Shown here one piece after another: positions 1 through 45,032 of a stretch of DNA of 45,032 nt. Under the pieces are notes generated by a model, which was given only the letters and a program-made list of their open reading frames with translations, was not told the origin of the DNA and made no database searches. The stretch covers positions 1 to 45,032 of the forward strand of contig PXBH01000031.1 of the NCBI GenBank assembly GCA_003565555.1, given 5' to 3'. Position numbers and translations under genes: made by a program. Source of the DNA: Cryomorphaceae bacterium. Lineage in GTDB: Bacteria > Bacteroidota > Bacteroidia > Flavobacteriales_D > Cryomorphaceae. Each line of letters opens with the position of its first letter. Position 1 is the first letter of the stretch.

Positions 1-4
1 ATTA

Positions 5-24
5 TCGCGCCCTCCGGGACGCGA
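5..24 (-). other. Small GC-rich hairpin at window edge
   Basis: Read on the minus strand this is an 8-bp stem (TCGCGTCC pairing with GGGCGCGA, including one G-U pair) around the loop CGGA. The plus-strand RNA would have a C-A mismatch instead of G-U, so a minus-strand transcript fits better. No T-run follows before the window ends, so its role cannot be assigned. It may belong to the next gene to the left. Confidence 0.4.
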
Positions 25-47
25 TGATCCCAAAGGGGGGAGGCTTT

Positions 48-171
48 CAGTAAAATCCGCTCCCGCTTCGCGTGAGCATTTTTTGTATCCCATGATTTCT
101 CCTCAAGCGGAGCTTGGGAGAAATCATGGGATACAAAAAATCCTTCCGCCATGGGCGGAAGGATTTTACTG
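48..171. repeat. Nested inverted repeats downstream of tRNA-Gly
   Basis: Three levels of symmetry are visible. The outer arms are 48-58 and 161-171 (CAGTAAAATCC and its exact reverse complement, 11 bp). Inside them, 79-102 and 117-140 form a perfect 24-bp inverted repeat (arm begins TTTTTTGTATCCC), and its 14-nt spacer contains a further 5-bp pair, 104-108 with 112-116, closing a GGA loop. Smaller hairpins sit at 59-77 and 141-163; the latter is the probable tRNA terminator. No reading frame here looks coding. It could be a fold-back duplication, a cruciform site, or part of a dispersed repeat family. The symmetry is read directly; any function is unknown. Confidence 0.85.
137..167 (-). terminator. 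Rho-independent terminator of tRNA-Gly
   Basis: A perfect 10-bp stem (141-150 with 154-163) has a 3-nt loop and is flanked by A- and T-runs that extend the pairing. On the minus strand the stem is followed by six T residues, directly downstream of tRNA-Gly. Its ascending arm AAAATCCTTCCGC recurs in the terminator after tRNA-Leu at 33157-33188. The T-run is also the end of the 24-bp inverted repeat, so the two structures compete for bases 137-140. Confidence 0.85.
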
Positions 172-244
<73 letters not shown>

Positions 245-284
245 GTTGTCGAATTCAAAAGAAAACTCCTTTCGAATCGGAGGA

Positions 285-292
285 CAAAAGTA
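285..292 (-). promoter_or_regulatory. Candidate -7 box for tRNA-Gly
   Basis: The minus strand reads TACTTTTG, a full match to the Bacteroidota -7 consensus TAnnTTTG, 40 nt before the mature tRNA 5' end. No TTG is seen at the ideal 19-20 nt upstream spacing, so only half of the promoter is supported. Confidence 0.5.
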
Positions 293-324
293 AAGAATTC
301 TCCCCAAACAGCGAAAAGAAAAAT

Positions 325-2946
325 TTACTTCCCGCTGATTTTTTTGATTTCATTGAGTTTCATGAGCGCCTCGACGGGCGTGAGAGAATTGATGTCCATT
401 TGGGTAATCTCATCTCGAATTTGCTCCAAAATGGGATCGTCGAGTTTGAAGAAACTCAATTGCATGGGGTCTTCGGGCTTGCGCTTTTCGGAAGCATCGG
501 GCATGCTGCCTGCGTGAGATTTTTCGAGGCGCTCCATGATTTGGTGCGCCCGAGTCACCACTGAGACGGGCATTCCCGCCATGCGGGCCACGTGGATCCC
601 AAAGCTGTGTGCGCTGCCGCCCTCCTTGAGTTTTCTCAAAAAAATGACCCGATCACCCACTTCCTTCACGCTCACATTGAAGTTTTTGATCCGCTTAAAA
701 ATCGCAGCCATCTCGTTAAGCTCATGGTAATGCGTAGCAAACAAGGTCTTGGCTCGGGCATCCTTGCGTTCGTGAATGTACTCGGCTATGGCCCAAGCGA
801 TGCTCACTCCGTCGTAAGTGCTCGTGCCGCGACCTATCTCATCGAGCAATACCAGGCTGCGTGATGACAGGTTATTGAGAATACTGGCCGTCTCGTTCAT
901 CTCCACCATAAATGTCGATTCGCCGGAGGAAATATTGTCGCTGGCGCCCACCCGCGTAAAGACCTTATCGACCACTCCTATTTTGGCTGACGCTGCCGGG
1001 ACGTAGCTGCCGATTTGTGCGAGAATCACGATCAGGGCTGTTTGCCGGAGCAATGCAGACTTCCCCGCCATATTCGGGCCGGTGATCATCATAATTTGCT
1101 GCTTTGCATTGTCGAGGTACACATCGTTGGCCACGTATTCCTCGCCCGCGGGCAGGTGCCGTTCGATGACGGGATGCCGGCCCGCTTTGATGTCGAGTAC
1201 ATGACCTTCTGACATTTCGGGCCTGCAATAATTGTATTCCTCGGCCGCTTCTGCAAATCCGCAAAGGCAGTCGAGCTCGGCAATGCGGCGCGCATTGAGT
1301 TGAATCGGTTCGATGTAGCGGGCCACAGCCTCCACCAGTTCGGAAAAAAGCCTGAGCTCCAAGGCGGAAATTTTTTCTTCGGCGCCCAGAATTTTTTGCT
1401 CATAGTCTTTGAGCTCGGGGGTAATATACCGCTCAGCGTTTACCAAAGTTTGCTTGCGCACCCAAGCTTCCGGCACCTTGTCTTTATGGGTATTCCTGAC
1501 CTCGATGTAGTAGCCGAATACATTGTTGAAGGCTATTTTCAGCGACGTGATTCCGGTGGCTTCCGATTCGCGCTTTTGGATCGCGAGCAGGCGGTCCTTG
1601 CCTTTTGCGGTAATCTCCCGCAACTCGTCGAGTTCCGGACTCACGCCCGGCGCAATCACACCTCCTTTAGCGACTTGGGCCGGGGCATCAGGGGACAGCT
1701 CGCGCGCTATGCGGTCCACCACGGATTTGCAGGGGTTGAGCTGTTCCGAAATTCGCGTCAGCAAATCGGCTTTCTCACCCGCAAGGATCTCCCGAATCGG
1801 TCGCATCGCCGCAAGTGAACGCTTGAGCTGAAGTACCTCTCTGGGCTGAATTCTGCCGACTGACACTTTGGAAATCAACCGCTCCACATCACCGATTTTC
1901 TCGATGTGGCCTTTAATATCGGCACGTTTCTCTGAATTCCCTCTGATGCAGGCCACGGCCGCATGTCGTTCTTTCACCTGTGTGAGCTGCTTAAGCGGGA
2001 GTACCAGCCAGCGCTTCAGCAATCGGCTGCCCATGGGCGATACCGTTCGGTCGATCACATCGAGCAGCGAATAGGCCCCGTCTCCGAGCGGACGGATAAG
2101 CTCCAGGTTGCGGATGGTAAATCGGTCGAGCCAAACGTAATTGTCTTCGTCCACCCGCGACAGCGATGACACGTGCGCCGTTTTCTCATGGTGCGTTTCC
2201 CGCAAATAATGCAAGACCGCACCCGCGGCAATGACCGCGCAGTCCATTTCCTCCACTCCGAAGCCTTTCAGACTCTTGGTTTTGAAGTGCGTCAAAAGTA
2301 AATCGTAGGCAAAATCTTTGGTAAACACCCAGTCATCCAGCCTGAAAGTATTGTATTTCCCGCCGAATGCATCCTGAAACTTTTCTTCGTAATTGCGTCT
2401 GAACAAAACCTCGCCGGGGTTGAACCCCTGCATCAACTTGTCGATGTAGGGGAGGGAGCCCTCGGCAGTCATAAATTCACCCGTGCTGATATCGAGCAAA
2501 GCCAGCCCTGCCCGATTTTGATGAAAATGTACGGCAGCCAGAAAATTATTGCTTTTGTGGTCGAGCACCTGATCGTGGTAGGAGAGGCCGGGAGTAACCA
2601 GTTCCGTAACGCCGCGTTTCACGATGGTTTTGGTAGCTTTCGGGTCTTCCAGCTGATCACAGATTGCCACGCGGTATCCCGCCCGAACCAGCTTCGGCAG
2701 ATAGGTATCCAGAGCGTGGTGGGGAAAACCGGCCAGCTCTACGTGGCTTGCAGCTCCGTTTTTGCGCTGCGTCAGCACAATCCCAAGCACCTGAGCTGTC
2801 TTCACCGCATCCCCGCCGAAGGTTTCGTAAAAATCTCCGACCCTGAACAGCAGCAAAGCGTCGGGGTATTTCGCCTTTACGGCGGAATACTGTTTCATCA
2901 GGGGCGTTTCGCCGCCATCCTTTTTCTTTGTTTTCTTTGTTGCCAA
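325..2946 (-). CDS. mutS: DNA mismatch repair protein MutS
   Basis: MutS recognises base mismatches and small loops and, with MutL, starts strand-directed repair. The protein is 873 residues, normal for the MutS1 family. Near the N-terminus the mismatch-binding motif appears as [12 protein letters not shown]. Towards the C-terminus are the ABC-type ATPase motifs: Walker A in [11 protein letters not shown] and Walker B/signature in [13 protein letters not shown]. The frame is open from an ATG at 2982, but family alignment favours the TTG at 2944-2946, which gives a Lys-rich start (MATKKTKKK) leading into ETPLMKQY as in relatives; the twelve extra residues from the ATG look unrelated. It is divergent from the methyltransferase at 3031 with a very short shared promoter region. 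tRNA-Gly follows on the same strand. Confidence 0.95.
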
Positions 2947-3030
2947 AAGGCAGAAATTTCGGTGCAGACGCGAAAATACCAAACCTCTTCCGGTTCACCA
3001 CCCCGCAGCACCACCGTATTTTCACATCTT

Positions 3031-3573
3031 ATGAACAGAAAACGCAGTACAGAAGCCCTCAACCGTCCGAGTATTGATGATTACGCGAACCTGCCGAAAC
3101 TACCTGTTTACGTGGTATTGGACAATGTGCGCAGTGCGCAAAACGTGGGTTCATTTTTCAGAACCATGGATGCTTTCCGATGTGAAGCGCTGTTCTCGTG
3201 CGGCATTACACCTGCTCCGCCACACCGCGAGATCAATAAGACTGCACTGGGCGCCACTGCCACCGTAAGGCACGCGCACTTTAAAAATACGGCTGATTGC
3301 CTCGACGCCCTTCGGAAACTCAATGCCGCAGTCTACGCTGTGGAGCAAACAGAGCATTCGACAGGCTTGGAAAATTTTCAGGCTCCGCAGGGCCGACCGC
3401 TGGCGCTCGTATTCGGCAATGAAGTGGACGGTGTAGATCAGGAAATCATCAACCGTTGCGAGGGCAGCATTGAAATTCCGCAATTCGGAACCAAACATTC
3501 GCTGAACATTGCCGTATGCGGAGGGATCATACTGTGGCAGCTTGCCGGTTTAAAACTCAGCAGAACTGTATGA
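3031..3573 (+). CDS. SpoU/TrmH-family RNA 2'-O-methyltransferase
   Basis: This 180-residue protein belongs to the SPOUT class that transfers methyl from S-adenosylmethionine to a ribose 2'-OH in tRNA or rRNA. The three SpoU motifs are visible: NVGSFFRTMDAF (motif 1, with the conserved Asn and Arg), ALVFGNEVDGV (motif 2) and SIEIPQFGTKHSLNIAVCGG (motif 3, with the Ser-Leu-Asn of the cofactor knot). The length fits the short TrmH/TrmL-like group that lacks an N-terminal RNA-binding extension. The frame is open much further upstream, but that part lies antisense to mutS and reads like a shadow, so the ATG at 3031 is chosen. Which nucleotide it modifies cannot be decided here. Confidence 0.88.
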   Translation: MNRKRSTEALNRPSIDDYANLPKLPVYVVLDNVRSAQNVGSFFRTMDAFRCEALFSCGITPAPPHREINKTALGATATVRHAHFKNTADCLDALRKLNAAVYAVEQTEHSTGLENFQAPQGRPLALVFGNEVDGVDQEIINRCEGSIEIPQFGTKHSLNIAVCGGIILWQLAGLKLSRTV

Positions 3574-3617
3574 GGTAGTGCGAATTTTGTATATTTCGCC
3601 GCCCTAATAGAGCACCC

Positions 3618-4577
3618 ATGTTGAAGGGAATAAAAGGAATCTATATTGCTTTGATTGTATGCGTACTGAGCGGAAGCTCAGCGTTTGGCCAATACTTCGG
3701 ATCAAGAGCGACCTACTGGAAAAATTCGCGGCACACCATAAGTTTCGGACTCGGTGCGGCCAATTTTCTCGGAGAACTGGGCGGAAGGGACCAAATCGGC
3801 TCTGACTTTATCTGGGACCTCGAACTGTCGAAAACCAGACCCTCACTGATGGTGAACTACCGGTACCAGTTCGGTGCGGTTCTCTACGCGCGGACACAGT
3901 TTTCATTCGGGTATGTGGCCGGAAATGACGCGCTTACCGAAGAAACCTTTCGCAGAAACAGAAATATCCATTTCCGATCGCCCATCTTCGAATTGGCGGG
4001 TATGCTGGAAGCGGAAATCATCAATTTGCGCAGTAAAACGCGCTACGGTGTAGGAGGTAAAAAGAGCGCTTTCGAAGGTCTCAGCCTTTTCGCGGTTTTG
4101 GGCGTAGGCGTTACGAGATTCAATCCTCAAGGCAATTTTGAAGGAACTTGGTACAACCTGCGGCCGCTGCGCACCGAGGGGCAGGGCCTCGAAGGCGGTC
4201 CCGAGCCTTACTCGCTCTTCACTGCTGTGATTCCCATGGGCTTCCGTATAGGTTATGAAGTGAATAAGGAATGGTCCTTCGGCCTGGAGCTTATGCACCG
4301 CATTACTTTCACAGATTACATGGATGATGTAAGCGGCGATTACTACAACAACGATGAGCTGAGAATGCAGGTGGGAGACCTTTCGGCCCACTTCGCCGAT
4401 CCGAGCCTGGGTGAAGTGCGCGGCCAAACCGCCGAAGGGCAGCAACGCGGAAACCCGGACAACAATGATTCCTACATGTTCGCTCATATCACGGCGACAT
4501 ACACCTTCAATCAGAAGCGGTTCAAGCGCTCGCGCGGCCGTGTCACCAAGCGCCGTTCGAGAAGGGTAGTATTCTGA
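3618..4577 (+). CDS. DUF6089-type secreted/outer-membrane barrel protein
   Basis: This 319-residue protein has a clear signal peptide (hydrophobic residues 7-22, cleavage near SSAFGQ). The rest alternates polar and aromatic residues in beta-barrel style, with GLGAANFLGELGG near the start, which is characteristic of the DUF6089 family of Bacteroidota. It has a strongly basic tail (RSRGRVTKRRSRR) before the stop, unusual for a barrel that normally ends in an aromatic residue; here the last residue is Phe. It stands alone, 44 bp after the methyltransferase. Its function is unknown; a structural outer-membrane or cell-surface role is inferred from sequence style only. Confidence 0.75.
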   Translation: MLKGIKGIYIALIVCVLSGSSAFGQYFGSRATYWKNSRHTISFGLGAANFLGELGGRDQIGSDFIWDLELSKTRPSLMVNYRYQFGAVLYARTQFSFGYVAGNDALTEETFRRNRNIHFRSPIFELAGMLEAEIINLRSKTRYGVGGKKSAFEGLSLFAVLGVGVTRFNPQGNFEGTWYNLRPLRTEGQGLEGGPEPYSLFTAVIPMGFRIGYEVNKEWSFGLELMHRITFTDYMDDVSGDYYNNDELRMQVGDLSAHFADPSLGEVRGQTAEGQQRGNPDNNDSYMFAHITATYTFNQKRFKRSRGRVTKRRSRRVVF

Positions 4578-5212
4578 TCCTTTCGCGCCGGCGGCATATT
4601 AAGGTTCTGTTATTTTTCTTCGCCTGTCGTGCGTGTGGTGTTGCTATCGCACAACCATCCTTTTTGTCATAAAAAGACCCCGGATTCTTCGGGCCATGAA
4701 CGAACCGCCGAAGCCGCATCGGACCCGCCGAGCAAGAGCCGACCGAAACCTATCACAACAAAACTGAGCAGAAAGCTTTCCGCATGAACCGAACACTCCG
4801 TGGTCGCTACGCGCTTGCATCACCTCGAGAGAGGATATTCGGGCGATCAGTTAGTCCCGGCCGGCATTCCGGCGCCCGAGAAGGAGCGAGATCAAACCGT
4901 AACGGGCGGACATTGAATTCCGCCGGCGATAGAGACAGGTCTGAAACGCGCGTGCCGCGCCTAAAGCGCAAATGTCCGGAAGACAGCCTGTGCAGACCTT
5001 GTAACCTTCAGGTAATACTTCCGCTCAGCCCCCGCCATACCCTCCCGGCAGATGATTCATCCGGCCGAACGCATGCACAAACCGGACAATTTCGGATGGC
5101 AGTACAGAGGGTTACAATATTAAGGGCTTCGGAGTGCTCCGCAGCCATCTTTGCGGGCATGACTGTACGAAGTAATTCCGCCGACCCCGGAGAAACGGAC
5201 ACTCCGTCAACG
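4578..5212. other. Long intergenic stretch without a recognisable gene
   Basis: About 635 bp separates two convergent genes. The only sizeable frame, 4784-5224, encodes an Arg/Ser-rich 146-residue product with no domain, no hydrophobic pattern and a stop inside the terminator hairpin, so I do not accept it as a gene. A modest hairpin is present at 5125-5146. I see no match to tmRNA, RNase P RNA, SRP RNA or 6S RNA landmarks. It may be a gene remnant or hold an unannotated RNA. Confidence 0.5.
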
Positions 5213-5246
5213 AAAAAGGGCTGACTCTGCGGAGTCAGCCCTTTTT
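5213..5246. terminator. Bidirectional terminator
   Basis: A 15-bp perfect stem (5213-5227 with 5232-5246) encloses the loop TGCG, with five A on one side and five T on the other, so it can act in either direction. On the minus strand it closes the OmpA/TPR lipoprotein gene, whose stop is 23 bp away. Confidence 0.9.
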
Positions 5247-5268
5247 CAATGAGGTAACCGAATTCTGC

Positions 5269-6975
5269 TTACTTGATCTCGTTTTGGAAATTCCTGAACT
5301 CGAGATCTTCGGCAGCCTTCTCTTTCAAGGAGGCATCGATGGCATAGGCGGCCTTGAGGCTGCTGCCCACCGTGGCGGCATCATTTGAACGCGCCGCGAT
5401 CACGGCCTTCAGATAATGACCTTCGGCCGAATCTTTTTGATCTGATTCGTTGAGTGTGCTCATGGCAGCATCATTGTTTCCGCTCAGCACATAAGCCAAT
5501 GACTTATTAAAGGTGCTGAAGCCCGACATGTTCTGCACGGCAGAAGCATACTTACCGTTTTGAATATCGATGATTCCCATATTGTAGTTCACTTCATTAC
5601 CGGCGCCGGCCGCCTTCTCCAGGTGCTTCATAGCTGCCTGACGGTCCCCGCCGAGTCGCTTGATGATTCCGATATTGTTGTGCACTTCGGGGCGTTCCTC
5701 TTTCTCCAGGGCCTTATTGAACATGGTTTCGGCCTGAGAAACTTCGTTTTTCATCAGATGGATCACGCCCATATTGTTGTAAGCGCGGTAATCATCACTG
5801 TAGGTCTGCGAAGCTTTTTCATAGATACTGAACTGCTCATTCATATCGTCCGTCAGGGTAGCCGCGTAGAGCATTTCCTCCACGTTGAGTGAATCGGCGT
5901 TCTCAGAGCGCGCAAGGGCGATAATTTGCTCATCGGTACGTCCGGTGATTTCGTAGCTCACGGTGATTTGTGATCTCCGCAATTCGGGAAGAATTTTGTC
6001 GGCGATTTCTTCATATGTGGCTGCCAAGTTTCTGATCTCCTGCTCGCGTTTGGTATTGTCGCTGTACATTTCGAGAATGCGCAGAATGAGTTCTTTGTCG
6101 GTGATGTCGGAAGCTTTCATTTTTTGCTTGAATCCTTCCCAGTCTTCTCCTTTCGGCTTCAGCTGAAAGAATGCGTCTGCATCAAATTTCATTTTGTGCT
6201 TGCGCATCAGGTTAGAAACAGCGCGCTGCGCAGACTTTGCGCGGTCAGAGGCCAAGTTTTCATTGAGGCTGATTTCGCCTTCGGGAGATGCATACGCTTC
6301 AATCGCGGCGCTGTTGAAATTATGGTCGCCGGCAGTACCGTTCTCCTTCAGGTAGGCGTCGAGGGCTTTCACATCCTCTGTGCGCAACTCTGAGGGGCGC
6401 ACCACTGAAGAATTGACGAGGTAATTGATCACCGCATAAGCCGTGTGCGAGGTCACTTGTTGAAATTGGTCTTTTCCCAAAACGGGTTTGTCATCGCTCA
6501 TGACCATGAAGGGGGTGGTAATTACACCGTCGGCGAGTTTATAGGGCTCAAAATCTTGCGACTTGTTTCCCAATATGCCTTTGATATGAAGCATGAGGTC
6601 TGAATCTTTCATCTCGGGGTCGTAGGCAATCTTATCTACATAGGTAAAAGTTTTGCCGCTCTCATAAGGAATCACCGTGGCATTGCCGGGTGCATCCACC
6701 CCTTGAAAGGTTTCGGTTCTGTACTCCGCACTTCCGCCCTCAAACTCGAGTTTGGGGGTAAATTCTACCATGGCTTTCTTGTTGAAATACTTCCCCGGAA
6801 ATTTTCCGTTGATGTTAATTTCCACACTATCGCCGCTTACGATCAATGGATTCGGCTCCAGATCATAAGTGATCGTATCTGCATACTTCGCCATCTTACC
6901 CAAGCCGCCGCAAGCGGTAATAAACACGCCGGCGATTGCGATGAGGGCGATTGTTTTCAGGTTGTGGTGCTTCAT
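5269..6975 (-). CDS. Lipoprotein with OmpA-like region and TPR repeats
   Basis: This is a 568-residue envelope protein. The chosen start (MKHHNLKTIA) gives a lipoprotein signal with lipobox ITAC, so Cys22 would be lipidated; starting at 7041 would add 22 residues and spoil it. Residues about 30-190 look like a beta-rich domain. Residues about 225-260 carry an OmpA-like peptidoglycan-binding pattern (EAYASPEGEISLNENLASDR, with the conserved Ser, Leu, Asn, Ser and Arg). Residues about 380-530 form tetratricopeptide repeats (for example AYNNMGVIHLMKNE and VHNNIGIIKRLGGD). The design suggests a periplasmic scaffold anchored to membrane and cell wall. It resembles PorE-like proteins in parts, but with a different domain order and no beta-propeller seen. 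It is monocistronic, with its own terminator. Confidence 0.8.
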   Translation of the reverse strand: MKHHNLKTIALIAIAGVFITACGGLGKMAKYADTITYDLEPNPLIVSGDSVEININGKFPGKYFNKKAMVEFTPKLEFEGGSAEYRTETFQGVDAPGNATVIPYESGKTFTYVDKIAYDPEMKDSDLMLHIKGILGNKSQDFEPYKLADGVITTPFMVMSDDKPVLGKDQFQQVTSHTAYAVINYLVNSSVVRPSELRTEDVKALDAYLKENGTAGDHNFNSAAIEAYASPEGEISLNENLASDRAKSAQRAVSNLMRKHKMKFDADAFFQLKPKGEDWEGFKQKMKASDITDKELILRILEMYSDNTKREQEIRNLAATYEEIADKILPELRRSQITVSYEITGRTDEQIIALARSENADSLNVEEMLYAATLTDDMNEQFSIYEKASQTYSDDYRAYNNMGVIHLMKNEVSQAETMFNKALEKEERPEVHNNIGIIKRLGGDRQAAMKHLEKAAGAGNEVNYNMGIIDIQNGKYASAVQNMSGFSTFNKSLAYVLSGNNDAAMSTLNESDQKDSAEGHYLKAVIAARSNDAATVGSSLKAAYAIDASLKEKAAEDLEFRNFQNEIK

Positions 6976-7097
6976 TTCGAGAGATTGTTTTTTTGAAGAA
7001 AAGCTGATTCTGTCCTTGTTTTTCAGGCTGCAATAATACACATTGTTTTCGAGATAGAGAAAGGGGTTAACTTCTTTTGTTCACCACCAAAACACCC

Positions 7098-7733
7098 TTA
7101 AACTACCTGATGATGAACCCCTTTTTCGGCAGGCGCCTCAATAATCGAAAGGATGGATTCGAAATCCGGGCGGTTCTGAACGAAATCTATGTTCGATGTA
7201 TCGAGCAAATGGATCCTCATTTGGCCGCTTTGCTTCCGCAAAAAATCGAGGTATTGCTGCTGTAGATTATCGAGATAGTCGGGCGCTATATTCTGTTCGT
7301 ACCGCCTGCCGCGGCGCCGGATATTGCGAAGCAGTTTATCAACGGGTGCGTATAAATAGATAAGAAGATCGGGTTTGGGAATCCTGTCAAACATGATGTC
7401 AAAAAGCTGCCGGAAAAGCTTGTATTCATCGGGACCGAGGTTGGTCTTCGCGAAGATCACGGATTTACTCAGGAAGTAGTCGGAAACCGTGAGGTTTGCA
7501 AAGAGGTTCGGGCCGGCGGCGTCGGTATTGAGTTGGTGAAAGCGATCGGCGAGGAAGGAAAGTTCGAGGGGAAATGCATAGCGCTCCGGCTCGCGGTAGA
7601 ATTTCGGCAAGAAGGCATTGTCCTCGAAGCCTTCCAGCAGCAACTCGGCGCCGTAGTGCTCGGCCAGCATACGAGAAAGGGTTGTTTTTCCCGCACCTAT
7701 ATTGCCTTCGATTGCAATAAAACTATGCTCCAT
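7098..7733 (-). CDS. Deoxynucleoside kinase (HPPK-linked subfamily)
   Basis: The enzyme phosphorylates a deoxynucleoside at its 5' position in the salvage pathway. It is 211 residues. The P-loop is GNIGAGKTT at residues 10-18, and the LID-type arginine run is RRRGRRYEQNI. The Asp-Arg-Ser motif usual in the dCK/dGK family is replaced by VSDYFLSKS, unlike the second kinase at 13394. The start ATG at 7731-7733 lies inside folK, giving an 11-nt overlap with the folK stop and so probable translational coupling. An upstream in-frame start at 7778 would lie deeper in folK and adds a non-homologous basic leader. Substrate (dA, dG or other) cannot be told from this sequence. Confidence 0.88.
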   Translation of the reverse strand: MEHSFIAIEGNIGAGKTTLSRMLAEHYGAELLLEGFEDNAFLPKFYREPERYAFPLELSFLADRFHQLNTDAAGPNLFANLTVSDYFLSKSVIFAKTNLGPDEYKLFRQLFDIMFDRIPKPDLLIYLYAPVDKLLRNIRRRGRRYEQNIAPDYLDNLQQQYLDFLRKQSGQMRIHLLDTSNIDFVQNRPDFESILSIIEAPAEKGVHHQVV

Positions 7734-8235
7734 CGTATTGTTTAATTCCAAGCGCTCCTCCCGGCACCTTTTCCGCAAGGTCCCTCACTGTACTCCCGAG
7801 AACGGGGTGAACGAAATCGGGCGCAATTTCCCGCAAAGGAAAGAGCACAAAACTACGCAATTCTGCGCGGGGGTGCGGCACGATTAAATCTTCCGTTGCG
7901 ATGACCTTATCGCTGTAAAAAATAATATCAATGTCAATTTCTCGGGCGGCATAACCCGACACGGGCGAAGATTTCCCCTTCCGGCCGCAGCGCAGTTCCG
8001 TCGCTTCGGCAAACAAGCGCAAGGCTTCGGGACGGAGCTGTGTGCGGTAACTGCAAGCCATGTTCAGGTAGGGGCGGTCATCGGTGTATCCCACAGGGTC
8101 GGTTTCCCACAAGCTGCTCACTTCGACGATTTCTCCTTTTTGCGAAAGGGCGGAAAGCGCACAATCCAAATGTGCACGGCGGTCACCGAGATTGCTCCCC
8201 AAGGCGAGATAAACTTTAACAGGCGGTATCACCAT
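7723..8235 (-). CDS. folK: 6-hydroxymethyl-7,8-dihydropterin pyrophosphokinase
   Basis: HPPK transfers pyrophosphate from ATP to 6-hydroxymethyl-7,8-dihydropterin in folate synthesis. The 170-residue protein shows the family opening VYLALGSNLGDR, the middle motif VGYTDDRPYLNMA (family: P-Q-x-x-F-x-N) and the metal-binding signature REIDIDIIFY, with both catalytic aspartates present, followed by LIVPHPRAELRSFVL. Its 3' end overlaps the kinase start by 11 nt. It is divergent from sppA across 95 bp. Length and motif order are typical of the stand-alone enzyme. Confidence 0.95.
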   Translation of the reverse strand: MVIPPVKVYLALGSNLGDRRAHLDCALSALSQKGEIVEVSSLWETDPVGYTDDRPYLNMACSYRTQLRPEALRLFAEATELRCGRKGKSSPVSGYAAREIDIDIIFYSDKVIATEDLIVPHPRAELRSFVLFPLREIAPDFVHPVLGSTVRDLAEKVPGGALGIKQYDGA

Positions 8236-8330
8236 GCATCCTCCGTTTAAAGCGCCCCCCGACCTCCCGTGTAAAAAAACACGCCCGAACCGAAAAGGCG
8301 CAGTAAATTCGCTTCAAAGAAACAACAATA

Positions 8331-10151
8331 ATGAAGCAGTTCTTCAAATTTATGTTCGCGAGTATGCTGGGTACTTTCCTGGCTACGTTCGCCCTGTTTT
8401 TTGTGTTTTTCATCATTATCGCGGGAGCCATCTCTGCGGCATTCAGCGACCTTGACAAATCGAAGCGGGTCACGAAGGTAAAGGAAAACACGGTGCTTCA
8501 GCTCGATTTGGATCGCCCGTTATCAGACCGAGGACCCGATCAGGTGTTCAACTTGGATTTCGGACCGTTTCGATCTGTATCACCCATCGGGCTGGACCAG
8601 ATCACGGAAAACCTGAAAAAAGCCAAAGAAGATGAGAACATCGAAGGCATACTCCTCACCACTACCGCCCCCATGGCGGGAATGGCCACACTCGAAGAAA
8701 TCAGAAATGCACTGATCGATTTCAAGGCTTCGGGAAAATGGATCGTGAGCTACGGAGAGGTGTACTCCCAAGGAGGTTACTACCTCGCCTCGGTGGCAGA
8801 TGAAATATACGTATACCCCGAAGGCATGGTAGACTTTCGCGGGTTGAGCACCAATATCGCTTTTCTCAAGGGTATGTTTGACAAGCTCGATGTGGAAATG
8901 CAGGTGATTCGCGGCTCGAACAATAAGTTCAAGAGTGCGGTAGAGCCCTTCATGCTTGAAGAAATGAGCCAAGCCAACCGCATGCAGACGGAGAAATGGA
9001 TTTCTTCCCTGTGGGGAAATATGCTGAGCGGAATCGCCGACGGCAGAAGTTTGGACAGTATGGCGCTGGCTACGGCAGCAGACGAATACCTCGTGAGAAA
9101 TGCCGACGATGCGGTGTCGCAAAAGCTTGTCACCGCCAAAAAATACGGCGATGAAGTCACGGAGATTCTCAAGCGGAAAACAGAAAGGGAAGACGGCGAA
9201 GATTTGCGGAAAGTAAGTCTCACCTCCTATTTCAGGGCCCCGGCAAAAAAGGACGGAGAAAAGGGAAAATTTACGCCTTCTTATAAGAAAGACAAGATTG
9301 CCGTGATCTATGCCTCCGGGGAAATCAACAGCGGAAAAAGCGGAGATGAAGCCATCGGCAGCGAAACTTTTGTAAAAGCATTTCGCACCGCGAGAAAAGA
9401 CACTACGGTAAAGGCCATTGTGCTCAGGGTAAACTCTCCCGGGGGCAGTGCTTTGGCAAGTGACGTGATCTGGCGTGAGACTGAACTCGCCAAAAAGGAA
9501 AAACCGCTCGTGGTATCGATGGGTGATGTGGCCGCTTCGGGCGGTTATTACATTGCCGCGGGTGCAGACCGAATTTTTGTTTCCCCCGGCACCATCACGG
9601 GCTCCATCGGTGTATTCGGCCTGATTCCTAACATGAAGGGCCTGTTCAATAAAAAGATGGGCATCACCTTTGACGGGGTGAAGACGGGGGAATATGCAGA
9701 CTTTCCCGATGTAACCCGAAGCCTCACCACCAACGAGTACGCGGTATTGCAAAAGAGTGTGGATGAGACCTACGCGCGCTTCACGCAAATCGTAGCCGAA
9801 GGCCGCGGCATGACTGCTGAGGCGGTGGATGAAATCGGTCAGGGCCGTGTATGGAGCGGCACAGACGCAATCGCCATCGGTCTTGCCGATTCCGTGGGCG
9901 GACTGGACCGTGCCATTCAAGCGGCGGCATCACTCGCAGAAATTGAAGATTACGTAATGCTCAACCTGCCCGAACGCAAAGATCCGTTCGAAACCTTCCT
10001 TAAAGAACTCACGGGAGATGTATCACATGCGATCCTGCGTGCTCAACTGGGTGGCGATGAATTGCTCTTCAGACAGTTCATGCACGCGAAGTCTGTGAAA
10101 GACATGTCAGGTGTACAGGCGATCGTTCCCTACCGCATCGAAGTAAGGTAA
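8331..10151 (+). CDS. sppA: Signal peptide peptidase SppA, 67-kDa type
   Basis: SppA is a membrane-anchored serine protease that degrades cleaved signal peptides. It is 606 residues, the long two-domain form found in E. coli. An N-terminal membrane segment covers about residues 10-34. The N-terminal domain carries the catalytic lysine, K201, in NNKFKSAVEPF; the C-terminal domain carries the nucleophile S403 in DVAASGGYYIAAGA, preceded by VLRVNSPGGSAL. This Ser/Lys spacing matches K209/S409 of the E. coli enzyme. The gene is divergent from folK and converges with the DUF2797 gene, leaving only 2 bp between stops. Confidence 0.95.
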   Translation: MKQFFKFMFASMLGTFLATFALFFVFFIIIAGAISAAFSDLDKSKRVTKVKENTVLQLDLDRPLSDRGPDQVFNLDFGPFRSVSPIGLDQITENLKKAKEDENIEGILLTTTAPMAGMATLEEIRNALIDFKASGKWIVSYGEVYSQGGYYLASVADEIYVYPEGMVDFRGLSTNIAFLKGMFDKLDVEMQVIRGSNNKFKSAVEPFMLEEMSQANRMQTEKWISSLWGNMLSGIADGRSLDSMALATAADEYLVRNADDAVSQKLVTAKKYGDEVTEILKRKTEREDGEDLRKVSLTSYFRAPAKKDGEKGKFTPSYKKDKIAVIYASGEINSGKSGDEAIGSETFVKAFRTARKDTTVKAIVLRVNSPGGSALASDVIWRETELAKKEKPLVVSMGDVAASGGYYIAAGADRIFVSPGTITGSIGVFGLIPNMKGLFNKKMGITFDGVKTGEYADFPDVTRSLTTNEYAVLQKSVDETYARFTQIVAEGRGMTAEAVDEIGQGRVWSGTDAIAIGLADSVGGLDRAIQAAASLAEIEDYVMLNLPERKDPFETFLKELTGDVSHAILRAQLGGDELLFRQFMHAKSVKDMSGVQAIVPYRIEVR

Positions 10152-10153
10152 AT

Positions 10154-10954
10154 TCAGCAAGGTCCGAAACGCACCCGGTACCCGCTGTACTTGCGGAGGT
10201 TGATCACATCTCCTCGGTCGAAAATAAGGTACTGCCCGCGGATACCGTTGAGCAAACCGCGAATGTGTCTGACATCCTCCAGCTTTACGGCGCGTACTTT
10301 TTCAGGGTACGCGGCTACGGGGTAATTGAAGGTCATCACTTCCTCGCTCTCCCTGCCGTAAGCGGCCAAATGATCCGGAAGAAAAGACAGAAGCTCTTCG
10401 CGCAGCGCTCGGAGATCCGCGTCCCCGCGTGCATCGGTGAGCATTTGTCGCCAGTCTGTGCGGTCAGAAACGTACTGCTTGAGCTCGACCTCGATCTGCC
10501 CGGCCAAACTTCGGTAAGGCGTTTCGGCAATTTTTAAGGCCCGGTACGCCCCTTGATCGATCCAGCGCGCGGGAATTTGCACTTCACGGGTCACACCCAC
10601 TTTTACATCGGAGGTGAGCGCGAGGTATACGGCGTGCGGCTTGTTGTGATGGTCCTCTTCCCACTCGGGGTCACGCCCTTTTCCGAGGTGCGCTTCGCAA
10701 AGCTCGGGGCGCATGATACACGGCGCCGCTTGCGGAGCATCCCTGAAGCAGGGATAGCAAAAGCCTTGTCCGTAGGTCTTCTTCAGCGAGGTACCGCAAT
10801 TGATGCAGTTAATTTCTCCCGTCCATTCCAGGAGCACCTCACTTCCCACATAAGGATTGAGTTTCGTTTCGGTTTGCCTGTCGAGGTTCAGGCGGTACTG
10901 CACCGGTTCTCCCGCTTCCGCTTTCATCTTTCTCAATACACCTTCTGCGCTCAT
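10154..10954 (-). CDS. DUF2797 family protein
   Basis: This 266-residue soluble protein has no signal peptide. Residues about 50-95 contain a Cys/His cluster, CINCG followed by CYPC, then CIMRPELCEAH, which looks like a zinc-binding site. Downstream lie HAVYLALTSDVKVGVTR and IPARWIDQGA, which are hallmarks of DUF2797. The biochemical role of this family is not known to me. The gene is divergent from the GH3-type gene across 65 bp. Confidence 0.8.
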   Translation of the reverse strand: MSAEGVLRKMKAEAGEPVQYRLNLDRQTETKLNPYVGSEVLLEWTGEINCINCGTSLKKTYGQGFCYPCFRDAPQAAPCIMRPELCEAHLGKGRDPEWEEDHHNKPHAVYLALTSDVKVGVTREVQIPARWIDQGAYRALKIAETPYRSLAGQIEVELKQYVSDRTDWRQMLTDARGDADLRALREELLSFLPDHLAAYGRESEEVMTFNYPVAAYPEKVRAVKLEDVRHIRGLLNGIRGQYLIFDRGDVINLRKYSGYRVRFGPC

Positions 10955-11019
10955 CTTCTAATTATTTTACTTCCGCACCTGCGAAAATTTGTATCTTGCC
11001 TTTCGGAAAATCTGTGCCC

Positions 11020-12537
11020 ATGTCAGCAATCAACACCGTCTTCTCATGGTTTATGAAAAAGCGATTTCATCAAATCGAACTTTTCATGAAATACCCCACC
11101 GAAGTGCAGACAGAGGTTTTTGACTACCTCATCCACGCGGCCAAAGGTACGGCATGGGGAAAACAATACCGGTACGATGAAATCAAAACCCACCGCGATT
11201 TTGCCGAAAGGGTGCCCCTGCAAACCTACGAGGAGGTAAAGCCTTTTACCGAAAGGCTGAAAAAAGGGGAGACCAACCTGCTGTGGCCGGGGGAGATCAA
11301 TTGGTTTGCCAAATCTTCGGGCACTACCAATGACCGGAGCAAGTTCATTCCCGTGAGCCGGGAAGCGCTGGAAGATTGCCACTACAAAGGCGGAAAGGAT
11401 CTTCTCGCCATCTTCAACCACAACCATCCCGAAAATACGGTATACGACGGAAAATCACTTGTTTTGGGCGGCAGCAGCCAGATCAACACCTTTCGCAAAG
11501 ACTCCTACTACGGCGATCTCTCGGCCATCATTATCAACAACCTGCCCCTCTGGGTAGAATTCAGGCGCATCCCCGAGAAGCAGATCGCGCTGATGGACGG
11601 ATGGGAAGAGAAAATAGATGCCATGGCCCACAGCATTAAGGAGGAATACGTAACTTCCATGTCGGGCGTGCCGTCTTGGATGCTTGTACTGCTGCGGCGC
11701 ATGCTCGAAATCACGGGAAAAGCACATATCGGAGAACTATGGCCCGACCTGCAACTCTACATGCACGGAGGGGTGAATTTCGGTCCCTACCGTGACCAGT
11801 TTAAAGCCCTCATCCCCGGCGACACCCTGAAATACTATGAGACTTACAATGCCAGCGAAGGATTTTTCGGGTTGCAGGACCTGTCCGGTTCCGAAGAGCT
11901 TCTTTTGCTCCTGGATTACGGCATTTATTACGAATTTATCCCTGCCGAGCTCAGCGCATCCGAACAGCCCCCCACCTACACCCTCAGCGAGGTGGAAATC
12001 GGTAAGAATTACGAAATGGTAATCTCCACAAATGCCGGGCTGTGGCGCTACCGACCGGGCGATACGGTGACCTTCACTTCCCTCTATCCCTTCAGAATTA
12101 AGATTACGGGACGCACCAAGCATTTCATCAATGCCTTCGGCGAGGAACTCATCATTGACAATGCGGAAAAGGCCCTCGCAGAGGCGAGCCGCAAGTGCAA
12201 TGCGGTAATCAGCGAATACACCGCAGGCCCCATCTATATGGACCACGGAACCAAAGGCGGGCACGAGTGGCTCATCGAATTCGAACGCAAACCCGCAAGC
12301 ATAGCGGCTTTCGGAGCAGCTCTGGATGAGGCGCTCAAATCCTTGAACAGCGACTACGATGCAAAACGCACGGGAAATTTAACCCTGAATCCGCCGTTAA
12401 TAAAACCCATGCCCGAAGGAACTTTCTACCGCTGGATGAAAAAACGGAATAAGCTGGGCGGACAAAACAAGGTGCCCCGACTCTGCAACCACCGCGACAT
12501 CATCGAGGATATCACCGCTATTCCGGAGGCTGTATGA
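11020..12537 (+). CDS. GH3 auxin-responsive-promoter family protein
   Basis: The protein is 505 residues and belongs to the GH3 branch of adenylate-forming enzymes; the plant members join amino acids to acyl acids such as jasmonate and auxin. Visible motifs are the ATP-binding loop KSSGTTNDRSKFIPVS, the second motif YETYNASEGFFGLQ and the hinge WRYRPGDTVTF. The start at 11020 (MSAINTVFSWFMKKRF) is preferred over one eight codons upstream because relatives begin there. Its stop overlaps the next start as ATGA, so the two are probably co-translated. The bacterial substrate is unknown. Confidence 0.88.
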   Translation: MSAINTVFSWFMKKRFHQIELFMKYPTEVQTEVFDYLIHAAKGTAWGKQYRYDEIKTHRDFAERVPLQTYEEVKPFTERLKKGETNLLWPGEINWFAKSSGTTNDRSKFIPVSREALEDCHYKGGKDLLAIFNHNHPENTVYDGKSLVLGGSSQINTFRKDSYYGDLSAIIINNLPLWVEFRRIPEKQIALMDGWEEKIDAMAHSIKEEYVTSMSGVPSWMLVLLRRMLEITGKAHIGELWPDLQLYMHGGVNFGPYRDQFKALIPGDTLKYYETYNASEGFFGLQDLSGSEELLLLLDYGIYYEFIPAELSASEQPPTYTLSEVEIGKNYEMVISTNAGLWRYRPGDTVTFTSLYPFRIKITGRTKHFINAFGEELIIDNAEKALAEASRKCNAVISEYTAGPIYMDHGTKGGHEWLIEFERKPASIAAFGAALDEALKSLNSDYDAKRTGNLTLNPPLIKPMPEGTFYRWMKKRNKLGGQNKVPRLCNHRDIIEDITAIPEAV

Positions 12538-13331
12538 AGCGGCAAGCCTTCGCACTGATCTTATGCCTCGCTACCGCTTTTTCGGCCGAAGCACAGGTGA
12601 ATACCCATCCACTTTTCGAAATCGAAGCGGAGGCAGACTTCATTTGCTTCGACAACCTCCTCAATGTGTACGTGGTGCGCAACTCAGAGCTGATCAAATA
12701 CGACAAAAACGGTGCATTTCAATTTCGCTACAGCGACAGGCAGCTCGGCAAAATCGGCGCTGTAGATGTGACCTTCCCCCTGCGGCCGCTGGTGATGTAT
12801 CCCGACATCAACTATGCCGTAATACTCGACAATACCCTGAGTAACAACCGCGGGAGAATCAATCTCCTGAACCGAGGCATCGACATGGGTACCCTCGGCT
12901 GCACTTCGGTTCAGAACCACTTCTGGTTTTACGATGCCATGGGGTTCAGACTCATTCGGGTAAACGAAAATTTTAACCGCGTGACGGATACGGGCAATTT
13001 GGCTCAAGTACTCCGCATTGCCGATCTCCAACCCAACTTCCTCACGGAATTTGCCAATCGGGTATACCTGAACAACCCCACCACCGGCATCTTGGTCTTC
13101 GATATTTTCGGCACTTACATTAAAACCGTTCCCATCATCGGGCTGGAAGCATTCCAGATTGATAAGGGGGAAGTGGTCTACTTCAAAGCGGGCAAGCTTT
13201 ACCGGTACGATCTGACCAACTACACCGAGCGCGGAATACCCCTTCCGGAAAATGTATTGCAGGCACTGATGCAGAAAAACCGCATTGCTTTGCGCACTGC
13301 GAAAACCGCAGAAGTACGCGCGCTGAATTAG
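12534..13331 (+). CDS. Secreted protein of unknown function
   Basis: I do not recognise a named family. The 265-residue product has a signal peptide (residues 1-20, cleavage near AEAQ). Mature segments recur in a 'value-of-state' style, with FICFDNLLNVYVV, YDKNGAFQFRYSD and FWFYDAMGFRLIR, suggesting a small beta-propeller or a beta-sandwich. The ATGA overlap with the GH3 gene points to a shared transcript and perhaps a shared process. The deoxynucleoside kinase follows 62 bp later but has its own -7 box, so it may be separate. Confidence 0.75.
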   Translation: MKRQAFALILCLATAFSAEAQVNTHPLFEIEAEADFICFDNLLNVYVVRNSELIKYDKNGAFQFRYSDRQLGKIGAVDVTFPLRPLVMYPDINYAVILDNTLSNNRGRINLLNRGIDMGTLGCTSVQNHFWFYDAMGFRLIRVNENFNRVTDTGNLAQVLRIADLQPNFLTEFANRVYLNNPTTGILVFDIFGTYIKTVPIIGLEAFQIDKGEVVYFKAGKLYRYDLTNYTERGIPLPENVLQALMQKNRIALRTAKTAEVRALN

Positions 13332-13367
13332 CTCCGAAACGGCGCTGCCTAAGCCGACCAATATTTG

Positions 13368-13375
13368 TACTTTTG
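13368..13375 (+). promoter_or_regulatory. Candidate -7 box for second deoxynucleoside kinase
   Basis: TACTTTTG matches TAnnTTTG fully and lies 18 bp before the chosen ATG at 13394. No TTG lies 19-20 nt upstream, so the promoter is only half supported. Confidence 0.4.
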
Positions 13376-13393
13376 ACCGATACAATCAAAATT

Positions 13394-14014
13394 ATGCATG
13401 TAGCAGTAGCAGGAAATATCGGCTCGGGAAAAACCACCCTCACGGGGCTTCTGGGAAAACATTACAAATGGGATTGTCACTATGAAGATGTGGATGAAAA
13501 CCCTTACCTCTTAGATTTTTACCGCGACATGCAGCGGTGGTCGTTCAACCTGCAGATTTACTTCCTTAACAGCAGATTTAACCAAGTCACCGAAATCCGC
13601 GAAGGAAACCGCAACGTGATCCAAGACAGGACCATCTACGAAGATGCCTTCATCTTCGCCCCTAACCTGCACAGCATGGGCCTGATGACCACAAGGGATT
13701 TTGAAAACTATTTCTCCCTCTTCAATTCAATGGAGAAATTTCTGCAACCGCCCGATCTGCTTATCTACCTCCGCGCCTCCGTACCCGCACTGGTCAATAA
13801 TATTCAGCAGCGCGGAAGGGAGTACGAAGAAGCCATAAGGTTGGACTACCTCAAGCGGCTCAATGAGCGTTACGAAGCGTGGATCTCAACCTACGACAAA
13901 GGAAAACTCCTCATCATCGATGTGGACAACAACGCCTTTCACGAAAACCCCGAAGACCTCGGCACCATCATCAGCGCCATTGAAGGAGAAATCCACGGCC
14001 TGTTTGACGTTTGA
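13394..14014 (+). CDS. Deoxynucleoside kinase, DRS-motif subfamily
   Basis: This 206-residue salvage kinase starts at MHVAVAGNIGSGKTT, with the P-loop at residues 7-15. The Asp-Arg-[ST] motif that positions substrate appears as IQDRTIYEDAF, and the LID arginines as QQRGREYEEAI. It is a paralogue of the kinase at 7098-7733; the two differ at the DRS motif, consistent with different nucleoside preference (inference). An upstream in-frame TTG at 13373 falls inside the probable -7 promoter box, so the ATG at 13394 is favoured. A terminator follows 30 bp after the stop. Confidence 0.9.
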   Translation: MHVAVAGNIGSGKTTLTGLLGKHYKWDCHYEDVDENPYLLDFYRDMQRWSFNLQIYFLNSRFNQVTEIREGNRNVIQDRTIYEDAFIFAPNLHSMGLMTTRDFENYFSLFNSMEKFLQPPDLLIYLRASVPALVNNIQQRGREYEEAIRLDYLKRLNERYEAWISTYDKGKLLIIDVDNNAFHENPEDLGTIISAIEGEIHGLFDV

Positions 14015-14044
14015 AAATCCTTTCGGAACCCATTTGAAAACCAT

Positions 14045-14078
14045 AAAAAAAACCCCTGTCGACGGCAGGGGGTTTTTT
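14045..14078. terminator. Bidirectional terminator between kinase and pyrophosphatase genes
   Basis: A hairpin built from CCCCTGTC and GGCAGGGG (one G-U pair, 3-nt loop) has an A-run before it and a six-T run after it. It lies between two convergent genes and can serve both. Confidence 0.85.
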
Positions 14079-14104
14079 ATGTTTTGAGCTGCGGACCGGA
14101 CTTC

Positions 14105-16867
14105 TTACCCGATCATCTTAAAAGAGATCATCACCTCATCATTGATCATGCGGTCGCCGAGGTCTTCAAAAAAGCGGCCCGATCCGTAGCGGATATCGTA
14201 AACGGTGCGGTCAAAGGCAAATTCTCCGGCCACCATTACGGAACCGTCGTTGTCGCGACCCACTTGATAGGTTCCCCTTACAGGCTTTTCGATTCCTTTC
14301 AGGAGCATCGTTCCGGAGAAATCATATCCGCCGGCACCGTTTATTTCAGAATTCTCAATGAGAACATAAGCGGTAGGGTGGTTTTCCACATCGAAAAAAT
14401 CTTCACTTTTCAGGTGATTGGTGAGCTTCGCATTGCTTTCTTCATCTTTCAAGTCTTCCACTGTGATCGAACCCATATCCACCATCACCTTGGCATGGGT
14501 GATCAGGTTTTCGTTCAAAGTAACTTCTCCCGTCGCATTCACATTTCCGTAGTGCCTCCCGGTCACTTTGCTGCCCATCCATCCGAAGTTTGCATTGTCG
14601 GGGCTCACCGCAAAAGCAGCTGATACCGGGGTATCGTCAGCAATCATCGCAGCATCTGCAGCGGCAGCGGAGGAGGTCCGGTCAGAGCGTATCTCAACGT
14701 TCCAAAACTCGGCGAGCAGCGGAGCAATCACCAGCCCTACGAGACAAGTGAGCTTGATCAAAATGTTCATCGAGGGGCCCGAAGTGTCTTTAAAAGGATC
14801 ACCGACAGTATCACCGGTCACGGCAGCTTTGTGGGCTTCGGAGCCTTTATAAGTCATTTCACCGTCGATCATCACGCCCGCTTCGAAGGACTTTTTGGCA
14901 TTGTCCCAAGCGCCGCCGGCATTGTTTTGGAAAATCGCCCACAGCACACCGGACACCGTTACGCCGGCCATATAAGCTCCGAGGGGCTCCATGCCCATCA
15001 GGAATCCGACAAGAATGGGTGTAACGATCGTAATGGCACCGGGAAGCATCATTTCACGGATCGCAGCACTTGTAGAAATCTCGACGCACTTGGCATATTC
15101 CGGTTTGCCCGTGCCTTCCATAATGCCGGGAATTTCTTTGAACTGTCGGCGTACTTCTTTGACCATTTCCATGGCCGCCTTACCCACGGAATTCATCGCC
15201 AGAGCCGAGAACACCACCGGGATCATCCCGCCGATAAAGAGGGCGGCGAGTACATCCGCTTTAAAAATATTGATCCCGTCGATGCCGGTAAAGGTGACAT
15301 AAGCCGCAAAAAGTGCAAGTGCCGTGAGGGCTGCGGATGCAATTGCAAATCCTTTTCCGATGGCGGCGGTGGTATTCCCCACGGAGTCGAGAATGTCTGT
15401 TTTCTCACGTACTTCCGGAGGAAGGCCGCTCATCTCCGCGATACCGCCCGCATTATCGGCAATAGGACCGAATGCGTCAATGGCAAGCTGCATGGCAGTG
15501 GTGGCCATCATGGCCGATGCCGCGATAGAAACCCCATAGAATCCCGCCAGTTCGTAAGCTCCCCAAATGGCTCCCGCAAAAAGCAGGATGGGCGCGAAAG
15601 TGGACAGCATACCCGTAGCCAATCCGGCAATTACGTTGGTAGCATGGCCCGTGCTCGACTTTTGAACGATGTCCATGACCGGCTTCTTGCCGAGGCCTGT
15701 GTAGTACTCCGTGAAGAATGAGATCGCCCCGCCCACAAAGAGTCCCACGAGCACGGCTCCGAATACGCGGATGGACGCTACGTCTTTGATCCCTTCACCG
15801 AAAAACTCCATTTGAAGTGTCTCGGGAAGGATCAGGTCGATAACGAAATAAGAGGCGATCGCCGTAAGAATGATAGATCCCCAGTTGCCCCGGTTCAGGG
15901 CAGCCTGTACCTTTGCCTCCTTGGCGTTGTCGTCTTTGATTCGGATAAACCAGGTACCGGCAATGCTGAAAAGAATACCGAGCCCCGCAATAAGCAGCGG
16001 TACCAGGATAGGGCTGATTCCGCCGAAGCCGTCATCGAGGATTGAGATGTCTTGGGCGTAGAGCATGTCGCGAATCACATAATTACCGAGCACCATGGCG
16101 GCGAGTACGGTGGCTACGTACGACCCGAAGAGGTCTGCCCCCATTCCCGCGACGTCACCCACGTTGTCACCTACGTTGTCCGCAATGGTAGCGGGGTTGC
16201 GGGGGTCATCTTCGGGAATACCGGCCTCTACCTTTCCCACCAAATCAGCGCCCACATCGGCGGCTTTGGTGTAGATTCCTCCACCCACACGGGCAAAGAG
16301 CGCGATAGACTCAGCGCCGAGTGAAAAGCCTGCGAGGGCTTCGAGTACGATGGTCATGTCGTCATAGCCCTTTACCCCTGTCCACTCGCTTCCCATAAAC
16401 CAACCGAAGAGAATAATGAAAAGGATACTGAGACCGAATACGGCCAAGCCGGCTACACCGAGCCCCATTACGGTACCTCCGGAAAAGGAGACGTCGAGCG
16501 CCTTCTTCAACCCCGTTCGGGCAGCTTGGGTCGTTCGCACATTTGCCGCAGTAGCGATGCGCATACCGAGATTTCCGGCAACGGCGCTAAAGGTAGCTCC
16601 GATCACAAAGGCTACTACGATGAACCAATGAGAGTGCGGAACCAAAAAAGAAATCAATCCGAGCAAAGCACCCGCAACGGCCACAAAAATGGCGAGCACG
16701 CGGTACTCTGCGGCCAAAAAGGCCAGAGCCCCTTCGCGAATGTGTGCGGCCAAGCCGCTCATTTTTTCGTCGCCTGCATCTTGGGCATTCACCCATTTTG
16801 CTTTGAAGGCCATCACCATAAGGCCGATCAGGGCCATAAGAGGTACGATGTAGAGAATAGTAGTCAT
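14105..16867 (-). CDS. hppA: Membrane-bound pyrophosphatase with C-terminal YceI domain
   Basis: Membrane pyrophosphatases couple PPi hydrolysis to H+ and/or Na+ export. Residues 1-720 are a complete pump: [11 protein letters not shown] (204-214), DNVGDNVGD (230-238), [12 protein letters not shown] (464-475), [12 protein letters not shown] and the final [25 protein letters not shown] (497-506) has Ala501 and Gly504 at the positions that mark K+-dependent enzymes. After an Ala-rich linker (about 725-750), residues 751-920 match Yce[43 protein letters not shown] and [15 protein letters not shown]. YceI proteins are normally separate periplasmic, lipid-binding lipocalin-like proteins. Because M-PPases have an extracytoplasmic C-terminus, the extra domain should sit in the periplasm. 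H+ versus Na+ specificity is not assigned. A candidate promoter lies at 16908-16915. Confidence 0.93.
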
Positions 16868-16907
16868 GATATTTATATCAGAATTTGTTCTTTAGGCAAA
16901 CGGTCGG

Positions 16908-16915
16908 CAAAAATA
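16908..16915 (-). promoter_or_regulatory. Candidate -7 box for the pyrophosphatase gene
   Basis: The minus strand reads TATTTTTG, matching TAnnTTTG, 40 bp upstream of the start codon and just downstream of the pdhB terminator. A -33 TTG at good spacing is not apparent. Confidence 0.5.
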
Positions 16916-16947
16916 GAACTTTCGGCGTACCGCCGGAAAATCGACGG

Positions 16948-16971
16948 AAAAAAGGGCAGCTCGTGCTGCCC
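16948..16971 (-). terminator. Terminator of pdhB
   Basis: A perfect 7-bp GC-rich stem (GGGCAGC with GCTGCCC, tetraloop) is followed on the minus strand by six T. It lies 21 bp after the pdhB stop and separates pdhB from the downstream pyrophosphatase gene on the same strand. Confidence 0.88.
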
Positions 16972-16992
16972 GGCACACATCGGAAGTCGGTG

Positions 16993-17976
16993 TCATTTTA
17001 CCAAATAGCTCACTTCTTTGGCAGCCTTCACAATGCGGGCCGCGTTGGGAATGGCTTCGTCGATCAGGGGAACGGCGAAGGGCAGCGGAGTATCTGCCTG
17101 CATCACCCGGCGCACGGGAGCGTCGAGGTAGTCGAAGGCGTGCAGCTGCACGCGGTGAGATATCTCCGAGGCTACAGAGGCCACCGGCCAACTCTCTTCG
17201 ACCACCACCAAGCGATGGGTTTTTTTGACACTCTTTATAATGGTGTCTATGTCCATCGGACGTATGGTCCGCAGATCGATTACTTCAGCTTCGATTCCTT
17301 CTTTGGCAAGCTCTTCGGCCGCTTCATGCACCGCTTTCATCACTTTTCCGAAGGATACGATGGTCACATCGCTCCCTTTTCGCGGCACATCTGCCACACC
17401 GATCGGGATGATATATTCCCCCTCGGGCACTTCGCCTTTGTCACCGTACATTTTCTCTGACTCCATAAAGAGCACCGGGTCATCATCGCGGATGGCCGCT
17501 TTGAGCATGCCTTTGGCATCATAGGGGTTAGAGGGGGTCATGACCTTGAGGCCGGGAACGTGCGCATAGAAACTTTCAAATGCCTGAGAGTGCGTGGCAG
17601 AGAGCTGTCCCGCCTGTCCGTTGGGACCGCGAAACACGACGGGCGCACCGTACTTTCCGCCCGACATTTGCAGCATCTTGGCAGCGTGATTGATGATTTG
17701 GTCTGATGCCAGAACGGCAAAATTCCATGTCATGTATTCCACAATAGGACGGAGCCCGTTCATCGCAGCACCAACCGCGATGCCGCTGAATCCGAGTTCG
17801 GCAATCGGTGTGTCTATCACACGCTCCGGCCCGAATTCGTCGAGCATACCTTTGCTCGCCTTGTAGGCACCGTTATACTCTGCAACCTCCTCTCCCATCA
17901 GGAAGATACGGTCGTCTCTCCGCATCTCCTCACTCATGGCTTCACAAATGGCTTCTCTGAATTGTATGACTCTCAT
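16993..17976 (-). CDS. pdhB: Pyruvate dehydrogenase E1 component, beta subunit
   Basis: With E1 alpha this subunit forms the thiamine-diphosphate enzyme that decarboxylates pyruvate in the PDH complex. The 327-residue protein starts at MRVIQFREAICEAM; the frame is open further upstream to 18054 but that part is not homologous and crosses the promoter. Family motifs seen: MGEEVAEYNGAYKASKGM, DTPIAELGFSGIAVGAA, VFRGPNGQAGQLSATHSQ and the C-terminal VVEESWPVASVASEI. The E1 alpha gene is not in this window, so the subunits are not adjacent here. 2-oxoisovalerate E1 beta is the main alternative. The gene is divergent from etfBA. Confidence 0.9.
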   Translation of the reverse strand: MRVIQFREAICEAMSEEMRRDDRIFLMGEEVAEYNGAYKASKGMLDEFGPERVIDTPIAELGFSGIAVGAAMNGLRPIVEYMTWNFAVLASDQIINHAAKMLQMSGGKYGAPVVFRGPNGQAGQLSATHSQAFESFYAHVPGLKVMTPSNPYDAKGMLKAAIRDDDPVLFMESEKMYGDKGEVPEGEYIIPIGVADVPRKGSDVTIVSFGKVMKAVHEAAEELAKEGIEAEVIDLRTIRPMDIDTIIKSVKKTHRLVVVEESWPVASVASEISHRVQLHAFDYLDAPVRRVMQADTPLPFAVPLIDEAIPNAARIVKAAKEVSYLVK

Positions 17977-17995
17977 GGCTTGAAATATGTGGGCG

Positions 17996-18003
17996 CAAAA
18001 GTA
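17996..18003 (-). promoter_or_regulatory. Candidate -7 box for pdhB
   Basis: The minus strand reads TACTTTTG, a full TAnnTTTG match, 19 bp before the pdhB ATG. The -33 element is unclear. Confidence 0.5.
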
Positions 18004-18093
18004 GTAAATAATGCATTCCGCGCACAGCATTCCGTGCAGCGAAACTGACCTCATCGCTCCGGGGCTTGTTTTGGGGACGTTAACAACCTACGC

Positions 18094-18124
18094 TTGTCGG
18101 TTTTATTATGCGTGCATAACTTTG
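18094..18124 (+). promoter_or_regulatory. Promoter of etfBA
   Basis: TTG at 18094-18096, a 20-nt spacer and TAACTTTG at 18117-18124 fit the Bacteroidota sigma-A consensus in both boxes. A second full -7 match, TATCTTTG, lies at 18167-18174 without a clear TTG, so two starts are possible. The leader to etfB would be about 40-90 nt. Confidence 0.7.
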
Positions 18125-18216
18125 TCCTTCCGGAAACGATTCCAACTGACCGTGGAAGGAAATGGCTATCTTTGACAGCCTTTAGTTCTCAACCTGATAA
18201 AAAATAATTAAGACCC

Positions 18217-18957
18217 ATGAAAATTCTGGTTTGTATCAGCAAAGCACCCGATACCACAACGAAAATCAGCTTCACGGACAACGACACAAAGTTCAACGAA
18301 GAGAATGTTCAATTCATTGTAAACCCCTATGATGAGTGGTACGCACTCGTGCGCGGCCTCGAACTTAAGGAAGCGGGCGGAGGCTCCGTAACCACCGTGA
18401 CGGTAGGCGGATCGGACCATGACCCGATCATCCGAAAAGCTTTGGCCATCGGAGCAGACAATGCCGTGCGTATCAACACAGAACCTCAAGACGGCTACAC
18501 GGTGGCAAAAGAAATTGCCGCCTATGCCGAAGGAAAAGATTACGACCTGATCCTGCTGGGAAAAGAAACCATCAATTACAACGGGTCTCAAGTGGGCGGA
18601 ATGCTGGCTGAGCTCATGGGGCTGCCGTATGTCTCTGTAGCCTCCAAACTGGATGTGGCCGGCGACACCGCAACTGTAGAGCAGGACATTCCTGCGGGAA
18701 AGCAAGTTGTGGAAGGGCCGCTGCCTATCGTGATCAGCTGTGCCAAAGGAATGGCGGAACAGCGTATACCGAACATGCGCGGAATCATGGCCGCACGTAC
18801 CAAACCTTTGGAAGTAGTAGAGCCTGCCGGAGCTGCACCGCTGGTGACTGCGAGCAAATTCAGCCTCCCCGAAGATAAAGGCGAGGTGAAAATGATCGAC
18901 GCCGAAAATGCGGAATCGCTGATTGAGCTCCTCCACAACGAAGCCAAAGTAATTTAA
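18217..18957 (+). CDS. etfB: Electron transfer flavoprotein beta subunit
   Basis: This 246-residue subunit forms the AMP-binding half of the ETF heterodimer that passes electrons from acyl-CoA dehydrogenases to ETF:quinone oxidoreductase. Family features are the opening KILVCISKAPDTTTKI, VNPYDEWYALVRGLELKE, and the AMP-binding stretch LLGKETINYNGSQVGGMLAE. The end ENAESLIELLHNEAKVI is typical. It is followed by etfA after 21 bp. A promoter with both consensus boxes lies upstream. Confidence 0.95.
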   Translation: MKILVCISKAPDTTTKISFTDNDTKFNEENVQFIVNPYDEWYALVRGLELKEAGGGSVTTVTVGGSDHDPIIRKALAIGADNAVRINTEPQDGYTVAKEIAAYAEGKDYDLILLGKETINYNGSQVGGMLAELMGLPYVSVASKLDVAGDTATVEQDIPAGKQVVEGPLPIVISCAKGMAEQRIPNMRGIMAARTKPLEVVEPAGAAPLVTASKFSLPEDKGEVKMIDAENAESLIELLHNEAKVI

Positions 18958-18978
18958 GAACCTACCAAAATTAAAGAG

Positions 18979-19947
18979 ATGTCAGTACTGGTATTTGCGA
19001 ACGCCACCGAAGGAAAAATTGCGAAAGCTGCTTACGAGGCAATTTTCTACGCCAAAAAAACAGCCGAAAAAACGGGCGGAAACGTCACTGCTCTCACTTA
19101 CGGATCCGTGGGAGAGGAAGATCTCAAGAAACTCGGTAATTACGGTGCCTCCAAGGTGCTGATCAACAAAAATATTTCTGATGAGAACGATCAAACCCTG
19201 ACCAATCTTACTGCTGCGGCAGTCGAGCAGGAAGGTGCGAAAACAGTTATTTTCTCATTTGATCCTGCGGGAAAGGCTATAGCTCCGCGCCTTTCGGCAA
19301 AATTAGGTGCGGGACTTGTGGCGGGAGCCATTACGCTCCCCGAAACCGACGGGGGTAAATTCATCGTACGCACCAACGTATTTTCCGGAAAGGCATTCGC
19401 CGATTACGAAGTGAGCACCGATGTAAAAATCATTTCTCTCCTCCCCAACAGCCTCAAAGCGGAGGCCACCGAAGACGAGGCGGAAATTGCGGAATTCACC
19501 CCCGAGATCAGCCAAGGGAAGCTGAAAGTGAAAGAATTGAAGACCCGTTCCGGCGACGGAATTCCCCTTCCCGAAGCGGAGCTTGTCGTATCGGCAGGCC
19601 GCGGACTGAAAGGACCGGACAACTGGGGCATCGTTGAGAATCTGGCCGAAGCATTGGGGGCTGCTACCGCCTGTTCGCGGCCCGTATCGGACATCGGCTG
19701 GAGGCCGCACCACGAGCACGTAGGCCAAACGGGCATCGCCATTCGACCCAACCTGTACATCGCTGCGGGTATTTCAGGTGCGATACAGCACCTGGCGGGA
19801 GTAAACGGAAGCAAGGTGATCGTTGTTATCAACACCGACCCGGAGGCGCCCTTCTTCAAGGCCGCAGATTACGGCATCGTGGGAGATGCCTTCGAAGTAT
19901 TGCCGAGGCTTACGGAAGCTGTGAAAAAGTTCAAAGCAGCCAACTGA
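18979..19947 (+). CDS. etfA: Electron transfer flavoprotein alpha subunit
   Basis: This 322-residue subunit carries the FAD of ETF. The C-terminal FAD-binding signature is complete: VSAGRGLKGPDNW, SRPVSDIGWRPHHEHVGQTG, LYIAAGISGAIQHLAGV and FFKAADYGIVGD. The N-terminal domain (MSVLVFANATEGKIAK) is the usual partner interface. It forms an operon with etfB. A 12-bp palindrome at 19981-20005 follows the stop by 33 bp but lacks a T-run. Confidence 0.95.
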   Translation: MSVLVFANATEGKIAKAAYEAIFYAKKTAEKTGGNVTALTYGSVGEEDLKKLGNYGASKVLINKNISDENDQTLTNLTAAAVEQEGAKTVIFSFDPAGKAIAPRLSAKLGAGLVAGAITLPETDGGKFIVRTNVFSGKAFADYEVSTDVKIISLLPNSLKAEATEDEAEIAEFTPEISQGKLKVKELKTRSGDGIPLPEAELVVSAGRGLKGPDNWGIVENLAEALGAATACSRPVSDIGWRPHHEHVGQTGIAIRPNLYIAAGISGAIQHLAGVNGSKVIVVINTDPEAPFFKAADYGIVGDAFEVLPRLTEAVKKFKAAN

Positions 19948-19980
19948 GCATTTTTTTGTATTTTAGATGCACGGCCGAGA

Positions 19981-20005
19981 TCGGGCGGTTTTGAAAACCG
20001 CCCGA
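19981..20005. promoter_or_regulatory. Palindrome overlapping the -33 box of the nuclease gene
   Basis: The two 12-nt arms, 19981-19992 (TCGGGCGGTTTT) and 19994-20005, are exact reverse complements around one central G. The centre contains the TTG that is the -33 element of the downstream promoter. There is no T-run, so it is a poor intrinsic terminator for etfA. It could be an operator for a dimeric regulator. Symmetry is seen; regulation is inferred. Confidence 0.6.
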
Positions 20006-20020
20006 ATCAGCATACTTTTG
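19991..20020 (+). promoter_or_regulatory. Promoter of the bifunctional nuclease gene
   Basis: TTG at 19991-19993, a spacer of exactly 19 nt and TACTTTTG at 20013-20020 match the Bacteroidota consensus at every defined base. The start codon is 31 bp downstream. Confidence 0.78.
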
Positions 20021-20051
20021 CACCCTGTTTTTAAAGCCTGCAAGACTCCGT

Positions 20052-20654
20052 ATGGAAAAAATTGAGCTTAAAGTTGTCGGACTTTCATACAGCCAAACCC
20101 AAACGGGGGCTTATGCTCTCATCCTGAAAGAAAGCAAGGGAAACAGGCGGTTGCCCATTATCATCGGCGGCGCAGAGGCCCAAGCCATCGCCATTCCGCT
20201 GGAAAAAATGACGCCGAGCCGCCCGCTCACCCACGATCTTTTCAAAAGCTTTCTTGACAGCTTTGATATTGCCTTGAAGGAAGTGGTAATCTACAACCTG
20301 GTAGAAGGCATATTCTTCGCCAAAGTCATTTGCTCACAAAACGGAAACACCCTCGAAATCGATGCGCGATCCAGTGATGCGGTAGCCATTGCGCTGCGTT
20401 GCGAAAAGCCGATTTATACCCATGATTTCATCTTGGGTTCGGCGGGGATCGTGATTGATGAAGACGAGGAAAAAGCAGATGCAGCCTCTGAAGAGGGTAC
20501 CTCTGCCATTACGGAAGTACCCGCAGATTCAGCGGCATCCGACTCTGTATCCGTAGCCGATCTCGAAGACCAACTCAATGCGGCGCTGCAAAAAGAAGAG
20601 TACGAAAAGGCTTCCAAAATTCGCGACGAGATCAACCGCCGCAGAAAGAAATAA
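20052..20654 (+). CDS. Bifunctional nuclease (DUF151) domain protein with UVR motif
   Basis: This 200-residue cytoplasmic protein has a BFN/DUF151 domain at residues 1-135 (LPIIIGGAEAQAIAIPLE, RPLTHDLFKSFL, IDARSSDAVAIALR), a low-complexity acidic/Ala linker at 137-167, and a UvrB/UvrC-type helical hairpin at 168-200 (DLEDQLNAALQKEEYEKASKIRDEI). BFN proteins have been described with RNase/DNase activity in plants, and the UVR motif suggests protein contacts. This architecture is common in Bacteroidota. Cellular role unproven. It converges with nupC, leaving 27 bp. Confidence 0.9.
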   Translation: MEKIELKVVGLSYSQTQTGAYALILKESKGNRRLPIIIGGAEAQAIAIPLEKMTPSRPLTHDLFKSFLDSFDIALKEVVIYNLVEGIFFAKVICSQNGNTLEIDARSSDAVAIALRCEKPIYTHDFILGSAGIVIDEDEEKADAASEEGTSAITEVPADSAASDSVSVADLEDQLNAALQKEEYEKASKIRDEINRRRKK

Positions 20655-20681
20655 TCCCCGCCGAAATCAGTTTGCGGACCG

Positions 20682-22100
20682 TCACCCGAGAATCATTCCC
20701 GCTATGGTGGCCGACATCAGCGATGCGAGCGTACCTCCGAGCAGAGCGCGCATACCGTATTTCGACAGCAGCTCTCTTCTGCTCGGCGCAAGCGACCCTA
20801 TGCCGCCCACCTGAATGCCGATGCTGGCAAAATTTGCGAATCCGCAAAGCATGTAGGTGGAGATAAAAACAGACTTTTGGAATACGAAGCCCCCTCCTGC
20901 GGGGCCGAGCGCTTTGTATTCGGAGAGGCTGGTATAACCTACGAATTCGGAGGCAATGATTTTTTCGCCGAGGAGCTGACCGGTCAGGGTGATGTCTTCC
21001 GAAGCCACACCGATCACCCACATCAGGGGGGCAAAGGTGTATCCCAAAATGAATTCCAGCGAGAGCCCGTCGTACTTTCCCGAAGTGGCAGATGCAATCA
21101 CGCCGTTGAGGCCGGTGACATCACCCGCCCAGCCGAAAATGGCATTGAACATGGCAATGAAGGCAAAAAAGACCAAGAGCATCGCCCCGACGTTCAGCGC
21201 GAGATTCAATCCCTCGGTGGTTCCTTTGGTCATGGCGTCGAGGAAGTTGGATCCGATTTTCTCTTGCGAAACCGTGACCGCCATGTCGATAGGCTCCGTT
21301 TGCGGGACGAGTATTTTGGAGATGACCACAGCCCCGGGGGCTGCCATCACCGAAGCTGCGAGCAGGTGCTTGGCAAACTCCCTTCTCATTTCCGGATCAT
21401 CGCCACCCAGAAAACCGATATAAGCCGCCAAAACGCCGCCGGCCACCGTGGCCATTCCGCCGATCATCACCAGAAGAATCTCTGATTTCGTCATCCGCTC
21501 CAGGTAAGCTTTGATCATGAGCGGAGACTCCGTTTGGCCGAGAAAGATATTGCCCGCCACCGACAGGCTTTCCGCACCTGACAGCCGCATGGCCTTTGTC
21601 ATCAACCAAGCCAAGACATAAACCACTTTTTGAATCACCCCCAGGTAGAAGAGCACGCTGGTGAGTGCCGAAAAAAACAGGATGGTCGGGAGGATTTGAA
21701 ATGCAAAGATGTACCCGTAATTCTCCGTATCCATCAGATCGCCGAGAAGAAATTCAGAACCGGCACGGGTAAAGTCGAGCACCTTCACAAAAAGGTCGCC
21801 GATAAAAGAGAAAAACCACTGAACAAAAGGCACTTCAAGCACCCCGACGGCTAAAGTGAGCTGAATGGCCAAGCCGATACCCACCACGCGCCATTCTACG
21901 GCTTTTCGGTTGGTGCTGAAGAGCCAGGCGATGGCGACAAGAGCAACCATTCCGAGCATTCCGCGAAAAAGTGATACGGCACCGAAGCCCTGCACGGGCT
22001 GAGGCGACAGCCCTGTTTCCGCAGCTTGCGCGGCCGAGAGCGGGTCTGCGATCAAACAAGCCGAAAATAGTAAGGCCGCCGTGGCGAACAGTTGCTTCAT
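20682..22100 (-). CDS. nupC: NupC-type concentrative nucleoside transporter
   Basis: This CNT-family symporter imports nucleosides with Na+ or H+. The start at 22100 (MKQLFATAALLFSACL) gives 472 residues with an N-terminal signal-like helix; an upstream frame to 22235 is arginine-rich and looks spurious. Family motifs include SVAGNIFLGQTESPLM (substrate site Gln-Thr-Glu), VMIGGMATVAGGVLAAY, MAAPGAVVISKIL, FVGYTSLSEY and STYMLCGFANFASIGIQVGG (Phe-Ala-Asn-Phe-Ser-like). About ten membrane segments are visible. It is functionally linked to the two salvage kinases nearby. Confidence 0.92.
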   Translation of the reverse strand: MKQLFATAALLFSACLIADPLSAAQAAETGLSPQPVQGFGAVSLFRGMLGMVALVAIAWLFSTNRKAVEWRVVGIGLAIQLTLAVGVLEVPFVQWFFSFIGDLFVKVLDFTRAGSEFLLGDLMDTENYGYIFAFQILPTILFFSALTSVLFYLGVIQKVVYVLAWLMTKAMRLSGAESLSVAGNIFLGQTESPLMIKAYLERMTKSEILLVMIGGMATVAGGVLAAYIGFLGGDDPEMRREFAKHLLAASVMAAPGAVVISKILVPQTEPIDMAVTVSQEKIGSNFLDAMTKGTTEGLNLALNVGAMLLVFFAFIAMFNAIFGWAGDVTGLNGVIASATSGKYDGLSLEFILGYTFAPLMWVIGVASEDITLTGQLLGEKIIASEFVGYTSLSEYKALGPAGGGFVFQKSVFISTYMLCGFANFASIGIQVGGIGSLAPSRRELLSKYGMRALLGGTLASLMSATIAGMILG

Positions 22101-22187
22101 AATTGGGGTTGGCACCTTCCCGAGGCAGCGCCCGCCGTACCTGAAAGAGGCAGCAGCCGCACAGCGAAAAGGAGTGACTGACGCCGC

Positions 22188-22217
22188 TAAAGGTAATGAT
22201 TCGAACAAAACACCAAA
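22188..22217 (-). promoter_or_regulatory. Candidate promoter of nupC
   Basis: On the minus strand TTTG (22214-22217), an 18-nt spacer and TACCTTTA (22188-22195) fit the consensus except for the last base. It would give a leader of roughly 80 nt before the chosen nupC start. Confidence 0.45.
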
Positions 22218-22350
22218 CCGAGAACAGGAAACCACCGCATTTCAATTTGCCTTCAGGTGACTCGGACAGTGGATAAATTGTTCAATACTCCCGCCGGGAT
22301 TCCCCTGCTGACAGCCGCCAATCCCTACCTTTACGAAAAGTACGCTCCCC

Positions 22351-23145
22351 ATGAAAGAATACCACAACTTACTGAGCCACATAATGGAAAACGGCACCGA
22401 CAAGTCAGACCGCACCGGCACGGGTACGCGCAGCGTGTTCGGCTACCAAATGCGGTTTGACCTCGGACGGGGATTTCCTATGGTCACCACCAAAAAACTC
22501 CACCTCAAAAGCATTATCCACGAATTGTTGTGGTTCCTGAAAGGCAGTACCAACATTGCCTACCTCAAAGAAAACGGCGTGCGCATTTGGGATGAGTGGG
22601 CCGATGAAAACGGCGAATTGGGGCCCGTGTACGGATACCAATGGCGCAGCTGGCCCGCGCCGGACGGCAAGTCGGTAGATCAGATCAGCAAAGTAGTGAA
22701 GCAGATCAGGGAAAATCCGGACAGCCGCCGCCACATGGTCAGCGCATGGAATCCGGCCATGACGGATGACATGGCACTTCCGCCCTGCCATGCCCTGTTT
22801 CAATTTTACGTGGCCGAGGGCAAGTTGAGCTGCCAGCTCTACCAGCGGAGTGCAGACTCCTTTCTGGGAGTCCCCTTCAATATTGCGAGTTATGCCTTAC
22901 TCACCATGATGATCGCCCAAGTGTGCGGGCTCACTCCCGGCGATTTTGTGCACAGCTTCGGAGATGTGCACATTTACCACAACCATTTTGATCAGGTCAA
23001 GACCCAGCTTTCCAGAGCACCGCGTGCGCTTCCGCACATGCGCATTAATCCTGACGTGCGGGATATTTTTGCATTCCGGTATGAAGACTTTGAGCTCAGG
23101 GATTACAATCCCCACCCCCACATCAAAGCCCCTGTAGCCGTATGA
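22351..23145 (+). CDS. thyA: Thymidylate synthase
   Basis: ThyA methylates dUMP to dTMP using methylene-tetrahydrofolate. At 264 residues it has exactly the E. coli-type length. The catalytic cysteine is C146 in [13 protein letters not shown], the phosphate-binding arginines lie in [10 protein letters not shown] and [11 protein letters not shown], and [18 protein letters not shown] is the folate/dUMP site. A 7/8 match to the -7 box (TACCTTTA) lies at 22326-22333. Its stop overlaps the folA start as ATGA, matching the need to recycle the dihydrofolate it makes. Confidence 0.97.
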
Positions 23146-23648
23146 GAATATCGATCATTGCGGCCGTAGCCGAAAATCTCGTCATCGGAAAAGACAATGA
23201 CCTTGCCTGGCATCTTCCCGATGATATGAAGTTTTTCAAAGAGACCACCAAGGGTCACACCGTGGTGATGGGGAGGAAAAACTTCGAATCCATACCCCAC
23301 AAATACAGGCCGTTGCCGGGTCGCCCCAATGTGGTACTCACCACTAACCCCGATTACGAAGCCCCGAAATGCGCTGTGTACACCGGTCTCACTACAGCCC
23401 TGAAGGAAATTGAACGCGGCGGAGAGACACATTGCTTTATCATAGGCGGGGGTGAAATATACCGCTTGGCTCTGGAGATGGATGTCGCTGATGACATGTA
23501 TATCACCCAAGTGCATGCCGAGGTGAAGGGAGACACCTACTTCCCCGAAATTGATCAGGACAATTGGGAGGAAAAAGTGATCGCCGCGCACAAAGCAGAC
23601 GAAAGGCATGCCTACGCCTTCACCGTAAAGCATTACATCAAAAAGTAA
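23142..23648 (+). CDS. folA: Dihydrofolate reductase
   Basis: DHFR reduces dihydrofolate with NADPH. The 168-residue protein shows [24 protein letters not shown] split by the Met20-type loop, the active-site acid D28 in [12 protein letters not shown], and the NADPH-binding motifs [11 protein letters not shown] and [14 protein letters not shown]. The C-terminal strands ([11 protein letters not shown]) are typical. It is translationally coupled to thyA by a 4-nt overlap. Confidence 0.96.
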
Positions 23649-23757
23649 TCCCTGCTTCAGAGGCCGGTCAGACCGTAATCGGGAGCATTCGCCGGGGTGT
23701 GCAGATGTTTTCAAGAAATCCCCTTGCCGGGTTAATAAATTAGCGTATTTTAACAGC

Positions 23758-24294
23758 GTGAAAAACCAAAATCTCCACCTCTATCTTTTGGGCGGCTTCG
23801 GCCTGTTACTTTTACTTTCGTTCATAATCATGTTCTACGGTTTCAAGAAAAATCCCGTAGACCGAGGTGCCGCACAGGATTTCGGAACAACCACCGAGGA
23901 GACAACACAGCTCGACCAGCGCCTCGACAGCACCGACATAATCGCTGCAGAACCCGGCCTTTTTCCGTACCGATTTTCCGCACGCCGATCGGGGGATTCC
24001 GTTTTTTCCGTCAACAAGACTTTTTATTGCATCAGCCCGGCGAAGGACATAGCCGAAAATTGTAATGTACGGCAGGATTTGAGGCCTGGGAAATTCGGCA
24101 GAGAAGGGCTCAGCCTCCGAGCAGAGAGCTACACCTTGGAGCGCGATGTCGAAATGAGCGGCAGCGCTGACGCTTTTGTCCTGACCGTCGAGCATTTTCA
24201 AGCCATGATAGAGCGGATTTCCCTGCCGGGACAAGTTGAACCCGGGGAGCCCTCTGCCCGGCTTGCACCTTCGCGTCGCGGGGATCGAGTCTGA
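23758..24294 (+). CDS. Possible small membrane-anchored protein, unknown
   Basis: This frame starts with GTG and would encode 178 residues. Residues 1-11 are polar, and residues 8-28 form a convincing hydrophobic segment (LYLLGGFGLLLLLSFIIMFY) followed by a positive charge, so the first third looks like a type II membrane anchor. After about residue 60 the composition becomes Arg/Ser/Gly-rich and uneven, and the end (RLAPSRRGDRV) resembles non-coding translation. Either the C-terminal part is poorly conserved or the gene is decayed or frameshifted. I recognise no family. Confidence 0.4.
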   Translation: MKNQNLHLYLLGGFGLLLLLSFIIMFYGFKKNPVDRGAAQDFGTTTEETTQLDQRLDSTDIIAAEPGLFPYRFSARRSGDSVFSVNKTFYCISPAKDIAENCNVRQDLRPGKFGREGLSLRAESYTLERDVEMSGSADAFVLTVEHFQAMIERISLPGQVEPGEPSARLAPSRRGDRV

Positions 24295-24388
24295 TCCGCA
24301 GCCGCCCCTTTCCTCAGGAGAAAATATTCTTTGCCCCCAAAATACTTTTGAACAGTGTAGCCGGGTGCGCAGGCTCGCCTCGATGGGC

Positions 24389-24396
24389 TATATTTG
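24389..24396 (+). promoter_or_regulatory. Candidate -7 box for the PIG-L operon
   Basis: TATATTTG is a full TAnnTTTG match, 28 bp before the chosen start at 24425. No TTG at 19-20 nt spacing is visible. A second TAnnTTTG match (TACTTTTG) lies at 24343-24350. Confidence 0.45.
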
Positions 24397-24424
24397 CCCC
24401 GCACCGAAAAAAGGACTTGAATCG

Positions 24425-26926
24425 ATGAGACACCTTCTGTGGGCACTTGCTGCGCTGCTTACCCTTAACGCACATCACAGTGAAGCGCAATTTCCGGCCT
24501 CCTACACCTCATCGGAAATTCTCCACGACCTCCGGAAAGCAGAAAAGACCGGCACTGTGATGTACATCGCCGCCCACCCGGATGATGAAAACACGCGGCT
24601 AATCTCGTATTTCGTAAACCGTATGCACGCCCGCACAGTCTACCTTTCCCTCACCCGCGGCGACGGCGGCCAAAACCTCATCGGTACGGAAACCGGCGCG
24701 GCCATGGGCGTTTTGAGAACCCAAGAGCTTCTGGAAGCCAGAAAAATTGACGGAGGCGAGCAATGGTTTACCCGGGCAGTGGACTTCGGCTACTCCAAAT
24801 CGTCACTCGAAACCTTAGATAAATGGGACCGAGACACCATTCTGCACGATGTGGTGCGCGCTATACGGAAGTTCAGGCCCGACGTTTTGGTGACCCGTTT
24901 TCCTCCGAACAATTACGCGGGCCACGGCCATCACGAAGCCAGCGCCCTGCTAGCAGAGGAAGCCTTCGAAGCTGCCGGAGATCCGAATCAATTTCCCGAA
25001 CAGGGGCTCGACCCGTGGCAGCCCGAGCGGCTTTACTTCAATGCCAGCACCTGGTGGAATAAGGATTTGCCCCAAAGGGCCCGTGACAACGACAATTTTG
25101 TGCGCGTGAATGTGGGAGACTACAATCCGCTGCAGGGGGAAACCTATGCACGTATTGCCGCGAGAAGCCGCAGTTGCCACAAAAGCCAGGGATTCGGAAC
25201 CGACGTGTATTACGGGCTCAACATCGAGTACATGGAATACGTAATGGGATCGAAGGCACGCTCGCGCGATGACATTCTCGAAGGAATTGACTGCTCATGG
25301 AAGCGCCTCGGCGCGGAGAAGGCAGGGGAAATGCTCAGTGAAGCCGTCCGACGCTATGACCACCACGCACCTGAAAACTCCGTACCCTATCTGGCCGATG
25401 CCCTCGACGCCCTGAAAAAAGCCCCGGCTTCTTCTCTGAAAGAATACAAAATCAAAGAGCTGGAAGCCCTCATCGTCAAAGCTGCGGGAATATACGCGGA
25501 AGCCATATCCGGCGTGCCCTACTATACGCCCGGCGATGATGCGTACGTACAAGTGAACATCGTGCATCAGCACCGACGACCATTGAATGTGCGAAAGATT
25601 AAAGGCGGAGCAGACGCAGCACCTGAACACGCCCGCATTTCCCGAGGTGAATTTTTCACGGAAGAAATAAGGATCGCTATTCCGGAAGACGCTCCGCCGA
25701 GCAACCCCTACTGGCTCAACGGGCCGTACGAATATCTTTTCGAAATGCCCGAAAAGGAACTCATAGGCCGCCCCGAAAACCCTCCGGCACTCTCTGCGGA
25801 AGTGCACTTGGAAATTGAGGGGATTGAATTGAAGATGAAACTGCCCGTGGTACACAAAATCGCCGATCCCGTAAAAGCGGTGATCTATCGCCCCACGGAG
25901 ATCCTTCCGCCGGTCACCTTCAGATTTTCCGAAGATGTGGTGCTCAGCACGAACGGCTCCGAACAGGAGGTCACGCTTTTCCTTACAAACCACAAAAATG
26001 AGGCTTCGGGGACCGTGGTTCTCGACCTTCCGCCCGGGCACGAAGTCACTCCTGCCTCTGTGCGATATACCTCTGATAAAAAAGGGAATACGGATCGCAT
26101 CGTTTTTACCGTGAAAGGGGGACCCGGAGCGGAGAGCGGTCAGGTAAAAGCCGGGTACACCCCTGACGCCGGACCTGCTTTTGACGAATGTCTCTCCCTG
26201 CGTGAAATCAGCTATGACCATATCTATGACCAAATAATGCTCAGCCCCGCAGAGATACGGCTGCAATCCTTCACGCTCGACCGGGGCAATGTGGCGCGAA
26301 TCGGATACATCGAAGGTCCCGGAGATGATGTGGCCAAATACCTGCGTGCGGCCGGGTTTCAGGTAGACATCATCGACGAGGAAACCATCCTATCGGAAAA
26401 ATTGTCGGATTATGATGCCGTAGTTACCGGCATTCGCGCCTTCAACACCCGAGAGGATCTGGCCTACCTGAACGCAAAGCTGAACGCTTACGTAGAAGCG
26501 GGCGGCACATGGTTGGTGCAATACAATACTTCTCATCGGTTGAAATCAGAGGAAATCGGACCCTTTCCTTTCAAGATCGGACGGGAGCGGGTTACCGATG
26601 AAGAAGCCCCGCCCACACTGCTATTACCCGACCACCCCGCATTCAACCGGCCAAACCGATTGGATCCCGCTGATTTTGAAGGGTGGGCACAGGAGCGGGG
26701 ACTTTACTTCGCCGAGACATGGGATGACCGTTTCGAACCGCTGATCAGCTGGCACGATCCGGATGAGCCGCCGCGAGACGGGGGCTTGATCGTAGCACCC
26801 CACGGTAAAGGGTACTTTATTTATTCGGGGATTTCCTTTTTCAGGCAATTGCCGGCCGGCGTACCGGGAGCATACCGCCTGATGTCGAATTTACTCAACC
26901 TCATGCCAAACGGAAATAAACCTTGA
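24425..26926 (+). CDS. Secreted PIG-L/LmbE-family deacetylase-like protein
   Basis: The 833-residue exported protein begins with a signal peptide (cleavage near HSEAQ). Residues about 44-200 are a PIG-L/LmbE domain, zinc enzymes that remove N-acetyl groups from sugar conjugates: AAHPDDENTRL holds the metal-binding His51 and Asp54 with catalytic Asp53, and GHGHHEAS (167-) supplies the second histidine pair. A middle beta-rich region follows (about 400-610). From about 620 to the end is a Rossmann-like region (VAKYLRAAGFQVDII, YDAVVTGIRAFNTR, VEAGGTWLVQYN) resembling class I glutamine amidotransferase/ThuA folds without an obvious catalytic Cys. The start at 24425 is set by the signal peptide. 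Its TGA overlaps the next ATG by one base. Confidence 0.85.
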   Translation: MRHLLWALAALLTLNAHHSEAQFPASYTSSEILHDLRKAEKTGTVMYIAAHPDDENTRLISYFVNRMHARTVYLSLTRGDGGQNLIGTETGAAMGVLRTQELLEARKIDGGEQWFTRAVDFGYSKSSLETLDKWDRDTILHDVVRAIRKFRPDVLVTRFPPNNYAGHGHHEASALLAEEAFEAAGDPNQFPEQGLDPWQPERLYFNASTWWNKDLPQRARDNDNFVRVNVGDYNPLQGETYARIAARSRSCHKSQGFGTDVYYGLNIEYMEYVMGSKARSRDDILEGIDCSWKRLGAEKAGEMLSEAVRRYDHHAPENSVPYLADALDALKKAPASSLKEYKIKELEALIVKAAGIYAEAISGVPYYTPGDDAYVQVNIVHQHRRPLNVRKIKGGADAAPEHARISRGEFFTEEIRIAIPEDAPPSNPYWLNGPYEYLFEMPEKELIGRPENPPALSAEVHLEIEGIELKMKLPVVHKIADPVKAVIYRPTEILPPVTFRFSEDVVLSTNGSEQEVTLFLTNHKNEASGTVVLDLPPGHEVTPASVRYTSDKKGNTDRIVFTVKGGPGAESGQVKAGYTPDAGPAFDECLSLREISYDHIYDQIMLSPAEIRLQSFTLDRGNVARIGYIEGPGDDVAKYLRAAGFQVDIIDEETILSEKLSDYDAVVTGIRAFNTREDLAYLNAKLNAYVEAGGTWLVQYNTSHRLKSEEIGPFPFKIGRERVTDEEAPPTLLLPDHPAFNRPNRLDPADFEGWAQERGLYFAETWDDRFEPLISWHDPDEPPRDGGLIVAPHGKGYFIYSGISFFRQLPAGVPGAYRLMSNLLNLMPNGNKP

Positions 26927-27063
26927 TGCAGCCCGAAAATTCCAAATCGGACGCGCCTGAATCCGAGCAGAATACCAACTGGCCCCGTGTCTACGCGAGT
27001 GTTTTTGTCTGGCTGGCCCTCATGTGCCTGCTCATGTATTACTTTACCCGAGCTACCCAATGA
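26926..27063 (+). CDS. 45-residue single-span membrane protein
   Basis: A short frame fills the space between the PIG-L-like gene and the symporter. It starts at an ATG sharing one base with the upstream stop (TGATG) and its TGA overlaps the symporter start (ATGA). The product has a polar, acidic N-terminal half (SDAPESEQNTNWPRVY) and one membrane helix (ASVFVWLALMCLLMYYF), ending FTRATQ. Double overlap with real genes and the clean amphipathic layout argue strongly for translation. Small one- or two-span partners encoded just before SSS-family transporters are known elsewhere (DUF485 YjcH with ActP, DUF997 YhdT with PanF); a similar role is an inference. Confidence 0.78.
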   Translation: MQPENSKSDAPESEQNTNWPRVYASVFVWLALMCLLMYYFTRATQ

Positions 27064-28754
27064 CGGTTACGGATTATGCGGTCATGGCGGCTACCCTACT
27101 CCTCATTGTGGGGTACGGTACCTGGAAAACAAGAAAATCCGGCAATATCGAAGGCTATCTCTTGGGCGACAAGCAGCTCAAGTGGGGAACGATCGGACTT
27201 TCCGTTATGGCCACACAGGCCAGTGCCATTACTTTTTTGAGCACCCCGGGGTTGGCTTACGAGTCGGGCATGGCCTTCGTACAGAATTATCTCGGCCTGC
27301 CCATAGCGCTGGTGGTGGTGTGTGCGGTATTCATTCCCATTTACTACCGCTTAAAGGTTTACACCGCCTATGAATACCTGGAGCAGCGTTTTGATCTGAA
27401 GACCCGACTGTTTGCAGCTTTTATTTTCCTGGTGCAGCGCGGATTGGCAGCAGGTATTACCATTTATGCTCCGGCCATCGTTTTGTCGTCCGTTTTGAAA
27501 TGGAACCTGACACTGACCATCCTCGTGGTCGGAATTCTCGTGATTATTTACACGGTATCCGGCGGAACAAAAGCGGTAAGCCTTACACAAAAATGGCAAA
27601 TGACCGTGATCCTCATCGGCATGGCCGTTGCCTTCACCACTGTATTGATGAATCTACCGGAGCAAGTGTCCTTCACGGACGCGCTCGGGCTGGCGGGAAA
27701 ATCGGGAAAAACAGGGGCGATCAACTTCGACTTCGATCTCAGCGAACGCTACACCTTTTGGTCCGGTATCACGGGGGGATTTTTCCTTGCATTGGCATAC
27801 TTCGGCACCGATCAATCGCAGGTGCAGCGCTACATTGGCGGCAAATCTGTACGAGAGAGCAGGATGGGCCTGATGTTCAATGCAGTTTTAAAAATACCCA
27901 TGCAGTTTTTCATCCTCTTGCTCGGGGTCATGGTCTTTGTTTTTTACCAATTCGAACCGCATGATGTACTCTTCGATACCGCCTCAACAGAACTCATGGA
28001 AAGCAGCGGTTCGGCAGATGAGTTTGAAAACATCAGAAGCCTTCACGCTGAGAACCACGCCCTGAAAAAGGAGGCCACCCTCGCCCTTCATGCGGCAGTG
28101 AATGCAAATGACCCTGCAGCTGCGGAAACACACACCCTTGAGATGCGGGCGCTGCAAGAAGAGGCTACCTCATTGAGAAATGAGGCCAAAGCACTGGTGA
28201 TCCGAGAATTTCCCGGAAATACCGGCAGGGACTCTGACTATGTTTTTATCAGCTACGTGCTCGCCTACATGCCCACGGGGCTCATCGGGCTGCTTCTGGC
28301 TGTAATCCTGTCCGCCGCTATGTCGAGCACTGCGGGAGAACTTAATGCCTTGGGCTCCACAGCGTCTGTCGATTTTTACAAAAGACTGATCAAACCTGAG
28401 GCAAGCGAAAAACATTACGTCATTGCATCAAAGCTTTTGACGGCATTTTGGGGCTTGACGGCCCTGGGATTTGCGCTCACGGCTGACCTGTTTGAAAATT
28501 TGATTGAAGCCGTCAATATTTTGGGCAGCATATTCTACGGTACCGTATTGGGCATCTTTATGACGGCATTTTTCATCAAGCGCGCTGCGGGCCGGGTTGT
28601 TTTCATCTCAGCAGTAATTGCCCAAAGTGCGGTGCTCTTCATTTTCGTGTTCAGGTCAGATGACATTTCGTATCTGCTCTACAATGTCATCGGATGCGGC
28701 ACGGTCATGGTGCTGTCTGCGGCAGTTTCTCTTTTTTCCCGGGGGAAAAATTAA
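27060..28754 (+). CDS. Sodium:solute symporter (SSS family)
   Basis: The 564-residue transporter starts at MTVTDYAVMAATLL; the ATG overlaps the stop of the 45-aa gene. SSS features are YLLGDKQLKWGTIGLSVMATQASAITFL (given here as its parts LLGDKQLKWG and SVMATQASAITF), YEYLEQRFDLKTR, YTVSGGTKAVSLTQKWQ and FGTDQSQVQRYIGGKS. About thirteen membrane spans are visible. An unusual hydrophilic, Glu/Ala-rich helical stretch at residues about 305-385 (HALKKEATLALHAAV, MRALQEEATSLRNEA) interrupts the helices. The substrate is unknown; the upstream PIG-L-like protein suggests a sugar-derived compound. Confidence 0.9.
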   Translation: MTVTDYAVMAATLLLIVGYGTWKTRKSGNIEGYLLGDKQLKWGTIGLSVMATQASAITFLSTPGLAYESGMAFVQNYLGLPIALVVVCAVFIPIYYRLKVYTAYEYLEQRFDLKTRLFAAFIFLVQRGLAAGITIYAPAIVLSSVLKWNLTLTILVVGILVIIYTVSGGTKAVSLTQKWQMTVILIGMAVAFTTVLMNLPEQVSFTDALGLAGKSGKTGAINFDFDLSERYTFWSGITGGFFLALAYFGTDQSQVQRYIGGKSVRESRMGLMFNAVLKIPMQFFILLLGVMVFVFYQFEPHDVLFDTASTELMESSGSADEFENIRSLHAENHALKKEATLALHAAVNANDPAAAETHTLEMRALQEEATSLRNEAKALVIREFPGNTGRDSDYVFISYVLAYMPTGLIGLLLAVILSAAMSSTAGELNALGSTASVDFYKRLIKPEASEKHYVIASKLLTAFWGLTALGFALTADLFENLIEAVNILGSIFYGTVLGIFMTAFFIKRAAGRVVFISAVIAQSAVLFIFVFRSDDISYLLYNVIGCGTVMVLSAAVSLFSRGKN

Positions 28755-28788
28755 AAAACCCCTTCCGCCGCAGGGCAGAAGAGGTTTT
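28755..28788. terminator. Terminator of the symporter operon
   Basis: An imperfect hairpin follows the symporter stop directly: AAAACCCCTTCCGCC pairs with GGCAGAAGAGGTTTT, with two C-A mismatches on the plus strand that become G-U pairs on the minus strand. It lies between convergent genes and so may be stronger for the DUF2911 transcript. Confidence 0.65.
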
Positions 28789-28833
28789 GGATTTTTAACC
28801 TTCACGGCATCATCCGATCTGCAAGATGCGGAA

Positions 28834-29673
28834 TTACATCTTATTGATTTTCTCCAGGAGTTTCTCGTTGAATTCCATGTAGGTTCTGTTTCCCTCGCCT
28901 TTTGCCATACGGAGGGCAAGCTCTGCTGTTTTCTTGGCGTTTTTCTTGTCCCCGTTTGCGTGGTAGGCCCGCGCCAAGGTATATGTATTCCAGTAAGCTT
29001 CCTTCGCCTCCACTGATTTCATCGCCCATTCCAGCGCTTTCTTTTCGTCAAGCTTGTTGTCGAGGTAATAGCCGGCGGCCTGATTGTACACCCCTTGGCT
29101 GTTCTCAATTTTGGAAATTTCTGTAGATATACGCTCCATCGCCAACTCTCTGGCGCTTGCTTTTACAGGCAATCTGAACGCGTGCCGGCCCCATGCCCAT
29201 ACCAGGTCAGCAGACTCGGGCATAACATTCTCGAAGGTAAATCGCATGGACTCCACCTGATTGCGGGATTCTTCCAGTCTCACTTCTGTACGTGCGGCTA
29301 CTTTTCCTTCGTCATAGCTTCCGGTGCCCCACAGCTCTGTGTCGTTGTTGAAGATCAACATGATAGACTGTTCCGTGGGAAGGGTGAAAACAGAGTACTC
29401 CCCGGCACGCAAGTCTACACCGTTAATGTTCACATCCGAACTGAATGAAATCTTGGTGGCTTTATTGGCACCGGTGCGCCAAAGCTCACCGAACGGTATG
29501 AGGTCTCCGAACAGTTGTCGGTCTTTAGCCGCGGGGCGGCTGTATTCGATTTCTATCTCAGTAAGGCCTACCATTTGATAGACTTTGGCCTTAGGGCTGG
29601 ATACGGGGACCATTTGTGCCTGTGCGGAGAGCAATCCGCCGATAAAAAGTGTAGAAAGGATGTATTTCTTCAT
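28834..29673 (-). CDS. DUF2911 exported protein with C-terminal helical repeats
   Basis: The 279-residue protein has a signal peptide (cleavage near SAQAQ). Residues about 25-170 are a DUF2911 domain (IEIEYSRPAAKDRQLFGDLIPFGELWRTGAN read as its parts EYSRPAAKDR, FGELWRTGANKAT, and GEYSVFTLP). The C-terminal third has TPR-like helices (ALEWAMKSVEAKEAYWN, NAKKTAELALRMAKGEG). DUF2911 is widespread in Bacteroidota with unknown role. It starts only 19 bp after the clpX stop on the same strand, so it may be read through from the tig-clpP-clpX transcript. Confidence 0.85.
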   Translation of the reverse strand: MKKYILSTLFIGGLLSAQAQMVPVSSPKAKVYQMVGLTEIEIEYSRPAAKDRQLFGDLIPFGELWRTGANKATKISFSSDVNINGVDLRAGEYSVFTLPTEQSIMLIFNNDTELWGTGSYDEGKVAARTEVRLEESRNQVESMRFTFENVMPESADLVWAWGRHAFRLPVKASARELAMERISTEISKIENSQGVYNQAAGYYLDNKLDEKKALEWAMKSVEAKEAYWNTYTLARAYHANGDKKNAKKTAELALRMAKGEGNRTYMEFNEKLLEKINKM

Positions 29674-29692
29674 TGTGGTTTTTGTTTTGCGA

Positions 29693-30946
29693 TTAGGCAG
29701 CTTTGAGCTGGGATATCTTTGATTTCTCGAATTTTTCGCGGGCGTAGTCCAAGGTGACGTTATGGGATTTCACATCGGATCTGGAGGGAAGATCAAACAT
29801 AAGATCGGTCATGATCACTTCGCAGATAGACCGCAGTCCTCGGGCACCGAGCTTGTAATCGAGGGCTTTTTCCGTGATATAGTCCAGTACCTCTTTATCA
29901 AAACTCAATTTGACCTGATCCATTTCAAAAAGCCTGATGTATTGCTTTATGAGTGCATTTTTAGGCTCTGTCAGTATCCTCCTGAGGGTCTGCTTATCCA
30001 GCGGATTCAGGTAGCTCAGTACCGGAAAGCGTCCGAGCAATTCGGGGATGAGGCCGAAGCCTCTGAGGTCAGTCGGCGTCACGTACTGCAGCAGGTTTTC
30101 ATCGCCGATCACCACATTCTCTTTACTCGAGCTGTAACCGATCGAGGAAGTCTTCACGCGTCTTTCGATGATTTTTTGAATCCCGTCAAAAGCCCCTCCG
30201 CACACGAAGAGAATATTCTTCGTGTTGATCTGAATCAGCTTTTGTTCCGGATGCTTACGTCCTCCCTGCGGGGGCACATTCACTTCAGCGCCTTCGAGCA
30301 GCTTGAGCAGGGCCTGCTGCACCCCTTCCCCGCTCACATCGCGGGTGATCGATGCATTGTCGCTTTTACGGGCTATTTTATCAATCTCATCGATAAACAC
30401 GATACCCCGCTCGGCGAGCGCCACATCATAATCTGCCGCCTGCAGCAAGCGCGACAGAATGCTCTCGACGTCCTCACCTACGTAGCCTGCCTCCGTGAGA
30501 ATGGTAGCATCAGCAATGCAGAAGGGTACGTTGAGCATTTTTGCGATGGTTTTGGCCAGGAGGGTTTTTCCCGTACCCGTCTCCCCTACCATGATGATAT
30601 TGGATTTTTCGATCTCAATCTCATCTTCGGAATTGGTATTGTTGTTGCGCTGCAGCAGTCGCTTATAGTGGTTGTAAACCGCTACGCTGAGTACCCGTTT
30701 GGCATCAGACTGCCCGATCACATACTGATCGAGATAAGATTTAATCTCTTCGGGCTTTTGCAATACAAGGCTGGATTCAAGCTGTTTATCCGCTTTTTGA
30801 GCCAACTCTTCCTTAATGATGCTCTGGGCCTGTGTGATGCAATTGTCGCAAATATGCCCGGTAATCCCGGCGATCAAGACGTTCACCTCACTCTTTCCGC
30901 GTCCGCAAAAAGAGCATTTTATTTCTTTTCTGTCGTGATGTGCCAT
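29693..30946 (-). CDS. clpX: ATP-dependent protease ATP-binding subunit ClpX
   Basis: ClpX is the hexameric AAA+ unfoldase that feeds substrates to ClpP. The 417-residue protein has the N-terminal C4 zinc domain ([10 protein letters not shown], later CDNC), Walker [13 protein letters not shown], Walker [10 protein letters not shown], the pore loop motif AGYVGEDVE, and the region [12 protein letters not shown]. Length is normal. It lies 39 bp after clpP in the conserved order tig-clpP-clpX. Confidence 0.97.
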
Positions 30947-30985
30947 AGTCGTTCAATTGTGTCCGGGGCTTGAACCCGCCGGCCC

Positions 30986-31654
30986 TCAGTGCTTAGGATT
31001 CTTTACCAACACTTCATCAATCATACCGTATTCTCTCGCCTCTTCTGCCGTCATCCAGAAATCGCGGTCACTGTCCTCTGAAACCTTATCATAGCTCTGC
31101 TTGCTGTGGCTTGCGATGATTTCATAGAGCTCTTTTTTGAGCTTGATGATTTCGCGTGCCGTGATCTCAATATCAGAAGCCTGCCCTTGTGCGCCGCCGA
31201 GGGGCTGATGAATCATCACCCTTGAGTGGCGCAGCGCAGTGCGTTTTCCGTCCGAACCGGCGCAAAGCAACACGGCACCCATCGAGGCTGCCATTCCCGT
31301 GCAGATGGTCGCCACGTCAGGGCTGATGTACTGCATGGTGTCATAGATGCCCAAACCTGCATAGACAGAACCGCCGGGAGAGTTCAGGTAAATCTGGATG
31401 TCCTTTTTCGGATCCGCACTTTCGAGAAATAGCAGTTGTGCCTGAATGATGTTGGCTACCTGATCATCGATGCCCGTACCGAGGAAAATAATGCGGTCCA
31501 TCATCAATCTGGAGAAAACATCCATCTGGGCCACATTCAGCTGTCGCTCTTCGATGATGTAAGGGGTGAGGGCTTTGGCGTAATCGCTCAAATACGTGCT
31601 GCTTATATTGCGGTGACGCGTTGCGTACTTAAAAAATTCGTTTTGTTCGCTCAT
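30986..31654 (-). CDS. clpP: ATP-dependent Clp protease proteolytic subunit
   Basis: ClpP is the serine protease chamber of the Clp system. In this 222-residue protein the triad is S124 (GMAASMGAV), H149 (VMIHQPLGG) and D198 ([12 protein letters not shown]). [13 protein letters not shown] is the conserved handle region. The N-terminus has about 30 residues before the core, compatible with a processed propeptide. It is 50 bp downstream of tig and 39 bp upstream of clpX. Confidence 0.97.
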
Positions 31655-31704
31655 GGTATTGTTACAGTGCTGTCGGTTTGCGTTGAAGTGACGTCGGCGC
31701 GGAC

Positions 31705-33054
31705 TTAATTGTTCGCCAATTTGACAAATTCGTCGAAAGATACTTCCTTTTCCTTAACCGAAGCATTCGCTTTGATATGGGCGATGAGCTTCTCGTCGTA
31801 GAGGCTGTCGTACACACCCCGCGCTTGGTCTTCTTTGGAAAGTACGCGCACCGCAGACGCCTCGAGCTCTTCGTCCGAAGGCGCCGGGATGCCGTATTGG
31901 GCAAATTGGGCAGAGATCATTTCTTTGGCCCTTCCCACTACTTCCTCGCGGCTTACTTTCATTTCCCCGGCACTTGTGAGCTCATTGAATATCAACTGCC
32001 ACTGCAGTCCGCGCTTGTAGTCGGCGTAGTCGCGCTCGACCTCTTCCGCTGTCACGGGCTTCTCATTGGTCATTCTGATCCACTTTTTCAAGAAGCCGTC
32101 GGGCAGTTCCGGGTCAAATTTATCAATAAAGTGGCGGGTGATATCGCGTTTGAAGAGCTGATCGCTTTCGCGTAAAAAGCTTTTGCCGATATCTTCACGC
32201 AAGCGTGTGCGGAAGGTCTTTTCGTCTTTGATCTCCTCCCCCGGAAATACCTTTTCGAAAAGGGATTCGTCGAGGGCTGCGGGCTGCAGGTCCTGAATGC
32301 TTTTCACGGTGAACAAAAAGTTGCCGTGCAGTTCATTCACCTCTTCTTCCGAAATATCAAGCATCTCTGCCAAGCGCCGCTCATCCTTCACGGCCTTTCG
32401 CGGGTCGATTTTGACCTTGTCATCATTTTTCAACCCTTGAAGTGCATTCGCGGTGTCAGGATCAAGTTCGTGCACGCGAAAAGATACGCCCGTGAAAATC
32501 CCCCCGGCTTTGATTTCGCCGTCTTCATCCAGCTCGGTAATATCACCTCCGAGGATGCTTCCGTCTTTGCTTTCTTCTGCTTCACTCACCTCGCCGTACC
32601 GCGCCGTAACATCCGCAAGGTGGTCGTTGAGCATTTTGTCATCCACCTTTATGGTGTAGTAATTCAGCTTATCCTTGGATGTCACGGATACATCGAGGGC
32701 GGGCGCCAGTCCTAATTCGTAAACAAACTCAAAGTGCTCGGGATTTTCCCAGTCTCCCGCCTCGCCGTGCTCATCGCTCGGGATCGGGCTGCCGAGTACC
32801 TTGAGATCGTTGTCGCGGATGTAACTTTGAATGCCGTCATTGAGCATGCTGTTGATCTCATCAGAGAGCAGGGCCTTGCCGAAGCGGTTTTTAACCAGGC
32901 CCATCGGCACCTTTCCCGGCCTGAATCCCGGCAAGTTAAGTTGACGCCGATAATTCTTCAGCGCGTTGTCATAACGCCCCGCGTAGTCTTCGGGAGCTAT
33001 TTTTACTTTGAGCAAGGCGTTTCCGCCGTCCATTTTTTCTTGGGTGATATCCAT
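31705..33054 (-). CDS. tig: Trigger factor
   Basis: Trigger factor is the ribosome-bound chaperone and prolyl isomerase that meets nascent chains. The protein has 449 residues, the usual length. The ribosome-docking loop is present as [17 protein letters not shown]. The middle PPIase domain is degenerate, as often in Bacteroidota, with an acidic insertion ([15 protein letters not shown]). The C-terminal arms carry long helices. It is first in the tig-clpP-clpX set. Confidence 0.95.
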
Positions 33055-33102
33055 ACGATACGTCTGTAATACAGGCCTAACAGCCTTTTAAAATTCGGAG
33101 CG

Positions 33103-33110
33103 CAAATATA
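33103..33110 (-). promoter_or_regulatory. Candidate -7 box for tig-clpP-clpX
   Basis: The minus strand reads TATATTTG, a full TAnnTTTG match, 48 bp before the tig start. The -33 box is not clear. Confidence 0.5.
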
Positions 33111-33156
33111 CGCAATTTCAATGAAGCCCCGCCGGAAACGGACAGGCCCTCAGCCA

Positions 33157-33188
33157 AAAAATCCTCCCGAAGCAGCGGAAGGATTTTT
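33157..33188 (-). terminator. Terminator of tRNA-Leu
   Basis: A 9-bp stem (33157-33165 with 33180-33188) extends by two more pairs past a mismatch and is followed on the minus strand by a T-run. It directly follows tRNA-Leu. Its arm AAAATCCTTCCGC is identical over 13 nt to that of the tRNA-Gly terminator at the left end. Confidence 0.82.
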
Positions 33189-33196
33189 CTTAAAAG

Positions 33197-33278
33197 TGCG
33201 GATGGAGGGACTCGAACCCACACACCTCTCGGCACCAGATCCTAAGTCTGGCGTGTCTACCAATTTCACCACATCCGC
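33197..33278 (-). tRNA. tRNA-Leu (anticodon UAG)
   Basis: Minus-strand reading gives an 82-nt class II tRNA. The acceptor GCGGATG pairs perfectly with CATCCGC, discriminator A. The anticodon loop CTTAGGA gives UAG, the variable arm is TGCCGAGAGGTGT, and the T-loop is TTCGAGT. CCA is not encoded. A consensus promoter lies at 33300-33329 and a terminator follows. Confidence 0.97.
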
Positions 33279-33299
33279 AAGTCGCCTGAACTGAGGCTG

Positions 33300-33329
33300 C
33301 AAAGATAGTCGTAAACATTGATTTGCCAA
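33300..33329 (-). promoter_or_regulatory. Promoter of tRNA-Leu
   Basis: On the minus strand TTG (33327-33329), exactly 19 nt, then TATCTTTG (33300-33307): a complete Bacteroidota sigma-A promoter, with the -7 box 21 nt before the mature tRNA 5' end. Confidence 0.8.
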
Positions 33330-33372
33330 GCGAACGCCGCGGGGACAAAGTAGCCTGAACGGGCAAAGTTTA

Positions 33373-33380
33373 TACCTTTG
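33373..33380 (+). promoter_or_regulatory. Candidate -7 box for the flavin reductase operon
   Basis: TACCTTTG matches TAnnTTTG, 14 bp before the ATG at 33395, so the leader would be very short. The -33 element is not clear. Confidence 0.45.
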
Positions 33381-33394
33381 CGCAAACGACTTCT

Positions 33395-34288
33395 ATGCGC
33401 AGTTTTTTGCCTTCGGATTTGCCTGTTCCAAAATTGCACGGCCTTCTTTTGGGCTCAGTGGGGCCGCGGCCCATCGCATTTGCGGGAACCATCGACAAAG
33501 CGGGCAGGCCGAACCTCGCGCCTTTCAGCTTTTTCAATGTGTTCAGCGCGAATCCTCCGATCATGATATTTTCACCGGCGCGGCGCGGAAGGGACAATAC
33601 CACCAAGCATACCTATGAAAACGCGCTCGCCGTAAATGAAGTAACCGTCAATATCGTGAGCTATGACATGGTACACCAGATGTCTTTGGCGAGCTGCGAA
33701 TATCCGGAAGGTGTCAATGAGTACGAGAAGGCGGGCTTTACCATGCAAAAGTCTGATCTGATCGCTCCGTGGCGCGTCAAAGAGTCGCCCGCGCAATTCG
33801 AGTGTGAGATCATCGAAGTAAAGCCGCTGGGAAATCAGGGCGGTGCGGGAAATTTGGTCATTTGCGAGGTGGTAAAAATGCACTTCGCAGACCACATCAT
33901 CGACGATGAGCTCCGCATCGACCAGGAAAAAATTGATACCGTGGGCCGAATGGGTGGAAACTGGTACACACGCGCATACGGCGCGGCACTTTTCGAAGTC
34001 CCCAAACCCGGAGCGATTCCGGGAATCGGCTTCGACGCACTTCCCGATGACATCCGCACCAGCAAAATCCTTACGGGAAATGACCTCGGACAATTGGCTG
34101 CAGTGCATGAGCTTCCGGATGAAACCGAAGTCAACGAATGGCGACTGACCGAACTCAGCGACCTATTCGTAGAACTGGAAGATGAACCTGCGGCGCTTGA
34201 AGAATCCCTTCACAAATCAGCCGCGAATCTCCTCGCCGAAAACAAAGTGAGAGAAGCATGGCTTACCCTACTGACATTTAACAACTAA
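33395..34288 (+). CDS. Flavin reductase-like FMN-binding protein
   Basis: This 297-residue protein belongs to the flavin reductase-like split-barrel family that binds FMN. The start of the domain is GSVGPRPIAFAGTIDKAGRPNLAPFSFF, recognised from its parts GSVGPRPIAF and NLAPFSFFNVFSANPP, followed by IVSYDMVHQMSLAS. A longer C-terminal tail (about residues 215-297) is helical and not part of the core domain. It is followed by the DUF3127 gene after 11 bp, so the pair are probably cotranscribed. The electron donor and acceptor are not predictable. Confidence 0.88.
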   Translation: MRSFLPSDLPVPKLHGLLLGSVGPRPIAFAGTIDKAGRPNLAPFSFFNVFSANPPIMIFSPARRGRDNTTKHTYENALAVNEVTVNIVSYDMVHQMSLASCEYPEGVNEYEKAGFTMQKSDLIAPWRVKESPAQFECEIIEVKPLGNQGGAGNLVICEVVKMHFADHIIDDELRIDQEKIDTVGRMGGNWYTRAYGAALFEVPKPGAIPGIGFDALPDDIRTSKILTGNDLGQLAAVHELPDETEVNEWRLTELSDLFVELEDEPAALEESLHKSAANLLAENKVREAWLTLLTFNN

Positions 34289-34299
34289 AAGAAATACCT

Positions 34300-34674
34300 A
34301 TGTTTTCAATTTCAGGGAAATTAACCGTAAAAAAAGACACTGAGCAAGTGACCGATAAATTCCGCAAACGCGAATTTGTAGTCACCGACGAGAGCAGCCA
34401 ATATCCGCAGGAAATCCTTTTCCAACTGGTACAGGACAAGGTAGATCTCTTGGATCCTTTCAACGAAGGGGAGCAAATCAAGGTAAACTTCAATTTGAGA
34501 GGACGGCGCTGGACCAACCCCAAAACCAACGAAACCCGATTTTTCAACTCTCTGGACGCATGGAGGCTGGAAAAAGAAGGAAGTGCAGCGCCCGCCGGCA
34601 ACGACTTGCCGCCCATGCCTACCTCAGAGCCGGCCAATATGCCGGACGACGACAGCGACGACCTCCCCTTCTGA
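34300..34674 (+). CDS. DUF3127 protein with SSB-like acidic tip
   Basis: This is a 124-residue protein. Residues 1-92 form a DUF3127 domain (ISGKLTVKKDTEQVTDKFRK read in parts, then KREFVVTDE, INFNLRGRRW-like VNFNLRGRRWTNP), which looks like an OB-fold. Residues 93-114 are a Pro/Ala/Met-rich linker. The last residues, PDDDSDDLPF, closely resemble the C-terminal tip of bacterial SSB (consensus DDDIPF) that docks repair and replication partners. DNA binding is an inference. It sits between a flavin reductase and an AtoE-type transporter. Confidence 0.8.
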   Translation: MFSISGKLTVKKDTEQVTDKFRKREFVVTDESSQYPQEILFQLVQDKVDLLDPFNEGEQIKVNFNLRGRRWTNPKTNETRFFNSLDAWRLEKEGSAAPAGNDLPPMPTSEPANMPDDDSDDLPF

Positions 34675-34693
34675 TTGACTGAGGCCGCTTTCC

Positions 34694-36082
34694 ATGTCCT
34701 TTTCCGGGCGGTTTGAGCGCGTTTTCAGGGCCCTGATCCCGGGGCCCTTCTCGCTGGCAGTTGCACTTACTTTCGGTGTGCTGACCGCAGCGGTCACGGG
34801 ATTCGTGCCGCCGGAAGAAACCCTCCCGAGCCACGGGCAGCGCATACTCCGCAGCTGGTACTTCGGTTTGTGGGATCCGCCGATGCTCGTTTTTGCCTTC
34901 CAGATGATGCTTATTCTGGTGCTCGGGCATGTGCTTGCGCTTTCACGACCCGCGGATAAACTTATGCGGCGATTCACTGCTCGGGCAAGCAATACAGCCT
35001 CTGCGGCGGCTTTGGTTTGTGCGGTCTGCGTGGTACTCGGTTTTCTGAACTGGGGACTCGCACTGATTTTCGGGGCCGTCTTGGCCCGAAAAATTGCTGA
35101 AGCTTCCGCTGCGGAGGGCCGAAAGCTGAATTATCCGCTCATTGCGGCGGCGGGCTATACAGGCATGATGGTATGGCACGGCGGATTGAGCGGGAGTGCC
35201 CTGATCAAAGCCTCGGAACCGGGCCACCTCACTGCCCTTACGGCGGGAAGCACCCGAATACAGGCGGCCCTCATCCCCGCTGAAATCCCGCTTTCCGAAA
35301 CCGTATTTTCCCCGATGAACCTCGCGGTATCTGCGGCTCTGCTCACGGTGCTGCCCGCCATCGGCTATCTTGCCGGAAAGCGAAGAACAGGAGCGATCCC
35401 CGAGGTGACCCCGATCAATCTTTCACTCGATATTCGCGCCCCCGAAGGCCTTGCGGAAAAAACAGAACACCATTATTTGCCTGCGTTTCTTCTCGGAGCC
35501 TTGGCTTTGATCACTGCGGCACTGCTCGGCTTTTCGAAAGGGGATTCGGGCAGCTACGGAGGGCCGGATTTTATCAACCTGATCTTCCTCGGTCTCGGCC
35601 TTACGGCACACGGCAGTCTGCACCGATTCGCGGCAGCTGTGCGCTCTGCAGTCACGGGAACCGCGGGCATCCTCATTCAGTTTCCGCTCTACTTCGGCAT
35701 TATGGCCGTGCTCAAAAGTTCGGGAATGGGCGCAGCCATCTCTGATTTTTTCGTGGCCGTCTCTACTCCGGGTACCTACAGAATTTTGACCTTTTTCAGC
35801 GCGGGCTTTATCAATATTTTGGTGCCGAGCGGGGGCGGACAGTGGATGATTCAGGGACCCATCATTATCGACGCTTCTCAGAAAATGGGGCTCGCCCTTC
35901 CGCAGAGCATCTTAGCCATGGCCTACGGAGACCAGATCACCAATATGCTGCAGCCTTTTTGGGCACTGCCGCTTCTGGGAATCACCGGCTTGAAGGCACG
36001 GGATATTTTGCCGTATACCCTTTACTTCATGGCGGGGGGAATCGCAATCTTCATCACGGCCCTCATCATTTTCCGGGCTTAG
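34694..36082 (+). CDS. atoE: AtoE-type short-chain fatty acid transporter
   Basis: This 462-residue multi-span membrane protein is of the AtoE family that imports short-chain fatty acids such as butyrate. Recognisable parts are FLNWGLALIFGAVLARKIAEA, used here as FLNWGLALIFGAV and LARKIAEA, GYTGMMVWHGGLSGSA, and the late motif INILVPSGGGQWMIQGP, followed by MAYGDQITNMLQPFWALP. About twelve helices are visible. It starts 19 bp after the DUF3127 gene and its stop overlaps that of the ABC permease by 4 bp. Confidence 0.9.
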   Translation: MSFSGRFERVFRALIPGPFSLAVALTFGVLTAAVTGFVPPEETLPSHGQRILRSWYFGLWDPPMLVFAFQMMLILVLGHVLALSRPADKLMRRFTARASNTASAAALVCAVCVVLGFLNWGLALIFGAVLARKIAEASAAEGRKLNYPLIAAAGYTGMMVWHGGLSGSALIKASEPGHLTALTAGSTRIQAALIPAEIPLSETVFSPMNLAVSAALLTVLPAIGYLAGKRRTGAIPEVTPINLSLDIRAPEGLAEKTEHHYLPAFLLGALALITAALLGFSKGDSGSYGGPDFINLIFLGLGLTAHGSLHRFAAAVRSAVTGTAGILIQFPLYFGIMAVLKSSGMGAAISDFFVAVSTPGTYRILTFFSAGFINILVPSGGGQWMIQGPIIIDASQKMGLALPQSILAMAYGDQITNMLQPFWALPLLGITGLKARDILPYTLYFMAGGIAIFITALIIFRA

Positions 36083-37284
36083 ATCCGCGTATCGAAGCTG
36101 TCGCGCAATCCGTTGCCTACCAGCATAAAAGCCAAAACCAACAGTACAATGCAAAGTCCCGGGAGCACCGCCAGGTAGGCCATTGACGTGGTAATATAGG
36201 GATAGTGCTCTTTGATCATCTGCCCCCAAGAGGCCATGGGAATCCGGGCACCGATACCCAAAAAGCTCAGCCCCGCCTCGAGGAGAATGGCCGATGCAAA
36301 ATTGGCCGCCGAAATAACGAGAACCGGGCCGATCGCATTGGGCACCACGTGCCGCGAGAGGATTCTGAAGGATGAATAACCGAGGGCACGAGCGGCCTCC
36401 ACGTACTCCAGGTTCCTGATACCCATCACCTGCCCGCGCACCACCCTGGCCACTTCCACCCACATCGTGAGCCCTACTGCTACAAATACCTGTACAAATC
36501 CCTTTCCGAGGGCAAAGGTGATGGCAATGACCAAAAGCAAAGTGGGCACAGACCAGACGACATTGATCAGCCAGGTGATGCCGTCATCGATCCACCCGCC
36601 GAAGTATCCGGCGGCCGCACCCAAAGAAAGGCCGAGAACAAGAGAAATCAAGACCGAAATCAAGCCGACCGACAACGACACGATGGTGCCGGCCATCAAT
36701 CTGCTCAGCATATCCCGACCGAATTTGTCTGTGCCGAGCAAAAAGCGCTTGTTGTAAATTCGGTCGTCCTCCACAGTTCCCGTCAAAGAACCGCGCTCCG
36801 CTTCGCGCACAGCTCCATAGACATCCGTAAAGGTGTACACACCTTGCTTCGACATCGGCCGGTCACCTGCATCGCTCAAGGCATACACCACATCTGTAAG
36901 ATGATAGGCAAAGGGAAGGCCCCGGACCGCCTCAGCACCTCCGTAAGCGTATCCCGTGACCGAATCGCCGGAAAGGGTGTAGCTGTGGAGCGGGATCTCG
37001 ATGTAGGGCTTCGGCTTTCCGCCGAAAAACATGGAGCGCCAAAAAGGCGTGGGTTCATGCAGCTCGTTTTTCATCACGGCGAGCATTTTCACTTCAAAGC
37101 CCGGCGGTTTTCCCGCGAGTGCCACTTGCTGACTGTTGGCATGCTGCGAAGAATCCGGCCGCAAGAGGCCTCCGCCGACTGCGATGACTGCAGCCAGGGC
37201 GATCACAGCGGCGCCGAAAACAGCCGCTTTATTATCGGCAAATTTACCGCGCGCCGACCTTGCGGCTCGGGCCTTATCACCCAT
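36079..37284 (-). CDS. Oligopeptide-type ABC transporter permease (DppC/OppC)
   Basis: The 401-residue inner-membrane permease is of the peptide/nickel family. One membrane helix near residues 22-40 is followed by a long periplasmic insertion (about 41-180), then LLGTDKFGRDMLSRLM and the core helices. The cytoplasmic EAA-type loop reads YVEAARALGYSSFRILSRHVVPNAIGP, recognised from EAARALGYSSFRI and HVVPNAIGP. The end is GNGLRDSFDTRI as in DppC. Partner permease, ATPase and binding protein are not in this window. It overlaps the upstream glycosyltransferase by 8 bp. Confidence 0.9.
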   Translation of the reverse strand: MGDKARAARSARGKFADNKAAVFGAAVIALAAVIAVGGGLLRPDSSQHANSQQVALAGKPPGFEVKMLAVMKNELHEPTPFWRSMFFGGKPKPYIEIPLHSYTLSGDSVTGYAYGGAEAVRGLPFAYHLTDVVYALSDAGDRPMSKQGVYTFTDVYGAVREAERGSLTGTVEDDRIYNKRFLLGTDKFGRDMLSRLMAGTIVSLSVGLISVLISLVLGLSLGAAAGYFGGWIDDGITWLINVVWSVPTLLLVIAITFALGKGFVQVFVAVGLTMWVEVARVVRGQVMGIRNLEYVEAARALGYSSFRILSRHVVPNAIGPVLVISAANFASAILLEAGLSFLGIGARIPMASWGQMIKEHYPYITTSMAYLAVLPGLCIVLLVLAFMLVGNGLRDSFDTRI

Positions 37285-38395
37285 GTCGTTTGTCTTTGTT
37301 ACGGCGCTTTCGCATGGTGGCGGAAAAGATGAGAGCGAGAAAAAAAAACGGATAGATCAACGCTGCGGGAGCTGCCCACCACAAAAGATCGGCCCGCCGA
37401 AAGTACAAAACTCCGCGTGCAATCAAGACGAGTTCGGGCCCGATTTTCAAGAAGACCACCGCTGCGAAGCGTTCAAAATTCGCCGTAAGCAAAGCTGCCG
37501 CAGAGACCGATACGAAAATAAGATTAGCGAAAAAGACCAGCCAAATCACCGCCTTAAAGGCCACGCTATCGACATCACCCGCCTTACTTACCCAGCGCAT
37601 ACGCTGCTCCTTCAGGGCGCGGTAACCTTCCGGAAAAAGGGTGACTGCCGCGGGACCCGCCTCTGTATAAGCGCCGATACTGCGCGTTCCCTCAGCCCTT
37701 GCAACGGCGTGGAGGGTAAACACATCATCCCCGCTATCGAGGTCAAAATCGTCGCGAAACCGGAGGCTCTTCAGATAGGCCTCCCGCCTGAAAAGAAATG
37801 CGGCCCCGTTTGCCAAAAGGGGAAATCCTCCCCGTGCGGAAGCCAGACCCACCGCCTGTAAAGCTATGAATTCCAAATCGAAAAACTTACCCGCCGGACT
37901 CCGGGAAAAAGCGGGACGCAGCGGAAGCACCCACGCTGACTTATTCGAATCGGTAAGCGCCGGAAGGGCTTTTATAAAGTTCGGAAGCAAAGTAGTATCG
38001 GCATCGACGGTAAGGATCCATTCGGAGTCCGCACGTTCTGCTACACTGTGGATCGCCGCTTTTTTGCCGAAAGGCGGCCCGTGGAGCACACAGGCCTCTA
38101 CACCCGACCCCTCAAATATGCGCAGAAATTCTTCGGGGGAAATATCTGAAGATCGGTCATTTACCACTACTGTGCGGAAGGGTTGCGAACCGTATTGCTC
38201 CGCCAGATGCCGTAGCCGGCCGGCCTCATTGCGAACAGGAATCACAAGGGTAAGTGAGGGGGCGGCAACGATCTCGGCGGGCCGAATTTTTTGCGGAAGC
38301 AAAAGCAAGATGAAAAACAAGGTGAGCAAGCCCGTGTAGCACAGCATCACGGCAAGAACCGTCGAAAGGACAAAAGGAGCTTCAATTCCGTTCAT
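37277..38395 (-). CDS. Membrane-bound family 2 glycosyltransferase
   Basis: The 372-residue enzyme has an N-terminal helix (10-34), a GT2 domain starting LTLVIPVRNEA (48-58), the metal-binding DADT (131-134), the acceptor-side DSGDD and the QxxRW motif as QRMRW, then three or four C-terminal helices. All catalytic landmarks are present. It would add a sugar to a lipid or polysaccharide at the inner membrane. The ATG at 38393-38395 lies inside the 3' end of the upstream YbhN-like gene, a 14-nt overlap, and its own stop overlaps the ABC permease start. Confidence 0.88.
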   Translation of the reverse strand: MNGIEAPFVLSTVLAVMLCYTGLLTLFFILLLLPQKIRPAEIVAAPSLTLVIPVRNEAGRLRHLAEQYGSQPFRTVVVNDRSSDISPEEFLRIFEGSGVEACVLHGPPFGKKAAIHSVAERADSEWILTVDADTTLLPNFIKALPALTDSNKSAWVLPLRPAFSRSPAGKFFDLEFIALQAVGLASARGGFPLLANGAAFLFRREAYLKSLRFRDDFDLDSGDDVFTLHAVARAEGTRSIGAYTEAGPAAVTLFPEGYRALKEQRMRWVSKAGDVDSVAFKAVIWLVFFANLIFVSVSAAALLTANFERFAAVVFLKIGPELVLIARGVLYFRRADLLWWAAPAALIYPFFFLALIFSATMRKRRNKDKRHG

Positions 38396-39314
38396 GCGCA
38401 GGCATAAGTCCCGTGACAGCGCCGGCCAATACGGGTACACCGATATTGGCCGACCATACAGCGAGGCCGGCAAATAAAGCTCCGAGCGGATGCACGGTTA
38501 AGGTCCCGAACAAGATCACTGAGAGCGATTCGCGGATTCCCAACTCCCCGAAAGGAGTGCCCGGAATGAAGAATCGACAAAAATAAAGCAGTGCCACCCC
38601 GGACAGGGCCGTGGTAAAATGCCCCGTAAAACCGAAACAGTAGAGCGCCGCCGTAAACTGCAGGCAAAATACCGCATACCGAAGCGCCGCCCATACGGTA
38701 GCCCTTAAAAATCGGCTCAGACCGACGGAGCGCACCCGGCCGAGCGCAGATGAGATCCGGGCGTCGAGTCGCGGTGAGATACGCCGTGCGATAATCACAA
38801 GCAGCAGTGCAAAAACGGCCACGGCCGGAAAGGCATACCCTGCCGGCGGAAATCCCGATTCAAGGGGAATGAAGGGAAATGTGAAAAGCCCGATCAGCCC
38901 GAATAAAAAGGTGATACCGCCCTGAATGAAAGACCCGGTAAAAGTGGCTGCCGGCCCGTACCTTTGCCGTGACTCCGGGAGGTGCGCGGTGCGGCCCGCG
39001 AATTCGCCGATTCTGTTGGGGGTAATGAATCCGCTGCAAATGCCCGCCAGGACCTGCACAAATCCGGCCCGGATCCCCGTAGATTCAGCCCCCGAGAGTG
39101 CGTGCCACTTCTTGACCTCACAATAGAGATTGACCCAAGTCAAGGGAAAAACAAGCAGAAGCAGGGGCGCAAAACGCAAAGCTTCACGGCTAAAAGCCTC
39201 GGACAGGGAATCCTGCATGCTGAAAAGTGCAGCCATCAATAACGAAGCCGCCAGCACGGAGACCGTGACCTTATAGACGCGGGATTGCAGCGCTGTTAAA
39301 AGTCTTTTATACAT
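38382..39314 (-). CDS. YbhN/UPF0104-type membrane protein
   Basis: This 310-residue protein has about eight membrane helices. The pattern [26 protein letters not shown] (recognised from [15 protein letters not shown]), [18 protein letters not shown] and [18 protein letters not shown] matches the lysylphosphatidylglycerol-synthase transmembrane region/UPF0104 family, here without the cytoplasmic synthase domain. Such proteins are thought to flip or handle lipids. Overlap with the glycosyltransferase suggests a joint role in a lipid-linked glycan (inference). Confidence 0.83.
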
Positions 39315-39335
39315 TTAGCGACTAAAGGTAGAACT

Positions 39336-39893
39336 TTGTCTTCAGAAAGGGTTATTCTCGGCATAGATCCGGGCACGGTAGTGATGGGTTACGGCGTGAT
39401 TTGTGCGAGCGGCGGCAAGTTTACGGTCGTAAGCCACGGAGTAATCCATCTTTCCAAATATTCGGATCACGCCCTGAAGCTCAAGGTAATCTTTGAGAAG
39501 GTGACCGGTCTTCTCGAACAATACCTCCCCGACGAAATGGCGATAGAAGCTCCCTTTTACGGGAAAAATGTGCAGAGCATGCTCAAATTAGGGCGTGCAC
39601 AGGGTGTGGCAATCGCAGCCTCCCTGAGCAAATCCGTGCCGTATGCGGAGTATGCCCCCCGACGCATCAAGCAGGCGGTGACGGGCAACGGGAATGCGTC
39701 GAAAGAACAGGTAGCGGCCATGCTCAAGTCCGTACTGGCGATGAAGGAGCTTCCCGAACTTTTGGATGCCTCAGACGGCCTGGCAGCAGCGCTCTGTCAC
39801 GGACTTCAAAACAGAAACGGAACGGCCTCCGGCGGGCATGCATCTTGGAAAGCTTTTCTGTCCAAAAACCCCAAACGCAAAATTTCGCGCTAA
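39336..39893 (+). CDS. ruvC: Holliday junction endodeoxyribonuclease RuvC
   Basis: RuvC cuts four-way recombination junctions after RuvAB branch migration. The 185-residue protein starts with TTG. The catalytic acids are D11 ([13 protein letters not shown]), E71 ([10 protein letters not shown]), D144 and D147 ([14 protein letters not shown]). The basic C-terminal tail (KNPKRKISR) is somewhat longer than in E. coli. No ATG lies at a suitable position, and the TTG places LGIDPG at the usual depth. ruvA and ruvB are not adjacent. Confidence 0.95.
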
Positions 39894-39896
39894 AGA

Positions 39897-40286
39897 TCAG
39901 GCATTACGGATGGACTCAGCTATGCGTGCCATCTCATCATCGGGAATGCTGAGCTTGGGGCTGGCAAAATTCATGTCAGACACGCTGTCCATAGGTATGA
40001 GGTGCACATGGGCATGGGGTACTTCCAATCCGATCACGCTGATGCCCACGCGTGCGCATGGCACCGTCTTCTCTATCTTTCGGGCTACGCTTTTGGAAAA
40101 GACGAGAATTTCGGAGAGCAGATCTTCGGGAAGGTCGAAGATGTAGTCGATTTCCTTTTTCGGAATGACAAGTGTATGCCCTTTTCTGAGGGGATTGATG
40201 TCTAAGAATGCCAGAAAAGAAGAATCTTCTGCAATCTTATGGGCGGGAATATCGCCGTTGATGATCTTGGTGAAAATACTCGGCAC
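39897..40286 (-). CDS. HIT-family nucleotide hydrolase (HinT-like)
   Basis: This 129-residue protein is a histidine-triad hydrolase, acting on nucleoside phosphoramidates. The triad is H91-x-H93-x-H95 in VPHAHVHLIP, with the N-terminal SIFTKIINGDIPAHKI and LVIPKKEIDYIFDL typical for the HinT branch. It lies 3 bp downstream of greA on the same strand, which implies an operon. Its stop nearly abuts that of ruvC. Confidence 0.95.
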   Translation of the reverse strand: MPSIFTKIINGDIPAHKIAEDSSFLAFLDINPLRKGHTLVIPKKEIDYIFDLPEDLLSEILVFSKSVARKIEKTVPCARVGISVIGLEVPHAHVHLIPMDSVSDMNFASPKLSIPDDEMARIAESIRNA

Positions 40287-40289
40287 GGC

Positions 40290-40763
40290 TCAACGGGTAA
40301 TGTTGACGATTTCGAACTTTACCGTTCCCGAGGGTACTTGAATCTCAGCAATATCTCCGAGTGCCTTTCCGAGCAGGCCTTTACCGATCGGCGAATCAAC
40401 GGATATTTTCTTCTCGGCCAGGTTGGCTTCATTTTCTGCCACAAGGCGGTAAGTCATTTCCTGATTGTTGGCCACGTTCTTCACCGTAACAATGCTCAAG
40501 ATATAAGCCTTTGAAGTGTCCATCCGGGATTCGTCTACGATGCGCGCATTGGCGATGGCGGTTTCCATCTTGGCTATACGCGCTTCGAGCAGCCCTTGTG
40601 CCTCTTTCGCCGCGTCATACTCTGCATTTTCCGAAAGGTCTCCTTTGTCACGTGCTTCGGCAATTTGCTGAGAAATTTTCGGCCGCTCCACCGATTTGAG
40701 TTGTTTCAACTCGCTTTTGAGTTTCTCAAGCCCCTCGGGCGTGTAGTAATTTACTTGAGCCAT
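40290..40763 (-). CDS. greA: Transcription elongation factor GreA
   Basis: GreA reactivates backtracked RNA polymerase by stimulating transcript cleavage. The start MAQVNYYTPEGLEKLKSEL gives 157 residues, the normal length; an upstream frame adds 34 unrelated residues. The coiled-coil tip acids lie in DLSENAEYDAAKE, and the C-terminal domain shows DSPIGKGLLGKALGD. It forms an operon with the HIT gene. Confidence 0.97.
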   Translation of the reverse strand: MAQVNYYTPEGLEKLKSELKQLKSVERPKISQQIAEARDKGDLSENAEYDAAKEAQGLLEARIAKMETAIANARIVDESRMDTSKAYILSIVTVKNVANNQEMTYRLVAENEANLAEKKISVDSPIGKGLLGKALGDIAEIQVPSGTVKFEIVNITR

Positions 40764-40786
40764 GGTGTGATGATTAGGTATATACC

Positions 40787-40817
40787 AAAAAAGAGAAAAC
40801 CCGAATAGGGCTTTCTC
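40787..40817 (-). terminator. Terminator of the PorV/PorQ-like gene
   Basis: On the minus strand GAGAAAGCCC pairs with GGGTTTTCTC (one G-U), loop TATTC, then six T. It follows the PorV-like stop by 28 bp and precedes greA. Confidence 0.85.
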
Positions 40818-40845
40818 AAGAGGTACAAAGATATGAATTAAATCT

Positions 40846-41913
40846 TTACTGCGACTTTCCGACATGGAGCCTCACACCGAGGGCGTGAATACCTCCGAAG
40901 GGATTGGTGGCGCGGTAGGCATAGTCAAAAGAGAGTCTGGAACCTGCCTTACCCAAGTCGAGCTCCACCCCCGCACCGAATGAGAGACCCGTGTAAACTA
41001 CGCGTCTCAGCTGATCATCGAAGATGTTGTTTTCCAAAAAGTGACCTGCGCGGAGGTATACCAGCTCACGGAAGTTGTACTCCAGGCCTACCATGTAATT
41101 GTCTTCACTGAAGGAGTTGGCCACGAAGGTACCGTGGGCGGTAATGGCCATTTCCTCATTGATCAAAAAGTCGTAACTGGCACCGATGCTCACCAAAGAG
41201 GGAAGCTCGTAATTTGCGCTTCTGAATTCTGCAGCCAGCGGATGTTCTCTTCCGGGAGCGGTAGCTTCGAAAGAGAGGCCGTCGCCGGCAAAAGACATGG
41301 GCGGACCCACGTTGCGCAATGCAATACCGAATTTCAGTTGGTCCCGATCGCCCGTCACGTAGTTGATCCCCGCATCGAAGGCGATTCCGTTCGATGTAAG
41401 GTCAGCGACACCTTCTGAAATCACCTTCAGGGTTACTCCCCCGTAGATACTGTTTGAGAAGGCCTTGGCATACGAAACACCGATGTTAACGAGTGACACA
41501 TTGAAAAACGTTCCGTCACCGTCAGGGGTTTCCACGGTAGTTCGGCGTATATCCCCGAAATTGTAAGAGGATATGGACAGACCTATTACACTTGTCTCTC
41601 CCACCCTTTGGGCAATACCCGCGGAATTAATGGCGACATCAGAACCGGACAGGTAGTTGATGTGGGTGCCTGAGATCTCCGTCTTATTGACGAAGGCCAT
41701 TCCCGCCACGTTGAGGTGCATGGACTCCACCGGTGAGGCATCGGCCATATTGGCCCCTGACAGGGCATTGCTGCGCGCCCATGGATTGACCAGAAGCTGT
41801 AGCCCTCCCGCAGATCCTGCGCGGTCGGGGTTTCCGGCGAACGCGGATGATCCCAAGGCCAGTACGCCGGCGCAGAGTATTGCTTTAAACGATTTTCCCG
41901 TAGTCTTTATCAT
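40846..41913 (-). CDS. PorV/PorQ-family outer-membrane protein
   Basis: The 355-residue product starts at MIKTTGKSFKA with a signal peptide (cleavage near SSAFAGN); ten more residues from an upstream start look non-homologous. The mature part opens with the family feature GSAGGLQLLVNPWARSNALSGA, given here by LQLLVNPWARSNALSG, plus MHLNVAGMAFV, and continues as an antiparallel barrel (GLEYNFRELVYLRAGHF read as GLEYNFRELVYLRAG). Family members serve the type IX secretion system or escort its cargo. It lies 31 bp after the giant gene on the same strand. Whether it is PorV, PorQ or a dedicated paralogue cannot be decided. Confidence 0.85.
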   Translation of the reverse strand: MIKTTGKSFKAILCAGVLALGSSAFAGNPDRAGSAGGLQLLVNPWARSNALSGANMADASPVESMHLNVAGMAFVNKTEISGTHINYLSGSDVAINSAGIAQRVGETSVIGLSISSYNFGDIRRTTVETPDGDGTFFNVSLVNIGVSYAKAFSNSIYGGVTLKVISEGVADLTSNGIAFDAGINYVTGDRDQLKFGIALRNVGPPMSFAGDGLSFEATAPGREHPLAAEFRSANYELPSLVSIGASYDFLINEEMAITAHGTFVANSFSEDNYMVGLEYNFRELVYLRAGHFLENNIFDDQLRRVVYTGLSFGAGVELDLGKAGSRLSFDYAYRATNPFGGIHALGVRLHVGKSQ

Positions 41914-41944
41914 CTTATGACCGTGTTCTATCAGTGAATTCAAA

Positions 41945-44900
41945 TTAGAAGTTTCTCAAGTCGGTAGGACGGGTCGCGCAGAAGAATTTGAGCACGCGCT
42001 CACCGATTCCCGGAGCTTGAACGTGGATGAGGTACATACCTCCCGCAACGGGAATGAACTGCTCATTTTGCAGATCCCAATCCAGCCAAGTAAGGTTATT
42101 GTCTTTCTCAAGAATACGCACGAGAGTTCCGTTGATTGTGAAGATCTGAATCTTACACTCAGGCGGCAGATTTACCAACCGCACCCTGTTATCTACCCGA
42201 CTCGTCTCATAGGCCGAATAAGCATAGTAAGGGTTGGGAACAATGTCAATCATGTCCAAGGCCGATTCCGCAGTGGCATCATCATTTTTGATGGTCTCCA
42301 GACCATCGGTACTGAAGCGGTATGCGGGCCTCCATTCGTTGATGCTGATATCGGTATTGGTTTCGGGATCCACCCACGGGAAAGCATCCTGACCGAGGGT
42401 CTCCGCAGCTGTGGCAAACTTGGCAAAAGGTGTGGCTACACTGATATTCACTGTTGCTTCACCGGGCACAAGACCTTCCTGAACCGTTCTCCACGATGCT
42501 TCATCCTCATCGAGGAGCGGAATCATAATCCACTCCATGGATCCGTATAGCGTTCGGCGCTTCACGGTATTCACGAGGGCAAGAGGTGCATCATCGAATC
42601 CGAGGTTGTCACCCAGACCGAAGAAAGCTTTCCAAGCATAGTTGCCGCCATCGTACATCGGGGTACCCATTCTGAAATTGAAAGGCGCCACATTGTTACC
42701 CGAGATTCCCAAACGCGGCCTGGGTACATCGTTGTTGAGTACGTATATGTAGTGTTCACCTCCCCACAGGAACTCATTGCCGGAAGCAAAGTCAGACTGA
42801 CGCCCCGAGGGATTCCACAACATGTCACGTCCGTTGTCGGCGGTGAGGAAGGAGTTCTCGGCAAACATCATATTCAGACGCTCACCGTTATCAGGGTTCA
42901 CGGCGAAACCCGGGAACCAACCCATACCGATCGACAATCCGATCAGGTCTGAAGCGGTCTGGATTTGAGAGTAGGTGCGGTTCAAGCCGCTCACCAGCTC
43001 ATCAAGCTCTGCGGGAGTCATGGCATTGAGATCTTCCTGTGTAATCACCTGCTCACCGAAATAAGTGGCTTCGTCAACATTCACGTCGGGATGAAATTGA
43101 TTGCGGCCGTTCTTGTCCACTGAGAGCACATTTCGCGGCAACAATTTTCTGGCACCCCCCTGAGAAAGGGAAGTGTTCGACTGGGCCTCAAGAACCGGAC
43201 AACGTGTCCATTTCTCCTTTTCGGGAGTAAATGTCAGGGCCAAGCCGGGCTGACGGCTCAAGTCTCTGCCCCCTTCCCAGAGCCTGTTTTGGGCTTCTCT
43301 GGTAAGTGGTGCGGCACCGCAGTTGTAGTAGCTTGCCAATCGCGCAGGAGCTATGATTCCGCCGAGGATGCTGTTCCAATCGGAGCGCGGATCAATCACC
43401 CAAGAAGGGTCTCCCGGCCTGTCATAGTGGTAGGAGTAAAAGAATCCGGGGTCTATCTGTCCGCCCGGAATGGGTTCTCCGTCGGGACCGAGTTGTGTGT
43501 AACAAGGTGCCCCGTCAAAAATATCCGAGTCGAAATCCTCATTGGTAGTACCCGATCTGATCCAGTTTTGCAGGGTGGTACCCGTTGCATCGGATACCCC
43601 TGTCAACCAATCTGACGAACCACTGTGGTAAGTGACCTCCCCGCCGATAAGGCGGCGTGTTCTCGCCTGAGAAGTGAGTGGATTGACGTCGGTTTCAAAA
43701 GCCTGACCGATGGTCACGGATATCCCGTATTCCGGGATGATTTGCTCATTCTCCCTTCTGATGGTTTGCTCGCTGAAGACCAAAGTATCGGAAGGAGAGC
43801 TCAAATCAGCCATGAACCAGCGGGACTCATCCATATCGTCGATAAGTTCGCCGTCACTATCTGTCCAAGGAATGAAGCGAAGTTCAAAATCCGCCTTTAC
43901 AACGTTGAGGGGATCCACCACCTTCACATCCAGCGGACCTCTGCCCGAAAGGTAGTGCAAGGTATCTGCTTTACCAACCGGACTGCTCCCGATTTCATCA
44001 AGGGTTTCTTTGGTCAGGGCAACTGATCGATCTCCGTTTCCTTGGCCTTCGATTCGGGAAACGGGGATACCGTCACCGTATTGAGCGGTTTGTATGGTTC
44101 CGAACTCACGCGGATTCGGCTTGTGAGGAATCACGGTAATGGGTGTGATTTCACCGGTGGCGCTTCTTCGGCTGCGAATATAAGGCTGGGGTTGCCCCGT
44201 GAGTCGGTCGGGGTCCGGATTGTACTCCTCGTATTCATTGTGTCCGTAGGCGATGGCCACGTAGTAATACATCTTGAAGTTCACGAGACGGTTGTCCCCT
44301 GACGCGAAGCGGTCAGTAGTAATGCGGAAAGAATGACGAATTCCGTTATTCGCCCCGTTCACCATTTCGCGCGGTACGGGGAGGCCTAACTCCTCGTCAA
44401 AATCGTAATTGATAATTTGCGTGATGTCGTCTCGGATATCACATTGGAATATCAACCGCGCCGCTTCGGGCTGATCGATATCGGAGATCGAAATTTCAGG
44501 GTTGCGCAGTTGGTAAACTTTGTATCCCTGAAATCTGTAGAACTGATCGTTCGGCTCACCGTCGATATTAAACGGCGGTATGGTCGGGTCCAATTCCATA
44601 TACTCCTCGCCCCGGTTATTGCTGAGCGGGTTGGTATTGCGCATGTAGAATATTATTTCGCGATCGAGCTCCTGTGCAGTGAGGTCGGGTGCATTGGGGC
44701 CGTCGAGAAGACGGAAACAGTTTTCGAACAGGGCCTGTGCCTTGTCGTCTACAGTAAGCAGTGACCGTACAGAGGCAAAGGGACCTCCGGACGGAGCGCG
44801 CGCATACACGATGCCGACGGTAATGTTGTTAAACTGGCCGGGGCTCAATGTAAAGGGGCCTGCCGATTGAATAAAGCGGCGGTCGCCCGGAGGATTTCCC

Positions 44901-45032
44901 GCAGTTTCTTCGGTCCATCCTGCGTCATCGGGAAAATTGGGGTCTACACCGCCGGTACCCCAAAACAGAGGGTCGGATGTCCCGGGAAACATAAAGTCGG
45001 TGGCCACCGCGGTCGGATCGTTCGGGTTGTAG
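41945..45032 (-). CDS. Giant exported protein with T9SS-type C-terminal domain (N-terminus cut)
   Basis: About 1028 residues are visible and the frame runs off the right edge, so the true start and signal peptide lie outside; any internal GTG near 45007 is not the start. The chain is acidic and Asn/Gly/Pro-rich with many extended segments, typical of surface proteins. The last ~100 residues form an Ig-like sorting domain: MIDIVPNPYYAYSAYE, VRLVNLPPECKIQIFTING, WDLQNEQFIPVAGGMYLIHV and ERVLKFF, followed by an unusual extra tail ATRPTDLRNF. With a PorV/PorQ-like gene directly behind it, type IX export is likely (inference). Its enzymatic role, if any, is unknown. Confidence 0.78.
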   Translation of the reverse strand, partial: YNPNDPTAVATDFMFPGTSDPLFWGTGGVDPNFPDDAGWTEETAGNPPGDRRFIQSAGPFTLSPGQFNNITVGIVYARAPSGGPFASVRSLLTVDDKAQALFENCFRLLDGPNAPDLTAQELDREIIFYMRNTNPLSNNRGEEYMELDPTIPPFNIDGEPNDQFYRFQGYKVYQLRNPEISISDIDQPEAARLIFQCDIRDDITQIINYDFDEELGLPVPREMVNGANNGIRHSFRITTDRFASGDNRLVNFKMYYYVAIAYGHNEYEEYNPDPDRLTGQPQPYIRSRRSATGEITPITVIPHKPNPREFGTIQTAQYGDGIPVSRIEGQGNGDRSVALTKETLDEIGSSPVGKADTLHYLSGRGPLDVKVVDPLNVVKADFELRFIPWTDSDGELIDDMDESRWFMADLSSPSDTLVFSEQTIRRENEQIIPEYGISVTIGQAFETDVNPLTSQARTRRLIGGEVTYHSGSSDWLTGVSDATGTTLQNWIRSGTTNEDFDSDIFDGAPCYTQLGPDGEPIPGGQIDPGFFYSYHYDRPGDPSWVIDPRSDWNSILGGIIAPARLASYYNCGAAPLTREAQNRLWEGGRDLSRQPGLALTFTPEKEKWTRCPVLEAQSNTSLSQGGARKLLPRNVLSVDKNGRNQFHPDVNVDEATYFGEQVITQEDLNAMTPAELDELVSGLNRTYSQIQTASDLIGLSIGMGWFPGFAVNPDNGERLNMMFAENSFLTADNGRDMLWNPSGRQSDFASGNEFLWGGEHYIYVLNNDVPRPRLGISGNNVAPFNFRMGTPMYDGGNYAWKAFFGLGDNLGFDDAPLALVNTVKRRTLYGSMEWIMIPLLDEDEASWRTVQEGLVPGEATVNISVATPFAKFATAAETLGQDAFPWVDPETNTDISINEWRPAYRFSTDGLETIKNDDATAESALDMIDIVPNPYYAYSAYETSRVDNRVRLVNLPPECKIQIFTINGTLVRILEKDNNLTWLDWDLQNEQFIPVAGGMYLIHVQAPGIGERVLKFFCATRPTDLRNF

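Follow-up and report, generated by a model that had tools for sequence, protein, structure and literature searches.

A conserved 45-residue single-helix protein between a secreted PIG-L protein and an SSS symporter: a candidate accessory subunit with a possible bacillithiol link

Organization of the locus

The window, by which we mean the whole 45,032-nucleotide stretch of contig PXBH01000031.1 from a Cryomorphaceae bacterium, carries a compact block of three genes that encode, in order, a secreted PIG-L protein, a 45-residue single-helix protein and an SSS symporter (Table 1). The initial annotation had described the three as joined by stop-start overlaps, and both junctions, TGATG and ATGA, are confirmed in the window sequence.

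Table 1. Features of the block and its convergent neighbour, in window coordinates
Feature	Position	Strand	Basis
PIG-L (LmbE-like) hydrolase, secreted, 833 aa; C-terminal region ThuA-like, below threshold; start ATG at 24425, stop TGA 26924-26926	24425..26926	+	translation, Pfam, NCBIfam
Likely signal peptide of the PIG-L protein, MRHLLWALAALLTLNAHHSEAQ	24425..24490	+	read from sequence
HxDD metal/catalytic motif AHPDDE, PIG-L residues 50-55	24572..24589	+	H-x-D-D and His motif known from LmbE-like enzymes (PMC4101496)
Second metal-site motif GHGHHE, PIG-L residues 166-171	24920..24937	+	aligned to MshB
TGATG stop-start overlap, PIG-L/small gene, one shared base	26924..26928	+	sequence
45-aa single-helix protein MQPENSKSDAPESEQNTNWPRVYASVFVWLALMCLLMYYFTRATQ; conserved pair W19 and Y23; helix at about residues 23-42; ATG 26926-26928, stop 27061-27063	26926..27063	+	sequence, orthologues
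ATGA stop-start overlap, small gene/SSS	27060..27063	+	sequence; same overlap in 81/173 loci
SSS-family Na+/solute symporter of 564 aa with 13 transmembrane helices; start ATG 27060-27062, last base of stop 28754	27060..28754	+	Pfam SSF E=2e-39, AF2 model, PDB folds
R127 (TM3) of symporter, invariant in 211/211 orthologues	27438..27440	+	alignment
D251 of symporter, invariant in 211/211 orthologues	27810..27812	+	alignment
Helical hairpin insertion, symporter TM7-TM8, residues 319-383, probably extracytoplasmic (side inferred)	28014..28208	+	AF2 model, pLDDT 75-96
Secreted DUF2911 protein, convergent neighbour recurring beside the block	28834..29673	-	Pfam DUF2911 E=3.3e-47

Assignment of the symporter to the SSS family (PF00474) is secure, with 136.1 bits against the Pfam SSF profile (cut-off 22.8) and 235 bits against TIGR00813 (cut-off 184). 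Its AF2 model has a pLDDT of 84.7, and the best matching folds in the PDB are those of SGLT2-MAP17 and SiaT, the latter with a TMt of 0.90. It has in common with SiaT, vSGLT and SGLT not only the fold but also the Na2-site serines, S422 and S423, which are kept in 192 and 197 of 211 orthologues, respectively; together these fit Na+ coupling, and Na+-driven uptake is predicted. A lysine aligned to that of vSGLT TM7 is also present. What sets the window symporter apart from these carriers is the invariant R127, the helical hairpin insert and the invariant D251, which takes the place of an Asn (the aligned residue in vSGLT, NIS, SMCT1 and SMVT).

Conservation of the small gene and its tie to the symporter

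The small frame is a genuine gene, present more often than chance would allow. Among 60 relatives, 28 of the 29 intact PIG-L/SSS junctions hold a frame of 32-47 aa at the same place, with the ATGA overlap in 25 of those 28. The combination of W-x3-Y with 25-30 residues (about 27) to the end of the protein occurs at 168 of 173 real sites and in none of 3093 control windows, drawn at random from the same loci and scanned with the same detector. Comparison of close pairs gives dN of 0.18-0.33 and dS of 0.55-1.67, the signature of a frame that evolves like a protein, evidently under purifying selection. The initial annotation had named two observations that would count against the gene, namely the absence of a conserved frame in relatives and a substitution pattern unlike that of a protein. 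Neither was found: a small frame lies ahead of the orthologous symporter gene at 173 of 180 loci examined, spread over three phyla, and dN is below dS. The same annotation had proposed NW-x-R-V-Y followed by one helix as the pattern to expect before SSS genes; the Trp, the Tyr and the helix are indeed conserved, but the exact motif is local, and its general form is W-[KR]-x2-Y, then one helix. The N terminus of the small protein is probably cytoplasmic, because positive charge lies on the N-terminal side of the helix in 163 of 167 small proteins.

No family for the small protein was found in the copies of Pfam and NCBIfam searched. The profiles DUF4212/TIGR03647, DUF485 and DUF997 gave no match to the window protein at E<=1 or to 28 homologues at E<=0.01. 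A hit to NDUF_B8 (Pfam; E=0.027, below the cut-off) and scattered weak matches of homologues to Gemini_mov, Ycf70, DUF6480 and DUF5964 were rejected as chance.

To our knowledge, only a few such small partners are known for the SSS superfamily. In YjcH (DUF485)-ActP, YhdT (DUF997)-PanF and the TIGR03647/DUF4212 (VC_2705) type, a small membrane protein is encoded just before the SSS gene, as in the window; these systems serve as leads only; the partners are larger proteins of 80-110 aa with two helices. A relation to YjcH or YhdT, which the initial annotation had brought up, was not borne out, there being no family match. Closer in form is MAP17 (PDZK1IP1), a single-helix accessory protein that packs on TM13 of human SGLT2 and aids its expression and stability (PMC10803289). 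The likeness is formal, that of a single-helix protein accompanying an SSS-family transporter, with contact presumed in the case of the window protein; no sequence relation to MAP17 was found, and the 13-helix symporter of the window appears to be without the TM13 on which MAP17 packs.

The tie to the symporter is apparent from HMM searches of 296 genomes of the phylum, of which 87 have both genes, 3 the small gene only and 27 the SSS gene only (Fisher 2e-46). Two of the three small-only cases are spurious matches inside larger proteins, and the remaining one retains the SSS gene only as a deletion remnant. The small gene also persists in genomes that have kept the symporter at a separate place (L279, L280, L283 and L282). 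The best reading is that the small protein is a dedicated accessory subunit of one SSS lineage, which it presumably binds; in this respect the suggestion of a new accessory subunit in the initial annotation is supported. The small protein is not strictly required, since the symporter is kept where the small gene has been lost (L060, L138, L238, L190, and L189 with its relatives). When the small-gene stop of the relative L058 is read through into the in-frame SSS gene and the product is folded together with 29 other such read-throughs, the fused AF2 model forms the small helix (pLDDT about 60-65) without a confident placement on the symporter. The top pairs by mutual information with APC, from 167 protein pairs (effective 114), involve the variable hairpin and clade-specific positions and are dominated by phylogeny. 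A Rosetta stone search found no natural fusion of the small protein with the symporter; the large-frame matches that it returned lie in unrelated proteins.

The small protein might instead serve another partner, anchoring or regulating the PIG-L or DUF2911 protein or acting on a different membrane protein. Its gene is translationally coupled to that of PIG-L also, and it is separable from the SSS gene (L279, L280 and L283). However, it remains beside the SSS gene where PIG-L is missing or has moved away, and Balneola-like genomes keep both small gene and symporter with no full PIG-L orthologue detected, so we regard such a role as unlikely. The overlaps on both sides, seen in many loci, raise the further idea that the frame mainly couples translation of PIG-L and SSS, its peptide having no function. 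This is very improbable, given the residue-level conservation, the dN/dS below 1 and the persistence of the frame when unlinked or with as many as 191 bases between it and the SSS gene. The above considerations leave the accessory subunit of the symporter as the preferred reading.

The PIG-L protein and linkage to bacillithiol genes

The PIG-L protein belongs to its superfamily by score (Pfam PIG-L, 56.6 bits against a cut-off of 28.2, E=4.8e-15) and by the presence of the HxDD and His metal motifs; the match of its C-terminal region to ThuA reaches only E=0.04. Orthologues were found in 32 of the 60 relatives. Most have a secretion-type N terminus, and hydrophobic N-terminal segments recur in other phyla. 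Among curated NCBIfam models, the best match is mycothiol conjugate amidase Mca (E=1.3e-14), although at 54.5 bits it falls far below the cut-off of 277.15 for the equivalog TIGR03446, as does the score of 22.5 bits for the BshB1 equivalog TIGR04001 (cut-off 182.5). Thus, the protein shares the PIG-L (LmbE) domain and metal motifs with Mca/Bca and BshB, but differs from them in being secreted and in its length of 833 aa with extra domains. Furthermore, BshB uses an Arg next to the His for its substrate, and the GHGHHE motif is without this Arg. Judged from its sequence, the protein may work like Mca/Bca, though not classed as one.

In Myxococcota and Verrucomicrobiota, PIG-L, the small protein, the symporter and secreted DUF2911 sit inside gene clusters for the antioxidant thiol bacillithiol. 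bshA, bshB1 or bshC lies within about 7 kb at 39 of 43 non-Bacteroidota loci, their families confirmed by equivalog models; the same 43 loci have the small protein in 39 cases, PIG-L in 40 and DUF2911 in 33. Several arrangements occur: DUF2911-bshC-bshA-PIGL-small-SSS; bshA-bshB1-bshC divergent from PIGL-small-SSS; DUF2911-PIGL-small-SSS-bshB1-bshA; and bshB1-bshA-PIGL-small-SSS. Outside the Bacteroidota, the block is therefore genetically linked to bshA/bshB/bshC beyond shared descent. In the symporter tree, Myxococcota and one deltaproteobacterial locus fall together and Verrucomicrobiota are interleaved with some Bacteroidota, a topology with low supports and some duplicated loci that is indicative only.

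Within the Bacteroidota, a neighbour search of 88 loci found no recurrent bsh gene near the block. bshC occurs in the genome from which the window comes and in all those of the 296 genomes that carry the SSS gene; this co-occurrence is uninformative because bshC is nearly universal there (291 of 296). In some Verrucomicrobiota MAGs that carry the block, bshC is not detectable. The only frequent recurrent neighbour at these 88 loci is DUF2911, other repeats appearing lineage-bound. Of 80 named loci, about half have DUF2911 no further than 5 kb from the block. The initial annotation contained neither the bacillithiol gene link outside the Bacteroidota nor the conserved DUF2911 neighbour.

A putative module for bacillithiol or its conjugates

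The initial annotation envisaged deacetylation of a sugar conjugate outside the cell and import of the product. In outline, a secreted PIG-L hydrolase with Na+-driven import is supported; the bsh genes point to a specific sugar-thiol in place of a generic acetylated sugar. Given the linkage outside the Bacteroidota, the idea is refined to extracytoplasmic hydrolysis of bacillithiol or its conjugates. In essence, bacillithiol or its S-conjugates would be hydrolysed by the PIG-L protein on the outer side of the cytoplasmic membrane, in parallel to the action of Mca/Bca in the cytosol, and the product, most likely glucosamine-malate, would return for reuse through the Na+-coupled symporter and its small subunit. 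Bca hydrolyses bacillithiol conjugates, presumably so that GlcN-malate can be recycled (PMC4101496). We put the combined reading, a single-helix SSS accessory subunit within an extracytoplasmic bacillithiol-linked module, at about even odds (roughly 0.5). More tentative is a full and widespread salvage cycle of Gram-negative bacteria, modelled on the glutathione/gamma-glutamyl cycle, in which export of bacillithiol or its conjugates is followed by outside cleavage by the PIG-L amidase with DUF2911 and by GlcN-malate re-import through an SSS protein needing a 35-55 aa single-helix subunit; this is possible, at somewhat less than even odds.

Two other roles have to be weighed. The block could scavenge N-acylated amino sugars or sugar conjugates generally, as originally envisaged, with the bsh neighbourhood reflecting a shared precursor or a historical link. 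PIG-L enzymes do act on GlcNAc conjugates, the symporter is similar to carriers of sugars and sialic acid, and in the distant family L195 the SSS gene adjoins genes for a secreted PIG-L and for a protein like glucosamine-6-phosphate isomerase. We nevertheless consider this unlikely, as 39 of 43 non-Bacteroidota loci carry bacillithiol biosynthesis genes in several arrangements and no SusCD, glycosidase or sugar kinase is a frequent neighbour at the 88 loci. Alternatively, the PIG-L protein could in some hosts take the place of BshB and deacetylate GlcNAc-malate during bacillithiol synthesis. This would account for 13 genomes of Myxococcota in which the block adjoins bshA, bshC or both and a search confined to BshB1, as opposed to BshB2, found none at E<=1e-15. 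Yet the secretion-type N terminus of most orthologues is at odds with a cytosolic pathway, and other hosts have BshB1 and the block PIG-L in one cluster (L374, L377 and L378), which makes this role distinctly unlikely.

Among bacterial thiols, the derivatives of bacillithiol have been described as the most widely distributed (PMC6282198). In the literature searched, which covered bacillithiol in connection with symporters, amidases and Myxococcus as well as DUF4212 and DUF2911, no description was found of the block, nor of any uptake or extracytoplasmic recycling route for these thiols. The small protein adds a conserved single-helix candidate subunit to the superfamily that includes SGLT2, and the four genes of the block can be tested directly in many Bacteroidota, Myxococcota and Verrucomicrobiota. 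If the proposal is true, the salvage cycle would do for bacillithiol what the gamma-glutamyl cycle does for glutathione, and this symporter lineage would gain its first substrate.

Layout of the block and coding status of the small frame

The initial annotation had described three genes joined by stop-start overlaps, and this was borne out by reading the window coordinates and junctions. The PIG-L stop and the start of the small gene share one base in TGATG, and the small-gene stop overlaps the symporter start as ATGA. Elsewhere in the window, two deoxynucleoside-kinase-like genes were read by eye, as was an apparent HppA-YceI fusion, in which a membrane pyrophosphatase frame (920 aa) passes with no intervening stop into a C-terminal domain resembling YceI.

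Coordinates of the block and of other genes in the window
Feature	Position	Strand
PIG-L gene	24425-26926	
Small frame	26926-27063	
SSS symporter gene	27060-28754	
Deoxynucleoside-kinase-like gene	7098-7778	-
Deoxynucleoside-kinase-like gene	13373-14014	+
Apparent HppA-YceI fusion	14105-16867	-

The small frame is a gene. In a search of 60 relatives of the window genome, the symporter and the PIG-L protein were each present in 32, in almost identical genome sets and encoded adjacently, and a frame of 32-47 aa with a single hydrophobic helix was read in the gaps of 28 of 29 intact PIG-L/symporter junctions. Tyr23 is invariant in these frames and Trp19 almost so, and close pairs gave dS of 0.55-1.67 versus dN of 0.18-0.33. 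Among all fetched symporter orthologues, the frame occurs at 173 of 180 loci, overlapping the symporter as ATGA in 81, with the stop in the remainder mostly a few bases upstream of the symporter. In 160 of the 167 non-identical sequences, the segment running from Trp to the C terminus measures 26-28 residues. Since the frame detector itself seeks the aromatic pair, a control was run on random windows from the same loci: 168 of the 173 real sites carried W-x3-Y at the right distance from the end, against 0 of 3093 in the controls. The helix is probably oriented N-in, C-out, because Lys/Arg lie on its N-terminal side in 163/167 proteins. Searches of copies of Pfam and NCBIfam gave no match to the family.

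Association with a single symporter lineage

The small protein belongs to a single symporter lineage. Its profile hits a single site in almost every Bacteroidota genome that it matches, although these genomes carry several SSS candidates, and nearly all of the best 30 sites have the lineage symporter immediately downstream. The pair is retained without an adjacent PIG-L orthologue at loci L097, L108, L112-L115, L200, L201, L209 and L216; at L060, L138, L189 and L238 the small gene is lost and the symporter retained. Across 296 Bacteroidota genomes, 87 contain both, 3 the small gene only (two chance matches and one decayed symporter) and 27 the symporter only, the last count being affected by divergent small frames that the profile overlooks and junction reading detects. 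At L281 (2927-3240), PIG-L and small genes are intact and the symporter is a remnant left by a large internal deletion, matching residues 1-23 and about 506-544 only.

In Balneola-like genomes and genome G332, the small gene is unlinked from the symporter, both still being present. At the Balneola-like loci L279, L280 and L283 it remains at the old site beside GltX and a WbqC-like gene, the symporter has moved to a position 14-17 kb away, and a DASS-type transporter now adjoins the small gene.

On genetic grounds, the small protein is a candidate symporter subunit; covariation and a fused small-SSS AlphaFold model gave no physical evidence of contact. MAP17 on SGLT2 (PMC10803289) is an established case of one helix serving an SSS transporter, and the likeness to it is one of analogy, not membership. 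The symporter model (AlphaFold, pLDDT 84.7) has 13 helices and a confidently modelled helical hairpin between TM7 and TM8, and its best fold matches among solved structures are SGLT2-MAP17 and SiaT (TMt 0.90), a carrier of sialic acid. Residues R127, D251, Q254, R257 and K278 are unchanged across 211 orthologues, whereas vSGLT, NIS, SMCT1 and SMVT have Asn at the position of D251. The acidic D251 and the TM3 arginine would suit an amine/carboxylate substrate, such as glucosamine-malate. Two Polaribacter symporters (L250 and L264) carry a C-terminal extension with hydrophobic segments that is absent in most other orthologues.

Linkage to bacillithiol genes and proposed function

The decisive context lies in other phyla. 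A scan of named genomes yielded loci in Verrucomicrobiota, one Myxococcus and one deltaproteobacterium, several flanked by bshB1 and bshA; the symporter occurs in 18/289 Verrucomicrobiota and 65/193 Myxococcota genomes. At least one of bshA, bshB1 and bshC lies within about 7 kb in 39 of 43 non-Bacteroidota loci, and two of the other 4 end at contig ends (L360, L376). These 43 loci include the small frame in 39, PIG-L in 40 and DUF2911, a secreted protein and recurrent neighbour of the block, in 33. BshA and BshC score above cut-off in curated equivalog models; for BshB1, locus L215 is above and L203 below. The order of block and bsh genes varies between groups, so their linkage has outlasted rearrangements. 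In Bacteroidota, BshC is found in 291/296 genomes, including every one with the symporter, which is consistent with the link but offers no contrast, since BshC is almost universal. The DUF2911 gene is convergent in the window and many Bacteroidota, and upstream and co-directional in others. In G773, G797, G713, G827 and other Myxococcota genomes, the block accompanies bshA and/or bshC, with BshB1 not detected in the genome.

The PIG-L protein has an N terminus of secretion type and the HxDD and His motifs, and its best curated match is mycothiol conjugate amidase, far under that family's cut-off. At L195 (2505-4284), the small and SSS genes are divergent from a glucosamine-6-phosphate isomerase-like gene and a gene for a secreted PIG-L protein of roughly 300 aa, and this locus may represent an amino-sugar version of the system. 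A biosynthetic role may fall to a PIG-L protein in 13 of the Myxococcota genomes, in which a genome search did not find BshB1. A role in cleavage and recovery is the reading that accounts for the secretion signal, PIG-L chemistry, symporter and bsh linkage on the fewest assumptions. The PIG-L enzyme Bca splits bacillithiol conjugates, presumably allowing GlcN-malate recycling (PMC4101496). The bacillithiol-linked gene set described here is assembled from known families: its secreted PIG-L protein would act as an extracytoplasmic amidase on bacillithiol or its conjugates, and the symporter would drive Na+-dependent recovery of a fragment from that cleavage.
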